NCBI GenBank assembly: GCA_900016675.1
Contig: LN483070.1
Coordinates: 1,798,001 to 1,862,000, forward strand
Reading direction: 5' to 3'
DNA length: 64,000 nt
From: Arthrobacter saudimassiliensis
GTDB lineage: Bacteria; Actinomycetota; Actinomycetes; Actinomycetales; Micrococcaceae
Shown in pieces: positions 1 to 64,000 of this stretch. The notes under the pieces were generated by a model. The model worked only from the letters and a program-made list of their open reading frames with translations, did no database searches and was not told the DNA's origin. Position 1 is the first letter of the stretch, and each line of letters starts with the position of its first letter. Position numbers and translations under genes: made by a program.

Positions 1-1341
1 GTCGCCCCGGCCGAAGTCGTCGTCCCGCCCGGAGTTGGCCAGCAGGTTGAACCGCTTCACGGTCGCCGGCAGCTCCGCCATGCCCAGGGAGGAGGCCAGT
101 TTCTCCAGCGTCGGCTCCTGCTTGGCGATGCCGGCGTCGTACCAGGCCTTCGGCAGGGGCTGGCGCGGAAACAGCCCGGCGCCGAAGAGGTACCGGTTGC
201 GGTAGCGCTGGTCGAAGATCATCCAGGCCGGAATATGCGGATCCTCCGCACTGTGCCTGCCGGTGATGATCTGCCCGGCGGTCATGTAGTTGACCGCCTC
301 ATTCATGAAGCGGCGGCCGTGGCCGTTGACGATGATCTGGCCCGGCAGCGACCGTTCCGCCAGCAGCGCACCCGGCTGCGGGCCCGGCACCGGCACCGCC
401 GGGAACCACCAGGCGGCATCCATGAAGGCCAGATCCGCGCCGTGGCTTTCGGCAATCCCGACGACGTCTCCCGTGTTGGATTCGGCGCCGAAGCTCCACG
501 AGCCGTCCACCGAAGGCGACTGGTACTTGCCCCGCATCTGAGCATTGCGGTCGAAGCCGCCGGTGGAGAGGATGACGCCGCGCCGCGCCCCGACGGCGAC
601 GTTTTCGCCGTTCCGCCGGACGACGACGCCGGCCACCCTGCCGTCTTCAATGACCAGGTCGGTCAGCGGCGTGTTGGTCCACACCGCCACGCCGGCCGCG
701 CGCAGCCCGGCGAGCAGCCCCGCGCCGAGGGCCTGGCCGCCGGCCAGGTACTCCCGGCCCAGGGCCATTCCGCCCACGCCGAGGCCCATCAGCCGCGCGC
801 CCGTCACCACGCCCTTGGGCGTGCGGGCCACGAGGTTGAGCCATTTGTAGCCCCGGCCGGTGATGGGCATGGGAAACGGAGCGGTCAGCGTGGGGCGGCG
901 CAGCAGGGCACGGTCCTCCCCCAGGACCTTCGCGTCGAAGGGCCGGGGTTCGCAGGCCCGTCCGGTCGCCGAGCCTCCGGGCAGTTCCGGAAAGTAGTCG
1001 GCGTACTCCTTCATGAACTGGAACTTCAACGGCGTGGCCCGGCGCAGCAGGTCGACGGCCGCCGGCCCGACGTCGATATGCGTCTGCCACCGCTCGTCCT
1101 CGACCTCGCCCCGGGTCGCTGCACGGAGGTAGGTGCGGATCCGCTCCGGGTCATCCCGCTGGCCGTTGTCGCGGAGGATGCTGTTGCCTGGTATCCAGAA
1201 CCCTCCGCCGGACAGCGAGGTGGAACCGCCCACGTGCGCGGATTTCTCCACGACCAGGACGCTCATCCCCCGGTCCGCGGCCGCCAGGGCCGCAAACATT
1301 CCCGTTCCCGCCCCAACCACGACGACATCGACGTCTTCCAT
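1..1341 (-). CDS. FAD-dependent 3-ketosteroid delta1-dehydrogenase-like protein (partial, 3' end outside window)
   Basis: About 447 N-terminal residues are present; the C-terminus lies beyond position 1. The protein begins with a dinucleotide-binding fold (VVVVGAGTGMFAALAAA, residues 6-22), followed by the flavoprotein segment GGSTSLSGGGFWIPGN (38-53) and a YADYFPELPGG stretch near residue 113. That order is typical of KstD-type flavoproteins, which introduce the 1,2 double bond into 3-ketosteroid ring A; Tyr113 or Tyr116 would be the ring-A catalytic tyrosine. The ATG at 1341 is preceded by GGGGAG, and no better start lies upstream. The substrate cannot be read from sequence: fumarate-reductase-like and other flavoproteins share this fold, and no other steroid gene is visible nearby. 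The family is likely, the exact reaction less so. Confidence 0.75.
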   Translation of the reverse strand, partial: MEDVDVVVVGAGTGMFAALAAADRGMSVLVVEKSAHVGGSTSLSGGGFWIPGNSILRDNGQRDDPERIRTYLRAATRGEVEDERWQTHIDVGPAAVDLLRRATPLKFQFMKEYADYFPELPGGSATGRACEPRPFDAKVLGEDRALLRRPTLTAPFPMPITGRGYKWLNLVARTPKGVVTGARLMGLGVGGMALGREYLAGGQALGAGLLAGLRAAGVAVWTNTPLTDLVIEDGRVAGVVVRRNGENVAVGARRGVILSTGGFDRNAQMRGKYQSPSVDGSWSFGAESNTGDVVGIAESHGADLAFMDAAWWFPAVPVPGPQPGALLAERSLPGQIIVNGHGRRFMNEAVNYMTAGQIITGRHSAEDPHIPAWMIFDQRYRNRYLFGAGLFPRQPLPKAWYDAGIAKQEPTLEKLASSLGMAELPATVKRFNLLANSGRDDDFGRGD

Positions 1342-1477
1342 GACGCTCCCCCACTCCCGCTGCAGGCTGCGGACGGCCGTCTCCGGGTCAGCGTCTTCGC
1401 AGCACCGCGCGGCGGGTCCGATGCGACTGGAGTATGTCAGATGGACGGGCGGACGGACAGGAGGAGAAAAGGAGAAC

Positions 1478-1512
1478 AAAAAAGAGAGGCCCGCTGATGC
1501 GGGCCTCTCTTT
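1478..1512 (-). terminator. Rho-independent terminator of the tRNA-Ala pair
   Basis: A perfect stem (AGAGAGGCCCGC with GCGGGCCTCTCT, 4-nt loop) is followed on the minus strand by a run of six T residues. It lies 7 bp past the last tRNA-Ala and separates the tRNAs from the KstD-like gene. Confidence 0.85.
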
Positions 1513-1518
1513 CCTCGG

Positions 1519-1591
1519 TGGAGGTAAGGGGATTCGAACCCCTGACCTTCTGCATGCCATGCAGACGCGCTACCAACTGCGCCATACCCCC
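1519..1591 (-). tRNA. tRNA-Ala(GGC), distal copy
   Basis: This 73-nt cloverleaf has anticodon loop ATGGCAT (anticodon GGC), a TTCGAAT T-loop and discriminator A73. The acceptor stem GGGGGTA pairs with TACCTCC and keeps the G3:U70 wobble that identifies alanine tRNAs. No CCA is encoded. It is co-transcribed with the next tRNA-Ala 4 bp upstream. Confidence 0.95.
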
Positions 1592-1595
1592 GGAG

Positions 1596-1668
1596 TGGAG
1601 CTGAGGGGACTCGAACCCCTGACCCCCTGCATGCCATGCAGGTGCGCTACCAGCTGCGCCACAGCCCC
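1596..1668 (-). tRNA. tRNA-Ala(GGC), proximal copy
   Basis: This is a second 73-nt tRNA-Ala with the same anticodon GGC and G3:U70. Its acceptor stem is GGGGCTG/CAGCTCC, so it differs from its neighbour by paired compensatory changes at positions 5-7. It sits 4 bp from the other copy in one transcript. Confidence 0.95.
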
Positions 1669-1707
1669 TGAAAAGTACCGTTTTACCGGCCTCCGGTGTG
1701 TTGTTTT

Positions 1708-1725
1708 CTTCGCCCTCCGGCGAAG
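1708..1725 (-). other. Hairpin in the tRNA-Ala precursor leader
   Basis: A perfect 7-bp stem, CTTCGCC/GGCGAAG with a 4-nt loop, lies between the promoter and the first tRNA. It may take part in 5' processing of the precursor; that is inference. Confidence 0.4.
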
Positions 1726-1735
1726 CAACTCCTCT

Positions 1736-1764
1736 ACTATAGTACAGCCGCCCGGCCGGCGCAA
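1736..1764 (-). promoter_or_regulatory. Sigma-A-type promoter of the tRNA-Ala pair
   Basis: On the minus strand TTGCGC is followed by exactly 17 bp and then TATAGT, a good housekeeping promoter. The predicted start is about 60 nt upstream of the first tRNA. Confidence 0.7.
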
Positions 1765-1808
1765 AATCGAACTACAGCCATGCAATTCAGGCGGCTCCGC
1801 CACCCCTG

Positions 1809-2504
1809 CTACGTCTCCTGCGGTGCCGCGGGGGCCTGCACCGGGAGGTCCTCCGGACCGAAGTTGTGGTGGGCAAGCTGCCAGCGCGGTCCGCCTCCGG
1901 CCGGATCGCGCTCATCCAGCAGGCTCCAGTGCGCGTTGGAGACCCCGCCGATCACCGCCCACGAGTCCTCCGGAAGCTCCAGCATGGCGCAGATCCCGGC
2001 GCGGATGGCCCCTCCGTGGCTGGCCACCACCAGGAGGCCCTCCGCGGGAACACGCTGCAGGGCTTCCCCCACGGCATCGGCTACCCGCCGGCCGACCTCC
2101 GCCCGGGTCTCTCCCCCGCCGGCCCGGGCGTTGCTCGCTCCGGCGGACCAGCGGGCCAGGGCCTCGCCGTCGTCGGCCGTGATGTCGGCAAAGCTCATGC
2201 CCTGCCAGCGCCCGGCCATCGTTTCGCGCAGCCTGTCGTCGAGGTCGACGTCGAGTCCGGCCGCGCTGCCCAGCGCCGCGGCGGTGTCGCGGGCGCGGGC
2301 CAGGTCGGAGGAGATAATGACGGCGGGCCGCAGCAGGCGCAGCCGCCGGGCTGCCGCCTCGGCCTGGGCCCGCCCGACGGCGTCGAGCGGAATGTCCAGC
2401 TGCCCCTGGAACCGGCCGGCGCGGTTCCATTCAGTGCGGCCGTGGCGCCAGAAGAGGACCCGGCGGCCCGTGTTCGCCGGGTCCCAGGGTGAGCGGGAGG
2501 CCAA
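1809..2504 (-). CDS. Histidine phosphatase family protein (phosphoglycerate mutase-like)
   Basis: This 231-residue protein has the phosphohistidine signature RHGRTEWN (catalytic His21) near the N-terminus and the second catalytic His in VVASHGGAIRAG in the C-terminal half, as in GpmB/CobC-type phosphatases. It is expected to hydrolyse a phosphate monoester through a phosphohistidine intermediate in the cytoplasm; the substrate is unknown. The gene starts 8 bp after the rsfS stop and is the last gene of the nadD-rsfS series, an arrangement common in Micrococcaceae. The proximity of tRNA genes does not imply a functional link. Confidence 0.88.
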   Translation of the reverse strand: MASRSPWDPANTGRRVLFWRHGRTEWNRAGRFQGQLDIPLDAVGRAQAEAAARRLRLLRPAVIISSDLARARDTAAALGSAAGLDVDLDDRLRETMAGRWQGMSFADITADDGEALARWSAGASNARAGGGETRAEVGRRVADAVGEALQRVPAEGLLVVASHGGAIRAGICAMLELPEDSWAVIGGVSNAHWSLLDERDPAGGGPRWQLAHHNFGPEDLPVQAPAAPQET

Positions 2505-2512
2505 GCCCGCCC

Positions 2513-2902
2513 TTACTCGGCGGAGTCGGCCGACGCTGCGGGCTGTTCCAGCTGCAGGTCGAGAACGGGGCAGTCCTTCCAGAGCCGGTCCAGGGCGTAG
2601 AAGACCCGGTCCTCCTCGTGCTGTACGTGGACCACGACGTTGGCGTAGTCCAGCAGGACCCAGCGCCCCTCGGAGCGGCCCTCGCGGCGGACCGGCTTGA
2701 GCCCGGTCTTGGCCAGTTCCTCTTCGACGGCGTCGACGATGGCGTTGACCTGCCGCTCGTTCGAGGCCGAGGCGATCAGGAAGACGTCGGTGATGGCAAG
2801 CCGGTCGCTGACGTCGATCGCGATGATGTCGTCGGCCAGCTTGGCGGCCGCGGCGGCGGCAGCCGTCCGGGCGGTCTCGATGGATGTTTCGGTGGCGCTC
2901 AC
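2513..2902 (-). CDS. rsfS: Ribosomal silencing factor RsfS
   Basis: This 129-residue protein matches the RsfS/Iojap family. It has an Ala-rich amphipathic N-terminal helix, then DIIAIDVSDRLAITDVFLIA and SNERQVNAIVDAVEE, and the GRWVLLDYANVVVHV core ending in the YALDRLW segment. RsfS binds ribosomal protein L14 on the free 50S subunit and blocks joining with 30S during starvation. It lies downstream of nadD with the Ala-rich membrane protein between them, and 8 bp before the phosphatase gene, so it is almost certainly translated from one polycistronic message. Length is normal for the family. Confidence 0.95.
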   Translation of the reverse strand: MSATETSIETARTAAAAAAAKLADDIIAIDVSDRLAITDVFLIASASNERQVNAIVDAVEEELAKTGLKPVRREGRSEGRWVLLDYANVVVHVQHEEDRVFYALDRLWKDCPVLDLQLEQPAASADSAE

Positions 2903-2920
2903 ATGTCTCCTAGGGTTGCG

Positions 2921-4498
2921 TCAGCTGCCGAAGCCGCTGACGATCAGCAAGATGCTGGTGACGAGGGCTGCGAACCCTGCACCGGCAAGGCCGAAGGATA
3001 CCCAGCGCATCCTTCGGGTGCGGCCGAGTCCGGCCGTCATGACGTCAAGCGGATCCAGGCCGAAGGCGCTGCGCGCTCCGATCGGATGGGCGCCCTGGTC
3101 GGGGTCAAGCGGGGCGTTCACCAGTGCGTCGGCCCGGGCAAGGATGCGGGCGTGCCGCGCCTCGGCGGCGGCGTCGGCGGCGGCGTCCCTGGCGGCTGCG
3201 CGCGGCTGGGACCGTCGGTCCTGGCTGCGTGCCGGCTGCTGTGCCGGGGCCTGCGGCTGCCGGTCGGTGACGATCGGGACATGGGCCGTCGGCGGGCGCT
3301 TCATGACCGGACGGTCCATGCCGGGCACCCGGACGAACTCCAGCGGAGTGACCATCGCCAGGTTGTGCGCGGTGGTCGGGTCGTTCGCCTGCGGCCGGCG
3401 CTGCTGGTTTTCCTCGGAAAGCCGCTGGATGTTCTGCGTGCGCTTGTTCAGGACGGCAGCGCGTTCGGCCAGGGCCTTCTGCTGGGCGAGCAGTTCGAGG
3501 TCCACCGAATAGGGGTCCTCCTTCCGCATCGCCTCCATCATCGCCACCTGGTTGCGGGCCTGGCCCTCCAGCGCCTGGCGGGCTGCCAGGGCCTGTTCCA
3601 CGCTCATGTTGGCGACGTCGGCGTTGGGATCCTCGTCCGCCCCGGCGGCGGGTGCACCGGGGGCGGCGGACTTGTCCGCAGCGCCGGCAGTGGGCCCGGA
3701 CGGTGCGTCGCCGCGCTTCGGCGCGGCGGTGTCCGCGGAAACGCCGGGTCGGTCCGCGGGCTTCGGCGCGTCGGCGTCCGCGGGGACGGCTCCGGCGGGT
3801 GCTTTCGGCCGTTCGGCAGCGGCGCCGGCGGACGGGCCGTCAGCGGCCAGGCCGGCCTCGGCCAGGCGGCGGGCACGGCGGCTGGGTGCAGCCTTTGCCG
3901 GTCCGTCCTGGGCTGCCTTGGTGCCGCCGGGGACGGCCTTGGTGGCGGCCGCGGCGGCCTTCGGCGCGGCCGCGGCGGCGTCGCCGGGTCTGCCCGCGGC
4001 CCGGGGGCTGCGGGTCGGGGCCTTCGAGGCGGGAGCTTTCGCAGCGGGCGCGGCTGTCCCGCTGTCCTGGGCCTTCCGGGGGCTGCGGGCCTGCTCCTTC
4101 GGGGCGGGCTCCTTCGCTGCCGGCGCGGCTTCGGTACCGGCGGACCCTCCATCTGCAGTGCCGGCCTCGGGTCCGGCCGTGCGGCGCCGGCCGGGGGCCG
4201 AGGCCTCCTGCTGTTCCTTTGGTGCCGGCTGGTCCTTGGATGCCTGCTGTTCCTTCGACGCCTCCTGGGCGGCACGCTGCTGCTGCAGCCGAAGCTGCCG
4301 GCGCGTGGGCGGGGCTGCGGACCCGGCAGCCGGCTTCGGCTGGTTCTCGGTGAGCGCCTTGTAGGCCCTCAGGGCCTCGCGGTCCCTGGCGCGCTGCTGG
4401 GATTCCCGCTCCGGGGCGGGCCTGCCAGCGTCCGCCGGTACGTCAGCCGCCCGACGGCTTCGCCGTGGTGCGTCTACGGACTCTGGACCGTTAGTCAT
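2921..4498 (-). CDS. Ala/Pro-rich, intrinsically disordered protein with one C-terminal membrane anchor
   Basis: I recognise no family. Of 525 residues, roughly the first 300 are low-complexity Ala, Pro, Lys, Glu and Gly sequence with many KEQQ/APKE/AAKAPA-like blocks. A short Gln/Glu-rich, possibly coiled segment ([20 protein letters not shown]) follows. The C-terminus ends with a single predicted membrane helix ([20 protein letters not shown]) and almost no tail, so the bulk is predicted cytoplasmic. The start overlaps the nadD stop by 8 bp and rsfS follows after 18 bp, so the gene sits inside a conserved operon and is probably co-translated. The sequence stays strongly GC-biased like its neighbours, with no sign of transfer. 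Confidence 0.8.
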
Positions 4499-5219
4499 TT
4501 CCTACCCATCCGCTATCTGTCGCTTGGAGCTGCTGGTTGGCTGTGTCGCTGGCGGCTGCACGCGGGGCCGGATCCGGATCCGGCGCATACAGCCGGTGCT
4601 TGGCAATGTACTGCACGACGCCGTCGGGCACGAGGTACCAGACCGGCTGGCCGGCGGCCACGCGCTGCCTGCAGTCGGTGGAGGAGATCGCCATTGCGGG
4701 GACCTCCAGCAGGCTCACGTCGTCTCGGCCCATGTTCTGCAGTTCATGGCCCGGACGGGTCACCCCCACGAAGTGGGCCAGGGACCACAGCTCACCGATG
4801 TCCTTCCAGGACAGGATCTGCGCCATCGCGTCCGCCCCGGTGATGAAGTACAGCTCCGCATCCGGGCGGGCCTGCCGCAGGTCCCGAAGCGTGTCGATGG
4901 TGTACGTCGGCCCGGGCCGGTCGATGTCGACGCGGCTGACCGTGAAGCGGGGGTTCGACGCCGTGGCCACGACCGTCATCAGGTAACGGTGCTCGGCGGG
5001 GCTGACCACCTGGTCCGACTTGTGCCACGGCTCGCCGGTGGGCACGAAGACCACCTCGTCCAGGTCGAACTCCGCGGCCACCTCGCTGGCGGCCACCAGG
5101 TGGCCATGGTGGATCGGGTCAAAGGTCCCGCCCATCACGCCCAGGCGGAACGGCCGGGACCGGCCGTCCGCGCCGTCGCGCCTGGCGTCCATATGGAAAA
5201 CTGTTCCTGCTTTATCCAC
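4491..5219 (-). CDS. nadD: Nicotinate-nucleotide adenylyltransferase
   Basis: NadD converts nicotinate mononucleotide and ATP to deamido-NAD in NAD synthesis. The 242-residue product has the nucleotidyltransferase motif [12 protein letters not shown] near residue 29 and the C-terminal [10 protein letters not shown], a form of the ISSTxIR motif. The first ATG gives an N-terminal extension; the in-frame ATG nine codons later (4-MDARRDG start near 5192) is an equally good candidate. It leads the nadD, membrane-anchored protein, rsfS and phosphatase operon and overlaps the next gene by 8 bp. Confidence 0.95.
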
Positions 5220-5230
5220 CGCGGCCGGTG

Positions 5231-5470
5231 TCAGCCTTCGATGCCCTGGCCGTGGTCATGCTTGTTGGGGAACTGGCGCTGCGGATCCACATGCTCCGCC
5301 GTGGCCTCGTGGCGGTGGCCCAGGCTGGTGAACATGACCGTGGCGAGCATCAGGACCAGGAAGAGCCCGAAGATGATGCCGCCGTAGGCGTACGCGGACA
5401 TGGGCAGCTCAACGTGCGCCTCGGAGTGCTCTGCCGCGGTGAGCGCGGCGCTGGAAAGCTGGATCAGCAT
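5231..5470 (-). CDS. Small single-pass membrane protein (79 aa), unknown function
   Basis: The 79 residues contain one hydrophobic helix ([20 protein letters not shown], residues 27-46), flanked by an acidic N-terminal part and a His-rich, charged tail ([12 protein letters not shown] and KHDHGQG). The ATG has GGGGAG upstream. It lies 11 bp before nadD and after the proA terminator, so it likely begins the nadD operon. Small proteins of this sort between proA and nadD occur in related actinobacteria as hypotheticals. Function is unknown. Confidence 0.75.
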
Positions 5471-5548
5471 GGATCTCCCCTTGAGAAGTCTCTGGTGGGC
5501 CGGTTTCCCGGCGTGGTGTCTTTATCAATGGTAGCCGCCCGGCACGGC

Positions 5549-5578
5549 GGACCCGGCAGGGCCCGCCCTGCCGGGTCC
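5549..5578 (-). terminator. Hairpin terminator after proA
   Basis: A GC-rich perfect stem (GGACCCGGCAGGG / CCCTGCCGGGTCC, short loop) lies just downstream of the proA stop on the minus strand. There is no long T-run, as is common in high-GC genomes. Confidence 0.6.
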
Positions 5579-5597
5579 GGTCCGGCCGTGCTTCCGG

Positions 5598-6956
5598 TCA
5601 GCTGCGGACGTGCCCGTCGCCCTGCACGATCCACTTGGTGGTGGTCAGTTCGGTCAGGCCCATCGGCCCGCGGGCGTGCATCTTCTGGGTGGAGATGCCC
5701 ACCTCGGCGCCGAGCCCGAACTGCCCGCCGTCGGTGAAGCGGGTGGAGGCGTTGACGATCACGGCGGCGGAGTCGATCTCCGCGATGAAGCGTTCGGCCT
5801 GGGCGAGGTCGTTGGTGAGGATCGCCTCGGTGTGGCCGGTGGACCAGCGCCGGATATGCTCCAGCGCCTCGTCCATGTCGTCGACCATCGCGACGGCGAG
5901 GTCCAGGTCCATGTATTCGCGTCCCCAGTCCTCCTCGGAGGCGGGCACTGATTCGACGCCGTCGGGCAGCAGCGCGGCCACCCGCCCGTCCACGTGCAGC
6001 CGGACGCCGGCCCCGGCCAGCGCGGCGAGCACGTCCGGGGCGGCGGCCGCGTCGCGGTGCAGGAGCAGGGTCTCCACGGTGTTGCAGACGCTGGGCCGCT
6101 GGGTCTTGGCGTTGAGCAGGATCGGCACCGCCATCTCGGCCGGGGCGGAGGCGTCCAGGTAGATGTGGACGTTGCCCTCGCCCGTTTCGATGACGGGCAC
6201 GGCGGCGTTGGCCACCACGGTCTGGATCAGGTCGCGGCCGCCGCGGGGAATGAGCACGTCGACCTTCCCGCGGGCCTTCATCAGCACGTTGGCCCCGCTT
6301 CGCCCGTACTGGTCGATGCTCTGTACCGCGTCCGCGGGCAGGCCGGCGGCTTCAAGCGCGTCACGGATGATCTCCACCAGCACGGCGTTGGTGCGTCCGG
6401 CCGCGCTGCCACCGCGCAGGATGACTGCGTTGCCGCTCTTCAGGGCCAGGCCGGCGATGTCCACGGTGACGTTGGGGCGGGCCTCGTAGATGGCCGCCAC
6501 GACGCCGAGGGGAACGTGCACCTGGCGCAGCCGCAGCCCATTGGGCAGGGTCTGCCCGCGGGCCACGGTCCCGACCGGATCCGGCAGCCCGGCGAGCATC
6601 TTCAGCGCATCGGCGAGCCCGCCGATCCGCTCCGGCGTCAGGGTGAGGCGGTCCAGCAGGGCGGCGGAGGTCCCGTTGCTTCGCCCCGCCTCCAGGTCCT
6701 GGGCGTTGGCGGCCAGGATGCGGTCCTGTCCTGCGAGCACCCGGCGGGCGATCTCTTCCAGGGCCGCGTCTTTACGCGCGCGGGTGGCACGGGCCAGCCT
6801 GCGCGAGGCGGTGCGGGCAGCGTCGGCGACGGCCAGGACGCCCGCCTCGATGCCGTCGGCACCCTCGGCCGGTTCGCGGGTCTCGACTCCGTCGGCGGCG
6901 GCGGCGGCTTCCTCGGCGGCGTTTTCGGCTGCGGCTGTGGAGGTGTTCACGGTCAT
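5598..6956 (-). CDS. proA: Glutamate-5-semialdehyde dehydrogenase (gamma-glutamyl phosphate reductase)
   Basis: ProA reduces gamma-glutamyl phosphate to glutamate semialdehyde with NADPH, the second step of proline synthesis. The 452-residue product shows LGVVAAIYEARPNVTVD, the NADPH-binding LKSGNAVILRGGSAA, the active-site Cys segment TQRPSVCNTVETLL, and a C-terminal GAEVGISTQKMHARGPMGL. An Ala/Glu-rich N-terminal extension of about 35 residues precedes the conserved domain, so a later start is possible. It lies 9 bp downstream of proB and forms a proBA operon. Confidence 0.96.
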   Translation of the reverse strand: MTVNTSTAAAENAAEEAAAAADGVETREPAEGADGIEAGVLAVADAARTASRRLARATRARKDAALEEIARRVLAGQDRILAANAQDLEAGRSNGTSAALLDRLTLTPERIGGLADALKMLAGLPDPVGTVARGQTLPNGLRLRQVHVPLGVVAAIYEARPNVTVDIAGLALKSGNAVILRGGSAAGRTNAVLVEIIRDALEAAGLPADAVQSIDQYGRSGANVLMKARGKVDVLIPRGGRDLIQTVVANAAVPVIETGEGNVHIYLDASAPAEMAVPILLNAKTQRPSVCNTVETLLLHRDAAAAPDVLAALAGAGVRLHVDGRVAALLPDGVESVPASEEDWGREYMDLDLAVAMVDDMDEALEHIRRWSTGHTEAILTNDLAQAERFIAEIDSAAVIVNASTRFTDGGQFGLGAEVGISTQKMHARGPMGLTELTTTKWIVQGDGHVRS

Positions 6957-6965
6957 GCTCCCAGT

Positions 6966-8270
6966 CTAGTTGGCGGTCGGTACGTCGGAGGGGGCAGGCG
7001 CAGCATCCGGCAGGCCTGCCGGCAGGCGGGACGGCTCTTCCGGCCCCGCCGACAGGGCATCGGCGTGCCGGCTGCCCGGCAGCACCACGAGGTCGTTCAC
7101 GTGCACCACCGCCCGGTCATAGCTGCTGCCGCGTTCCTGCGAGAGTTCCCGGGTGGAGCGCCCCAGCATGGCGGGCAGTTCGTCGGACCCGTAGTTGGTC
7201 AGCCCGTGGGCGACGACGACGCCGCGGCTGTCCGCCAGGGCCACCGGATCGCCGGGCTCGAAGCTGCCGCGGACCTCGGTGATGCCGGCGGCCAGCAGCG
7301 AGCGGCGCCGCTGTCCGACGGCCTTGACCGCGCCGTCGTCGAGCACCAGGGTGCCGCGGATGCGGGCCAGGTGGGCGAGCCAGAGCAGCCGGATCGGCTG
7401 GCGCCGGCCGCGGGTGCTGAACCAGGTGCCGACGTCCTCGCCGGCCAGGGCGGCCGCCGCGTTGGCGGTGGAGGTGACCAGCGCCGGAATGCCCGAGGCG
7501 GCGGCGATGGTGGCCGCCTCCACCTTGGTGACCATTCCGCCGGTTCCGGTGCCGGCACGGCCGACCTTGCCGATCCGCACGTCCTCCAGGTCCTTCGGGC
7601 CGGTCACCTCGGGAATCCGGACGGCGCCGGCGGCCGGCGGGCCGTCGTAAAGGGCGTCGACGTCGGAAAGCAGGATCAGCGCGTCGGCCTTCACCAGGTG
7701 TGCCACCAGGGCGGCGAGGCGGTCGTTGTCGCCGAACCGGATCTCATGGCTGGCCACCGTGTCGTTCTCGTTCACGATGGGCAGCACGCCGAAGTTCAGC
7801 AGCCGTTCCATGGCCCGGTGCGCGTTGGCGTGGGTGGAGCGGCGCATCAGGTCCTCCACGGTGAGCAGCACCTGGCTGACGGTGACGCCGTGCCGGCTGA
7901 AGAACTCGTTGTAGCGGGCCATGAGCAGGCCCTGCCCCACGCTCGCGGCGGCCTGCTGGGTGGAAAGATGGCTGGGCCGTTTCGTCAGCCCCAGCGGGGC
8001 CAGGCCGGCGCTGATCGCACCGGAGGAGACAAAGATGATCTCCGTCCCCTGCCGATGGCGTGCGGACAGGACGGCGGCCAGCTGCTGAAGCGCGTCGTCG
8101 GAGATGCCGCCGGCCACCGAGGTCAGGGAGGAGGAGCCGACCTTGACCACGATGCGGCGGGCACGGGCCAGGCCGGCGCGGGACTTCAAGGGGCGGCGCT
8201 TCTCCGGTGCCGCCGCCGCGGCGGCGGAGGGCGCGGGTGCTGTCTGGTCTGTGTGTGCGTTATCTGTCAT
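6966..8270 (-). CDS. proB: Glutamate 5-kinase
   Basis: ProB phosphorylates glutamate to gamma-glutamyl phosphate, the feedback-regulated first step of proline synthesis. The 434-residue product has the amino-acid-kinase start RRIVVKVGSSSLT, then FVSSGAISAGL and PIVNENDTVA, the ATP-site region GTGGMVTKVEAA, and a C-terminal PUA domain (about residues 310-390). The last 35 residues are Pro/Ala-rich and beyond the usual family end. It is followed 9 bp later by proA and preceded by obgE on the same strand. Confidence 0.96.
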   Translation of the reverse strand: MTDNAHTDQTAPAPSAAAAAAPEKRRPLKSRAGLARARRIVVKVGSSSLTSVAGGISDDALQQLAAVLSARHRQGTEIIFVSSGAISAGLAPLGLTKRPSHLSTQQAAASVGQGLLMARYNEFFSRHGVTVSQVLLTVEDLMRRSTHANAHRAMERLLNFGVLPIVNENDTVASHEIRFGDNDRLAALVAHLVKADALILLSDVDALYDGPPAAGAVRIPEVTGPKDLEDVRIGKVGRAGTGTGGMVTKVEAATIAAASGIPALVTSTANAAAALAGEDVGTWFSTRGRRQPIRLLWLAHLARIRGTLVLDDGAVKAVGQRRRSLLAAGITEVRGSFEPGDPVALADSRGVVVAHGLTNYGSDELPAMLGRSTRELSQERGSSYDRAVVHVNDLVVLPGSRHADALSAGPEEPSRLPAGLPDAAPAPSDVPTAN

Positions 8271-8283
8271 GACCAGACCAGCC

Positions 8284-8312
8284 TATGCCCCGGCTCCGGG
8301 GAGCCGGGGCAT
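8284..8312 (-). terminator. GC-rich hairpin between obgE and proB
   Basis: A near-perfect stem (ATGCCCCGGCT / AGCCGGGGCAT) lies within 40 bp after the obgE stop. It has no T-run, so it may only attenuate transcription into proB. Confidence 0.4.
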
Positions 8313-8320
8313 TGTGAAGC

Positions 8321-9880
<1,560 letters not shown>

Positions 9881-9928
9881 TCAAGGGCCTGGGGGGGGAT
9901 AATGCCAAGTCTACTCGGCTTAAAACAC

Positions 9929-9958
9929 GACGGGGCGGGCCATGCGGCCCGCCCCGTC
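9929..9958 (-). terminator. Terminator after rpmA
   Basis: A 13-bp stem (GACGGGGCGGGCC / GGCCCGCCCCGTC, 4-nt loop) is followed on the minus strand by GTGTTTTA. It ends the rplU-rpmA message before obgE. Confidence 0.8.
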
Positions 9959-9976
9959 GACAAAGCTGGAAGTGGA

Positions 9977-10237
9977 TTACTCCGCGGCAGCTGCCACGAT
10001 GTTCACCACGCGGCGGCCACGACGGCTGCCGAACTCGACTGCGCCCGCCTCGAGGGCGAACAGGGTGTCGTCACCGCCACGGCCGACGCCGGCGCCGGGG
10101 TGGAAGTGGGTGCCGCGCTGGCGGACGAGGATCTCGCCGGCCTTGACGACCTGGCCGCCGAAGCGCTTCACGCCGAGGTACTGTGCGTTCGAGTCGCGGC
10201 CGTTGCGAGTAGAGCTCGCACCTTTCTTATGTGCCAT
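9977..10237 (-). CDS. rpmA: 50S ribosomal protein L27
   Basis: L27 sits near the peptidyl-transferase centre. The 86-residue product starts [20 protein letters not shown], with the basic N-terminal tail directly after the Met, so no N-terminal cleavage as in Firmicutes is expected. The core [20 protein letters not shown] and [20 protein letters not shown] is canonical. It is co-transcribed behind rplU (63-bp gap). Confidence 0.98.
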
Positions 10238-10300
10238 TTTCTATGCCTGCCTTTGCTCTGGCTGAACTGGAAACCGGGTGCCGGCGGACCGGCAGCGGAA

Positions 10301-10624
10301 TCAGGAGTTGATGGAGGTGACCTTGACCTTGGTCAGTGCCGAGCGGTAGCCCTGGCGCTTCTTGTAGCCGGTCTTGTTCTTGAACTTCTGGATGACGATC
10401 TTCGGACCGCGGAGGTTTTCGACGACCTCGGCAGTCACGGTGACCTTGGCCAGGTCCTGGGCGGAGGAGGTGACCTTGTCGCCATCAACCAAAAGCAGGG
10501 CAGGCAGCTCAAAAGTGCTGCCGGCTCCACCGGGGACGCGGTCCAGGGTCACGAGGTCTCCAACGGAAACCTTTTCTTGGCGGCCGCCGGCGCGGACAAT
10601 CGCGTACACCACTTGGGAACTCAC
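10301..10624 (-). CDS. rplU: 50S ribosomal protein L21
   Basis: L21 binds 23S rRNA and L20 in the large subunit. The 107-residue product shows the family start [19 protein letters not shown] and the C-terminal [20 protein letters not shown]. It is the first gene of the rplU-rpmA operon, with a leader of about 200 nt. Confidence 0.98.
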
Positions 10625-10893
10625 TTCTCTCGACGTCTAAATACTTGGATGCGCTTCCGGCCGGACTCTGAAGGTGATGTCCGGCTGCGCAATGCAGTTA
10701 CGCCTGACCCGTCTACGGCCGGAAGGCGTTCGCACCGAGGTTCAAGATTACGCTAAGCACTGCGGAACCCGCAAATGCACGGCACACCCGGCGCGCCGCG
10801 GAGGGCGGCGAACTGCTTGGGGTACCACTCTATCCTACTTTCGGCCTGCTTCCCGCCGGGCCCGGACGCCGGGGCCCAGACCTGCCCCTTAAC
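10625..10893 (-). promoter_or_regulatory. rplU leader and candidate promoter (10832-10837)
   Basis: This gene-free interval between rne and rplU carries the rplU leader. On the minus strand TAGGAT at 10832-10837 (or the overlapping TAGAGT) is a plausible -10 box; I see no convincing -35 box. The start would leave a leader of about 200 nt, longer than typical, but I find no recognisable L21-binding structure. Confidence 0.35.
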
Positions 10894-10930
10894 CGCAGCA
10901 GGCGCACCGCTGATGCGGTGCGCCTGCTGC
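10894..10930 (-). terminator. Terminator after rne
   Basis: A 16-bp perfect stem (GCAGCAGGCGCACCGC and its complement, 4-nt loop) lies 38 bp after the rne stop. There is no T-run, so efficiency is uncertain. Confidence 0.65.
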
Positions 10931-10967
10931 GGCCGGCGGCCGGGTCGCGAAGGTCCCGGCCGGCTGC

Positions 10968-13900
10968 CTACAGCTCGGACGCCGGTACGCCCACGCCGAG
11001 GATGACCGGCGCTGCGGCCTTCTGCGGCTCCGCAGCGGATGCGGGTGCACCCTTCCCGGCGGTTGCGACACGGCGGGATCCCTCGCCCGTGGCCTCGGCG
11101 GCCGCGGTTTCGATGCGGGCGGCGTCACCGGAGCCCTGCGGGCTGCTGGCGGCGCGGCGGCGGCGACGGGCCGGCCGGGTACCGCCGTCGGACCCGGAGC
11201 CTGCCGGCTCCGCAGCAGCGGGCTCCACAGCGCCGGCGGCGGCCGGCTGCCCGGCGGCCGGCGCCTCCGCAGCGTCATCGGCCCCGGCAGCGGGCGCTGC
11301 CGGCTGCTCGGAGCCGCTGCGCGGAGCGACCACGTCGAATGCTTCGGTGAGGCTCTCCAGGGTCAGCGCGGGCTCGGCCGGCGGACGGCGGCGCCGCTCA
11401 CGCCGCGGCACGACGACCGTTTCGCCCTGGATCCGCAGCACGGGCCCCTCAGCCACCGGCGCCTCGTCACCTGCAGGCTCCGCGGGAGCCTCGGAGGCGG
11501 GTTCCTGGGCTGCTGCCTCCGCTGCGGGGGCGGCTGCGTCGCGGTCCCGCCGCCGGCCGCGGCGGCTACGCTCACGGCGCCCCTCCGGCCGCTCGGCGTC
11601 GCCGTTGCCGTCTGCACCGTTGCGCTCCTGTACCTGACCGGAGGCAGGCTCGGCGGACGGCTCCGCGGAACCGTGCTCCTGGCCCGGTTCGTGCGCAGCG
11701 GCTGCGGCGGCTGCGATCGTGGCCAGGGCCGCGCGGGCGGCGGCAGCCTTGGCCTTGGCCTCCGGATCCTCGGCCTCGGCCTTCAGCTCGGCTTCGGCCT
11801 GGACGGGCTGGACCGGCGCCGGGGCGGGGTCCTTGCGGCCCTTGCGGCGGCGGTCGCCTCGTGACTGCTTTTCCTGCTTCAGGTGGTGCTGGTGGTTGTC
11901 CTCCGAGACGGCATGCCGGCGGTGTTCCACCGGAACGTCCTGGGTGACGACGCCGCGGCCGTCGCAGTGCTCACAGGTTTCCCCGAACACCTCCAGCAGG
12001 CCGGTGCCCATCCGCTTGCGCGTCATCTGGACCAGGCCGAGCGAGGTGACCTCGGCCACCTGGTGCTTGGTCCGGTCCCGGCCCAGGCACTCGACCAGCC
12101 GGCGCAGCACCAGGTCGCGGTTGGCTTCAAGGACCATGTCGATGAAGTCGATGACGATGATGCCGCCGATGTCGCGCAGCCGCAGCTGGCGGACGACCTC
12201 CTCAGCGGCCTCAAGGTTGTTCTTGGTGACGGTTTCCTCGAGGTTGCCGCCGCTGCCCGTGAACTTGCCGGTGTTGACGTCCACCACGGTCATGGCCTCG
12301 GTCCGGTCGATGACCAGCGAACCGCCGGAGGGCAGGAACACCTTGCGTTCAAGCGCCTTGGCGATCTGCTCGTCGATGCGGTGGACCGCGAAGATGTCCT
12401 CCTCGGAGGTCCACTTCTCCAGCCGGTCGACCAGGTCCGGCGCCACGTAGGTCACGTAGGCCTCGATGGTGTCCCAGGCTTCCTCGCCGGAGACGATGAG
12501 CTTGGAGAAGTCCTCGTTGAAGACGTCGCGGACGACCTTGATGGTCAGGTCCGGCTCGCCGTAGAGCAGCTCCGGCGGCAGCGTCTTGGTCGACTTCGAC
12601 TTGGCCTCGATCTGTTCCCACTGCGCCCGGAGCCGGTTGATGTCATTCATCAGCTCCTCTTCGGAGGCGCCCTCGGCCGCCGTGCGGACGATGACTCCGG
12701 CGTTCTGCGGCAGGTGGTCCTTGAGGATCTTCTTCAGCCGCGCCCGCTCGGTGTCGGGCAGCTTGCGGGAGATGCCGGTCATGGAGCCGCCGGGAACGTA
12801 CACGAGGTAGCGGCCGGGCAGGGAGATCTGGCTGGTGAGCCGGGCGCCCTTGTGTCCCACGGGATCCTTGGTGACCTGCACCAGCACGGAGTCGCCGGAC
12901 TTCAGCGCCAGCTCGATGCGGCGCGGCTGGCCGTCCAGGCCGGCGGCGTCCCAGTTGACCTCGCCTGCGTACAGGACGGCGTTGCGGCCGCGGCCGATGT
13001 CCACGAAGGCCGCTTCCATGCTCGGCAGCACGTTCTGGACCTTGCCCACGTACACGTTGCCGATCAGCGAGTCCTGCTGGGTGTTCGAGACGAAGTGCTC
13101 GGCCAGCACGCCGTCTTCGAGGACGCCGATCTGGATCCTGTCGCCGCGCTGGCGGACGACCATCTGCCGGTCCACCGACTCGCGGCGGGCCAGGAACTCG
13201 GCCTCGGTGATGATGTGGCGGCGGCGGCCGGACTCGCGGGATTCACGGCGGCGCTGCTTCTTGGCCTCCAGCCGGGTCGAGCCCTTCACGCTGGTGACCC
13301 GGTCCGTCGCGGGCGCGTCGGCGTGGGCGCGGGGGGCCCGGACACGGGTCACCGTGTTGGGCGGATCGTCGTCGCTTCCACCGGTGAGTTCCAGGTCCGC
13401 CTCTCCGCGGCGGCGGCGACGGCGGCGGCGCGACGTGACGCCGTCCTGGCCCTCCTCGGGTCCGCTCCCGGTGTCGGCGGGATCCGCTGCGGCAGCTGCC
13501 TCGGTGTCCGCCTCTCCCCGGCCGCGGCTGCGCCGGCGACGACGGCGGCGGCCGGCCTCGGAGGTGTCCTCCTCGGCGTCGTCCTCCGTGTCCGGTGCCT
13601 CATCCGCGGGCGTCCGCACCACGGTCAGGTCGGGGGCGTGGAACAGCGGAATGGTCGGATCCTGCGGCAGGGCGAAGGGATCCAGGAAGCCGGGGGCCGA
13701 GCCGGCCTCCGCCGCTGCCTCCTCCGGCTGCAGTTCTTCGGGCTGTTTGCCGGCGGCGGCGGTCCCGGCGTCGGAGGTCTGCGCTGCCGTCGCGGCGGCT
13801 GCTTCCGCCGTGGGGCTTTCGGCTGCGGCGGCGTCCTTCCGGGCGCGGGTGCCGGCGCTGCGCCTGCGGGGCGTCCGGGCGGGCTTGTCCGGCGCCTGCC

Positions 13901-14633
13901 CATCGGCGGGGCCTTCCGTTTCGGCCGCTGCGGCCGGGGCATCGGCATCGAGGCCGGCGGCTTCCGCGGCAGCGGATCCGGGAGCGGCGACGGTGTCGTC
14001 GGCAGCTGCGGCGGCGGTGACCGCTGCCGGATCGATCTCCTGGGCGCCGGCGTCGTCGGTCTGGACGGAGCTCTCGGCGGGCTTCGGGGATGCGGCCTTG
14101 GCCGTGGCGCGGCGCCGGCGCGGTGCCTTGGCGGGGGCGATGCCTGCGGCCTCGGCCGCGGCTGAGTCCGGTGCGGCAACGGTGTCATCGGCGGCTGCCT
14201 GGGCAGCTGCCGTCGCGGCCGGGGCGACCTCCGCATCCTCTGCAGCGCCGGCCGGCGTATCGGCGGCGGCGCGGGAGGCGGGGGCGCCTGCCGCGGCGCT
14301 GCTGCGCCGCGGGGTCCGCGTCCGCTTCGGCTTCTGCGCTGCGGGCTCCTCGGGAGCGGGGTCCTCGGCTGCTGCGGGCTCCTGGGCTGCGGGGTCCACG
14401 GCGGGGGTTACGACGGGTCCCTCCGGGGAGGCATCGCTGTTCACGGCGCCTCCCGCCCCGGCGGGGCCTTCGGGCTCCACGGCCTTGCGACGGGTTCGCG
14501 GCGCCCGCTTGCGCGGCGCGGCCTTTGCCTCGGCTTCAGCGGGGGCGTCAACGGGCGCGGCTGTCGTGCCGGCCTGTTCTTCGCCCGTCGGTTCGAGTTC
14601 CGCTGCTTTTTCTGTTGTGTCTTCGGTAGTCAT
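10968..14633 (-). CDS. rne: Ribonuclease E/G
   Basis: RNase E/G is the main endoribonuclease for rRNA maturation and mRNA decay. The 1221-residue protein has a long low-complexity Ala/Pro/Arg-rich N-terminal arm (about 1-470), an S1 RNA-binding domain (NVYVGKVQNVLPSMEAAFVD, about 520-600), then the catalytic core with VDVNTGKF and IIVIDFIDM (catalytic Asp residues near 780 and 830) and the Zn-link CEHCDGRG (about 890). A second disordered, basic C-terminal arm follows (about 930-1221). A catalytic core between two disordered arms is the usual actinobacterial layout, expected to scaffold partner proteins. The leader is long (see separate entry). Confidence 0.96.
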   Translation of the reverse strand: MTTEDTTEKAAELEPTGEEQAGTTAAPVDAPAEAEAKAAPRKRAPRTRRKAVEPEGPAGAGGAVNSDASPEGPVVTPAVDPAAQEPAAAEDPAPEEPAAQKPKRTRTPRRSSAAAGAPASRAAADTPAGAAEDAEVAPAATAAAQAAADDTVAAPDSAAAEAAGIAPAKAPRRRRATAKAASPKPAESSVQTDDAGAQEIDPAAVTAAAAADDTVAAPGSAAAEAAGLDADAPAAAAETEGPADGQAPDKPARTPRRRSAGTRARKDAAAAESPTAEAAAATAAQTSDAGTAAAGKQPEELQPEEAAAEAGSAPGFLDPFALPQDPTIPLFHAPDLTVVRTPADEAPDTEDDAEEDTSEAGRRRRRRRSRGRGEADTEAAAAADPADTGSGPEEGQDGVTSRRRRRRRRGEADLELTGGSDDDPPNTVTRVRAPRAHADAPATDRVTSVKGSTRLEAKKQRRRESRESGRRRHIITEAEFLARRESVDRQMVVRQRGDRIQIGVLEDGVLAEHFVSNTQQDSLIGNVYVGKVQNVLPSMEAAFVDIGRGRNAVLYAGEVNWDAAGLDGQPRRIELALKSGDSVLVQVTKDPVGHKGARLTSQISLPGRYLVYVPGGSMTGISRKLPDTERARLKKILKDHLPQNAGVIVRTAAEGASEEELMNDINRLRAQWEQIEAKSKSTKTLPPELLYGEPDLTIKVVRDVFNEDFSKLIVSGEEAWDTIEAYVTYVAPDLVDRLEKWTSEEDIFAVHRIDEQIAKALERKVFLPSGGSLVIDRTEAMTVVDVNTGKFTGSGGNLEETVTKNNLEAAEEVVRQLRLRDIGGIIVIDFIDMVLEANRDLVLRRLVECLGRDRTKHQVAEVTSLGLVQMTRKRMGTGLLEVFGETCEHCDGRGVVTQDVPVEHRRHAVSEDNHQHHLKQEKQSRGDRRRKGRKDPAPAPVQPVQAEAELKAEAEDPEAKAKAAAARAALATIAAAAAAAHEPGQEHGSAEPSAEPASGQVQERNGADGNGDAERPEGRRERSRRGRRRDRDAAAPAAEAAAQEPASEAPAEPAGDEAPVAEGPVLRIQGETVVVPRRERRRRPPAEPALTLESLTEAFDVVAPRSGSEQPAAPAAGADDAAEAPAAGQPAAAGAVEPAAAEPAGSGSDGGTRPARRRRRAASSPQGSGDAARIETAAAEATGEGSRRVATAGKGAPASAAEPQKAAAPVILGVGVPASEL

Positions 14634-15043
14634 CTAGCGTGCACTCCGGCCCCTGCGGCACTGGCCACATTCCAATGCCCAGAGGCAATGTAAATCGGCT
14701 GGGGCGTCATGGCCCGCCGGAAGTCATCCAATTGCCGACCGGGGCTCGCGCCGTCTGCAGGCGCGGTCTCTCCCGACGACCAGCGGCGCTTTTCCTGCTA
14801 CCGGCACGGAACGCTCTCGTTTCGGCTTGTATCTGGTAGGCCTGCCTGGCGGATCCCCGTCCCCCACCCGGATTGGTGGGCATCATTCCCGGGAAGCATC
14901 GCCGGCAGAACCGGAAGCCTGTCGCTGGACCAATGAAGGAATGTGGTTCCTCCACCGGCCACAGCCATTATCTCACAAGCGTCCCTTTTTGGCCCGAGGC
15001 CGCGCATAGAATCGGAGAAAACCATCCGGCAGAAGGAGAACCC
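14634..15043. other. rne / VKOR divergent intergenic region, long rne leader
   Basis: The 410 bp between two divergent genes hold no credible ORF. On the minus strand there is an extended -10 box (see next entry), which implies an rne leader of about 325 nt. The leader contains small inverted repeats such as CCCACC/GGTGGG near 14864-14880. On the plus strand TAGAAT at 15007-15012 could be the -10 box of the VKOR gene, without a good -35 box. Confidence 0.5.
14967..14972 (-). promoter_or_regulatory. Candidate extended -10 box of rne
   Basis: The minus strand reads TGAGATAAT, a TGn-extended -10 box, about 334 nt upstream of the rne ATG. The -35 region is poor, which an extended -10 promoter can tolerate. 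This is an inference from sequence only. Confidence 0.4.
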
Positions 15044-15679
15044 GTGCCGACGTCAGCATCCTCCCGCACCGCTGCGCAGCCCTCGACGGCGGACGCCCGG
15101 CCGGGCGCCGTGTCGGCCCGCTACCTGGGATGGGTCATGCTCATCACGTCGGTCGTCGGATGGCTGGGCTCGGGCATCCTCGTGCTGGAGCGGCTCCGCG
15201 TCTATGCCGACGCCGATTACATCACCAGCTGCGACTTCAGCGCGTTCGTCTCCTGCGGCACCGTCTTCCAAACCTGGCAGGCGTCGCTGTTCGGCTTCCC
15301 GAACCCGCTGATCGGCATCGTTGCCTTCGCCGTCACCATCACGGTCGGCGTCTCACTGCTCGCAGGGGCGCGGTTCCCGCGCTGGTACTGGGCGGGCCTG
15401 CAGGCCGGCGTGACCCTGGGCATGGTGTTCGTGGTCTGGCTGTGGAGCCAGGCGCTGTTCGACATCTACGTGCTGTGCATCTACTGCATCGTGGTGTGGA
15501 CGGCGATGATCCCGCTCTTCGTATTCACCACCGTGCGGAACCTGGCCGCCGGAGTGCTGCCGGCCCCGGCCGGGCTCGTGCGGTTCCTGCGGGAATGGAT
15601 CTGGCCTGTCATCGTCCTGCTGTGGGTGGCGACGGCGGCGTCGATCTTCTTCCGGTTCCTGCCCGCCTTCGCGGGCTGA
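15044..15679 (+). CDS. Vitamin K epoxide reductase (VKOR) family membrane protein
   Basis: Bacterial VKOR proteins re-oxidise periplasmic DsbA-type thioredoxins using quinone. The 211-residue product has at least four membrane helices, the loop Cys pair region SCDFSAFVSCGTVF, and the membrane active-site CxxC in YVLCIYCIVVW, together with FGFPNPLIGI, all as in the family. The GTG at 15044 was chosen because AGAAGGAGA sits 4-5 nt upstream; a longer open frame upstream has no such site. No partner Dsb protein is adjacent. Confidence 0.9.
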   Translation: MPTSASSRTAAQPSTADARPGAVSARYLGWVMLITSVVGWLGSGILVLERLRVYADADYITSCDFSAFVSCGTVFQTWQASLFGFPNPLIGIVAFAVTITVGVSLLAGARFPRWYWAGLQAGVTLGMVFVVWLWSQALFDIYVLCIYCIVVWTAMIPLFVFTTVRNLAAGVLPAPAGLVRFLREWIWPVIVLLWVATAASIFFRFLPAFAG

Positions 15680-15726
15680 CCGGCGCGAAGGAATTTCCTC
15701 CCCCGGGCCTGTGTTGCCGCGAAAGT

Positions 15727-15746
15727 GCCGGGCACCCGCCCGGCAG
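15727..15746 (+). terminator. Short hairpin after the VKOR gene
   Basis: An 8-bp perfect stem (TGCCGGGC / GCCCGGCA, 4-nt loop) lies 48 bp past the stop codon with no T-run. It could be a weak terminator. Confidence 0.4.
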
Positions 15747-15768
15747 GCAACAGACGTGAGGGAGATCC

Positions 15769-16878
15769 ATGCTCAGAACCCGTCCGGCCCGTTCACATCC
15801 CGGGGGCACGCCCCGCACGGCGCTGGTGGCCGGTGCCACCGGAATCGCCGGGCGCGCCCTGGTGGACCTGCTGACCAGGGAGGGCTGGCGTGTGCTGGCC
15901 CTGTCCCGGCAGGGTACCGCGGCGGATCCGGCCCATTCCGGGGTCCTGCCCATCGCCGCGGACCTCACCTCCGCCGAGGAGCTGAAGGCGGTCCTGGGCG
16001 CCGCCAACCCGACCCACGTGTTCTTCACCTCGTGGTCACGGCAGGCCACGGAAGCGCAGAACATCGCCGTCAACGCCGGGATGGTGCGCAACCTGCTGGC
16101 TGCGCTTGAGCATGCGCCGGTGGAGCACGTAGCCCTGATGACCGGGCTCAAGCACTACCTGGGCCCCTTCGATGCCTACGGAGCCGGGCCGATGCCGGAC
16201 ACTCCGTTCTCGGAGGACGAACCACGGCTGCCGGTGGACAACTTCTACTACGCCCAGGAAGACGAGCTGATGGCCGCCGCCGAGCGGTCCGGCTTCGCCT
16301 GGTCGGTGCACCGGGCGCACACCGTCATCGGCTACGCTCCCGGCAACGCGATGAACATGGGCCAGACGCTGGCCGTCCAGGCGACGCTCTGCCGGGAGCT
16401 GGGAATGCCGTTCATCTTCCCCGGCTCGGAAACCCAGTGGAACTCCGTGACGGACATGACCGACGCCGGCCTGCTGGCCGAGCATATGCTCTGGGCCGCC
16501 ACGGATGAACAGACCGCCAACGAGGCGTTCAACGTGGTCAACGGCGACGTCTTCCGCTGGCGGACGCTCTGGCCCCGCCTCGCGGCCGAATTCGGCGTCG
16601 AGGCGGAGGGCTTCGACACTGAACCGCGTCCCCTCGCGGCGCAGATGGCCGATATGGCCGGCCCGTGGAAGGACCTCGCCGCCCGTCACGGCCTGGCCGA
16701 AGCGGACATCGCCCGCCTCGCCTCCTGGTGGCACACGGACGCGGACCTGGGCCGGAACATCGAAGTGCTCACCGACATGAGCAAGAGCCGGCTGGCGGGG
16801 TTCACGGGCTACCGGCGCACCGAGGATGCGTTCAAGGACCTCTTTGCCCGCCTGCGCAGCGAACGCCTGATTCCCTAG
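15769..16878 (+). CDS. SDR family oxidoreductase of the PRISE (progesterone 5-beta-reductase / iridoid synthase-like) type
   Basis: This 369-residue protein has an atypical Rossmann start, LVAGATGIAGRALVDLL (residues 20-36), and the tail-end features of the PRISE/VEP1 group: TSWSRQATEAQNIAVN, LMTGLKHYLGPFDAY (active-site Lys in place of the usual SDR YxxxK), NFYYAQEDEL and VHRAHTVIGYAPGNAMNMG. These enzymes reduce activated C=C bonds with NADPH; the natural bacterial substrate is unknown. GAGGGAGAT precedes the ATG at 15769. The gene is convergent with, and overlaps by 4 bp, the next minus-strand gene. Confidence 0.85.
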   Translation: MLRTRPARSHPGGTPRTALVAGATGIAGRALVDLLTREGWRVLALSRQGTAADPAHSGVLPIAADLTSAEELKAVLGAANPTHVFFTSWSRQATEAQNIAVNAGMVRNLLAALEHAPVEHVALMTGLKHYLGPFDAYGAGPMPDTPFSEDEPRLPVDNFYYAQEDELMAAAERSGFAWSVHRAHTVIGYAPGNAMNMGQTLAVQATLCRELGMPFIFPGSETQWNSVTDMTDAGLLAEHMLWAATDEQTANEAFNVVNGDVFRWRTLWPRLAAEFGVEAEGFDTEPRPLAAQMADMAGPWKDLAARHGLAEADIARLASWWHTDADLGRNIEVLTDMSKSRLAGFTGYRRTEDAFKDLFARLRSERLIP

Positions 16879-17558
16879 CCCGCGGTGTCCGTTCCCGCCC
16901 CGGGGCCGGCGGCATCGATGCCGTCGCCGGCGCCCGGCTGCTGCCCCGAGACGTACGCCAGCACCACCGGGACGTCCTGGCCCGCCCAGGTGGCGGTCAG
17001 GGCCGGGGCCTGCACGGCCGGTCCGTCGAGGTCCGGTTTCCGGAGCACGGAGAAGACGAGGCCGGCGGCCGTCAGCGTGGAGGCGGGACCGTCGGGGCCG
17101 TCGTCGAGTCCTTCCACGAGGTCCTGGCCTTCGGGATATCCGGTGCCCGTGAGCGCCACCGTCGGCGGCAGGACATGTCCGTCGGGGGTCAGCTGCTCCG
17201 CCTGGTCCTGCCCGTCGAGCACGGCGGCGGCCAGCGCCGCGGCGTAGACCGGGTCCCCCACGGCGTCGTAGACCCAGCGCTGACCGAGCACGGAGTGGTC
17301 CATGGTGCCCAGCAGGTAGGCGTCCGCACCCGCCAGCGGAGCCGCCCGGTAGGTCAGCGGCACCTGGAGGACGGCGCCGTCCACGGAGACGAGGTGGGTC
17401 TCGATGCCCACCTCGCCGTCGGGGTCATCCCAGCGGAACGCGGCGACCCGCTCCACCTCCGGCCGCGCCGGGCCGGTGAACCAGTCCGTGCCCGGCAGCC
17501 AGGCGGCGATCATTTCGGTCTTGGTCGGGCGCAGGGTCGCGTCGTAGATGAGAGCCAT
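16875..17558 (-). CDS. CG0192-type protein with maltokinase N-terminal cap-like domain
   Basis: The 227-residue product (start at MALIYDATLRPTKTEMIAAW) matches, from memory, the stand-alone actinobacterial family related to the N-terminal cap of maltokinase (CG0192-like). Conserved pieces are GEVGIETHLV, VLQVPLTYRAAPLAGADAYL and GTMDHSVLGQRWVYDAVGDP. In maltokinase/Pep2 this cap precedes the kinase; here there is no kinase domain, and the C-terminal half is a short beta-rich region with a Gly/Ala tail. Its role is unknown. The open frame extends 35 codons upstream through the ndk terminator, so the internal ATG at 17558 is preferred. Confidence 0.75.
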   Translation of the reverse strand: MALIYDATLRPTKTEMIAAWLPGTDWFTGPARPEVERVAAFRWDDPDGEVGIETHLVSVDGAVLQVPLTYRAAPLAGADAYLLGTMDHSVLGQRWVYDAVGDPVYAAALAAAVLDGQDQAEQLTPDGHVLPPTVALTGTGYPEGQDLVEGLDDGPDGPASTLTAAGLVFSVLRKPDLDGPAVQAPALTATWAGQDVPVVLAYVSGQQPGAGDGIDAAGPGAGTDTAG

Positions 17559-17627
17559 GCCGCCCAGCCTAGGCGAAGCCGCTCGTCGCGCAACCCCGCC
17601 CGCAGCCGGCGGTGGACGAGGAAATGG

Positions 17628-17659
17628 AAAAGGCACCCCGCGCGGGCGGGGTGCCTTTT
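17628..17659 (-). terminator. Terminator after ndk
   Basis: The stem AAAAGGCACCCCGC / GCGGGGTGCCTTTT ends in T residues on both strands. It lies 20 bp past the ndk stop. Confidence 0.85.
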
Positions 17660-17678
17660 TCACGGTCGGGCGGTCCGG

Positions 17679-18098
17679 TTACTTGCCGAACCAGATGCCG
17701 ATCTCGCGGGCGGCGGACTCGGGCGAGTCCGAGCCGTGGACCAGGTTCTGCTGCACGGCGGTGCCCCAGTCCCGGCCGAAGTCGCCGCGGATGGTGCCCG
17801 GCGCGGCTGTGGTCGGGTCGGTGGTGCCGGCCAGGGAGCGGAAACCCTCGATGACGCGTTCGCCTTCGACGACGGCGGCCACCACCGGTCCGCTGAGCAT
17901 GAACTCCACCAGCGGCTCGTAGAACGGCTTGCCGGCGTGTTCGGCGTAGTGCTCCTCGAGCAGGGTCCGGGTGGCGGCTACCTGCCGCAGCTCGGCCAGC
18001 CGGTAGCCCTTGGCTTCGATGCGGGCCAGGATGGCGCCGGTCAGGCCGCGGCGGACGCCGTCGGGCTTGATCAGGACGAGTGTGCGCTCGGTGCTCAC
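17679..18098 (-). CDS. ndk: Nucleoside-diphosphate kinase
   Basis: Ndk balances NTP pools through a phosphohistidine. The 139-residue protein starts [17 protein letters not shown] and ends with the [14 protein letters not shown] segment. The usual catalytic NxxHGSDS motif is present as [12 protein letters not shown], and [20 protein letters not shown] is canonical. The start overlaps the stop of the DUF4233 gene by 4 bp, so it ends an ileS-folC-DUF4233-ndk operon. Confidence 0.97.
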
Positions 18099-18613
18099 GT
18101 GTTTTCTCCTCGGGTGTCGGGGTCTGCTCCCAGCCTATCCGCTGACGTGGTTCCTTCGGGTCCGGCTGCGGCGTCCTGGCCGCCGGCCGCCCGGGCCCGG
18201 TCCCATTCGGCCTGCTGCCGGTCCCGTTCCCGGTTCTCCCGGTCCACCCGTGCCCCGGCCCGCAGGCCGTACCACCAGGTGGCCGCGAACAGCACGCCGA
18301 TCAGGAACATCATCGGTTCCAGGAATCCGCTCGCGATCAGCAGCAGCTGCAGCACCCAGCCCACGGCCAAGCCCGCCGGTTTGGTCAGGAAGGCGCAGGT
18401 GCCGATCATCGCCAGCGCCAGGACGAGCCCGCCGCCGATGACCAGCCACGGGTTCAGGGTGTCCCGGTTCAGCCCGAACACCACCAGGGTGGCGAACAGG
18501 ACCACGAAGGCCTCGAGGGCCAGGACCGTGGAGGCGAAGAGCACCTTGGTGGAGCGCCGCTTCTTGGGCATGCCCGGGCGCCACTCGCGCTGGGCCTTGG
18601 TCAGTTTCGCCAT
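18095..18613 (-). CDS. DUF4233 domain membrane protein
   Basis: This 172-residue integral membrane protein has about four helices (for example [20 protein letters not shown] and [20 protein letters not shown]) and a charged C-terminal tail. A protein of this family follows folC in many actinobacteria, which fits here: it starts 6 bp after folC and overlaps ndk by 4 bp. Its function is not known; position suggests translational coupling rather than a folate role. Confidence 0.85.
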
Positions 18614-18619
18614 GTCGGC

Positions 18620-19981
18620 CTACTTTCCGAGCAGGGTGCGCGCTTCGGCGACCAGGGTGATCGAACCGATGATGAGCACTCCCCCGCCCAGGTCGCCGGT
18701 TTCCTCAGCCCGCGCAACCGCCCACTCCAGCGCGTCGTCGAGCTTCGGCTCGACGTGCACGAGGTCCTCGGAGAAGCCTGCGTCGAGGGCGTCCTCCTCG
18801 AGCTCCTCGGCCGGAATGGCCCGGGGAGACATCGACTGGGTCAGGCAGATGCCGTTGACCAGTTCGCCGAAGCCCTCGCGCAGTTCCTCCAGGATGCCGG
18901 GGGCATCCTTCTCGGCGAGGATGCCCACGACCAGGGTCAGGGCGGTGAGGTTGAACGCCTCCTTGACGGCGACGGCGGTCGCCTTGATGCCTGCCGGGTT
19001 GTGGGCCGCATCGACGATGATCGTCGGGGCCGTGCGGACGGTCTCGAGGCGGCCGGGCGAGGTGACCGCGGAGAAACCGGTGCGCAGCAGCTCCACGTCC
19101 AGCTCACGGGCCCCGCCGCCGATGAAGGCCTCCAGCGCCGCGACGGCGACGGCGGCGTTCTGCGCCTGGTGCTCGCCGTGCAGCGGCACCGGCACGTCCT
19201 CGTAGCGTCCGGCCAGGCCGTCGATCGTGACCATCTGGCCGCCGACGGCCATCACCCGGGAGGCGACGCCGAACTCGACGCCCTCGAACCGGTAGGGCAC
19301 GCCGACCTCCCGCGCCTTTTCCAGCAGCACCTGCGCCGCGCCCATGGGCTGGGCGGCGCTGACCAGGAACCCGCCCGGCTTGATGATCCCGGCCTTCTCG
19401 TAAGCGATGTCGGCGACGTCGTCGCCGAGCAGTTCGGTGTGGTCCAGGCTGATCGGGGTCACCACGGAGACCTGTCCGTCGCCCACGTTGGTGGCGTCGG
19501 TGATCCCGCCGAGGCCGACCTCGACCACGGCCACGTCCACCGGCTCATCCGCAAACACCGCGTAGGCCAGGATGGTGACGCACTCGAAGTAGGTCAGCTT
19601 CGGCTCGCCGGCCGCCGCCAGCTCCGCATCCACCATTTCCAGGTAGGGGCGGATCTCGTCCCAGATCCGCACGAACGTCTCGTCGGCGACCGGCTTGCCA
19701 TCGATGCTGATCCGTTCGGTCACCTTGCTCAGGTGCGGGCTGGTGTAGCGGCCGGTGCGCAGGCCGTAGGCCAGCAGCCCGCCCTCGATCAGCCGGGCGG
19801 TGCTGGTCTTGCCGTTGGTTCCGGTGATGTGGATGATCGGGAAGGCCTTGTTCGGCTCGCCGAGCAGCTCCATGGCCCGGAACAGCGGACCCATCCGCGG
19901 TTCCATCTTGTTTTCCGGCGCGCGGCTGAGCAGTTCGGCGTAGACGCTCTCCACCGAGAAGCCGTCGATGTCCCCGCTCAT
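18620..19981 (-). CDS. folC: Bifunctional dihydrofolate synthase / folylpolyglutamate synthase
   Basis: FolC adds glutamate to dihydropteroate and folates. The 453-residue product has the Mur-ligase-like P-loop [13 protein letters not shown] (about 50-62), TSPHL (82-86), the metal/folate region [12 protein letters not shown] and the C-terminal-domain marker DAAHNPAG. The start overlaps the end of ileS by 4 bp (ATGA type), so the two are translationally coupled and share the T-box leader. Confidence 0.96.
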
Positions 19982-22900
19982 CGGACCACCTCCACAGTGA
20001 CCTCGAAATCGTCGTCGGCGCCGTCGGCACGGACCTGCAGGTCCGCGGTGAGGGTTTCGCCCTTCACCAGCTCCGCGTTGGCTTCCAGCGCCGCCGCGGA
20101 GGCGGGGCCGGTGACGACGACGGTCCGGATCCGGTCGCTGATGTGCAGGTCCGCGTCGCGGCGGGCCTGCTGGACGGCGCGGATGGCGTCGCGGGCGGTG
20201 CCCTCGGCGGCCAGGTCCGGAGTCACCTCGGTGTCCAGGACCAGGAAGCCGCCGCCGGGCAGCACGGTGACGGCCTTGGCGGCTTCGCCGTCGGCGGCGT
20301 CGACCACGGTGTCCAGGGTGTACTCGTGCGGTTCCAGTTCCAGCCCGCCGGCGGTGACGGTGCCGGCGTCGTCCACCGACCAGTCCCCCGCCTTGGCGGC
20401 CTTGATCGCCGCCTGCACGTTCTTCCCCAGGCGCGGGCCGGCGGCCCGGGCGTTGACGACCAGCTTCTGGCTGATGCCGTATTCCGCCGGATCGGCGTCG
20501 GCCGCGTCGACCAGGGTGACGTTCTTCAGGTTCAGCTCATCCGCGATGATCGCGGCGAACTGTCCCGCCAGCGCCTCGGCGTCCGGCACGGCCACGGTCA
20601 TCCCGCGCAGCGGCAGGCGCACCCGCAGGTTCGCGCCCTTGCGCAGCGACGAGCCCACGGAGCAGATCCGCCGGGTGGTGTCCATCCGGGTCACCAGGTC
20701 GGCGTCGGTCGGGAAGGCGCCGGCCTCGGGCCAGTCGGTCAGGTGCACGGAGCGCCCACCGGTGAGGCCGCGCCAGATCTCCTCCGTCACCAGCGGCAGC
20801 AGCGGTGCAGCCACCCGGCAGACCGCCTCCAGGCAGGTGTAGAGGACATCGAACGCCTCGGTGTCCTCATCGAAGAACCGGGTGCGGCTGCGGCGGATGT
20901 ACCAGTTGGTCAGCACGTCCATGTAGGAGCGCAGCAGCTCGCAGGCCTCGGAGACCTCGTAGGCGTCCAACGAGGTGCGCATGGAGCGGATCAGCCCGCC
21001 GGTGGCGGCCAGCATGTACCGGTCCAGCGGGTCCGTGGCCTCGTGGCGCAGCTTCGCCTCGTAGCCGGCGCCGTTGTTCGCGGCGTTGGTGTACAGGCTG
21101 AAGAAGTGCCAGGCGTTCCACAGCGGCAGCATGACCTGCCGGACGCCGTCGCGGATGCCCTGCTCGGTGACGATCAGGTTGCCGCCGCGCAGGATCGGCG
21201 AGGCCATCAGGAACCAGCGCATCGCGTCGGAGCCGTCGCGGTCCAGCACTTCGGAGACGTCCGGGTAGTTGCGCAGCGACTTGGACATCTTCTGCCCGTC
21301 GGAGCCCAGGACGATGCCGTGGCTGATCACGTTGCGGAACGCGGGCCGGTCAAACAGGGCGGTGGCGAGGATGTGCAGCGTGTAGAACCAGCCGCGGGTC
21401 TGGCCGATGTACTCGACGATGAAGTCGCCCGGGTTGTGGTGCTCGAACCAGTCGGCGTTCTCATGCGGGTAGTGCACCTGGGCGTACGGCATCGACCCGG
21501 AGTCGAACCACACGTCCAGCACGTCCTCCACGCGGCGCATGGTGGACCTGCCCGTGGGGTCGTCCGGGTTGGGGCGGGTCAGCTCGTCGATGAACGGGCG
21601 GTGCAGGTCCGGTTCGCCGTCGTGGTTGCGCGGCAGCCGGCCGAAGTCGGCCTCGATCTCGGCCAGGGAGCCGTAGACGTCGGTGCGCGGGTAGTTGGGG
21701 TCGTCGGAGACCCACACCGGGATGGGGCTGCCCCAGTACCGGTTGCGGCTGATCGACCAGTCACGGGCGTTTTCCAGCCACTTGCCGAACTGGCCGTCCT
21801 TGACGTTGCCCGGGATCCAGTTGATCTGCTGGTTCAGCTCGACCATCCGGTCCTTGATCTTGGTGACCTCCACGAACCAGGAGGAGACGGCCTTGTAGAT
21901 CAGCGGGTTCCGGCAGCGCCAGCAGTGCGGGTAGCTGTGCTCGTAGCTGGCCTGGCGCAGCAGCCGGCCCTGTGCCTTCAGCACGCGGGTGATCGGCTTG
22001 TTGGCCTCGAAGACCTGCAGGCCGGCGATCTCGGCCAGCGGGCCCTCCGCGAACAGGTTGAGGAACTTCGCGCCCTCGTCCACGGAGAGCGTGACGGGAA
22101 TGCCGTTCTCTTCGCAGACCTTCTGGTCGTCCTCGCCGTAGGCCGGGGCCTGGTGGACGATGCCGGTGCCGTCGGTGGTGGTCACGTAGTCGGCCACCAC
22201 GAACTGGAAGGCGTTGGCCGTTCCCCACTTTTCGGCGTCGCCGAAGTAGTCCCAGAGCGGCACGTAGCGCAGGCCCCGCAGCTCGGTGCCGGTGTGCACG
22301 CCGGTGACGGCGGCGCGGGCGGCGTCGGCGTCGTCGTACCCCAGGTCCTTGGCGTAGGAGCCCACCAGGTCCTCGGCGAGCAGGTAGCGGGCGCCTTCGG
22401 CGGCCTCTCCCTGCAGGGTTCCGTTCGGTCCAACGGGCACGACGGCGTATCGCACGTCGGGTCCGACGGCGAGGGCGACGTTGGTGGGCAGCGTCCAGGG
22501 CGTGGTGGTCCAGGCGATGGCCTGCACGCCCTCGAGCTCGGCGGAGAGCACGTTGTCGCCGGCGATGATCGGGAAGGTGACCGTGACCGTCTGGTCCTGC
22601 CGGTTCTTGTAGACGTCGTCGTCCATGCGCAGCTCATGGTTGGACAGCGGCGTCTCGTCCTTCCAGCAGTACGGGAGCACCCGGAAACCGCTGTAGGTCA
22701 GGCCCTTCTCGTGCAGGGTCTTGAACGCCCAGATGACCGACTCCATGTACTCGACGTTGAGCGTCTTGTAGTCGTTCTCGAAGTCCACCCAGCGGGCCTG
22801 GCGGGTGACGTAGTCCTGCCACTCGCGGGAGTACTTCATCACCGAGGCACGGCAGGCGTCGTTGAACTTGTCGATGCCCATGGCCTCGATCTGGGTCTTG

Positions 22901-23259
22901 TCGCTCATGCCCAGCTGCTTCATGGCTTCGAGCTCGGCGGGCAGCCCGTGGGTGTCCCAGCCGAAGCGGCGCTCGACGCGGCGGCCGAGCTGGGTCTGGT
23001 AGCGGGCCACCAGGTCCTTGACGTAGCCGGTGAGCAGGTGCCCGTAGTGCGGCAGGCCGTTGGCGAAGGGCGGGCCGTCGTAGAAGACGAACTCGTTGTC
23101 GCCGTCGGTGCCGGCCGGGCGGGCATCGATGGAGGCCTGGAAGGTGCCGTCCGCGTCCCAGTACTTCAGCACCCGCTCTTCGATCTCGGGGAAGCGGGGC
23201 GAGGAGGAAGCGCCGTCGGCGGACGGCGTCGTGGACGCCTTGGGGTAGATCTGTGGCAT
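19978..23259 (-). CDS. ileS: Isoleucyl-tRNA synthetase
   Basis: The product from the ATG at 23259 is 1093 residues, the long eukaryote-like IleRS type found in actinobacteria. Motifs are [15 protein letters not shown] (HIGH region), the editing-domain [19 protein letters not shown], and KMSKS in [14 protein letters not shown], then an anticodon-binding domain and a C-terminal extension. The open frame continues 29 codons upstream, but those codons are the T-box antisequestrator, so the start at MPQIYPKAS is preferred; AGGA lies 7 nt before it. folC, DUF4233 and ndk follow. Confidence 0.95.
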
Positions 23260-23525
23260 GTCGTCATCCTGGTAGCGGCAAGGAATGGGCTTGTTACAGG
23301 ATGCGAGGGCGAACGTTCCACCGGCCTTGCGTCGCCGGCGGTTCACCGCGGTACCACCTCGCTTGCTGACCGGTGTCCGTCCCGGAATCCGGGCGCGGGC
23401 CTCGGCCGCCGCTCATTGACTGCTGTGACGGGCTTACCCGTCCGGTTCTACTGGGCGCTTCGCCGCAGGGCGGAGGCTGTTCTTCCGGAAGCTCGCCGGT
23501 GATGGCCGGGTCAAAGCTGCTTTGG
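23260..23525 (-). promoter_or_regulatory. T-box riboswitch in the ileS leader (translational type)
   Basis: The minus strand contains the conserved T-box AGGTGGTACCGCGGT at 23345-23359. Its helix closes with GCGAGG (23357-23362) pairing to CCTCGC (23303-23308). Just downstream CATCCTG (23297-23303) is perfectly complementary to CAGGATG (23265-23271), which contains the ileS Shine-Dalgarno AGGA. The two helices share a base and are mutually exclusive, so uncharged tRNA-Ile binding would free the ribosome site. An ATC in the first part of the leader (near 23502) is a candidate isoleucine specifier. Confidence 0.92.
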
Positions 23526-23540
23526 CCATTTTAGGGGATC

Positions 23541-23572
23541 GGCCCGGCGCTGTCGAAGGGCAGCGCCGGGCC
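23541..23572 (-). terminator. Terminator after the SDR gene
   Basis: A 12-bp stem (GGCCCGGCGCTG / CAGCGCCGGGCC, 8-nt loop) lies between the SDR stop and the ileS leader. It insulates ileS from the upstream gene; there is no clear T-run. Confidence 0.6.
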
Positions 23573-23589
23573 GGTTCCTTCGCCGGGGT

Positions 23590-24336
23590 TCAGGCGCCGC
23601 GGCGGATGACCTTGTGCTGGGCCGCCTGGGCCACCGGCCGCATCACGATCTGGTCCAGGTTGATGTGGTGCGGCAGGTTCAGCGAATACGCGATGACGTC
23701 GGCGACGTCCTCGGCGGTCAGGGGCTTGGCGACGCCGGCGTACACCTTCTCCGCGGCTTCCTCGCTGCCCAGCCGGTTCCGGGAGAACTCGTCGGTCTTG
23801 ACCATGCCCGGGCAAACTTCGATGACGCGCACGTTGTGCTCGGCCTCCTCCAGGCGCAGGGTGCGGGTCATCAGCTCCTCGCCCGCCTTGGCGGCGCAGT
23901 AGCCGGCCCCGCCCTCGTAGGCGGTGAACGCGGCGGTGGAGGTCAGCATCAGCACGCTGCCCTGGCCGTTGCCCCGCAGCGCCGGCAGGAAGGCCTGGGT
24001 GACGCGCAGCGTGCCGAGCACGTTGACCTCGTACATCCGGGCCCAGTCCTCCACCGACCCGTCCGCCACGGAGTCCATCCCCCAGGCTCCGCCGGCGTTG
24101 TTCACCAGGGCGTCCAGGCCGCCGTCGGCCAGCACCCGGCCGGCCAGGGCGTCGACGTCAGCCTGGCTGGTGATGTCGGCGGCGACGGGCACCGCCCCGG
24201 TCTCCTCCGCGAGCGCGGCGAGGCGCTCGGCCCGTCGGGCGACGGCGTACACCGTCCATCCACTGCCGGCGAGGGCCCGCACGGCGGCCGCTCCGATGCC
24301 TGAACTTGCTCCTGTGACAACTACACGCTTGGTCAT
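23590..24336 (-). CDS. SDR family NAD(P)-dependent oxidoreductase (YdfG/SerDH-like)
   Basis: This 248-residue classical short-chain dehydrogenase has the cofactor motif VTGASSGIGAAA (7-18), NNAGGAWG, the catalytic Ser in LMLTSTAAFTAYEG and YCAAK with Tyr and Lys. The HINLDQIVMRPVAQA tail resembles YdfG-type 3-hydroxy acid dehydrogenases, so a serine or malonic-semialdehyde-type substrate is possible but not shown. The start at 24336 (MTKRVVVTG) is preferred over a long upstream extension that lacks family similarity. Confidence 0.87.
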   Translation of the reverse strand: MTKRVVVTGASSGIGAAAVRALAGSGWTVYAVARRAERLAALAEETGAVPVAADITSQADVDALAGRVLADGGLDALVNNAGGAWGMDSVADGSVEDWARMYEVNVLGTLRVTQAFLPALRGNGQGSVLMLTSTAAFTAYEGGAGYCAAKAGEELMTRTLRLEEAEHNVRVIEVCPGMVKTDEFSRNRLGSEEAAEKVYAGVAKPLTAEDVADVIAYSLNLPHHINLDQIVMRPVAQAAQHKVIRRGA

Positions 24337-24484
24337 GGGGCCTACCCTAACGGCTCGTTCCCGCCGTATCCGCCCGTGTGCAGCAGTGTTGCGGAAGGCG
24401 CCCGCGGGGGCTGCAGGACCGCCGGCGCTGCCCCGGGCCGGGAGGCAGGTGTGTGCCGCAGAGCGATGTGGGAAGCTGGTTCCC

Positions 24485-24952
24485 ATGGCTCGAACGGATC
24501 TGATTCCTGCTTGGCTTCGCCGCACCGGCATTGAAGTTGCCGGCTGGACTCTGGTCGCTCTCGGGCTGGCGGCCCTGGTGCTGCCCGGGCCGGGGCTGCT
24601 GATGATCGCCGCCGGTCTGGCCGTGCTCTCGCTCCGCTATGCCTGGGCCCACCGCTGGCTGCGCCCGGTGAAGGTGCGCGCGTTCAAGGCCGCCGAGGAG
24701 GGGGTGCGGACCTGGCCCCGCATTGCCCTGGCCGTCGCCGGCGCCCTGGCCCTGATGGCTGCAGGCGTCACCTGGGGACTGTGGCGCCGGGTACCGCACT
24801 GGTGGCCCCTGCACGAGGACTGGTGGCTGCCCGGCGGCTGGGCCACCGGGGGCACGCTCATCGGTTCCGGCTGCATCGCCGTCGCGCTGGTGGTCTACAG
24901 CTACCGCCGCTTCCGCGGTGCCGGGCGGCCGGGCCCCGCGGGGCGGGCCTAG
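24485..24952 (+). CDS. PGPGW/TIGR02611-type transmembrane protein
   Basis: The 155-residue protein has a short basic N-terminus, a first hairpin carrying the PGPGLLMIAAGLAVLS signature (residues about 35-50), and later helices (IALAVAGALALMAAGVTWGL and LIGSGCIAVALVVYSYRRF). It matches the actinobacterial TIGR02611 family of small membrane proteins with unknown function. The end overlaps the convergent minus-strand gene by 4 bp. Confidence 0.75.
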   Translation: MARTDLIPAWLRRTGIEVAGWTLVALGLAALVLPGPGLLMIAAGLAVLSLRYAWAHRWLRPVKVRAFKAAEEGVRTWPRIALAVAGALALMAAGVTWGLWRRVPHWWPLHEDWWLPGGWATGGTLIGSGCIAVALVVYSYRRFRGAGRPGPAGRA

Positions 24953-25470
24953 TCCCGAAGGTACTGGGTGCTGAAGCTGCGGCCGGCCCGCACCCTGGCC
25001 AGTGACTCGGCGGCCGCCGCAGCGACAACCTCCTCGGTCAGGCCGGCTGCCGCCAGCCGGTGCAGGGCCTCGGGTACCCGCCGGCGGGCCTCTTCAAGCC
25101 TCAGTTCACGCAGCTGCTCCACGGGCAGGGGCGCGACGTACGCCGCCAGCTCCGCGCGCGCCGCGAGCCAGCGGAGGATCTGCGCCTGCTGCCTGCGGGG
25201 CAGCGGGCAGGCGCGCGGGAAGAGCCAGCGCGCCTGTTCCTGGTTCCCCTCCCGGGCCAGCACGGCCGTGACCGGGGTGTACTTCCTCCATCGGACGGTC
25301 CGCGGCGGAAAGACAACCATGGCCAGGACACCGCCCAGGGGATTCCGGCAGTCCCGCACCGTCGCCACGCCATAGGGTGTTTCCAGTTCCCGGATGTCCT
25401 GCTTGGGGACCGGGGCTGCGCCCGGCGCCGAAGGGCCTGCGGGAACGCGGACAGCTGCAGGTCCGGCCAT
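24949..25470 (-). CDS. Hypothetical protein (173 aa)
   Basis: I do not recognise it. The N-terminal 25 residues are Pro/Ala-rich, then a small beta-like block (ETPYGVATVRDCRNPLGGVL and VFPPRTVRWRKYTPVTAVL), then Ala/Arg/Leu-rich helices ending SFSTQYLRD. There is no signal peptide or membrane segment. It lies 42 bp downstream of the DUF488 gene on the same strand, so co-transcription is likely. Codon use matches its neighbours. Confidence 0.6.
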   Translation of the reverse strand: MAGPAAVRVPAGPSAPGAAPVPKQDIRELETPYGVATVRDCRNPLGGVLAMVVFPPRTVRWRKYTPVTAVLAREGNQEQARWLFPRACPLPRRQQAQILRWLAARAELAAYVAPLPVEQLRELRLEEARRRVPEALHRLAAAGLTEEVVAAAAAESLARVRAGRSFSTQYLRD

Positions 25471-25512
25471 TCGTTCCCCCTATGTGCGGTATCGCCCTTG
25501 TCGGACTTGATT

Positions 25513-25881
25513 CTAAGCCCGTATCTCCGGCCCCAGCAGGAACCGGCGCAGCACCACGGCCTCGTTCTGCTGTTCGTTGCGCGCCCCGTAGAGCAGTACG
25601 GTGTCGGCGCGGGACGCGCACGCGAGGGCGAAGTCCCCTACCTCGGGGTTGGCGGCCAGTTCGTCACGGTACCGGGACACGAACCCGTCCCAGCGGTCCG
25701 GCCGGTGCCCGAACCATCGGCGCAGCTCGGTGCTCGGCGCCAGGTCCTTCAGCCACTCATTCAGATGCGCCCGTTCCTTTGACACCCCGCGCGGCCACAG
25801 CCGGTCCACCAGGACCCGGTAGCCGCCGTCGTCGGGCGCGTAGACGCGCCGTACCCGAATACTCCCCTGTTCCTCCGCCAT
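25513..25881 (-). CDS. DUF488 domain-containing protein
   Basis: This 122-residue protein carries the DUF488 signature YRVLVDRLWPRGVSKERAHL, then WFGHRPDRWDGF and the C-terminal LLYGARNEQQNEAVVLRRFL. The family is widespread and without an established reaction; small DUF488 proteins are usually cytoplasmic and monodomain. The ATG at 25881 opens the conserved domain within a few residues; a much longer open frame upstream is antisense to valS. It is divergent from valS. Confidence 0.88.
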   Translation of the reverse strand: MAEEQGSIRVRRVYAPDDGGYRVLVDRLWPRGVSKERAHLNEWLKDLAPSTELRRWFGHRPDRWDGFVSRYRDELAANPEVGDFALACASRADTVLLYGARNEQQNEAVVLRRFLLGPEIRA

Positions 25882-26022
25882 GCCCGCCGATGCTACGCGC
25901 CGGGCGCCGGCCGCGGCACCGGTCACCGTCCGATCGGTGCCTTCGGGCCGGAACCGTGCGGGCCGCGCCGGCCGGCGGCCGGTCCGGCGCAACATATCCC
26001 GCGGCCCCGCCCACATGGGAGA

Positions 26023-28659
26023 ATGGAGAACATGGCTGAACACAACCCGGGCACAGACACGCCCGAAGAACCCGTGACCGTGAACGTTCCCGACAAGCCG
26101 GCCCTCGAGGGCCTGGAGCAGTCCCTGAGCCGCCGCTGGCGCGAGGAAGGCACCTACGCCTTCCGCGAGGACACCGTCCGGGACGAGGTCTACTCCATTG
26201 ACACTCCCCCGCCCACCGCCTCCGGCTCGCTGCACGTGGGACACATGTTCTCCTACACGCAGACCGATGTGCTGGCCCGTTTCCAGCGGATGCGCGGCAA
26301 GAACGTCTTCTACCCGATGGGCTGGGACGACAACGGCCTGCCCACCGAGCGCCGCGTGCAGAACTACTACGGCGTCCGCTGCGATCCCACCAAGCCCTAC
26401 ATCGAGGGCTACCGGCCGCCGGCCACCGCGCCGAAGAACCAGCGCGACTTCGACGTCATCTCGCGCCGCAACTTCATCGAGCTGTGCGAGGAGCTGGCGG
26501 TCGAGGATGAAAAGGTCTTCGAGGACCTGTTCACCCAGCTGGGCCTGTCGGTGGACTGGAAGCGCACGTACCGCACCATCGACGACACCTCCCGCGCCGT
26601 CAGCCAGCGCGCCTTCCTGGACAACCTCGCCGCCGGCGACGCCTACATGGCCGAAGCCCCCACCCTGTGGGACGTCACCTTCCGCACCGCCGTCGCCCAG
26701 GCCGAGCTCGAGGACCGCGAAGTTCCCGGCGCCTACCACCGGATCAGCTTCCACCGCCCGGACGGGGAAAAGGTCTTCATCGAGACCACCCGTCCCGAGC
26801 TGCTGCCCGCCTGCGTGGCGCTGGTGGCCCACCCCGACGACGAGCGGTACCAGCCGCTGTTCGGCACCACCGTGACCTCGCCCCTGTTCGGCGTCGAGGT
26901 CGAGGTGAAGGCCCACCCCCTCGCCAAGCCCGACAAGGGCTCCGGCATCGCCATGATCTGCACCTTCGGCGACCTGACCGACGTCACCTGGTGGCGGGAA
27001 CTGAACCTGCCCACGCGCGCCGTCGTCGGCCGCGACGGCCGGATCATCGCCGACACCCCGGAATGGATCACCGGCGGGCAGGCGCAGGAGAACTACGCCG
27101 CCCTCGCCGGCAAGACCGTCTTCTCCGCCAAGGAGGCCGTGGTCGAGATGCTGCGCGCCTCCGGCGACCTTGAGGGCGAGCCGAAGAAGATCACGCACCC
27201 GGTCAACTTCTTCGAAAAGGGCGACAAGCCCCTTGAGGTGGTCACCAGCCGGCAGTGGTACATCCGCAACGGCGGCCGTGACGCCGACCGGCGTGAGCGG
27301 CTGATCGGCCGCGGACGGGAGATCGACTTCCACCCGGCGCACATGCGCTCCCGCTACGAGAACTGGGTCGAGGGCCTCAACGGGGACTGGCTGGTCTCCC
27401 GGCAGCGGTTCTTCGGCGTCCCGGTGCCGGTCTGGTACCCGCTCGACGCCGCCGGCAACCCGGTCTACGACGAGCCGATCCTGCCGACGCCGGAGATGCT
27501 GCCGATTGATCCCGCCGCCGAACCGGCACCGGGCTTCGAGGAGTCCCAGCGCAACCAGCCCGGCGGGTTCATCGGCGACGCGGATGTGCTCGACACCTGG
27601 GCCACGTCCTCGCTGACCCCGCAGATCGTCGGCGGCTGGGCCCGGGACGAGGAGCTGTTCGCCAAGGTCTTCCCGTTCGACCTGCGCCCGCAGGGCCACG
27701 ACATCATCCGGACCTGGCTGTTCTCCTCCGTGGTGCGCGCCGACGCGCTGAACGGCTGCGCGCCGTGGAAGCACGCGGCGATCTCCGGCTGGATCCTGGA
27801 TCCGGACCGCAAGAAGATGTCCAAGTCCAAGGGCAACGTGGTGGTCCCCACCGATGTGCTCAACGAGTACGGCTCCGACGCGGTGCGTTACTGGGCCGCC
27901 TCGGCGAAGCTCGGCGCGGACACCGCCTATGAGATCGCGCAGATGAAGATCGGCCGCCGGCTGGCCATCAAGCTGCTCAACGCCTCCAAGTTCGTCCTGA
28001 ACCTGGGCGCCACGCAGCGCAACGTCATCGGCGCCGGAGCCGAAGCCTCCGTGGTGGTCAACCCCCTGGACGCGTCCCTGCTGGTGCAGCTGGTGGACGT
28101 GGTCAACCAGGCCACCGCCGCGTTCGAGAAGTACGACTACGCCAAGGCCCTGCAGATCACCGAGTCGTTCTTCTGGTCCTTCACCGACGACTACGTGGAG
28201 CTGATTAAGGACCGGGCCTACGGCGGCGTCGGCGAGGCCGAGCAGGCCTCCGTGCTGGCCACCCTGGCGACCACCCTGGACGCGCTGCTGCGCCTGTTCG
28301 CCCCGTTCCTGCCCTTCGCCACCGAAGAGGTCTGGAGCTGGTGGCGCGCCGGTTCGGTGCACACCGCCAGCTGGCCCTCCGCCGAGGGCCTCTCGGGAGC
28401 CGTCGCCGACGCCGACCCGGCCCTGCTGGGCACCGTGGCGCTGGCCCTGGGCGGCATCCGGAAGGCCAAGTCCGAAGCCAAGGTGAAGCAGCGCACTGAG
28501 GTGCTCAAGGCCACCGTCACCGGCTCCGAGGCGCAGATCGCCCGGGTCCGTGCTGGGCAGGCCGATCTGCAGGCCGCGGGCAACGTACGCGACCTCGGCC
28601 TTGCCGTCGCCGACGGCGAGCTGACCGTGACCGACGTCGAACTGGCGCCGGCCGAGTAA
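26023..28659 (+). CDS. valS: Valyl-tRNA synthetase
   Basis: The 878-residue ValRS shows the HIGH-type motif ASGSLHVGHMFSY (about 66-78), GWDDNGLPTERRVQN, the editing-domain TRPELLPACVALVAHP, WATSSLTPQIV, and KMSKSKGN (about 605-612) followed by the anticodon-binding domain. The C-terminal coiled-coil arm seen in many bacterial ValRS is short or absent, which is normal for this actinobacterial form. Two in-frame ATGs (26023 and 26032) are both plausible; GGAG lies close to each. It is divergent from DUF488 and ended by a strong bidirectional terminator. Confidence 0.97.
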   Translation: MENMAEHNPGTDTPEEPVTVNVPDKPALEGLEQSLSRRWREEGTYAFREDTVRDEVYSIDTPPPTASGSLHVGHMFSYTQTDVLARFQRMRGKNVFYPMGWDDNGLPTERRVQNYYGVRCDPTKPYIEGYRPPATAPKNQRDFDVISRRNFIELCEELAVEDEKVFEDLFTQLGLSVDWKRTYRTIDDTSRAVSQRAFLDNLAAGDAYMAEAPTLWDVTFRTAVAQAELEDREVPGAYHRISFHRPDGEKVFIETTRPELLPACVALVAHPDDERYQPLFGTTVTSPLFGVEVEVKAHPLAKPDKGSGIAMICTFGDLTDVTWWRELNLPTRAVVGRDGRIIADTPEWITGGQAQENYAALAGKTVFSAKEAVVEMLRASGDLEGEPKKITHPVNFFEKGDKPLEVVTSRQWYIRNGGRDADRRERLIGRGREIDFHPAHMRSRYENWVEGLNGDWLVSRQRFFGVPVPVWYPLDAAGNPVYDEPILPTPEMLPIDPAAEPAPGFEESQRNQPGGFIGDADVLDTWATSSLTPQIVGGWARDEELFAKVFPFDLRPQGHDIIRTWLFSSVVRADALNGCAPWKHAAISGWILDPDRKKMSKSKGNVVVPTDVLNEYGSDAVRYWAASAKLGADTAYEIAQMKIGRRLAIKLLNASKFVLNLGATQRNVIGAGAEASVVVNPLDASLLVQLVDVVNQATAAFEKYDYAKALQITESFFWSFTDDYVELIKDRAYGGVGEAEQASVLATLATTLDALLRLFAPFLPFATEEVWSWWRAGSVHTASWPSAEGLSGAVADADPALLGTVALALGGIRKAKSEAKVKQRTEVLKATVTGSEAQIARVRAGQADLQAAGNVRDLGLAVADGELTVTDVELAPAE

Positions 28660-28676
28660 CAGGCGGCACAGGCGCG

Positions 28677-28714
28677 AAAAGGCCCCGCCCGGATCATTCC
28701 GGGCGGGGCCTTTT
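28677..28714. terminator. Bidirectional terminator between valS and the Rv2466c-like gene
   Basis: The stem AAAAGGCCCCGCCCGG and its complement (short loop) carries T-runs in both directions, so it can serve the two convergent genes. Confidence 0.92.
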
Positions 28715-28774
28715 CATCTGGCGCTGCGGCGGCTCCGGGCCGCCGGTGCCCCGCCTCGGCAGGGCCGAAGGGCA

Positions 28775-29389
28775 TCAGTCGAAGCGCGGGCTTTCGGTCC
28801 GGCTGCGCTTGAGCTCGAAGAAGGCCGGGTTCGCGGCCAGCATCAGCGCGCCGTCGAACATGCGGCCGGCTTCTTCGCCGCGCGGGATGCGGGTGAGCAC
28901 CGGGCCGAAGAAGGCGGTGCCGTTGAAGGCGACGACGGGAGTGCCGACGTCCTCGCCCACCTGGCTGATGCCGGCGGTGTGGGAGGCACGCAGCTGCTCG
29001 TCGAACTTGTCGCTGCCCGCGTACTCGGCCAGCTCGGCCGGCAGTCCGACCTCGGCCAGGGCGGCGGCGATGACCTCATCGAAGTCGTCGTTGCCCTGGT
29101 TGTGGATCCGGGTGCCCATGGCGTCGTACAGCTTCTTCACGTACTCGCGGCCGTGGAGCTCCTGAGCCGCGATGATCACGCGGACGGGACCCCAGGCCCG
29201 GTCGATGCGCGCGCGGTAGTCGGCGGGCAGGTCCCGGCCCTCGTTCAGGACGGCCAGGCTCATGACGTGCCACTCGGTGCGCACGTCGCGGACCTTTTCC
29301 ACCTCCTCCATCCAGCGGGAGGTGACCCAGGCGAACGGGCACATCGGATCGAACCAGAAATCGGCGGCAGCCGGGGCGGACTCGGGCAT
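28775..29389 (-). CDS. Rv2466c-like DsbA-family protein (mycothiol-dependent nitroreductase family), single-Cys motif
   Basis: The 204-residue sequence follows the Rv2466c family closely: ADFWFDPMCPFAWVTSRWM at the start, then WHVMSLAVLNEGRDLPADYR, MGTRIHNQGNDDFDEVI, VGEDVGTPVVAFNG and FFGPVLTRIPRGEEAG. Rv2466c is a thioredoxin-fold enzyme that uses mycothiol to reduce nitro-compounds and disulfides. From memory its active site is CPWC; here it is CPFA, so only Cys17 remains. That predicts a monothiol mechanism with mycothiol, as suggested for related enzymes. It lies 37 bp downstream of clpX. Confidence 0.88.
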   Translation of the reverse strand: MPESAPAAADFWFDPMCPFAWVTSRWMEEVEKVRDVRTEWHVMSLAVLNEGRDLPADYRARIDRAWGPVRVIIAAQELHGREYVKKLYDAMGTRIHNQGNDDFDEVIAAALAEVGLPAELAEYAGSDKFDEQLRASHTAGISQVGEDVGTPVVAFNGTAFFGPVLTRIPRGEEAGRMFDGALMLAANPAFFELKRSRTESPRFD

Positions 29390-29425
29390 GGAACTCCTTC
29401 AGGAACGGACGGTGCGGGAAGCCTG

Positions 29426-30718
<1,293 letters not shown>

Positions 30719-30803
30719 AGTTCAGTCCCCTCAGATGGTCCTTCAAAAAGCGGTTCCGACGAGCGCCGTCACCAAAGACGAAACGAGCCAGCCACCTTGT
30801 TCC

Positions 30804-30809
30804 ACTCTA
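30804..30809 (-). promoter_or_regulatory. Candidate -10 box of clpX
   Basis: The minus strand has TAGAGT about 85 nt before the clpX ATG. TGATTA about 16 bp upstream is a weak -35 candidate. The clpP2 terminator just upstream supports a separate promoter here. Confidence 0.35.
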
Positions 30810-30839
30810 GGGTACTTGGAGGAGGTAATCAGCAACCGC

Positions 30840-30875
30840 GAAGCCCGTGGTGCGCGGTGCGCGCCACGGGCTTCG
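30840..30875 (-). terminator. Terminator after clpP2
   Basis: An 11-bp stem (GAAGCCCGTGG / CCACGGGCTTC) with a GC-rich loop starts 7 bp after the clpP2 stop. It separates clpP2 from clpX. Confidence 0.65.
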
Positions 30876-30881
30876 GGCTGC

Positions 30882-31556
30882 CTAGCTCTTGTTGATTGCC
30901 GGCGTCTTGATCTTGCGCGAATCCAGCACCTGGTCGATCAGACCGTACTCGCGGGCCTGCTCGGCGGTCAGGATCTTGTCACGCTCGATGTCCTGGTTCA
31001 CCTGCTCGGCAGTCCGGTTCGAGTGCAGCGCCAGGGTGTCCTCGAGCCACGAGCGCATGCGCATGACCTCGGCGGCCTGGATCTCCAGGTCGGAGGCCTG
31101 TCCGCCCTGCCCGCCGGCCAGTGCCGGCTGGTGGATCAGCACGCGGGCGTTGGGAAGCGCCAGGCGCTTGCCCGGGGTGCCGGCCGCCAGCAGCACGGCG
31201 GCCGCGCTGGCCGCCTGGCCGAGGCAAACCGTCTGGATCTCGGGGCGGATGTACTGCATGGTGTCGTAGATCGCCGTCATGGCCGTGAACGAGCCGCCGG
31301 GCGAGTTGATGTACAGGGTGATGTCGCGGTCCGGATCGGTGGATTCGAGCACGAGCAGCTGGGCCATGATGTCATCAGCCGAGGCGTCGTCGACCTGGAC
31401 CCCGAGGAAGATGATCCGGTCCTCGAACAGCTTGGTGTACGGGTCCTGGCGCTTGAAGCCGTAGGGCGTGCGCTCCTCGAACTGCGGCAGGACGTACCGG
31501 TTGGAGGGCATCTGCGGGGCAGCGCCGAAGCCTGGGGTGCCGAAATTGTGGTTCAT
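30882..31556 (-). CDS. clpP2: ATP-dependent Clp protease proteolytic subunit (ClpP2)
   Basis: The 224-residue ClpP paralogue carries the catalytic Ser in [16 protein letters not shown], the His in [14 protein letters not shown] and the Asp in the [14 protein letters not shown] region context. Actinobacteria make a mixed ClpP1P2 barrel, and the second gene of the pair is conventionally ClpP2. The ATG at 31556 (MNHNFGTPG) was chosen because the frame upstream overlaps the clpP1 3' end. It follows clpP1 by 41 bp. Confidence 0.94.
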
Positions 31557-31597
31557 GTCGTGTTGCTCCTGAAGTCTAAGGTTCCCTGTGGCCTGGC

Positions 31598-32245
31598 TCA
31601 GCTGTCGGCGGGCTCGCCGTTGCCGGCGCGGTCCGTTCCGCCGCCGCCGGTGACGCCGCCGGCGTGTGCGGCGATCTTGTCGAAGAACCCGTATTCCAGG
31701 CCTTCCTCGGCAGTGAACCACTTGTCGCGGTCGTTGTCGCGCAGGATGGTCTCGACGGTCTGGCCGGTCTGCTCAGCGGTGAGCTCCGCCATCACCCGCT
31801 TCATGTGCAGGATCAGTTCGGCCTGGATCTTGATGTCCGATGCCGTGCCGCCGATGCCGCCCGAGGGCTGGTGCATGAGGATCCGGGCGTGCGGGGTCGC
31901 GTAGCGCTTGCCCTTGGTGCCGGACGAGAGCAGGAACTGGCCCATTGAAGCGGCGAGGCCGGTTGCCACCGTGACGACGTCGTTGGGGATGAACTGCATG
32001 GTGTCGTAGATCGCCATGCCCGCGGTCACCGAGCCGCCGGGCGAGTTGATGTACAGGTAGATGTCCTTCTCGGGGTCCTCCGCGGAGAGCAGCAGGAGCT
32101 GAGAGCAGATGGCGTTGGCGTTCTCGTCGCGGACCTCGGAGCCCAACCAGATGATCCGGTCCTTGAGGAGGCGGTTGTAGATGTAGTCGTCCCGGCCGGC
32201 CGGATCGACGCTGGCCATGGTGGGAGTGATGGGTGCAGTTGCCAT
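31598..32245 (-). CDS. clpP1: ATP-dependent Clp protease proteolytic subunit (ClpP1)
   Basis: The 215-residue ClpP shows [17 protein letters not shown], catalytic Ser in [11 protein letters not shown], His in [12 protein letters not shown] and the C-terminal [17 protein letters not shown] tail. It heads the clpP1-clpP2 operon with an upstream ClgR-like box. The first ATG is preceded by GAGAGG. Confidence 0.95.
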
Positions 32246-32321
32246 ACTCAGGTAACCTCTCGCTCTGGCGGTTCGGTGTCGGCCCGTAGCCGGAACCGCT
32301 CCGCCGTTTGTCTCTCATTGG

Positions 32322-32382
32322 ACCCTAACCTGTCCCGCCGACCTTTTACTCCCGTTACACCTGCTGTTCGCTGTTGGCGCAC
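32322..32382 (-). promoter_or_regulatory. clpP1P2 promoter with ClgR-like box
   Basis: TGTTCGCTGTTGGCGCAC at 32365-32382 fits the recalled actinobacterial ClgR site (CGC-N5-GCG core with W/S flanks) at all but about two positions. A -10 candidate TAGGGT (32322-32327, minus strand) lies about 40 nt downstream, which puts the box in an activator position. ClgR controls clpP1P2 in Streptomyces and Corynebacterium. The regulator gene is not in this window. Confidence 0.55.
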
Positions 32383-32443
32383 GGTGCCTCACGCCGCCGG
32401 GGGCCGCGGCCGGAGGCGGGCGGCAGGCCGGGGGTTAAACGGA

Positions 32444-32477
32444 GGCGGCACCGTCGGCTGCTGCCTTCGGTGCCGCC
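32444..32477 (-). terminator. Hairpin after tig
   Basis: A 10-bp stem (GGCGGCACCG / CGGTGCCGCC) with a 14-nt loop lies 27 bp after the tig stop, before the clpP1 promoter. There is no T-run. Confidence 0.5.
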
Positions 32478-32503
32478 CCCTGCGGCCGGGGCCGCGGGTA
32501 CTG

Positions 32504-33871
32504 CTACTTCTTGTCTTCAGCGGCCTCGTCGGCGGCCGGAGCCTCGGCTGCCTCATCGGCGGCCGGAGCCTCTTCGCCCTGCGGGCGGACGAACTCGCTG
32601 AGGTCGACCTCGGCACCGTTGGTGTCGGTGACCTTCGCCAGCTCCAGGACCTTGGACAGGGCCTTGCGGCGGCGCACCTCGCCGACCATCATCGGCACCT
32701 GGCCGGCCTGGTCGATCAGCTGCGCGAACTGGTTCGGATCCATGCCGTACTGGCCGGCGGTGGAGACGATGTACTCGATCAGCTCGTTCTGGTCGACGCC
32801 GAGCTCTTCCTTGTCGGCGATCGCGTCGAGGACGATCTCGTTGCGGAACGCCTGCTCGGTGTTCTCACGGACCTCGGCGCGGTGCTCCTCGGTGTCGTGG
32901 TCCTCGCCGGCGGCGTGGCCGGACTCGGAGTTGAAGTGCTGCTCCAGCTGCTCCTCGATCACCGATTCGGGAACCGGCACCTCGACAAGCTCCATGAGCT
33001 TCTCGAGCACCTTGTCGCGGGCCTGGACGCCCTGCTCCATGCGCTTGCCCTCGGCGGCCTGGCGGGCCAGGTCCTCGCGCAGCTCGGCGATCGTGTCGAA
33101 CTCGCTGGCCAGCTGGGCGAAATCGTCGTTCGCCTCGGGCAGCTCGCGCTCCTTCACGGCCTTGACGGTGACGGTGACCTCGGCGTCCTCGCCGGCGTGC
33201 TCGCCGCCGGCCAGCTTGGTGGCGAAGGTGGCCGACTCATCGGCGCTCAGGCCGGTCACAGCTTCGTCCATGCCTTCGAGCATGGTGCCGGCACCCACCT
33301 GGTAGGACAGGTCCGCGGCGGAGTCGATCTCCTCGCCGTCAACCTTGGCGACCAGGTCCATGGTGAGGAAGTCCTGCTCCTTGGCGGGGCGGTCCACGGC
33401 CTTCAGGGTGCCGAAGCGGCCGCGCAGCTCGTCGAGGGCCTTCTCGATGTCGGCGTCGCCGGCTTCGATCGGGTCGACGGTGACCTCGAGGCCCTCGTAG
33501 GAGGGCAGCTCGATCTCGGGGCGGACGTCGAGCTCGACGGTGAAGACCAGCTGGCCTTCATTGGAGGCCGGGTCCGGGACCTCGGTGATCTCCACCTCGG
33601 GCCGGGTCAGCGGGCGGATGCCGGTCTCGCGGACCGCGTCCTGGTAGAAGCCGTTCAGGCCCTCGTTGATGGCCGTTTCCAGCACGTATCCGCGGCCGAC
33701 CCGCTGGTCGATGATGCGGTTGGGAACCTTGCCCTTGCGGAACCCGGGAACCTGCACCTGGCCGGCGATGGTCTTGTAGGCCTCATCAATGCTGGGCTTC
33801 AGCTCATCAAGCGAAACTTCAACGTTGAGCTTGACCCGCGTGGGGGTGAGGTTTTCGACAGCGCTTTTCAC
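32504..33871 (-). CDS. tig: Trigger factor
   Basis: Trigger factor is the ribosome-bound chaperone and peptidyl-prolyl isomerase. The 455-residue product has the N-terminal ribosome-binding domain with the signature GFRKGKVP, a central FKBP-type PPIase domain (about 155-235), and a helical C-terminal chaperone domain. It ends in an acidic Ala/Glu-rich tail ([19 protein letters not shown]). The GTG at 33871 is chosen: AGGAGA lies 8 nt upstream, and the frame beyond it runs into tRNA-Pro. Confidence 0.97.
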
Positions 33872-33921
33872 CGCGTAGTTCTCCTGGAGGTTCTCGGATT
33901 GGGGTCTGCACGTATACAGAG

Positions 33922-33995
33922 TCGGGGTGACAGGATTTGAACCTGCGACTTCCTGCTCCCAAAGCAGGCGCTCTTCCAAGCTGAGCTACACCCCG
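33922..33995 (-). tRNA. tRNA-Pro(TGG)
   Basis: The 74-nt cloverleaf has acceptor stem CGGGGTG/CACCCCG, anticodon loop TTTGGGA (anticodon TGG), T-loop TTCAAAT and discriminator A73. Minus-strand TAGGCT about 15 nt upstream is a plausible -10 box. It is transcribed divergently from tRNA-Gly. Confidence 0.95.
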
Positions 33996-34115
33996 TCAGT
34001 GCACCTGACAGCCTACCGGCATTGCCTGATGTATGCACAATTGCCGGTAAGGCCGCCATGGCGGGCTGCAGCCGTGCGGCCGGCGGGCCGTTTCGCCTGC
34101 CGCCCCGGGCCGTGC

Positions 34116-34121
34116 TATGGT
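34116..34121 (+). promoter_or_regulatory. -10 box of tRNA-Gly
   Basis: TATGGT lies 19 nt before the mature tRNA 5' end. TTTCGC about 19 bp further upstream is a weak -35 candidate. A short leader like this is normal for tRNA genes. Confidence 0.45.
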
Positions 34122-34140
34122 AATTTCTGCCTTCGGCGCC

Positions 34141-34211
34141 GGGGATGTAGCTCAATGGTAGAGCCTCAGTCTTCCAAACTGATTACGCGGGTTCGATTCC
34201 CGTCATCCCCT
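34141..34211 (+). tRNA. tRNA-Gly(TCC)
   Basis: The 71-nt tRNA has acceptor stem GGGGATG/CATCCCC, a short D-arm, anticodon loop CTTCCAA (anticodon TCC) and T-loop TTCGATT. U73 as discriminator is common in glycine tRNAs. No CCA is encoded. Confidence 0.95.
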
Positions 34212-34267
34212 CTCACAGGGATTCCAGCCAAAGGAACCCGGATCCGCAGGGATCTGTAACAGCATAA

Positions 34268-34298
34268 ATGCAGGGACCTCCCCACGGGAGGTCCCTGC
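34268..34298. terminator. Terminator shared by tRNA-Gly and the glycosylase gene
   Basis: A 13-bp stem (TGCAGGGACCTCC / GGAGGTCCCTGCA, 4-nt loop) lies between the convergent tRNA-Gly and Nei-type gene, with a short T-rich stretch following on the plus strand. Confidence 0.7.
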
Positions 34299-34341
34299 AT
34301 TGTTTAACGCCTTCCGGCGGCGTTTGCCGCAGCGGACGCGT

Positions 34342-35244
34342 TCAGCTTCCCGTGCCGGACGGGTCCTGGCACACCGGGCACCAGTACAGCTTCCGTGCGC
34401 CGATCTCGGCGCCCGCCACCGGGGTGCCGCAGATCCGGCACGGCAGGCCGGTCCGCTTGTAGACGTAATGCGCGTCCTCATCCGCGACGGGTTCGCCCGG
34501 CACGGCGCGGTCGCCGGGGGCGGTGGTGACGATCCGGCCGCGGGCGACGCCGTCGGCCAGCAGCGCCGCGGCGTCCTCCCACAGCGCGAGGGCCTCGTCC
34601 CTGTCCAGCTGGCGGCCCGTGCGCCAGGGCCACAGCCGCGCACGGAACAGCAGCTCGGCGCGGTAGACATTGCCGACGCCGGCCAGCACCTCCTGGTTCA
34701 TCAGCAGCAGCGCCACCGGCGAGCCTTTGGAGAGCAGGCGCCGGGCGAACTCATCCCCAGAGGAGTCCGGGCGCAGCGGATCCGGTCCCAGCCGCCGCAG
34801 CACCGTGTTCCGTTCCGCTTCCGTGACCACCTCGCAGGCGGTGGGGCCGCGCAGGTCGGCCCATCCGTGGGCGGACACCAGGCGCACCCGTACCGCGCCC
34901 TTCGGCTCCGGCGGGCCCTGGTAGCGGGCGGGCGCGTCGTCGTCGGGGGTCTCCCGCTCCCCCACCCGCCGCGGCGCGCCGATGCTCGAGGCGCCGCGGA
35001 AGGTCTCGTCTCCGCCGAAGTCGAAAGCGCCGTAAAGGCCCAGGTGGATCCGCAGCACCAGGTCGTTGTCGAAGTGCAGGAAGAGCTGCTTGCCGTGCGC
35101 CTCGGCGCGCAGCAGCCGGTGCCCGTCCAGGCGTGCCGCACCGGCGGCGAAGCGGCCCTGCGGGCTGCTGACCGCCAGGTCCGCGCCGGCAAAGACGCTG
35201 TTGAACTGGCGGGCCAGGCGGTGGATGGAATGTCCCTCCGGCAT
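34342..35244 (-). CDS. Fpg/Nei family DNA glycosylase (endonuclease VIII-like)
   Basis: The 300-residue protein starts MPEGHSIHRLARQF, with Pro2 and Glu3 of the Fpg/Nei active site. Lys in AHGKQLFLHF is the beta-elimination Lys. NQEVLAGVGNVYRAELLF is the H2TH motif, and the C-terminal zinc finger reads CRICG and CPVC. The PEGHS rather than PELPEV start marks the actinobacterial Nei group, expected to remove oxidised pyrimidines. It overlaps the rpiB stop by one base and is translationally coupled to it. Confidence 0.92.
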   Translation of the reverse strand: MPEGHSIHRLARQFNSVFAGADLAVSSPQGRFAAGAARLDGHRLLRAEAHGKQLFLHFDNDLVLRIHLGLYGAFDFGGDETFRGASSIGAPRRVGERETPDDDAPARYQGPPEPKGAVRVRLVSAHGWADLRGPTACEVVTEAERNTVLRRLGPDPLRPDSSGDEFARRLLSKGSPVALLLMNQEVLAGVGNVYRAELLFRARLWPWRTGRQLDRDEALALWEDAAALLADGVARGRIVTTAPGDRAVPGEPVADEDAHYVYKRTGLPCRICGTPVAGAEIGARKLYWCPVCQDPSGTGS

Positions 35245-35717
35245 CAGCGCCCGATGCGTCCGGAGGCCTCGTACTCGGCGATCTGCCCGATGCGGCGGAC
35301 ATGGCGCTCGGCGCCGCTGAAGGGCTCGGCGAGGAAGGCCTCAATGATCGCCGTGGCCTCCTCCACGCTGTGCTGGCGTCCTCCCACGGCGACGACGTTC
35401 GCATCGTTGTGCTGCCGGGCCAGCCGGGCGGTGTCCAGGTTCCAGGCCAGGGCGGCGCGGATGCCGCGTACCTTGTTCGCCGCGATCTGCTCGCCGTTGC
35501 CGGAGCCGCCCAGCACGATTCCTAGGGCGTCCACGCCCGCGGCCTGGTCGGCGGCGACGGCCTGCGCGGCGTCGATGCAGAAGGCCGGGTAGTCGTCCTC
35601 GGCGTCATATTCCTGCGGCCCGTGGTCCACCACTTCGTATCCAAGACCGGTGAGGTGCCCGACCAGATGGGCGCTGAGCTCGAGGCCGGCGTGGTCGGTG
35701 GCAATGTGGACGCGCAT
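35244..35717 (-). CDS. rpiB: Ribose-5-phosphate isomerase B
   Basis: RpiB interconverts ribose-5-phosphate and ribulose-5-phosphate. The 157-residue product starts MRVHIATDHAGLELS and has the phosphate-binding GGSGNGEQIAANKVRGIRAA, where Glu replaces the Cys of E. coli RpiB, as in the mycobacterial enzyme. RHVRRIGQI closes the fold. The ATG at 35717 is the start of the conserved domain. It leads a two-gene operon with the glycosylase. Confidence 0.93.
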   Translation of the reverse strand: MRVHIATDHAGLELSAHLVGHLTGLGYEVVDHGPQEYDAEDDYPAFCIDAAQAVAADQAAGVDALGIVLGGSGNGEQIAANKVRGIRAALAWNLDTARLARQHNDANVVAVGGRQHSVEEATAIIEAFLAEPFSGAERHVRRIGQIAEYEASGRIGR

Positions 35718-35962
35718 GTTCGTTCCGTTCAGATGGTGGGGCGAGGTCGAGTCCAGATTAGCTTTCCGGCCCGGGCCGGCTCCAACCGCGCACCGGCCGG
35801 GCCCCTGCCGGGCGTCCGCCTTCGGACGGCCCGCGGGAGCAGTAACAGTTCGGCATACCGTCCCTATGTGGCTAACGCGGAGGATGTTGCGAACGATAAT
35901 GATGAGCGGCGTGTGTCTTTGACCCATGCACCATCGGTCCCGGCCCGCAAGGAAACACCGCA

Positions 35963-38848
35963 ATGAAAACTGCACGATTCGCCGTCGTCGCGCTCCTCGC
36001 CGGCAGCCTTGCCCTCGGCAGCGCCGCGGCACCGGTCCATGCGCAGGTGCAGGAACCCGTCGTGGCCGAGCCGGCCCCGACCGGCGTTCCGGATGCCGAG
36101 CCGGCCCCGGGTCCCGCGGAGACGGCACCCGCCCCGGCCGTGACCGACGCGCTCCAGCCCGCGCCCACGGCGACGGCCGGGCCGTCCGAAGCCCCGGATT
36201 CCGGCGACGCGGTGGAGGAGCCCGGTTCCGCTGCGTCCGACGAACCCGCTCCCGACGCCGAAGGGGAAGCAGGGTTCGACCCGGTGGGTCCCGGACACGT
36301 GGTGCCGGGCCCGGATGCGCCGCTGGAAACCGAGGCGGACGGATCCGTCCACAGCCTCGGCGAAGACCATGACCTTCCCGCCGGCGCCGCCGCCGCCGGC
36401 CCGCTTTCGGCCCTTCCGTTCAGCGCGGCCAGCCGCACCGGGACCATCCAGGTCACCCTCGTCCTGTCCACGCTGGCCGACAACCGCAGCTGGGTCAACG
36501 AAGCTGCGGCCCGGGCCGCCGTCAACGAAGCGAACCGGTACTGGCGGGAAATGTCGAACGGGCGCCTCGGCATCAGCATCAAGACGGTCCGGCGCCACGA
36601 CTCCCAGGCCCGGTCGTGGGAGGACTACGCGCAGGTGATGAACACCGTCAGCCGGGAGATCGGCTGGCGCGAGTCCCCCTACACCGCCCTGGTCGCGTTC
36701 ACGCCGGCGGCGGACCTCAAGGTCGGCGGCTACGGCGGCTTCCTGGGCGGCGGATGGACCAGCACCGGCACCGGCGGCCGGATCCTCATGCCCGCCCCGT
36801 CGGGATTCACCAGCAACGTGGTGACCCACGAGTTCGGCCACACGCTCGGGCTGCTGCACGCGAATTCGCTGCAGTGCACCAACGGCCGCTCCGACGTCGG
36901 AGCCAGCGGCAGCCGCTGGAACGACGGCGCCTGCAGCAGCCGCGAATATGCGGACACCCTGGACCTCATGGGCTACGCCCAGCGCGACCTGCCGGTTATC
37001 AACTCCTTTTTCTGGGACCAGGGTGGGTTCGGGCGCGGCAACGAGATCCGGAACCTCGGCCAGATAGGCGAGACGCGCTCGGTCACCCTCTACCCGTGGG
37101 GCGGCACAGCCGCGAACCGGGCAGTGAAATTCGCGGATCCGGTTAGTGGCGAAGTGTATTACCTAGAGCTCCGGCAGCCGTCCGGCTACGATGAGTATCT
37201 ATCCTCGGGCCCAGCAGGAAATCGCGGGGTGAAGATCACAAAAGCTGACAAGGTCAATTCCTGGTCCGTGTTCTCTCTCGGGATTCAGCCGTCCACCCGC
37301 CCCTATGGAACTCTCTACGGCACTAATCAGGCGTGGCAGGCCGGCCAGACCTTTACCACTCACGCTGGCACTTCCGTCAGGATCAACTCGATCTCGTCCG
37401 GGTCAGCTTCAGTGACTATCACGAGCGTGGTGGGGCGGGCGCAAGCCGCCATGGATGCAGCACGGAGCAAACATCCGGAGCTGGGCAAAGCTGTCACCTC
37501 GCCCATCGTGCTCAATGGCGGCGGTGTTTTTCGTGGTTATGAAAGAGGTGCCATCCACTGGTCGCCCGCAAGCGGCGCGAGGGTGACAAAAGGAGCCATC
37601 CGCGGGGCATGGGGAAGCATAGGGGCTGAGGATGGTCCTCTGGGCTATCCGACAGGTGACGAGTATGGGTATCGCGGCGCAACCCGACAGGATTTCCAGG
37701 GAGGGAGTATCGTGTGGAGCGCAGGCACGGGTGCCCAGGTCCTGCGCCGCGGCATCGGTAACGCATACTTCGCTTCGGGCGGGCCCACCGGGTTGCTGGG
37801 CCTTCCAATTGGCGGCGAGCGAGCTCTGCGGGGCGGCGCCGTACAGTCCTTTCAAAAGGGCGTGATCTACTGGTCTCCCGGAGGCGGTGGACAGCTCATG
37901 GGTGGAGCCGTTTTGAACGCCTATGCAAGTCTCGGCTACGAAGCTGGGCGTTTGGGTTACCCCTTGTCCGGTGAGCGGTCCGTAAAGGGAGGCAGGGTTC
38001 AGGACTTCGCGGGTGGACACATTTACTGGTCAGCCAAAGCGGGCGCTCACGCCACGTTCGGTGGAATCGGCAACGCCTATTCCACGTCTGGTGGACCTTC
38101 CGGAGTCTTGGGGCTGCCAACCGCCAGTGAAAAAAACATTCCCGGGGGTGCTCTGCAGAACTTCGAAAAGGGCACTGTGTACTGGAGCGCCCAATCTGGG
38201 GCCAGACTCATTCCCGCCGGCAAGATCGCTTCGTCCTACGCATCCTCGGGTGCACAGAGGGGACGGCTCGGATTCCCCACGTCTAACCAGTACCGAAGCG
38301 GAGCAGCAACCGTCCAAGACTTTGACGGTGGCCGGATCGTAACGTCTGCTGCTGGAACTTTCCTGCTCGTCGGAGCAATCGGCAATTCCTACTTCCACAA
38401 CGGAGGACCTGCTGGTTCCTTGGGGATTCCGTCGGGATCAGAGCAAAACCTGGGCAACGGCGGGGTCTCGCAACAGTTCACCGGTGGAACGGTTTACTGG
38501 ACGTCTGATACTGGCGCGTGGATCTCGAAGGGAGCAATCCGGACGGCATATGCCTCGCTGAGGTACCACTCCGGGCGCCTAGGCTACCCAACCAGTAACG
38601 AATACGGATCGGGCAGAGGTGTGCTTCAGAACTACCAGGGCGGGTGGATTGCCTGGTCCAGCACCACCGGGGCCCACCCCTTCTACGGCGCCATCGGCAA
38701 CACCTACATGAGCACAGGAGGCCCCGGCGGGCGGCTGGGCCTGCCTACCGGTGCCGAAGAAACTACGGGAGGACGCACCGTTCAGACCTACGAACATGGA
38801 AGCATCTCTTGGACTCCACACGAGGGTACCAAGGTCACTTACCGCTAG
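35963..38848 (+). CDS. Secreted metzincin-type metalloprotease with C-terminal LGFP repeats
   Basis: The 961-residue product has a signal peptide (residues 1-28, cleavage after VHA), then a Pro/Ala/Glu-rich linker to about 155. The protease domain carries HEFGHTLGLLH (zinc ligands His289, His293, His299; catalytic Glu290) and a Met-turn LDLMGY, as in gametolysin/reprolysin-like metzincins. From about residue 500 to the end there are eight LGFP repeats plus a degenerate first unit; LGFP repeats occur in cell-wall-associated actinobacterial proteins. The N-terminal half is strongly GC-biased but the repeat region is not (see findings). It is divergent from rpiB and ends at a strong hairpin. Confidence 0.88.
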   Translation: MKTARFAVVALLAGSLALGSAAAPVHAQVQEPVVAEPAPTGVPDAEPAPGPAETAPAPAVTDALQPAPTATAGPSEAPDSGDAVEEPGSAASDEPAPDAEGEAGFDPVGPGHVVPGPDAPLETEADGSVHSLGEDHDLPAGAAAAGPLSALPFSAASRTGTIQVTLVLSTLADNRSWVNEAAARAAVNEANRYWREMSNGRLGISIKTVRRHDSQARSWEDYAQVMNTVSREIGWRESPYTALVAFTPAADLKVGGYGGFLGGGWTSTGTGGRILMPAPSGFTSNVVTHEFGHTLGLLHANSLQCTNGRSDVGASGSRWNDGACSSREYADTLDLMGYAQRDLPVINSFFWDQGGFGRGNEIRNLGQIGETRSVTLYPWGGTAANRAVKFADPVSGEVYYLELRQPSGYDEYLSSGPAGNRGVKITKADKVNSWSVFSLGIQPSTRPYGTLYGTNQAWQAGQTFTTHAGTSVRINSISSGSASVTITSVVGRAQAAMDAARSKHPELGKAVTSPIVLNGGGVFRGYERGAIHWSPASGARVTKGAIRGAWGSIGAEDGPLGYPTGDEYGYRGATRQDFQGGSIVWSAGTGAQVLRRGIGNAYFASGGPTGLLGLPIGGERALRGGAVQSFQKGVIYWSPGGGGQLMGGAVLNAYASLGYEAGRLGYPLSGERSVKGGRVQDFAGGHIYWSAKAGAHATFGGIGNAYSTSGGPSGVLGLPTASEKNIPGGALQNFEKGTVYWSAQSGARLIPAGKIASSYASSGAQRGRLGFPTSNQYRSGAATVQDFDGGRIVTSAAGTFLLVGAIGNSYFHNGGPAGSLGIPSGSEQNLGNGGVSQQFTGGTVYWTSDTGAWISKGAIRTAYASLRYHSGRLGYPTSNEYGSGRGVLQNYQGGWIAWSSTTGAHPFYGAIGNTYMSTGGPGGRLGLPTGAEETTGGRTVQTYEHGSISWTPHEGTKVTYR
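37467..38845 (+). repeat. Eight tandem LGFP repeats (about 51-53 aa each)
   Basis: Units follow G-A/G-I-x-x-x-Y...LG-Y/L/F-P...QxFxxGxIxWS. They alternate in two flavours: odd units read GRLGYP or GRLGFP, even units GGPxGxLGLP or LGIP, so the real repeat is a pair of about 100 residues. The DNA itself has diverged, with no long exact repeats. Confidence 0.85.
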
Positions 38849-38857
38849 ATTGGACAG

Positions 38858-38885
38858 CCGTTGCCCGCCCCTTGGCGGGCAACGG
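38858..38885 (+). terminator. Terminator of the LGFP protease gene
   Basis: A perfect 12-bp stem (CCGTTGCCCGCC / GGCGGGCAACGG, 4-nt loop) starts 10 bp after the stop codon. Confidence 0.75.
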
Positions 38886-39003
38886 CCTTGCGTGGCCCAC
38901 TTGGCTTAAGGGACCGCGGTGAGAGAATGTTGCAGTTGTCCATGTCGGCCGCCCTGCCCTACCCCGGGACGGCGGCCGATGTCTCCCACCGAAAGGCCTA
39001 CCC

Positions 39004-41565
39004 TTGCCCGGTATGAATCTCACGCGCGCAGAAGCCCGTGAACGCGCCGAACTGATCGACGTCGAAAGCTACGACGTCAACCTCGACCTGACCCGCGGGG
39101 ACGAGGTCTTCGGCAGCACCACCGTGGTGAAGTTCTCCGCACGCGCCGGCGCCTCGACATTCATCGATGCCGTCACGGCCGCCGTTCACCGGGTCACCCT
39201 CAACGGCGTCGCCCTGGATCCGGCGGAGGTTTCCGACGGCGTCCGCATCCAGCTGCCGAACCTCGCCGAGTCCAACGAGCTGGTGGTCGAGGCCGACGCC
39301 CTGTACATGAACACCGGCGAAGGGCTGCACCGGTTCGTGGACCCGGTGGACAACGAGGTCTACCTCTACTCCCAGTTCGAGGTTCCGGACTCCCGGCGCA
39401 TGTTCGCCGTCTTCGAGCAGCCCGACCTGAAGGCCAGCTTCCGTTTCACCGTCACCGCGCCCTCACACTGGGACGTCATCTCCAACTCCCCCACGCCCGA
39501 GCCCGTCGCGGCCGAGGCCGTGGACGCCTCCGCCCCGAAGTCCACCTGGTCCTTCGAGCCGACCCCGCGCATCTCCTCCTACATCACCGCCCTCATCGCC
39601 GGCCCCTACCAGTCGGTGCGCAGCGAGCTGACCAGCTCCGACGGGCGCGTCATCCCGCTGGGCGTCTTCGCCCGCCGCTCGCTGATGCAGTACCTGGACG
39701 CCGAAAACGTCTTCGAGCTGACCCGGCAGGGGTTCGCCTTCTACGAGGAGCAGTTCGGCACCGCGTACCCGTTCGAGAAGTACGACCAGCTGTTCGTGCC
39801 GGAGTTCAACGCCGGTGCCATGGAGAACGCCGGCGCCGTCACCTTCCTGGAGAGCTACGTCTTCCGCTCCCGCGTGCCGGAGGCGACCATCGAGCGGCGC
39901 GCCGTCACGATCCTGCACGAGCTGGCGCACATGTGGTTCGGCGACCTGGTGACCATGCGCTGGTGGAACGACCTGTGGCTGAACGAGTCCTTCGCGGAGT
40001 TCATGTCCACCCTCGCCGCTGCCGAGGCCACCGAATTCAAGCAGGCGTGGACCACCTTCGCGTCCCTCGAGAAGGGCTGGGCGTACCGCCAGGACCAGCT
40101 GCCCACCACGCACCCGATCGTCGCCGAGATCCGCGACCTTGAGGACGTGCAGGTCAACTTCGACGGCATCACCTACGCCAAGGGCGCTTCCGTGCTCAAG
40201 CAGCTGGTGGCCTGGGTCGGCCAGGACAGGTTCATGGCCGGGGTGCGCGAGTACTTCGGCAAGCACGCCTGGGGCAACACCGTGCTCACCGACCTGCTCA
40301 GCGAGCTGGAGGCCGCCAGCGGCAGGAACCTGGCCGACTGGTCCGCGAAGTGGCTGGAGACCGCCGGCGTCAACACCCTGCACCCGCTGATCGAAGCCGA
40401 CGACGAGGGCGCGCTCACCCGGCTGGCGATCCGCCAGACCGCCGTGGAGGAGTACCCGACGCTGCGCCCGCACCGCCTGGCGGTCGGCTTCTACAACGAG
40501 GGTGAGGACGGGCGGCTGCACCGCACGCACCGCATCGAGCTCGACGTCGACGGCGAACTCACCGAGGTCGCCGACGCCGCCGGCCTGGCGCAGCCGGACC
40601 TGCTGCTGCTCAATGACGACGACCTGGCCTACGCCAAGATCCGCCTCGACCCCAAGTCCCAGCGCACCGCCGTGCGCCGGCTGCGGGACATCTCCGAGTC
40701 GCTGCCCCGCACCCTGGTCTGGGCCGCGGCCTGGGACGGAACCCGCGACGGCGAAATCCCCGCCCGCAACTACGTCGAGCTCGTCCTGCAGAACATCGCC
40801 GACGAAACCGACTCCACCGTGGTGCAGGTCCTGCTGCGCCAGTTGGCGACCACGCTGGCGTTCTATGTGGACCCGGCGGACCGTGACGCGATGACGGCCG
40901 CCGCGGCCGACAGCCTGTGGGACCTCAGCCGCGCCGCCGCGCCCGGCTCCGATTCCCAGCTGCAGTTCGTCAAGGCCTTCGCCGCGCACGCCGTCTCCGA
41001 CGCCCAGCTCGACGCCCTCGGCGCGCTGTTCTCCGGGGAGGCCTCCCTTGAGGGCCTGGAGATCGACGCCGACCTGCGCTGGGAGCTGCTGACCGGCCTG
41101 GTGGTGGGCGGCCGCGCCGGCCAGGACGACATCAACGCCGAGCTGCAGCGCGACCCGACCGCCACCGGCCAGCTGGCCGCCGCCCAGGCCACGGCCGCCC
41201 TCCCGGGCGCCGAGGCCAAGGCCGCCGCCTGGGAGTCGATCGTCGAACGGTCCGAGCTGCCCAACGCGGCCCAGCGCTCGGCGATCGTCGGCTTCAGCCG
41301 GGTCCACGACGCCTCCGTGCTGGAGCCGTACGTCGACCGGTACTTCGAAGCCGTCCGCGAGGTGTGGAACACCCGCACCCACGAGATCGCCCAGCAGATC
41401 GTCGTCGGGCTCTACCCCTCCCGGCTCACCCGGCAGGAAACGATCGACCGGACGGACGCGTTCCTCGAATCGCTCGGCGACGAGGCCCCGGCCCTGCGCC
41501 GGTTGATCCTGGAAAGCCGTGACGGCCTGGTCCGTGCATTGAAGGCCCAGGCCGCCGACAAGTAG
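39004..41565 (+). CDS. pepN: Aminopeptidase N
   Basis: This M1-family zinc aminopeptidase of 853 residues has NAGAMENAGAVTF (substrate N-terminus recognition), the zinc motif HELAHMWFGDL (His305 and His309) with the distal Glu in NDLWLNESFAEF, and an ERAP1-like helical C-terminal domain. It is cytoplasmic, with no signal peptide. The TTG at 39004 has GAAAGG 7 nt upstream; the in-frame ATG at 39013 is spaced too far from it, so TTG is preferred. A monocistronic gene of normal length. Confidence 0.95.
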   Translation: MPGMNLTRAEARERAELIDVESYDVNLDLTRGDEVFGSTTVVKFSARAGASTFIDAVTAAVHRVTLNGVALDPAEVSDGVRIQLPNLAESNELVVEADALYMNTGEGLHRFVDPVDNEVYLYSQFEVPDSRRMFAVFEQPDLKASFRFTVTAPSHWDVISNSPTPEPVAAEAVDASAPKSTWSFEPTPRISSYITALIAGPYQSVRSELTSSDGRVIPLGVFARRSLMQYLDAENVFELTRQGFAFYEEQFGTAYPFEKYDQLFVPEFNAGAMENAGAVTFLESYVFRSRVPEATIERRAVTILHELAHMWFGDLVTMRWWNDLWLNESFAEFMSTLAAAEATEFKQAWTTFASLEKGWAYRQDQLPTTHPIVAEIRDLEDVQVNFDGITYAKGASVLKQLVAWVGQDRFMAGVREYFGKHAWGNTVLTDLLSELEAASGRNLADWSAKWLETAGVNTLHPLIEADDEGALTRLAIRQTAVEEYPTLRPHRLAVGFYNEGEDGRLHRTHRIELDVDGELTEVADAAGLAQPDLLLLNDDDLAYAKIRLDPKSQRTAVRRLRDISESLPRTLVWAAAWDGTRDGEIPARNYVELVLQNIADETDSTVVQVLLRQLATTLAFYVDPADRDAMTAAAADSLWDLSRAAAPGSDSQLQFVKAFAAHAVSDAQLDALGALFSGEASLEGLEIDADLRWELLTGLVVGGRAGQDDINAELQRDPTATGQLAAAQATAALPGAEAKAAAWESIVERSELPNAAQRSAIVGFSRVHDASVLEPYVDRYFEAVREVWNTRTHEIAQQIVVGLYPSRLTRQETIDRTDAFLESLGDEAPALRRLILESRDGLVRALKAQAADK

Positions 41566-41579
41566 CCCGGGCTTCACCC

Positions 41580-41601
41580 GACCGCGGCCGGCTGCCGCGG
41601 T
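41580..41601 (+). terminator. Weak hairpin after pepN
   Basis: A 7-bp stem (ACCGCGG / CCGCGGT) lies 15 bp after the pepN stop with no T-run. The OsmC gene follows after 58 bp. Confidence 0.35.
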
Positions 41602-41622
41602 TCCCCCTGAAAGGACAGGCCG

Positions 41623-42117
41623 ATGATCAACTCCGAGCACCGCTACGGGGTGCGCCTGGAATGGACGGGGAACCGCGGCAGCGGCACCTCCGGGTACCGT
41701 GCCTACGGCCGGGACCACGTCCTCAGCGCCGACGGGCTGCCGGACATTGCCGGCACCGCGGACCCGACCTTCCACGGCGACCGCGACCGGTGGAATCCGG
41801 AGCAGCTGCTCCTCGCCGCCCTGTCCCAGTGCCACATGCTCTCCTTCCTGCACGTGGCGGTGCGCCACGGCCACGTCGTCACCGGCTACACCGACGACGC
41901 AGCGGGGACGCTGCGCCTGAACCGGGACGGCAGCGGAGAGTTCACCGACGTCCTGCTCCGGCCGCGTGTCAGCTTCGGTCCAGGGCCGGCGCCGACGGAG
42001 CAGGAGCACGGGCAGCTGCACGCCGAGGCGAACCGGCTCTGCTTCATTGCCCGCAGCGTCGCGTTCCCGGTACGGCACGAGCCCGCCGCCGTCCTCCCGG
42101 CAGCCGGCCCGTCCTGA
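41623..42117 (+). CDS. OsmC family protein
   Basis: OsmC/Ohr proteins reduce organic peroxides with two conserved cysteines. The 164-residue sequence has WNPEQLLLAALSQCHMLSFL (first Cys) and EANRLCFIARSVAFPV (second Cys). The usual RxxW-type N-terminal part is present. This looks like the YhfA/OsmC-like subgroup, and a peroxidase role is inferred. AAAGGA precedes the ATG. Confidence 0.85.
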   Translation: MINSEHRYGVRLEWTGNRGSGTSGYRAYGRDHVLSADGLPDIAGTADPTFHGDRDRWNPEQLLLAALSQCHMLSFLHVAVRHGHVVTGYTDDAAGTLRLNRDGSGEFTDVLLRPRVSFGPGPAPTEQEHGQLHAEANRLCFIARSVAFPVRHEPAAVLPAAGPS

Positions 42118-42171
42118 CGCCGGCGGCAGGGACCGCGTCGGGGGAACCCTGCTTCCACCGGTAACCTGCTT

Positions 42172-42199
42172 AGGTGGCGGAACAACGGTTCCGCCACCT
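42172..42199 (+). terminator. Strong hairpin between the OsmC and MscS-type genes
   Basis: A perfect 12-bp stem (AGGTGGCGGAAC / GTTCCGCCACCT, 4-nt loop) is probably the OsmC terminator. It also argues against starting the next gene at the GTG inside it (42174). Confidence 0.6.
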
Positions 42200-42221
42200 G
42201 CAGAGGGAAGGAAGACAACAC

Positions 42222-42914
42222 GTGCTGAACGCCGCGGAAGCCGATATGCCCGACATCGAGGTCCGGGAGTTCGATGTCCCGGGGCTGATCGAAGCCGGCA
42301 TCATCATCGTCATCGGCCTGGTGGTGCTGGCCGTGGCCCGGTTCCTCATCAACCGCCTCGTGGCCCGGGCGCAGAAGGGCTACACCTTCTTCGGCGGCCG
42401 GCAGCTGAAGTGGGCCCGCCCCGCCCGGGCGAAGGCCGAGAGCCAGCGGCGCACCCAGCGCGCGGACACCATCGGCGCGCTGCTGCGCAGCGCCGTCACC
42501 CTCTCCGTCGGCATCCTCACCGGAATCATGGCGCTGGAAGCCATCGGCATCAACATCGCTCCCCTGCTGGCCAGCGTGGGCGTGCTGGGCCTGGCGCTGA
42601 GCTTCGGAGCCCGCGAAATGATCCAGGACGCCATCTCCGGATTCTTCATCACCATCGAGGACCAGTACGGGATCGGTGACACCATCGAGGTGGGCGAGAT
42701 CGTGGGCACCGTCCAGTCCGTGGGCATCCGCATCACCCGCCTCACCGACGAGCGCGGCGTCGTCTGGTATGTCCGCAACGGCGAGATCGCCAAGGTCGGC
42801 AACCGCTCCCAGGGCCGCTACGTGCAGCCTGCGGATCCCGAGCCGGTGCCGGTCGACGCCGCCGGAAGCACCGCCAGCGAACCCGCTGCAGAAACCCGAA
42901 AGGACCAGCCGTGA
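42222..42914 (+). CDS. Small-conductance mechanosensitive channel (MscS family)
   Basis: The 230-residue product has a first membrane helix ([20 protein letters not shown]), a second region ([18 protein letters not shown]), and the pore-lining TM3 with the [20 protein letters not shown] motif. The beta domain ([19 protein letters not shown]) follows. It is a minimal MscS-type channel that would release osmolytes under hypo-osmotic shock. The GTG at 42222 ([11 protein letters not shown]) is preferred, with AGGGAAGGA about 10 nt upstream. The stop overlaps the globin start (GTGA). Confidence 0.9.
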
Positions 42915-43378
42915 CCGAGGCACCGCACCCGCTTCCGCGCCCGCAGCAGGGCGCCGCCCTTCCCCTGGGCGCCGCCCGGCCGGGACCTTTCACCCAGCCC
43001 GGCTACACGGAGAACTTCTATGAGGCCGTGGGCGGCCACGCCACCTTCGTGCGCCTCGTGGACGAGTTCTACGACGGCGTCGCGACGGATCCGCTGATGC
43101 GGCCGATGTATCCGGAGGAAGACCTCGGGCCGGCCAAGGAACGGCTGCTGCTCTTCCTGGAACAGTACTGGGGCGGACCGCGCACCTACTCCGAACAGCG
43201 CGGGCATCCCCGGCTGCGCATGCGGCACATGCCCTACGCCGTCTCGCCCGCCGCCCGTGACGCCTGGCTGCTGCACATGCGGCGCGCGGTGGACAAGCTG
43301 GAGCTTTCTCCCCTGCACGAGGCAACGCTCTGGGACTATCTGGAACGGGCGGCCCACTCCATGGTCAACAGCGCCTGA
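42911..43378 (+). CDS. glbO: Truncated haemoglobin, group II (GlbO-like)
   Basis: The 155-residue globin shows [20 protein letters not shown], the [20 protein letters not shown] segment, [16 protein letters not shown] with TyrCD/TrpG8-region residues, and [12 protein letters not shown] with the proximal His. These are group II trHb features as in M. tuberculosis GlbO. It probably binds oxygen or detoxifies reactive species. A short extra N-terminal stretch (about 25 residues) precedes the fold. The GTG start overlaps the MscS stop by 4 bp, so the two are coupled. Confidence 0.93.
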
Positions 43379-43385
43379 CCTGGCC

Positions 43386-44057
43386 TCAGAAGGCGAATGC
43401 CGCGCCCTGCCGCACCAGCACATGCCCGTGCGGCAGGCTCAGCCGCAGCCAGCGCCCGTTGCGCAGCACCGGCGCGGGGCCGGCCTGCTCAGGGCGCGGC
43501 AGGAACCCCAGCGTCACGGCGGCGAAGGCCGCGCCGGACGGCAGCGGGCCGGGCGAGCCCTCCAGCGGCCGGCCCCACACCGCGTTCCGGGCCGAATCGA
43601 CGACGGCGGCGCCGGGATTCTGCGGCACCGCCTCGGCAACCAGCCGCATCCCCTCCGCGGCTGCATCGGTCAGTGCCGCGGCCGGCACGGTGCCCGCCGG
43701 CTCCCACCCCGAGCGGGGCGGGCTGATCCCGGCCCAGGTCTCATGTACCTGGACCGGAGGCAGCGACAGGGAAGTGGCGCCGCCTGCCATCCGGGCCAGC
43801 CGGTCCGCCACCGCGGAGAGTTCGACGGTGCTGTCCACCTCGGCGGGCTCGGCAAGCGGCATCGTGCGCAGCCCGAGTACCGTCGGGCCGGCTTCGCCCA
43901 GCCCCCGGGGACGCAGTGCACACACCCAGGCCGCCAGCACCGTGCCGGAGGCCTGCAGGCGGATCGCGCCGTCGGCGGCGCTGCGGGCCCGGACCACGAA
44001 GGTGCGCAGATCCGCCGTCACCTGGGCGTCTGCCAGGACCAGCTCCTCCCCCGCCAT
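43386..44057 (-). CDS. Hypothetical protein (223 aa), coupled to an acyl-CoA thioesterase
   Basis: I do not recognise a family. The sequence is an alternating hydrophobic, Ala/Gly/Val-rich protein without signal peptide or membrane helix; motifs such as RTFVVRARSAADGAIRLQAS resemble a beta-rich fold. The start overlaps the thioesterase stop (TGATG), so the two are co-translated, which suggests a shared process. It is convergent with the globin gene. Confidence 0.6.
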   Translation of the reverse strand: MAGEELVLADAQVTADLRTFVVRARSAADGAIRLQASGTVLAAWVCALRPRGLGEAGPTVLGLRTMPLAEPAEVDSTVELSAVADRLARMAGGATSLSLPPVQVHETWAGISPPRSGWEPAGTVPAAALTDAAAEGMRLVAEAVPQNPGAAVVDSARNAVWGRPLEGSPGPLPSGAAFAAVTLGFLPRPEQAGPAPVLRNGRWLRLSLPHGHVLVRQGAAFAF

Positions 44058-44548
44058 CAGCGCTCCCCCGCAGCCACCGGACGGCGCCGGAACGGCACCG
44101 GCCCGGCCTGCCAGGACGCCAGGACCCGCCGCTGGGCCTCGCTGAGCCGGCGCGGAGCACCGGTCTCGGCGTCGACGAGGACCATCGTCGCCTCCGCCAG
44201 GGCGTAGGTGGGCACGCCGTCGTCATCCGTCAGCCGGAAGCCGTAGCCGAAGCTCGAGGTTCCGATGCTTGTGGTCCAGGTTTCCACCAGCACGGGTTCC
44301 GGCCGGTAGGTCAGCGGGGCGAGGTACTCGATCTCCTGGCGGGCCACGAACGTCCGGCACGCTGCGCCGACGAGCCCGCGGAAGGTCACGACGCCGTCGC
44401 CGCCCCCGTCCGCCCCGTCCGGAACCGGCAGCATGCCCAGCCGCACCCGGGCGTCTTCGAGGAACTGCAGGTAGCGGACATTGTTGACGTGGCCGTTGGC
44501 GTCTTCGTCACCGAAGCGCAGCTGGATGGGAAACCGGTTCACTGGCAT
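44057..44548 (-). CDS. Acyl-CoA thioesterase (hot-dog fold, 4-hydroxybenzoyl-CoA thioesterase type)
   Basis: The 163-residue product has the single-domain hot-dog signature RFGDEDANGHVNNVRYLQF, with the catalytic Asp in the helix-start region, then VARQEIEYLAPLTYRPEPV and SFGYGFRL. It hydrolyses acyl- or aryl-CoA; the substrate is unknown. Three starts are possible; a strong GGAGG precedes MPVNRF (44548) and the nearby GTG (44542). It is coupled to the downstream unknown protein. Confidence 0.85.
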   Translation of the reverse strand: MPVNRFPIQLRFGDEDANGHVNNVRYLQFLEDARVRLGMLPVPDGADGGGDGVVTFRGLVGAACRTFVARQEIEYLAPLTYRPEPVLVETWTTSIGTSSFGYGFRLTDDDGVPTYALAEATMVLVDAETGAPRRLSEAQRRVLASWQAGPVPFRRRPVAAGER

Positions 44549-44671
44549 GTCCTCCATCCTCTCAAACCCCGTCACCGCCGCCGAACCGGCCCGTTTGGGG
44601 GTTCCCGGCGGGAGTGCATATTCTCAAAGGACGGCGCCGGCGGCGCGGCACTACCCTTGGGAGCACACCAA

Positions 44672-45574
44672 ATGACGATGGATGGAACGTTCAATCCGAC
44701 CCGGGCCCTGCTGGACCTGCTGGACCTCAGCAACGGCGGCGGCGCGCGGACGGACGAGGACGTCTTCGTGGGCACGTCCCTGCCCGAGCCGCGGCGCCGG
44801 GTGTTCGGCGGCCAGGTGCTGGCGCAGTCGCTGGTCGCGGCCGCCCGCACCGTGGAGCCGGGCCGGCTGATGCACTCCATGCACGGCTACTTCCTGCGCC
44901 CCGGCGATACCGAGCAGCCCATCACGTTCGGCGTGCAGCGCCTGCGCGACGGGCGTTCGTTCTCGGCCCGGCGGACACACGCATATCAGGACGGCGTGCC
45001 GATCCTGTCCCTGATCGCCTCCTTCCAGGCCCCCGGCGAAGGCCTCGACCACCAGGAACAGATGCCGGAGGGCATTCCCGACCCGGAGACCCTGCCCACC
45101 ACCGCCGAACTGCTCGGCGGCTACGACCATCCGGTGGCCAAGGCGTGGGCCCACCGCCGGCCCATGGACATCCGCCATGTCACGTCCCCGCTCTACGTCG
45201 AGCCGGGGGTGGAGCGCAGCGCCCGCAACGCCGTCTGGATGAAGACCTTCGACCCGATGCCGGACGACCAGAACCTGCACCGCGCGGCGCTGGCCTACGC
45301 CAGCGACTACACGCTGCTGGAGCCGGTGCTGCGCCGCCACGGCCTGGCCTGGACGGCTCCCGGCATGAGCGTGGCCAGCCTCGACCATGCCATGTGGTGG
45401 CACCGGCCGCTGCGTGTGGACGAGTGGCTGCTCTACGTGCAGGAATCCCCCAGCGCCTCCTCGGCGCGCGGCCTGAGCACCGGCCGCATCTTCAACCGCG
45501 AGGGCGAACTGGTGGCCACCGTGGCCCAGGAGGGGATGGTCCGGGTACCGGAGGACACCCGCCCCGCCGGCTGA
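44672..45574 (+). CDS. tesB: Acyl-CoA thioesterase II (TesB)
   Basis: The 300-residue product has two hot-dog domains, with the TesB features RVFGGQVLAQSLVAA, HSMHGYFLRPGD, RDGRSFSARR and LDHAMWWHRP in the second half. It hydrolyses medium- to long-chain acyl-CoA. The ATG at 44672 has GGGAG 9 nt upstream. It is divergent from the smaller thioesterase, and shares a terminator with ettA. Confidence 0.93.
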   Translation: MTMDGTFNPTRALLDLLDLSNGGGARTDEDVFVGTSLPEPRRRVFGGQVLAQSLVAAARTVEPGRLMHSMHGYFLRPGDTEQPITFGVQRLRDGRSFSARRTHAYQDGVPILSLIASFQAPGEGLDHQEQMPEGIPDPETLPTTAELLGGYDHPVAKAWAHRRPMDIRHVTSPLYVEPGVERSARNAVWMKTFDPMPDDQNLHRAALAYASDYTLLEPVLRRHGLAWTAPGMSVASLDHAMWWHRPLRVDEWLLYVQESPSASSARGLSTGRIFNREGELVATVAQEGMVRVPEDTRPAG

Positions 45575-45619
45575 CTGCCGGGCCCGTCCGCAGGCTCCAA
45601 CGCACGCGCGAACGCAAGC

Positions 45620-45659
45620 GAAAGGGGCCGGAACCGCTTCAGCGGTTCCGGCCCCTTTC
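45620..45659. terminator. Bidirectional terminator between tesB and ettA
   Basis: An 18-bp perfect stem (GAAAGGGGCCGGAACCGC and complement, 4-nt loop) sits between two convergent genes with short T-runs on both sides. Confidence 0.88.
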
Positions 45660-45672
45660 ACTGTCCGGTCGA

Positions 45673-47355
<1,683 letters not shown>

Positions 47356-47428
47356 GCCTTCAAGGCTAGTGGGTGCACAGGGCAAGTGCCATTTCAACCG
47401 CAGCGGGGTTGCGCCGTGCCGGCTGCGG

Positions 47429-47935
47429 TCAGCCCTCGCCCCCGACGAAGCAGCTGCCGTCGGACAGCGCCGGCAGCACGGCCACGCTCACGGCTTCACC
47501 CCGAACCTCGCCGAAGACGCAGCTGCCTTCGACCGTCCCCGCAGCCACGACCGAGTCCACCTCAAGGCCGGTGGGGGTGACATCCTGGGAGACCCGGACG
47601 GTTTCCGGGGCAAGCCCGGCCGCGGTCATCGCCGCGGCGACCCGCTCCCGGTCGGGGGCAGCGCCGTCGGCGGCGAGCGCCGACAGCTCGGTGCGGACCC
47701 GTTCGGCGGCCTGTTCAGCGGCGGTCGGCGCGGAGTCGGAAGGCGCCGCTGCGGCGGCGCCGGTTCCGGGGGCCGACGCGGGAGCCGTCAGCCGGGGAGC
47801 CGCGCTGCTGCGGAAGTCGCCGCCGGAAAGGACCAGCGCGGCCGCTCCCGCACCACCGAGCATCAGGACGGCCAGGACGGTGATCAGCAGCCAGGGGCGT
47901 CGACGGGAGGCGGAGCGGTGGGCCATGCGCATCAT
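47429..47935 (-). CDS. Membrane-anchored secreted protein, DUF6993-like
   Basis: The 168-residue protein has a basic N-terminus and a signal/anchor helix (PWLLITVLAVLMLGGAGAAA), then a Ser/Ala/Pro-rich spacer and a C-terminal domain with two Cys (GSCVFGEVRG and DGSCFVGGEG). The TPTGLEVDSVVAAG block and Cys spacing recall the actinobacterial DUF6993 family; this is from memory. A disulfide in the extracytoplasmic domain is likely. It stands 73 bp downstream of ettA on the same strand. Confidence 0.65.
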   Translation of the reverse strand: MMRMAHRSASRRRPWLLITVLAVLMLGGAGAAALVLSGGDFRSSAAPRLTAPASAPGTGAAAAAPSDSAPTAAEQAAERVRTELSALAADGAAPDRERVAAAMTAAGLAPETVRVSQDVTPTGLEVDSVVAAGTVEGSCVFGEVRGEAVSVAVLPALSDGSCFVGGEG

Positions 47936-47988
47936 TCTGCCACGCGCCCCCGATGCCCGGTTCCTGCGCCCGGGTGCCCGGGAGCCCG

Positions 47989-48576
47989 TCAGTAGGGGGC
48001 TGCCTGGGCATCCGCGGGCTCCGCATCGGCTGACATGTCCTCGGGCCGGGCGGTGTCCGCTCCGGTCTCCTCGTCCCCACCGGGCAGGTCTCCGCCGGGG
48101 ATGTCCTCAACGGGCGATCCACCCCAGCCGCTGCCGTGACGACCAGGCATGTCCCCGCCGTCGGCCGGCCCGGCGGCGGAGCCGACCTCCGATCCAATGT
48201 CCTCGGCGGACCGGCCGGCCGGGTTGCGGCGGTACCGCGCCGTCCCCCACTGCAGGTCGTGCCCCACCGAATCCGCATCGACCTCGACCGCGGTGCCGCT
48301 GCGGCCGTCATCCCGTGTCCAGGGCCGGACCTTCAGCCGGCCGGTCACGAGGACCCGGTCGCCCTTCTGGACGCTCACGCCGACGTTGACCGCCAGCTGG
48401 CGGAACAGGTTCACGGTGTACCAGTTGGTCTGCCCGTCGCGCCATGTGCCCAGCATCCGGTCGTAGCGCCGTTCAGTGGTGCAGATCCGGAAGCCGGCCA
48501 CGGGGAGGCCGCTCTCGGTCGTGGTGCTGCGCACCTCGGTGGCCACGTAGCCGCGGATGGTGATGGTGTCGTTCAT
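47989..48576 (-). CDS. Single-stranded DNA-binding protein (SSB family paralogue)
   Basis: The 195-residue protein has an OB-fold of SSB type: ITIRGYVATEVRSTTT, FRICTTERRYDR, TNWYTVNLFRQLAVNV and VQKGDRVLVTGRLKVRPW. The C-terminal half is Gly/Asp-rich and acidic. The end is DAQAAPY rather than the DDDxPF tip of the replicative SSB, so it is probably an accessory SSB. The start at 48576 (MNDTITIRG) is the family start. The 190 bp upstream hold no gene. Confidence 0.87.
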   Translation of the reverse strand: MNDTITIRGYVATEVRSTTTESGLPVAGFRICTTERRYDRMLGTWRDGQTNWYTVNLFRQLAVNVGVSVQKGDRVLVTGRLKVRPWTRDDGRSGTAVEVDADSVGHDLQWGTARYRRNPAGRSAEDIGSEVGSAAGPADGGDMPGRHGSGWGGSPVEDIPGGDLPGGDEETGADTARPEDMSADAEPADAQAAPY

Positions 48577-48766
48577 CGTCGCCCCTGCCCTGTCGTCCCT
48601 CCGGGCTGCCGCCCGGGCAGCCGCCCCGTGGCGGCGTCCGCCACCAGCATCACCGGTGGGCACCGGCAGGCGGGCCGGCCGCCGCGTCCTGGGGATGGAA
48701 CGCTGGCCTCCCGCGCGGGTCGGCACTTGTGGAGGACAGGGACAGGCCGTGCCGACAGCCGGGACA

Positions 48767-49315
48767 CTACCTGCGACAGGCAGGCGCCGGGGGAAGCTCC
48801 CCGCCGTCCTCCCGAGCGGCCCCCGGGAAGCGAAGCCGTACCTGCGCCCGGGACACCGCGCCCCGGCAGGGAATCGCCAGCAGGTCCCCGACCGCGATGT
48901 CCGCCGGCAGGAGCACGGGGCCGCCGTTCAGGTCCGAGGCCTCGGAGAGCAGGCGCACGCTGCGGCGCCGCGTCCGGGCCCGCCGCCCCACAAGCCGTGC
49001 CGCGGCAAGCACGGCACGGCACCGCCCCAGGTCGGCATCGACCCACACCTCGGAGCGGCCGTGCCGGCAGGGCTCGAAGACCGCGGTGACCCTGGTCAGG
49101 AGCACCGTGCTGAACAGCTCCCTGCGCTGCCCCGCCGGCCCCGGTCCGGCGCCGGCGAGACCGATCCGCACGGAGGGCGTGGCCTCCCTGCGGCCGGCCC
49201 GGGCCAGCGACGACCCGTTGACGATCACGTCTGCGCGGGTCAGAACGGTGCCGTCCGGCCAGCACTGCTGTGCTGACACATGGGCCATCCGCCGGGCGGC
49301 CAGGATGCTGTTCAT
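48767..49315 (-). CDS. Hypothetical protein (182 aa)
   Basis: I do not recognise it. The composition is typical coding for this genome: alternating hydrophobic beta-like segments (TVLLTRVTAVFEPCRHGRSE, VLLPADIAVGDLLAIPCRG), basic stretches and no membrane helix. GAAGGGA sits about 8 nt before the ATG. It is divergent from the kdp locus and upstream of the SSB paralogue, from which 190 bp of non-coding sequence separate it. Confidence 0.5.
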   Translation of the reverse strand: MNSILAARRMAHVSAQQCWPDGTVLTRADVIVNGSSLARAGRREATPSVRIGLAGAGPGPAGQRRELFSTVLLTRVTAVFEPCRHGRSEVWVDADLGRCRAVLAAARLVGRRARTRRRSVRLLSEASDLNGGPVLLPADIAVGDLLAIPCRGAVSRAQVRLRFPGAAREDGGELPPAPACRR

Positions 49316-49685
49316 ATCGGTTTCCCTTCGTTCCCGCCGCCCGGCTCCCGTGGCCGGGCGCCCCTCGTGACGGCTGTGCTGCTGTCACTGCCCAGTCCTA
49401 CCTCTGCCGAGGACCCCGGAGGCGGGGCCACACGGAATCCAAACAGCCGGAGCCCCCACCGCCGCAGCAACGCCGACGGCGGTGAGCCGCCCCTGCCCCG
49501 CGCAGGGGGAAGGCGTTTTCGGCGCCGGCGTTTGGGCGTCGTTAGGTTTCCGCCTCGCTCCGTTTGGATTCCGTTAGGACGTGCCCGGGCCCCCTTCCGG
49601 CGGCGGTTGAATCGGTGTCCGGGCCGCGGACAGCGGCCCCCGTGCACCCGACCGGGCGCACCGATTCATTCCTCAAGGAGCCACT
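49316..49685. promoter_or_regulatory. kdp control region with three tandem-motif sites
   Basis: The 370 bp between the divergent hypothetical and the kdp genes have no gene. Copies of CGTTTGG-N4-CGTTAGG occur at 49529-49546 and 49561-49578, and an inverted copy (TGTTTGG-N4-CGTGTGG) at about 49428-49445. The half-sites are 11 bp apart, the spacing used by OmpR-family regulators such as KdpE. I see no clear -10/-35 pair downstream. The link to KdpE is inference. Confidence 0.5.
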
Positions 49686-49769
49686 GTGCAAGACATCCTC
49701 TACCTGCTCGGCGCGCTTGCCGTGTTCGGGCTGGTCAGCCTCACCGCGCGGGGGGTGCGGAAGCTGTGA
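49686..49769 (+). CDS. 27-residue membrane peptide upstream of kdpF
   Basis: A GTG start with AAGGAG 5 nt upstream opens a 27-residue [23 protein letters not shown] plus ARGVRKL, one hydrophobic helix with a basic end. Its TGA overlaps the kdpF GTG by 4 bp (GTGA). It resembles small ORFs I recall in front of actinobacterial kdpF that end in RGVxxL. It is not KdpF, which follows. Function unknown; a role in KdpFABC assembly or translational coupling is inference. Confidence 0.6.
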
Positions 49770-49855
49770 CCGCTTTCTCCCTCGTCGCCGCCGTCCTGGC
49801 CGTCGCCGCCGTCGTGTACCTCGTGTACGCACTCGTGAAGCCGGAGCGGTTCTGA
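49766..49855 (+). CDS. kdpF: K+-transporting ATPase subunit KdpF
   Basis: The 29-residue peptide has one membrane helix and ends [12 protein letters not shown], the typical KdpF tail. KdpF stabilises the KdpFABC complex. The GTG start overlaps the preceding small ORF by 4 bp, and the stop overlaps the kdpA ATG (TGATG). Confidence 0.88.
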
Positions 49856-51528
49856 TGGGCGTCCTGTTCGCGGTGCTCCAGGCAGCCACCCTCGCCCTGA
49901 TCCTGGCTGTCCTCTACCGCCCGCTGGGCGATTACATGGCACGCATCTATACCTCCGGCCGCCACCTGAGGGCAGAGCGCGGCTTCTACCGGCTGGTGGG
50001 CGTGGCCCCGGACGCGGAACAAAGCTGGCAGGCGTACCTGCGGGCGGTGCTGGCGTTCTCGTTCATCGGGTTCGTGCTCCTGTACCTGCTCCAGCGCGGG
50101 CAGGCCCTGCTCCCCTACTCGCTCGGGCTGCCGACCGTGCCCGAGGGCCTGGCCTTCAACACCGCCGCCTCGTTCGTGGCCAACACCAACTGGCAGTCCT
50201 ACTCGCCTGAGCTGACCATGGGCTACACCGTCCAGCTGGCCGGCCTGGCAGTGCAGAACTTCGTGTCGGCAGCCGTCGGCATCGCCGTCGCGGCCGCCCT
50301 GGTCCGCGGCTTCGCGCGTGTCGGGACCGGCACCCTGGGCAATTTCTGGGTCGACCTCACCCGCACGGTGCTGCGCCTGCTGCTGCCGATCTCGCTTCTC
50401 GGTGCCGTCGCCCTGATGGCCGGCGGCGTGATCCAGAACTTCAACGGCTTCACCGAGGTCACCACGCTCAGCGGCGGCACCCAGACCCTTCCGGGAGGCC
50501 CGGTGGCCTCGCAGGAGGTGATCAAGAACCTGGGCACCAACGGAGGCGGGTTCTTCAACGCCAACGCGGCGCACCCCTTCGAAAACCCGGCGGCCTGGAC
50601 CAGCCTGGCCCAGAACGTGCTGATGCTGATGATTCCGTTCAGCCTTCCCCGCACCTTCGGCCGGATGATCGGCGACAACCGCCAGGGCTACGCCATCCTC
50701 GCGGCCATGGCCGCGCTGTATCTGGCCTCCCTCACCCTCCTGACCGCCTTGGAGAACTCCGGTGCAGGCACGGCCCCGGAGCTGGCCGGCGGCGCCATGG
50801 AGGGCAAGGAACAGCGTTTCGGCGTCTTCGCCTCGACGCTCTTCGGATCCACCAGCACGCTGACCTCCACCGGCGCCGTCAATTCGATGCACGACTCGTA
50901 CACCGCACTCGGCGGGATGATCCCCATGCTGAACATGATGCTCGGCGAGGTGGCCCCCGGCGGCGTCGGATCCGGCCTGTACGGCATGCTCATGCTGGCC
51001 GTCATCACCGTCTTTATCGGCGGCCTGCTGGTCGGCCGCACGCCCGAATACCTGGGCAAGAAGATCGGCCCCCGGGAAATCAAGCTGGCCAGCCTCTACA
51101 TCCTCGTCACCCCCACCATGGTCCTGGCCGGCACCGCCCTGAGCTTCGCAGTGCCGGGCCTCCGGGGCGACATCGAGGCGGTGTCCATCTGGAACCCCGG
51201 GCACCACGGTCTCTCCGAAGTCCTTTACGCCTTCACCTCCGCCGCCAACAACAACGGCTCGGCCTTCGCCGGGCTGACCGCCAACACGCCCTGGCTGAAC
51301 GCGGCGCTGGGGGCGGCGATGCTCCTTGGCCGTTTCCTGCCGATCGCCCTCGTCCTGGCCCTGGCGGGTTCCCTGGCGGCGCAGGAGCGGGTGCCGGCCA
51401 CCGCCGGAACCCTGCCCACCCACCGGCCGCTGCTCATCGGCCTCCTCACGGGCGTGACCGTGCTGATCACCGCACTCACGTTCTTCCCGGTCCTCACCCT
51501 CGGTCCCATCGCAGAAGGGCTGCTCTGA
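49855..51528 (+). CDS. kdpA: K+-transporting ATPase subunit KdpA
   Basis: KdpA is the potassium-selective channel-like subunit. The 557-residue protein has about ten membrane helices and the conserved selectivity segments, including [40 protein letters not shown] loops and [13 protein letters not shown]. The start overlaps the kdpF stop by one base, and kdpB follows after 3 bp. Confidence 0.98.
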
Positions 51529-51531
51529 CCC

Positions 51532-53691
51532 ATGTCCACCACCATTGAGACCCCTCCCGCCGTCCACGGCGGTTCCGGACCTGACCCGCGGCCGGCGCGC
51601 CGGGCGGTTACCGCGGGTACCCTCGCCGCGGCGCTGCCCGGGGCATTCCGCAAACTCGATCCACGGGTGATGTGGCGGAACCCCGTCATGTTCATCGTCG
51701 AGGTCGGAGCGGTGCTGACCACCGTCCTGGCCGTGGCCGAGCCGTTCCTGGGCGGTCCGGGCAGCTCCGGCGGAAGCCCGGTCCCCGCAGCGTTCACCGC
51801 GGCCATCGCGGCCTGGCTGTGGGCGACCGTGCTGTTTGCGAACCTCGCCGAGTCCGTCGCGGAAGGCCGCGGCAAGGCGCAGGCGGAAAGCCTGCGCCGC
51901 ACCCGCACCGGCACCACGGCGCGCCGGGCGGCGGCGTACGACGGCGCCGGCGATCCCGGCGCCGAAAAGGCCCGGCTGGAGGAGGTCGCCTCGGCGGACC
52001 TGGACCGCGGCGACGTCGTCGTGATCGAAGCCGGCGGCATCATCCCCGGAGACGGCGATATCGTGCACGGCATCGCATCCATCGACGAATCCGCGATCAC
52101 CGGCGAATCCGCCCCGGTGGTCCGCGAATCGGGCGGCGACCGCAGTGCCGTCACGGGCGGCACCCGGGTGCTCTCGGACCGGATCGTCGTCCGCATCACC
52201 TCCAGGCCCGGCGAAACGTTCGTGGACCGGATGATCGCCCTCGTCGAGGGAGCCGCACGCCAGAAGACACCCAACGAGGTGGCCCTGAACGTGCTGCTGG
52301 CCAGCCTGTCGATTGTCTTCCTCATGGTCACGCTCACCCTGAATCCGATCGCGTCCGCGGTGGGCGTCGGCGTCACCCTGCCGGTGCTCATCGCCCTGCT
52401 GGTCTGCCTGATTCCGACCACCATCGGTGCGCTCCTGTCCGCGATCGGCATCGCCGGCATGGACCGCCTGGTGCAGCGCAACGTGCTGGCCATGTCCGGA
52501 CGCGCCGTCGAAGCCGCCGGCGACGTCACCACCCTGCTGCTCGACAAGACCGGCACCATCACCTACGGCAACCGGCGGGCCGCCGGGTTCCTGCCGATCA
52601 ACGGCGTGGGCGAAGCGGAGCTGGTCACGGCCGCCGCGCTGTCCTCCTTCGAGGATCCGACGCCGGAGGGCCGCTCCATCATGGACCTCGCCGCGGCCAG
52701 GGGACACACCCCGGAACCGCCGTCGGGAGCCCTCGGGGTGCCGTTCACCGCGCAGACCCGGATGAGCGGGATGGACCTGCCGGACGGGACCTGCATCCGC
52801 AAGGGCGCCGCCTCGGCGGTGCTGGACTGGACGGCCGCCGCGGGCGGCATCGCCATCGACGTCCGGCGGGCCGTGGAAGACACCGTCCAGGACATCTCCG
52901 CCGGCGGCGGCACCCCGCTGCTCGTGGCGGTGCGGACCCCCGACGGCGAGGTGCGGATCCTCGGCGTCGTGCACCTCAAGGACGTGGTCAAGGACGGCCT
53001 GTTGGAGAGGTTCGTGCAGCTGCGCGCCATGGGCATCCGCACCGTCATGGTCACCGGCGACAACCCGCTGACCGCCAAGGCCATCGCCGCCGAGGCGGGG
53101 GTGGACGATTTCCTGGCCGAGGCCACACCCGAGGACAAGATCGCCCTGATCCGCCGCGAACAGGCGGGCGGCAACCTGGTGGCCATGACCGGAGACGGCA
53201 CCAACGACGCCCCGGCCCTGGCCCAGGCCGACGTCGGGGTGGCGATGAACACCGGCACCTCCGCCGCCAAGGAAGCCGGGAACATGGTCGACCTCGACTC
53301 CGATCCGACCAAGCTCATCGACATCGTGGCGATCGGCAAGCAGCTGCTGATCACCCGCGGGGCGCTGACCACCTTCTCGATCGCGAACGACCTGGCCAAG
53401 TACTTCGCCATCATTCCGGCGATGTTCGTCGGCGCGTTCCCCGGGCTGGCGGCGCTGAACATCATGGCGCTGAGCTCCCCGGCCTCCGCGGTGCTCTCCG
53501 CGATCATCTTCAACGCCCTGATCATCGTGGTCCTGATCCCGCTCGCCCTGAAGGGCGTGGCCTACCGGCCCCTGAGCGCCTCCAAGGTGCTGGGTCGGAA
53601 CCTGCTGCTCTACGGCGTGGGCGGCGTCGTCGCCCCGTTCCTCGGCATCAAACTCATCGACCTGGCCGTCAGCCTCCTTCCGGGCTTCTAG
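51532..53691 (+). CDS. kdpB: K+-transporting P-type ATPase subunit KdpB
   Basis: This is the catalytic subunit of the pump. The 719-residue product shows [20 protein letters not shown] (actuator TGES), the phosphorylation motif DKTGTITYG (Asp338), the nucleotide-domain [12 protein letters not shown], and the hinge [20 protein letters not shown], with [20 protein letters not shown] in a membrane helix. It is co-transcribed between kdpA and kdpC. Confidence 0.98.
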
Positions 53692-53717
53692 CCCTTCCAG
53701 AGAAAGCACCTGTTCCC

Positions 53718-54326
53718 ATGAATCTTTCCCGTTCAGGCCTGCGCCCGGCATGGACCGCCCTGCGCGCCATGGCCGTCCTTACCCTGGCCCTGGGCCTTGC
53801 CTATCCGCTCGCCGTCACCGGTGCCGGGCAGCTGGCGTTCGCGGCGCGGGCCAACGGCTCCGTCGCCGAGGTCCGCGGCGTTCCGGTCGGTTCGACCCTG
53901 ATCGGCCAGTCCTTCACCGATGACGACGGCGAGCCGCTGCCCCAATGGTTCCAGCCCCGGCCCAGCGCGGCCGGGGACGGGTACGACGCCGGCGCGTCCG
54001 GCGGCAGCAACCTCGGCCCGGAAAACCCTGAGCTGGCGGCGGCGATCGCCGAACGCCGGGCGCAGGTCGCGGAGTTCAACGGCGTCAATCCCGGGCAGGT
54101 CCCGGTCGAGGCCCTCACCGCCTCCGCCTCCGGGCTCGATCCGCACATCAGCCCCGAATACGCCCTGCTGCAGGCGGGGCGGGTCGCTTCGGCGCGCGGG
54201 CTGGATGAGGCGCGGGTCCGCGGCCTGGTTCAGGAGCACGCCAAAGGCCGGGACCTGGGCTACCTTGGGGAACCGACCGTGAACGTGCTGGAACTGAACA
54301 TCGCCCTCGACGGGCTGGAGGACTAG
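53718..54326 (+). CDS. kdpC: K+-transporting ATPase subunit KdpC
   Basis: KdpC is a single-pass subunit that aids potassium/ATP coupling. The 202-residue product has one N-terminal helix (AMAVLTLALGLAYPLAVTGA), GQSFTDDDGEPLPQWFQPRP, SGGSNLGPENPELAAAI and the ASGLDPHISPEYALLQAGRV block with the C-terminal VNVLELNIALD. The ATG at 53718 follows kdpB by 26 bp. kdpD starts 3 bp after its stop. Confidence 0.97.
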   Translation: MNLSRSGLRPAWTALRAMAVLTLALGLAYPLAVTGAGQLAFAARANGSVAEVRGVPVGSTLIGQSFTDDDGEPLPQWFQPRPSAAGDGYDAGASGGSNLGPENPELAAAIAERRAQVAEFNGVNPGQVPVEALTASASGLDPHISPEYALLQAGRVASARGLDEARVRGLVQEHAKGRDLGYLGEPTVNVLELNIALDGLED

Positions 54327-54329
54327 GAA

Positions 54330-56813
54330 ATGAAACGAGGGCGGCTGCGGGTGCTGCTCGGCGCTGCCCCCGGCGTCGGCAAGACCTACACCATGCTCGA
54401 GGAGGGCAGGCGGCTGGCCGACGAAGGAACCGACGTGGTGGTCGCGGTCGTGGAGACCCACGGCCGCGCCGCCACGGCAGCGATGGCGCAGGGCCAGGAG
54501 GTGATTCCGCGGCGGACCGCGGTACACCGCGGCGTGGAGCTGGCGGACATGGACCTCGAGGCCGTTCTGGCCCGGCGCCCGCAGCTTGCCCTCGTCGACG
54601 AACTGGCGCATACCAACGCGCCCGGCGGCCGCCACGCCAAACGCTGGCAGGATGTCCTGGAGCTTCTGGACGCGGGCATCGACGTCATCTCGACGGTCAA
54701 CATCCAGCACATCGAGTCGCTCAATGACGTGGTGGAGGAGATCACCGGGATTCCCCAGCGGGAGACCGTTCCCGACCAGGTGCTGCGCGGAGCGGACCAG
54801 ATCGAGGTGGTGGACCTGGCACCGCAGGCGCTGCGCGACCGGCTGTCGGCCGGACGGGTCTATCCGGCCGAACGCATCGACGCGGCGCTGTCCAACTACT
54901 TCCGGCTGGGCAACCTCACCGCCCTGCGCGAGCTGGCGCTGCTCTGGCTGGCCGACGAAGTGGACAGCGCGCTGCAGCACTACCGGGAGGAACACGGGAT
55001 CCGGGGGCGGTGGGAGACCCGCGAGCGCGTGGTGGTCGCCCTGACCGGCGGCCCGGAAGGTGAGACGCTGATCCGGCGCGGCGCCCGGATCGCCGCCCGC
55101 ACGGCCGGCGGAGAGCTGCTCGCCGTCCATGTCACCGGGCAGGACGGCCTGCGGGAGGCCGACCCCGACGCCCTGGCCCGCCAGCGGTCGCTGGTGGAGA
55201 AACTCGGCGGCACCTACCACCAGGTGGTCGGCGCCGACGTGCCGCATGCCCTGGTCGAGTTCGCCTCCGGCGCCAATGCCACCCAGCTGGTGATCGGCGT
55301 CAGCCGCCGCGGACGGCTGACGGCGGCGCTCAGCGGACCCGGCATCGGCGCCACCGTCATCCGCGAGTCCGGGGACATTGACGTCCACATCGTGAACCAC
55401 TCCGCCGCGGGCGGCGGCGTCTGGCTGCCCCGGCTCGGCGGTGCGCTCACGATCCGCCGGCGGCTGCTCGGCTTCGCGCTGGCGCTGGCGGCCGGCCCGC
55501 TGCTGTCCTGGCTGCTGGTCTCGTTCCGCAGCACGGAGTCCATCACCAGCGACGTCCTCGCGTACCAGCTGCTCGTTGTCGTCGTCGCCCTGGTCGGCGG
55601 CATCTTTCCCGCGCTCTTCGCCGCCGTCCTGTCCGGCATCACCCTGGATTTCCTGTTCGTGGAACCCCTCCACACCGTCACGGTGAACGAGCCGATCCAC
55701 ATCCTGGCGCTGGGCCTGTACGTGCTCAACGCCGTGCTGGTCAGCTATGTCGTGGACCAGGCGGCGCGGCGCACCCGCACCGCGCGCCGGGCTGCTGCCG
55801 AGTCGGCGCTGCTGGCCACGATCGCGGGAAACGTCCTGCGCGGGCAGGACGCGCTGCCCGCCCTGCTCAGCCGCACCCGGGAGGCGTTCGGCTTCACCAG
55901 CGCCCGGGTGCGCGCCGAGGGGAGGGTGATCGCCGGCGACGGCGAACCGGACCCGCACGACACCGCCACGGTGATTCCGGCGGGCCCCCACGCCGTCCTG
56001 GAGCTGTACGGCAACGACCCCGAGGCATCGGAGCGCCGGCTCCTGGGCGTCATCGCGGCGCAGGTGGACGCGGCCCTGGAGCACGCCGACCTGGAGGCCG
56101 CTGCCCGCGGCATCGGCCCGCTGGCCGAGGCCGACCGGGTGCGCAGCGCGCTGCTCTCGGCGGTCAGCCATGACCTGCGCCGCCCGCTGGCGTCGGCGAC
56201 CGCGGCGGTCGGCGCCCTGCGCTCCCCCGATGTGTCGTACTCCGCTGCGGACCGCGACGAGCTGCTGGCGACCGCGGAGGAGAGCCTTGCCGCGCTGGCC
56301 GACCTGGTCACCAACCTGCTGGACGTCACCCGCGTGCAGGCCGGGGTCCTCGGCGTCGCGCTGGCACCGGTGGACGCCGACGACGTCATCCTGCCGGCGC
56401 TGGACGAACTGCAGCTGGGCCCGGACACCGTGGAACTGGACCTGGCCCAGGAGCTGGCGCCGCTGCTCGCAGACCGGGTCCTGCTGCAGCGGGTGGTCGT
56501 GAACCTGCTCGCCAACGCCGTGCGGTTCGCCCCGGCCGGCACGAAGGTCCGCATCACCACGAGTGCCTTCGGCGGAACGGAGGAGATCCGGATCATCGAC
56601 CACGGTCCGGGGATCGAGCCGGAACGGCGGCAGGACATCTTCGTGCCCTTCCAGCGGCTGGGCGATACGGACAACCTGACCGGACTCGGCCTCGGGCTCG
56701 CCCTGTCGAAGGGGTTCACCGAAGGCATGGGCGGAAAGCTGGAGGCCGAGGACACCCCGGGCGGCGGACTGACGATGGTCCTCTCCCTACCCACCTGCCA
56801 GGACGGCGTATGA
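54330..56813 (+). CDS. kdpD: Sensor histidine kinase KdpD
   Basis: KdpD senses potassium limitation or turgor and phosphorylates KdpE. The 827-residue product has the N-terminal KdpD domain with P-loop GAAPGVGKTYTML (about 10-22) and LVDELAHTNAPG, a USP-like domain (about 230-355), four membrane helices of the DUF4118 domain (about 375-480), a GAF-like region, the HisKA box VSHDLRRPLAS (His614) and an HATPase domain with LANAVRFAP. It overlaps the kdpE start by 4 bp. Confidence 0.97.
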   Translation: MKRGRLRVLLGAAPGVGKTYTMLEEGRRLADEGTDVVVAVVETHGRAATAAMAQGQEVIPRRTAVHRGVELADMDLEAVLARRPQLALVDELAHTNAPGGRHAKRWQDVLELLDAGIDVISTVNIQHIESLNDVVEEITGIPQRETVPDQVLRGADQIEVVDLAPQALRDRLSAGRVYPAERIDAALSNYFRLGNLTALRELALLWLADEVDSALQHYREEHGIRGRWETRERVVVALTGGPEGETLIRRGARIAARTAGGELLAVHVTGQDGLREADPDALARQRSLVEKLGGTYHQVVGADVPHALVEFASGANATQLVIGVSRRGRLTAALSGPGIGATVIRESGDIDVHIVNHSAAGGGVWLPRLGGALTIRRRLLGFALALAAGPLLSWLLVSFRSTESITSDVLAYQLLVVVVALVGGIFPALFAAVLSGITLDFLFVEPLHTVTVNEPIHILALGLYVLNAVLVSYVVDQAARRTRTARRAAAESALLATIAGNVLRGQDALPALLSRTREAFGFTSARVRAEGRVIAGDGEPDPHDTATVIPAGPHAVLELYGNDPEASERRLLGVIAAQVDAALEHADLEAAARGIGPLAEADRVRSALLSAVSHDLRRPLASATAAVGALRSPDVSYSAADRDELLATAEESLAALADLVTNLLDVTRVQAGVLGVALAPVDADDVILPALDELQLGPDTVELDLAQELAPLLADRVLLQRVVVNLLANAVRFAPAGTKVRITTSAFGGTEEIRIIDHGPGIEPERRQDIFVPFQRLGDTDNLTGLGLGLALSKGFTEGMGGKLEAEDTPGGGLTMVLSLPTCQDGV

Positions 56814-57502
56814 AGATCCTGATTGCCGACGACGACCCGCAGATCCTGCGCGCCCTGCGGATCACCCTGACCGCCCGCGGCTATTCCGTCGTCACCGCGG
56901 TCGACGGCGCCGGGGCGGTCAACGCCGCGGTCGAGCAGCATCCTGACCTGTACATGATCGACCTGGGGCTGCCCGGGCTGGACGGGCTGGACGTCATCCA
57001 CGCGCTGCGCGGCTGGAGCCGGGCGCCCATCCTGGTCGTCTCTGGCCGGGCCGGGGCCGCGGACAAGGTCGACGCGCTTGATGCGGGCGCTGATGACTAC
57101 GTGACCAAACCGTTCTCGGTGGATGAGCTGCTGGCCCGGATCCGGGCGCTCAGCCGCAGGGTGCCGCACGCGGATCCGGCCCCGGTGGTGCAGGTGGCGG
57201 ACCTGACCATCGACCTGGCGGCGCGGAGCATCACGCGGCGGCACGAGGGCGGAACGGACTACATCCGGCTCACTCCCACTGAGTGGGAGGTCCTGGCCGT
57301 GCTGGTGCACAACGCGGGCCGGCTGGTGACGCGCCAGGACCTGCTGCGCCGGATCTGGGGTTCGGAGCACATCACGGATACCGGCTACCTGCGCCTGTAT
57401 GTCGCCCAGCTGCGCAAGAAGCTCGAACCCGATCCCCGGCGTCCCCGCTACCTGCTGACCGAGGCGGGGATGGGCTACCGGTTCCAGCCGGACCCGGCCT
57501 GA
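56810..57502 (+). CDS. kdpE: Response regulator KdpE
   Basis: This OmpR-family regulator (230 residues) has a receiver domain with the acidic pair DDD (7-9), phosphoacceptor Asp51 in MIDLGLPG and Lys in VTKPFSVDELL, then a winged-helix DNA-binding domain (LTPTEWEVLAVLVHNAG and GYRFQPD). It should bind tandem direct-repeat half-sites, such as those in the kdp upstream region. It overlaps kdpD by 4 bp. Confidence 0.97.
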   Translation: MKILIADDDPQILRALRITLTARGYSVVTAVDGAGAVNAAVEQHPDLYMIDLGLPGLDGLDVIHALRGWSRAPILVVSGRAGAADKVDALDAGADDYVTKPFSVDELLARIRALSRRVPHADPAPVVQVADLTIDLAARSITRRHEGGTDYIRLTPTEWEVLAVLVHNAGRLVTRQDLLRRIWGSEHITDTGYLRLYVAQLRKKLEPDPRRPRYLLTEAGMGYRFQPDPA

Positions 57503-57577
57503 CCGTCCGGCGGAGCTGCGCCGACAGGAAGCGGCGAAGCGGAAGCCGCGACGAGGAAGCGGCGAAGAGAGAATGGG
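57503..57577. other. Interval between kdpE and tRNA-Arg with a short direct repeat
   Basis: This stretch carries AGGAAGCGGCGAAG twice, at 57526-57539 and 57554-57567, and no gene. I see no terminator for kdpE. Confidence 0.4.
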
Positions 57578-57650
57578 TGCCCCCGGCAGGATTCGAACCT
57601 GCGACCAGCTGATTAGAAGGCAGCTGCTCTATCCCCTGAGCTACGGAGGC
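57578..57650 (-). tRNA. tRNA-Arg(TCT)
   Basis: The 73-nt tRNA has acceptor stem GCCTCCG/CGGGGGC, anticodon loop CTTCTAA (anticodon TCT), T-loop TTCGAAT and discriminator A73. The anticodon stem has a C31-U39 mismatch. It is convergent with kdpE. Confidence 0.92.
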
Positions 57651-57888
57651 GACTCGTCGATGATACTACGGTCACGTTCCGCAGCCGCAGCCGGAGGCAC
57701 CGCCGCCCCGGGAAAGCCCAGGCACGGCGGGGCCGGCACGGGCTCCGGCTGGACCCGGTCGGAGGGCGGAGAAAAAAATTCAGAAAAAAATCCATGCATC
57801 TGCATCCGTTTTCGCTGTGGCGCCGGTAACAGGGGTGTCAGCAAAAACAGAAACCGCTCCCAGGGGCGGTCCGCCAAAGGAGACCCCG
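57651..57888 (+). promoter_or_regulatory. Upstream region of the DUF4397 gene with two A-tracts
   Basis: Two copies of AGAAAAAAAT (57770-57779 and 57782-57791) stand 12 bp apart in a GC-rich background; on the minus strand they are T-tracts upstream of tRNA-Arg. AAAGGAG lies before the DUF4397 start. A promoter is expected here, but I could not define one. Confidence 0.35.
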
Positions 57889-58710
57889 ATGCGCAAGTCC
57901 ATCTCGTTCCTCGCCGCCGCCGGCACCGTCGCTGCCGTTGGATTCATGACCCCCGCTTCCGCTGCGGAGGGCGACGCCCAGCTGTCCGTGCTCCACGGCG
58001 TGCCGGACACCGTCGTCGACGTCTACGTCAACGGCGCCCTCACCCTGGACGATTTTGCCCCCGGCACGCTTGCCGGTCCTCTCCCCCTCCCGGCCGGCAC
58101 CTATGAACTGGCCATCACCGCCCCCGACGCCGCCGACGCCTCGGCTCCGATCATCGGCCCGGTCTCCGTCGACCTCGCCGCCGGCATGAACTACACCGCG
58201 ACGGCCAACCTGGACGCCTCCGGCCAGCCGACCGCCAACGTATTCACCAACGACACCTCGATGATCGACGCCGGCAAGTCCCGGCTGACGGTGCGCCACG
58301 TCGCGGCGGCCCCGGCCGTGGACGTCCTCGCCAACGGCAGCCCGGTGATCAGCGGGCTGGAAAACCCGAAGGAAGAGGTCCTGACCGTTGATCCCGGAAC
58401 GATCTCCGCTTCGGTGGCGGCCGCCGGCACCACCGAGCCCGTGATCGGCCCGGCCGACCTGAACCTGCCCGAAGGCACCAACACCATCGTGTACGCCTGG
58501 GGCTCCCTCGAGGACGGCAACCTGGCCCTGGCCACCCAGTCCGTGACCGGAATGCACTCCTCGCCGAGCGCCGTTCCGGGTGCCCTGGAGGCCGGGGACA
58601 CCGGTGCCGGCGGCGCCGTCGCGGCCACCGCCGCGGCCAGCCTGCTCGCCGTCGGCGGCGCCCTGGCGCTGTTCCGCCGCAGCCGCGCGGCCGAGACCGC
58701 CGGCCGCTAA
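57889..58710 (+). CDS. Secreted DUF4397 protein with a sortase-type C-terminal signal
   Basis: The 273-residue protein has a signal peptide (residues 1-26, ending ASAAEG), two DUF4397 modules (AQLSVLHGVPDTVVDVYVNG and SRLTVRHVAAAPAVDVLANG), and a C-terminal AGDTG, a Gly/Ala/Val/Leu helix (AVAATAAASLLAVGGALALF) and a basic RRSR tail. That layout of short motif, membrane helix and positive tail is a sorting signal. The adjacent class F sortase is the obvious partner. AAAGGAG lies 6 nt before the ATG. Confidence 0.85.
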   Translation: MRKSISFLAAAGTVAAVGFMTPASAAEGDAQLSVLHGVPDTVVDVYVNGALTLDDFAPGTLAGPLPLPAGTYELAITAPDAADASAPIIGPVSVDLAAGMNYTATANLDASGQPTANVFTNDTSMIDAGKSRLTVRHVAAAPAVDVLANGSPVISGLENPKEEVLTVDPGTISASVAAAGTTEPVIGPADLNLPEGTNTIVYAWGSLEDGNLALATQSVTGMHSSPSAVPGALEAGDTGAGGAVAATAAASLLAVGGALALFRRSRAAETAGR

Positions 58711-58818
58711 GGCCTCACCGACATCGGGCCGGCGTCCCGCACGCTTCCGGCAGGCCGGACGCCGGCCCGGCGCCTTACCCCGCCCCGCACGCTCATCAAC
58801 GGAAGCAGGAACAGTCCC

Positions 58819-59502
58819 ATGACCCCTTCCCGGCCCCGCCTTCCGCAAGCGGCCGGCCTCATCCTGGCCTCCGCCGCGGTCTCCCTTGGCGCTGTTTCCT
58901 GCTCGACCTCCGCCCCCTCACCCGCCGGGCAGGTCCAGGCCACCGCCCCCGCGCCGTCCTCCGTGAGCGCCGGGCCCGCTCCCCTGGCCCCGCAGCCGAC
59001 GCCGGCGCCCGGCGACATCCCGGTCCGCGACGCCGCCCCGACGCCGGAGATCACGCGCCCCGCCCCGGTCCGGGTGCAGATCGAGGAAATCGGACTGGAC
59101 CTGGAGGTGGTGCCCACCGGGGTGCGCGACGACGGCGAAATGGTCCTGCCCGACAACCACCGCCAGGCCGGCTGGTACCGGTACGGGCCCCCTCCCGGTT
59201 CCCCCGCCGGGTCGGCCGTGCTGGCGGCCCACCTGGATACCGGCACCGAGGCCCTGCCCATCGCCCGGCTCGACGAGGTGCGGCCCGGGACCGTCGTGAC
59301 GGTGACCAGGTCGGACGGAAGCACCGTGCGGTACGCAGCAGGTTCCGTGGAGCAGATCGCCAAGCGGGACCTGAACGGAGGCGAGCTCTTCGACCGAAGC
59401 GGAGAACCGCTGCTGAAACTGGTGACATGCGGCGGCGAGTATGTGGAGGCGGACGACGATTATGCGGATAACATTGTCCTCACGGCGGCGCCGCTCCCCT
59501 AG
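58819..59502 (+). CDS. Class F sortase-like lipoprotein or membrane protein
   Basis: The 227-residue product has a signal/lipobox start (LGAVSCSTS), a Pro/Ala linker and a sortase barrel: VRVQIEEIGLDLEVVPTGV, GSAVLAAHLDTG with catalytic His138, and LLKLVTCGGEYVEADDDYAD with catalytic Cys204. Class F sortases cleave and join cell-wall proteins. In the family I recall an Arg just before the Tyr-x-Asp-Asn segment; here the stretch from Cys to Asn has no Arg. So it could be a divergent or inactive sortase. It follows the DUF4397 gene after 108 bp. Confidence 0.83.
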   Translation: MTPSRPRLPQAAGLILASAAVSLGAVSCSTSAPSPAGQVQATAPAPSSVSAGPAPLAPQPTPAPGDIPVRDAAPTPEITRPAPVRVQIEEIGLDLEVVPTGVRDDGEMVLPDNHRQAGWYRYGPPPGSPAGSAVLAAHLDTGTEALPIARLDEVRPGTVVTVTRSDGSTVRYAAGSVEQIAKRDLNGGELFDRSGEPLLKLVTCGGEYVEADDDYADNIVLTAAPLP

Positions 59503-59582
59503 GGCCGAGGTGCACCGTGACCATGATTGACACCGCTGCACAGCTGCCGCCGGTGCCCTTCCACCGCAGGAGAACGCGACCC

Positions 59583-60152
59583 ATGGCCCTCGGCCCCTCC
59601 GTGACGGATGATGCGCTTGGCAGCGCGTTCCGTGACGGCGACGAGGCGGCCCTGGCCGAGGCGTACCGGCGTCATGCGCCCCTCATCCGGGCGCTTGCCA
59701 TCCGGCGGCTGGGCGACACCGGTGCAGCGGCGGACGACGCCGTCCAGGAGGTCTTCATCCGCGCCTGGCGCTACCGCGGCGGCTACCGCCCCGAGGCGGC
59801 ATCGCTGGCGGGCTGGCTGGTGGGCATCACCCGCAACGTCGCCGCCGACCTGTCCTCCGCGCGGATGCGGGAAGCGGACGCCATCGACACCGTGGCCGGC
59901 GAACCGCCGCGTGCCCCCGACGTCGAGTCGGATCCGGACCGGGTGGCCGACCGGCTGGTGCTCGAGGCCGAACTGCACCGGCTGGGCGATCCCCAGGGGG
60001 CGATCCTGCGTCTGGCCTTCCACGAGGACCTGACGCACCAGCAGATTGCCCACCGGCTCCGGCTGCCCCTCGGCACCGTCAAGAGCCACATCCGACGAGG
60101 ACTGATCCAGCTGAGGCAGCGATTGGAGGCCAGCGATGCAACACCTGCATGA
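59583..60152 (+). CDS. ECF-family RNA polymerase sigma factor
   Basis: The 189-residue product has region 2 (LIRALAIRRLGDTGAAADDA, then VFIRAWRYRGGYRPE) and region 4 (DLTHQQIAHRLRLPLGTVKS and a helix-turn-helix ending HIRRGLIQLRQRL). The ATG at 59583 is chosen because AGGAGA lies 9 nt upstream and the family begins there; an upstream GTG (59517) would add 22 residues. The stop overlaps the anti-sigma start by 17 bp, so the two are coupled and probably autoregulated. Confidence 0.93.
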   Translation: MALGPSVTDDALGSAFRDGDEAALAEAYRRHAPLIRALAIRRLGDTGAAADDAVQEVFIRAWRYRGGYRPEAASLAGWLVGITRNVAADLSSARMREADAIDTVAGEPPRAPDVESDPDRVADRLVLEAELHRLGDPQGAILRLAFHEDLTHQQIAHRLRLPLGTVKSHIRRGLIQLRQRLEASDATPA

Positions 60153-60996
60153 GGAAACGCTGTCCCTCCTGGCCCTGGGCGAACCCGCCTCCGCCGAGGA
60201 GCAGGCCCATCTTGACTCCTGCCCGCACTGCGCCGGTGAACTCGCCGCCTTCAGCCGCGTGGTCGCCGTCGGCCGGTCCTCCGTCCCCGGCGGCAGCGGC
60301 CTGCCCGCCGACGACTACCCGCCCTCCTCCGTCTGGGAAGGGATCCACCGGACCCTGAACCTGTCCGACGCCGTCCGGGAGGACCCCGCGCAGCGCGGCC
60401 GGCCGGCCGATCCCGGCGTTGCCGCCGATCCGGCCGCCGATTCCGACGCTGCGGCCGATGACGCCGCCGTCGTCGACCTGCAGGCCGGGCGACGCGGGGC
60501 GCGGCCAGGGCGGGCCGGCGGCAGCGGACCCGCCGGGGCCACGGCGCGGCCGGGCCCGGGACGCCCGGCACGCGGACAGCGCCGCTGGCTGCCGGCCGCC
60601 GCGGCCGCCGCCGGCCTGGCCGGCGCAGCCGTCTGGGGCACGGTGCAGGTCCTGGACCGGGGACCGGAGACCCTGGCCGCGGCCGACCTGCAGCCGCTGC
60701 CGGCTTATCAGGAGACCGGCAGCGCCGAAGTGGATCGGCTGCCTGACGGGCGCCGTGAGCTGGTGGTCCGGGCCAGCGGGACCGACGCCGCCGGCTACCG
60801 CGAGGTGTGGCTCCTGGCTCCGGACGCACAGTCGATGGTCAGCCTCGGCACGATGGAAGGCACCGAGGCGCGCTTCCCGCTGCCGGACGACCTCGACCTG
60901 GACAGCTACCCGGTCGTCGACATCTCCGATGAGCCCTTCGACGGCAACCCCGCGCATTCCGGCGACTCGATCCTTCGCGGCGAGCTGGAGCTCTAG
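60136..60996 (+). CDS. RskA-like anti-sigma factor
   Basis: The 286-residue protein has an N-terminal zinc anti-sigma domain with His25, Cys29 and Cys32 (HLDSCPHC), a low-complexity Ala/Asp linker, one membrane helix (WLPAAAAAAGLAGAAVWGTV, about 153-172), and an extracytoplasmic RskA-type domain ending DISDEPFDGNPAHSGDSILR. It should hold the ECF sigma at the membrane and release it on an outside signal. GGAGG precedes the ATG. Confidence 0.92.
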   Translation: MQHLHEETLSLLALGEPASAEEQAHLDSCPHCAGELAAFSRVVAVGRSSVPGGSGLPADDYPPSSVWEGIHRTLNLSDAVREDPAQRGRPADPGVAADPAADSDAAADDAAVVDLQAGRRGARPGRAGGSGPAGATARPGPGRPARGQRRWLPAAAAAAGLAGAAVWGTVQVLDRGPETLAAADLQPLPAYQETGSAEVDRLPDGRRELVVRASGTDAAGYREVWLLAPDAQSMVSLGTMEGTEARFPLPDDLDLDSYPVVDISDEPFDGNPAHSGDSILRGELEL

Positions 60997-60999
60997 CCC

Positions 61000-61638
61000 G
61001 TGCCCGCCGCGGCCGTCCGGGAACGGGCGGCGGAGCTCCTGCCGGCCTGGTGGGACCGCCTGGCGGCCGAATTCGCCCGCGTGGAGCCGCATGCCTTCGC
61101 CGCGCTCAGCACGGGCCAGCGGCTGCAGGGCATCGAACTGCGCTTCGACCACTCCGGCCAGGTGCGCAGCCTGGGCCGCGGCCGGGCGTCGGCGGCCTGG
61201 ACCGGCTTCTGGGGCTACCCCGCCCCGGCCGTGGCGGGTGCGGCCCTGACCGCGGCGGCCCTGACGGGGTGGGCGCCCGCAGCGCTGTCCGTCTCCGCCC
61301 TGGTCCTCCTGGCGGCCCTGCTGTTCATCCGCAACCTGCAGGGCGCCGTCATCGCCGTCGGCTGCGCGGCCTCCGCCGTATTGCTGGTGTGGTTCAGCAC
61401 GCCCCGGGCCGCCGCCGTCGCGTGCCTGGTCCTGGGGCTGGCCCTGCTGGTCGGTGCGGTGCGGGACTGGTTCAAGGTCCTGCGGGTCCACCTGCGCCCG
61501 GGGACGCCCCACGCCTCGGATGCGTGGATCCTCGCCCGGCGCACGCGGTTCCCGGCCGCTGGCTGGCTGGCCCTCTTCGCGGCGGTGATCGCCGCGGGAT
61601 GGGCCGGAGCCGTCCTGGCTTATCTGCACAGCGTCTAG
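61000..61638 (+). CDS. M50B-like membrane protein lacking HExxH (pseudo-protease)
   Basis: The 212-residue protein resembles, from memory, the C-terminal two thirds of the actinobacterial M50B metallopeptidase family: TGQRLQGIELRFDHSGQVRS, WTGFWGYPAPAVAG, VRDWFKVLRVH and DAWILARRTRFPAAGWLALF. The zinc HExxH helix, which should precede HAFAAL, reads RVEPHAFAAL (His31), and the first membrane helix is missing. It starts 3 bp after the anti-sigma stop (GTG). Without HExxH it cannot be a zinc protease. Whether it is a decaying gene or a neofunctionalised partner is open. Confidence 0.72.
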   Translation: MPAAAVRERAAELLPAWWDRLAAEFARVEPHAFAALSTGQRLQGIELRFDHSGQVRSLGRGRASAAWTGFWGYPAPAVAGAALTAAALTGWAPAALSVSALVLLAALLFIRNLQGAVIAVGCAASAVLLVWFSTPRAAAVACLVLGLALLVGAVRDWFKVLRVHLRPGTPHASDAWILARRTRFPAAGWLALFAAVIAAGWAGAVLAYLHSV

Positions 61639-61687
61639 GGCGGCCGCCCCTGCCGCCCTGTCGCCCTCCGGGCGGAGGGCCGGGGAC

Positions 61688-62098
61688 TCAGGCCGGGAAG
61701 GTCACCCTGAGTTCAAGCCGGTGCTGGCCGTCCGGAAGCTGCGAGAAGACCGCCTGCCCGGCCATCCCGGCCAGCTGCCCGGTGCCGGAGCCGGGAATGA
61801 TGTGCCCGGAACTAGCCGTCGCTACTCCTTCGGCCAGGCCCCAGTGCTGGATCACCACGGTGCCCTCACGGCCGGCGATCCGCCCGGCGAAGACCTCCGA
61901 GGCCACGTAGCCCGCGCCGACGGCGTTTCCGGCCATGATCAGGTCGGCGACCGAGGTTCCCACGATGTCGCCCTCGAAGATCTTTCGGGCGCGGACGGTG
62001 GACAGCTCGCTGTTGGTTCCCTCCACCTGGTAGGCGGTCGGTTCCCACTCCGAGACTTCAAAATCGGCGACAATCTGCACTTCGGTTCCCTCGGTCAT
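61688..62098 (-). CDS. DUF3224 domain-containing protein
   Basis: The 136-residue protein matches the DUF3224 barrel: ADFEVSEWEPTAYQVEGTNS, a KIFEGDIVGTSVADLIMAG turn, and GRIAGREGTVVIQHWGLAEG. The family has no assigned reaction. The start at MTEGTEVQ (62098) opens the domain. It is convergent with the M50B-like gene and divergent from the GT87 gene. Confidence 0.85.
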   Translation of the reverse strand: MTEGTEVQIVADFEVSEWEPTAYQVEGTNSELSTVRARKIFEGDIVGTSVADLIMAGNAVGAGYVASEVFAGRIAGREGTVVIQHWGLAEGVATASSGHIIPGSGTGQLAGMAGQAVFSQLPDGQHRLELRVTFPA

Positions 62099-62219
62099 CC
62101 CTCCAGTATTCCGTGTCCCGCCCCTGATTGCATTCCGCGCGCTGCCCGCCGGTAGCCTTGTCGCTGTACCTGCAGCCGAATCTGCAGGTATTTCCGCGTC
62201 TAAGGAGAGCCGTCCCCGC

Positions 62220-63473
62220 ATGTCCGCTGAACCGACTCCGGTTTCCTTCCTTCGCCGCCGGTCCGTGCTGTGGCCGGCCTTCCTGCTGGTGCACGGCGGC
62301 ATCCTGGCGGTGCTTGCGCCGATGATGCTTTCCGGGGACGTGCTCAGCGACGTGCGCTTCTACCGGGAGTGGGCCTTCGACGCGCTGCAGGGCGAACCGC
62401 GGGGCATCGTCTCCGACTGGGTCTACCCGATCGGGGCCCTGGTACCCATGCTGCTGGCCGCGCTGGGCGGCTGGGGCGGGTACATGTTTGCCTGGTTCCT
62501 GCTCTTCGCCGGCCTGAACGCCGCCGCGTTCGCGCTGCTGACCGCCCGGCAGACCCCGCGCAGGACGGCGGCGGCGTACTGGTGGCTGGCGGCGACGGCG
62601 CTGCTGGGCCCGGTGGCCGTGGGCCGCATCGACGGGCTGACGGTTCCGCTGGTCATCATCGCCCTGCTGCTCCTGGAACGGCGTCCGGTCGCGGCGTCGG
62701 CGCTGCTGGCGGCGGCAACGTGGATCAAGGTCTGGCCGGCCGCCGTCATCCTGGCCCTGCTGGTGGCCTGGCGCCGGCGGCTGACCCTGCTGGCCACCGG
62801 CGCCGCGGTGTCCGCCCTCATCGCCGCGGCTGTCACCGCGGCAGGCGGCCTGCGCCACCTGCTGAGCTTCATCGGCGCGCAGGGAGACCGCGGAATGCAG
62901 CTGGAAGCCCCCTTCACCACCCCCGGCCTGTGGCAGGCCATCCTCGGACGCTCCGACGCGCACATCTTCGAGGACGTGGTGATCAATACCCGCGAAGTCC
63001 GCGGCGCGCTCGGCGAACCGGTCGCCGCGCTGATGAGCCCGCTGCTCGCCGCGGCCGCCGTCGCCGTCGCCCTGCTGCTCATCTGGGCACTGCGGCGCGG
63101 CGTGCCCGAACGGGAACTGATCGCCGCCGGCGCCCTGGCCCTGGTCAGCGCCTTCATTGTCTTCAACAAGGTCGGCTCGCCGCAGTTCATGCTCTGGCTG
63201 GTGGCCGTCACCGCCGTCGGGCTGGCCTGGGAGGGCCGCACCTGGCGGTTTCCCGCCTGGCTGATGCTCGGCGTGGCCGCGCTGACCACCCTGGTCTACC
63301 CGCTCTTCTACCAGGCCCTGTACGAGGACCTGAACACCGCCGTCGCCGCGGCGCTGACCGTGCGCAACGCCGCCCTGCTGGTGCTCTTCGGCTGGGCGCT
63401 GGCGCGGATCGTCTCCCTGGCCCGGCAGGCGCGGGTCAGCGGACCCGCAGCTCTCCCGGCGCGGGATCGGTGA
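62220..63473 (+). CDS. GT87 family polyprenyl-phosphate mannosyltransferase-like membrane protein
   Basis: The 417-residue protein has about ten membrane helices and the GT-C pattern, with an acidic loop SDVRFYREWAFDALQGEPRG near residue 40 (Asp of the GT-C type) and ATWIKVWPAAVI later. GT87 enzymes (DUF2029) transfer mannose from polyprenyl-phosphate mannose to lipoglycans or phosphatidylinositol mannosides. AAGGAGA precedes the ATG. The 3' end overlaps the convergent MptA/B-type gene by 38 bp. Confidence 0.85.
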   Translation: MSAEPTPVSFLRRRSVLWPAFLLVHGGILAVLAPMMLSGDVLSDVRFYREWAFDALQGEPRGIVSDWVYPIGALVPMLLAALGGWGGYMFAWFLLFAGLNAAAFALLTARQTPRRTAAAYWWLAATALLGPVAVGRIDGLTVPLVIIALLLLERRPVAASALLAAATWIKVWPAAVILALLVAWRRRLTLLATGAAVSALIAAAVTAAGGLRHLLSFIGAQGDRGMQLEAPFTTPGLWQAILGRSDAHIFEDVVINTREVRGALGEPVAALMSPLLAAAAVAVALLLIWALRRGVPERELIAAGALALVSAFIVFNKVGSPQFMLWLVAVTAVGLAWEGRTWRFPAWLMLGVAALTTLVYPLFYQALYEDLNTAVAAALTVRNAALLVLFGWALARIVSLARQARVSGPAALPARDR

Positions 63474-64000
63474 GCTTCTTCCGGAACAGGGTCTTGGTCT
63501 TCGGATCCAGGAAGATCAGGTAGAGGGCGAAGGCCAGGGCCGTCACCACGGCGATCTGCCGGGCGGCGGAGAGGCTGAACTCGAAGTAGGGCCAGATGTC
63601 CAGCTGGTCGCTGATCGCGTACACCATGAAGAAGGACACGATCAGGTAGAGCGTCTTGGCCTGCCAGTCGCTGCGGATGCCGGTGACGGCGAACAGGGGA
63701 ATCAGCCACACCACATACCAGGACTGGATCATGGGAGCCAGGAACACGATGGCCGCGAAGGCGAGCGTGAGCCGGCGCACCAGCCTGCCGTGGTCGCCCA
63801 CGAACATGAGCCAGACCACGATCGCCACGGACGCGATGCGTCCGACGCTGTGCACGACGTCGGCCATCCCCCAGCCCGGCAGGCCCACCGAGTTGCCCAG
63901 GGTCGCCACCACCAGTCCGAGGAACCCGACCGGCGCGTACCAGATCCAGACGCTGCCCGGGGTGCTCAGGGCACCCACCCAGCCGAAGCCGAAGCCGTTG
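63436..64000 (-). CDS. MptA/MptB-like alpha-1,6-mannosyltransferase (partial, 5' end outside window)
   Basis: About 188 C-terminal residues are present and the frame runs off the window edge. They show several membrane helices and the FLAPMIQSWYVVWLIPLFAV segment typical of polyprenyl-phosphomannose-dependent MptA/MptB enzymes. These build the alpha-1,6-mannan core of lipomannan. The neighbouring GT87 gene supports a lipoglycan role. Which of MptA or MptB cannot be told from this end. Confidence 0.78.
   Translation of the reverse strand, partial: NGFGFGWVGALSTPGSVWIWYAPVGFLGLVVATLGNSVGLPGWGMADVVHSVGRIASVAIVVWLMFVGDHGRLVRRLTLAFAAIVFLAPMIQSWYVVWLIPLFAVTGIRSDWQAKTLYLIVSFFMVYAISDQLDIWPYFEFSLSAARQIAVVTALAFALYLIFLDPKTKTLFRKKLTDPAPGELRVR

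Follow-up and report, generated by a model that had tools for sequence, protein, structure and literature searches.

A paired candidate KdpE operator upstream of the kdp operon of Arthrobacter saudimassiliensis and its conservation in related bacteria

The region upstream of the kdp operon of Arthrobacter saudimassiliensis holds two direct copies of an 18-bp box, which very probably constitute the paired operator of KdpD/KdpE for this operon. This proposal derives from a stretch of 64,000 nucleotides (the window; contig LN483070.1, positions 1,798,001 to 1,862,000) and from the kdp loci of other bacteria. It relies on the boxes, their conservation, their spacing, the distance to a -10-like hexamer and the match to a KdpE site mapped in Mycobacterium smegmatis, all of which were obtained by computation. 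From them we infer binding by the KdpE of the window, its dependence on phosphorylation, the activation of the operon and the order in which the boxes would be occupied. Such an operator is known in kind; what is new is the breadth of its consensus, the 32-bp pairing, the flipped direction and a number of further targets. In the window kdpFABC follows the two boxes, and kdpDE belongs to that cluster, with all these genes on one strand (Table 1).

Table 1. Features of the kdp region of the window, and related loci in which a gene divergent from kdp faces an inverted box
Feature	Position or loci	Strand	Description
Inverted degenerate box, TGTTTGG-ATTC-CGTGTGG, TGTTTGGATTCCGTGTGG	49428..49445	-	2 mismatches; role uncertain
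Distal putative KdpE box, CGTTTGG-GCGT-CGTTAGG, CGTTTGGGCGTCGTTAGG	49529..49546	+	exact pattern match; 32 bp upstream of proximal box
Proximal putative KdpE box, CGTTTGG-ATTC-CGTTAGG, CGTTTGGATTCCGTTAGG	49561..49578	+	exact pattern match; two half-sites, 11-bp period
-10-like hexamer, TTGAAT	49606..49611	+	45 bp from proximal box start; conserved columns in 199 loci
Small membrane-peptide ORF	49686..49769	+	GTG start, 27 aa; stop overlaps kdpF start; conserved
kdpF	49766..49855	+	GTG start, 29 aa; PF09604 and TIGR02115
kdpA	49855..51528	+	PF03814, E 1.1e-224
kdpB	51532..53691	+	E1-E2 ATPase and hydrolase domains
kdpC	53688..54326	+	PF02669
kdpD, sensor kinase	54330..56813	+	PF02702, Usp, DUF4118, HisKA, HATPase_c
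kdpE, response regulator, proposed box ligand	56810..57502	+	PF00072 and PF00486; equivalents of R193, R200, T215 kept
Divergent TrkH	L087, L090, L095		strong inverted box between TrkH and kdp
Divergent permease, family	L102, L104, L112, L117, L120, L126, L127, L142		minus box

An earlier note on this DNA had described two copies of CGTTTGG-N4-CGTTAGG placed 32 bp apart and a half-site repeated every 11 bp. Both copies are found where it placed them, matching CGTTWGG-N4-CGTTWGG exactly with 32 bp from start to start, and the 11-bp repeat is present inside each box. In the whole genome (3,552,112 bases) this exact pattern has two matches, both upstream of kdp. A relaxed exact pattern, CGTNWRGRNNNCGTNARG, also yields two matches in the 3.55-Mb genome, both in the kdp upstream region, and its reversed control likewise gives two. 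Loosening the pattern to at most two mismatches returns 19 genomic matches versus 39 for a reversed control pattern, so that loose matches must be regarded as noise. The same applies to the window, in which seven matches with up to three mismatches are not enriched relative to a shuffle mean of 10.6, and consequently only the exact copies count.

The boxes were also scored with a weight matrix grown from typed seeds and refined on 112 loci of the family Micrococcaceae, a training set that includes the window. With this matrix, which reads CGTnARG-N4-CGTnARG and has its strongest positions at T3 and A5 of each half-site, the proximal box reaches 19.9 bits, and 22.8 bits if an own-clade matrix is used from whose training the window was left out; the distal box, at 12.1 bits, is weak. 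The first half-sites of both carry a T where the matrix favours an A. Two unrelated minus-strand matches in the window, of 11.5 bits (18951) and 13.3 bits (29124), are as strong as the distal box, and a lone weak match therefore says little.

Conservation was studied in the 395 genomes of the family, 114 of which (that of the window included) hold a KdpA match. From 109 of the other 113, 111 kdp stretches were taken, the genomes G098, G115, G144 and G150, whose matches were partial or broken, being left out; together with the window they make up the 112 loci. A kdp-strand box of at least 12 bits occurs in 110 of the 112, a count in which, as in those below, related loci are treated as separate although they are not independent, and relatives have the proximal box at a comparable position. 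With the threshold raised to 16 bits, the family kdp loci (1,276,866 bases) contain 174 matches, and 166 of these sit 100-480 bp upstream of kdpA. A matrix built from one clade of the family gives a best score of at least 8 bits in 60 of the 65 loci of the other clade. The check proposed in the earlier note, a search for the motif upstream of kdp in Micrococcaceae, has thus found it in nearly all relatives and also beyond that family.

The two family loci without such a box are L140, in which kdpE is divergent from kdp, and L137, which is a second copy of kdp and whose 11.5-kb stretch contains neither a kdpD nor a kdpE match. In L061, boxes are present despite a partial kdpD and no kdpE match in the stretch; kdpD and kdpE are likewise missing from L066, though the stretch of that locus covers only 3.7 kb. 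A search of the phylum sample for controls with kdpA and no kdpD showed KdpD above the cut-off in 58 of 60 genomes with a KdpA match, the two others being G925 (64% complete) and G952 (a KdpA fragment). Because nearly all genomes with KdpA also have KdpD, L137 is the only clean negative control.

Beyond the family, a held-out set was assembled from named loci (the best 80 of 584) and 30 order-level loci from 109 genomes with a match; the removal of 11 Micrococcaceae loci and of two with too little upstream sequence left 97, among which duplicates between named and order-level loci may remain. The 12-bit box is present in 78 of these 97 actinobacterial loci and absent in 19. In the class-level set (18 loci, reduced to 17 as one stretch began inside a kdpA copy) it is found in 14, and five dinucleotide shuffles per set gave only 0-3 loci with a box of that strength. 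Boxes of 12 bits were recorded in Microbacterium, Agromyces, Cryobacterium breve, Cellulomonas and Janibacter, as well as in Actinomyces, Bifidobacterium, Nocardia, Mycobacterium and two Streptomyces; scores of 9-12 bits were obtained for several further loci of Streptomyces and Kitasatospora. Plasmid kdp loci of Rhodococcus and Arthrobacter carry plus boxes of 21.6 and 13.6 bits. The upstream regions examined in Deinococcus (D. radiodurans kdpB and D. ficus) show no match at 6 bits. When the M. smegmatis box was sought in 198 genomes of one class-level genus, three had it with one mismatch, none of them with a second 9-bit box within 200 bp before or about 280 bp after.

Related genomes share sequence and loose motif matches are common, which could suggest chance or the plain shared ancestry of a short intergenic region. 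This is nevertheless an extremely improbable explanation, given that the flanks diverge while boxes and spacing persist, that the held-out sets are enriched relative to the shuffles, and that boxes then turned up at members of a further gene family, most of which are not near kdp.

The pairing of the boxes is also conserved. A distance of exactly 32 bp separates the best second site from the first in each of the three sets (z scores of 9.7, 9.0 and 9.0), and the secondary offsets of 21 and 43 arise through shared half-sites. In 199 non-redundant loci anchored on the proximal box, the positions conserved beyond the box and its following A are GG at +41/+42, TT at +45/+46, A or C at +49, T at +50 and, more weakly, G at +52. 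These columns are read as a -10-like hexamer at a fixed distance from the box, and no conserved -35 hexamer was detected among the same 199 loci. This combination would fit an activator-dependent promoter, at which phosphorylated KdpE would recruit RNA polymerase.

According to the model proposed here, each box would take one head-to-tail KdpE dimer, whose two subunits would contact the two CGTnARG half-sites with their 11-bp period. With a spacing of 32 bp, or about three helical turns, both dimers would lie on one face of the DNA, and the promoter that follows immediately downstream has a -10-like element and no conserved -35. When K+ becomes scarce, phosphorylated KdpE would recruit RNA polymerase, and this recruitment would switch on the peptide ORF, kdpFABC and kdpDE. 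An RNA leader element might be considered instead, as kdpFABC of Bacillus thuringiensis is under the control of a c-di-AMP riboswitch (PMC6488665). However, the boxes lie upstream of the -10-like element, and hence outside the predicted transcript. Moreover, Rfam applied to the leader region (49000-50300) offered no c-di-AMP (ydaO-type) riboswitch, and its one match, to a microRNA family (E 0.13), reached 25.1 bits versus a gathering threshold of 60, so that a riboswitch can be given hardly any probability.

The candidate that best explains the boxes is KdpE. In M. smegmatis, DNase I footprinting and EMSA have demonstrated that KdpE binds CCGTAAAGAAACCATCAAGGCC upstream of kdpF (Ali et al. 2017, PMC5401905), and this site contains the box at 24.9 bits. 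The same work reports that KdpE positively regulates kdpFABC, and that an 18-bp probe derived from the footprint but lacking the first bases of the first half-site was not bound (PMC5401905), as would be expected if both half-sites are needed. The earlier note regarded the actinobacterial operator as poorly defined; a KdpE site of this group had been mapped by 2017. On the protein side, E. coli KdpE requires R193, R200 and T215 for binding, and R193 is described as kept only among KdpE orthologues (PMC3264566); the KdpE of the window carries R, R and T at the equivalent positions. The candidate KdpE operator put forward in that note is therefore supported by kdp-linked conservation, by the mapped mycobacterial site and by the kept residues. 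It might be argued that another regulator of the OmpR/PhoB family, such as PhoP or MtrA, binds the boxes and that their proximity to kdp is incidental, since M. tuberculosis PhoP also binds direct repeats of 7-bp units with 4-bp spacers (PMC4832192). Yet the boxes track kdp, kdpDE and K+ transporter genes, they match the mapped M. smegmatis KdpE site, the exact pattern occurs in the genome of the window only at kdp, and R193, reported as specific to KdpE orthologues, is present in the protein of the window, which makes a different ligand highly improbable.

The third element upstream of kdp is the inverted copy. As the earlier note had claimed, a degenerate copy is present on the minus strand, although the perfect inverted repeat that it forms with the proximal box, given there as 12 bp, extends over 13 bp (49432-49444 with 49562-49574). 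It scores 9.7 bits with the full matrix and 15.7 with the own-clade matrix, and L039 and L040, which among the family loci have the KdpA closest to that of the window, show no minus-strand match of at least 7 bits. The genes divergent from kdp are a 182-aa ORF without Pfam match (48767-49315, minus strand) and an SSB-like gene (47989-48726, minus strand), and the inverted copy thus faces no known K+ gene. It is possible, but rather unlikely, that it works as a third functional site, forming a loop with the direct boxes or driving this divergent ORF and the SSB-like gene. A perfect 13-bp inverted repeat is improbable by chance, the own-clade score is high, and in the family inverted boxes precede divergent genes (11 of 11 cases of TrkH or permease); against this, the score with the full matrix is low, the closest loci show no counterpart, Pfam gives nothing for the divergent ORF, and the gene behind it is SSB-like rather than one of K+ transport. 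The inverted copy may be a weak third site, a relic of a lost divergent target or a local duplication, and from the operator of three copies suggested in the earlier note only the two direct boxes are retained.

In other loci, boxes also stand before divergent kdpDE and other K+ transporter genes, and they point the same way as those genes. TrkH (PF02386) and a permease, two genes divergent from kdp behind strong inverted boxes, were used as queries. One of them is divergent from kdp in 11 family loci, all of which have a 12-bit minus box (Table 1), and the only other family locus with such a box is L140, that with the divergent kdpE. Outside the family, a divergent permease homologue in the class-level locus L269 lacks a minus box, and so do a permease fragment and a distant copy in L205 and L151. 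Fifteen loci beyond the family have minus boxes: in six of them kdpD is divergent (L220, L225, L272, L285, L293, L297), six more belong to the deeper phylum set (L278-L281, L283, L299), and L223, L236 and L276 match none of the tested explanations. In L220 (Nocardia) and L272 (class-level), with divergent kdpD, boxes occur on both strands and each set faces its own gene. The 32-bp pairing is seen on either strand of L220 and, in L272, on the side of kdpD.

Boxes were then predicted at other copies of the permease gene. Thirty permease loci were fetched (the best matches of 97 of the 197 genomes with a match, some of them near-identical relatives), and in 29 a plus box of at least 14 bits starts 60-155 bp before the gene; the exception, L338, adjoins a kdpA remnant. 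Five tandem-arranged copies (L358-L362, of which L360 overlaps L330) also carry the box, and so does an Arthrobacter plasmid copy (14.3 bits). Three Streptomycetaceae plasmid copies have no plus box, as L364 and L366 show none at 9 bits and L365 has one on the opposite strand. KdpD- or KdpE-like matches were detected in four of the 30 loci (L328, L332, L337, L348), whose genomes have no KdpA match. For the permease, which is 658 aa long in the two representatives scanned, there is neither a Pfam match, nor an NCBIfam match above the cut-off, nor a convincing PDB sequence match. Some of its plasmid homologues lack an annotation, and the others are labelled APC family permease, amino acid transporter or hypothetical protein. 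In Deinococcus ficus a homologue lies directly behind the kdp genes. The permease may carry K+.

Eight strong matches were located elsewhere in family kdp loci. Two precede the permease, which there lies behind kdpE (L141, L145), two precede kdpD (L081, L082), and the other four (a pair in L042, one match in L043 and one in L112) could be assigned to no target gene. Those of L042, at -1507 and -1475 on the minus strand, form a 32-bp pair. In L081 and L082 the box sits between kdpC and kdpD, about +4.8 kb from kdpA, suggesting a separate autoregulation of kdpDE.

Another element of the putative kdp transcript is the small ORF that precedes kdpF. An ORF of 27 codons resembling the typed consensus VLDVVYVLGVIALFALVGLIAKGVEKL scores at least 30 in 155 of 259 loci (129 distinct peptides), whereas the antisense control yields none of 259, with a maximum score of 6. 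A GTG overlaps the stop codon in 127 or more of these 155. The other 104 loci have no scoring ORF, and part of the family has a different hydrophobic ORF at this place (L087 type). The peptide has no Pfam or NCBIfam match above the cut-off. In M. smegmatis, the stretch before kdpF has been described as a long 5' UTR (PMC5401905).

With regard to the cluster itself, the KdpA of the window shares 82% identity with Agromyces and Cryobacterium proteins versus 72-77% within its own genus, and its KdpE 74% with that of Cryobacterium breve versus about 60-64% within the genus. The kdp cassette and its operator (49529-57502) may have been acquired from Microbacteriaceae.

The orientation of the boxes was also compared with that of the E. 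coli site. With the family matrix, the latter scores 13.8 bits on the reverse strand and -18.8 on the forward strand. Compared in register, the M. smegmatis box and the E. coli site agree in 12 of 18 bases as reverse complement and in 4 of 18 in the same sense, the best same-sense agreement after free sliding being 7; since a composition shuffle reached 12 matching bases in 25 of 3001 trials, this single comparison is only suggestive. T-rich TTTAYA half-sites of the E. coli type were not found on the coding strand, and the likeness holds for the reverse complement, as in M. smegmatis. In 23 non-actinobacterial kdp upstream regions (E. coli and 22 plasmid loci chosen from 60 of 464 records), boxes opposite to the kdp strand outnumber those on it by 10 to 3 at 11 bits, 8 to 1 at 13 bits and 7 to 0 at 15 bits; 14 regions have no 13-bit match, and shuffles give 0-2 per strand at 11 bits. 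The kdp-strand cases are Trichormus, the sole one at 13 bits, which adjoins a divergent kinase gene, and at 11 bits also Roseomonas, adjoining a divergent kdpD, and E. coli, with matches on both strands. Taking best matches of 13 bits, the orientation is 200 plus to 9 minus in Actinomycetes versus 1 to 8 elsewhere (Fisher 1.9e-9, a value that ignores relatedness).

In the deeper phylum set (22 loci of 37 genomes with KdpA), the best match of at least 9 bits is on the minus strand in nine loci (L278-L281, L283, L285, L293, L297, L299), in three of which, L285, L293 and L297, kdpD is divergent. Five have it on the plus strand, L288-L290 as 32-bp pairs and L296 and L298 weakly, and eight have no match at that level. 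Among the literature matches listed for orientation, only PMC5401905 names KdpE, and neither the flipped likeness to the E. coli site, nor a box direction that follows the targets, nor the permease boxes were met in the literature searched.

Taken together, these data can be joined into a broader reading, whose chances we consider about even. The KdpE of Actinomycetes would read tandem half-sites like those of E. coli but in the opposite orientation to the promoter, would bind as two dimers with three helical turns between them, and would activate transcription through another face than that used in E. coli. The direction of the box would act as the address label of a K+-starvation regulon comprising kdp, divergent kdpDE, TrkH and the 658-aa permease, a candidate K+ importer that in some genomes lies near kdpD/kdpE-like genes where no kdpA was found. 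The kdp transcript would include an unannotated 27-aa membrane peptide coupled to kdpF. A KdpE operator matrix for Actinomycetes would make K+-starvation regulons readable from sequence, genes of unknown function included, and with the permease and the micropeptide the study of bacterial K+ homeostasis gains two concrete and testable candidates. The flipped orientation would in turn reconcile the "A-rich" mycobacterial and the "T-rich" E. coli sites, reported as dissimilar (PMC5401905), and raises the question of whether an OmpR-family activator can work in either orientation.

Among known systems, the PkdpF operator of M. smegmatis is the closest: the 18-bp box of the window recurs there upstream of kdpF, and its orientation is unchanged. 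PhoB and PhoP boxes resemble the KdpE box in their 7-bp direct repeats with 4-bp spacers, and differ from it in half-site sequence and regulon. PEG strongly induces the kdp genes of Arthrobacter sp. Helios, a strain of the A. citreus group (PMC9608346). As for M. smegmatis, its authors marked a SigF-type promoter at PkdpF and saw no noticeable similarity to other KdpE sites; the main text of that report does not use the term "direct repeat", and no second box was met in the passages on this site (PMC5401905). Unlike in that description, the box is here split into half-sites and taken to correspond to the E. coli site in reverse complement. The latter, TTTATA-N5-TTTACA (PMC3264566), likewise consists of two direct half-sites with an 11-bp period, but its half-sites are AT-rich, it lies on the opposite strand relative to the promoter, and only a weak second site (8.3 bits) is found 32 bp from it.
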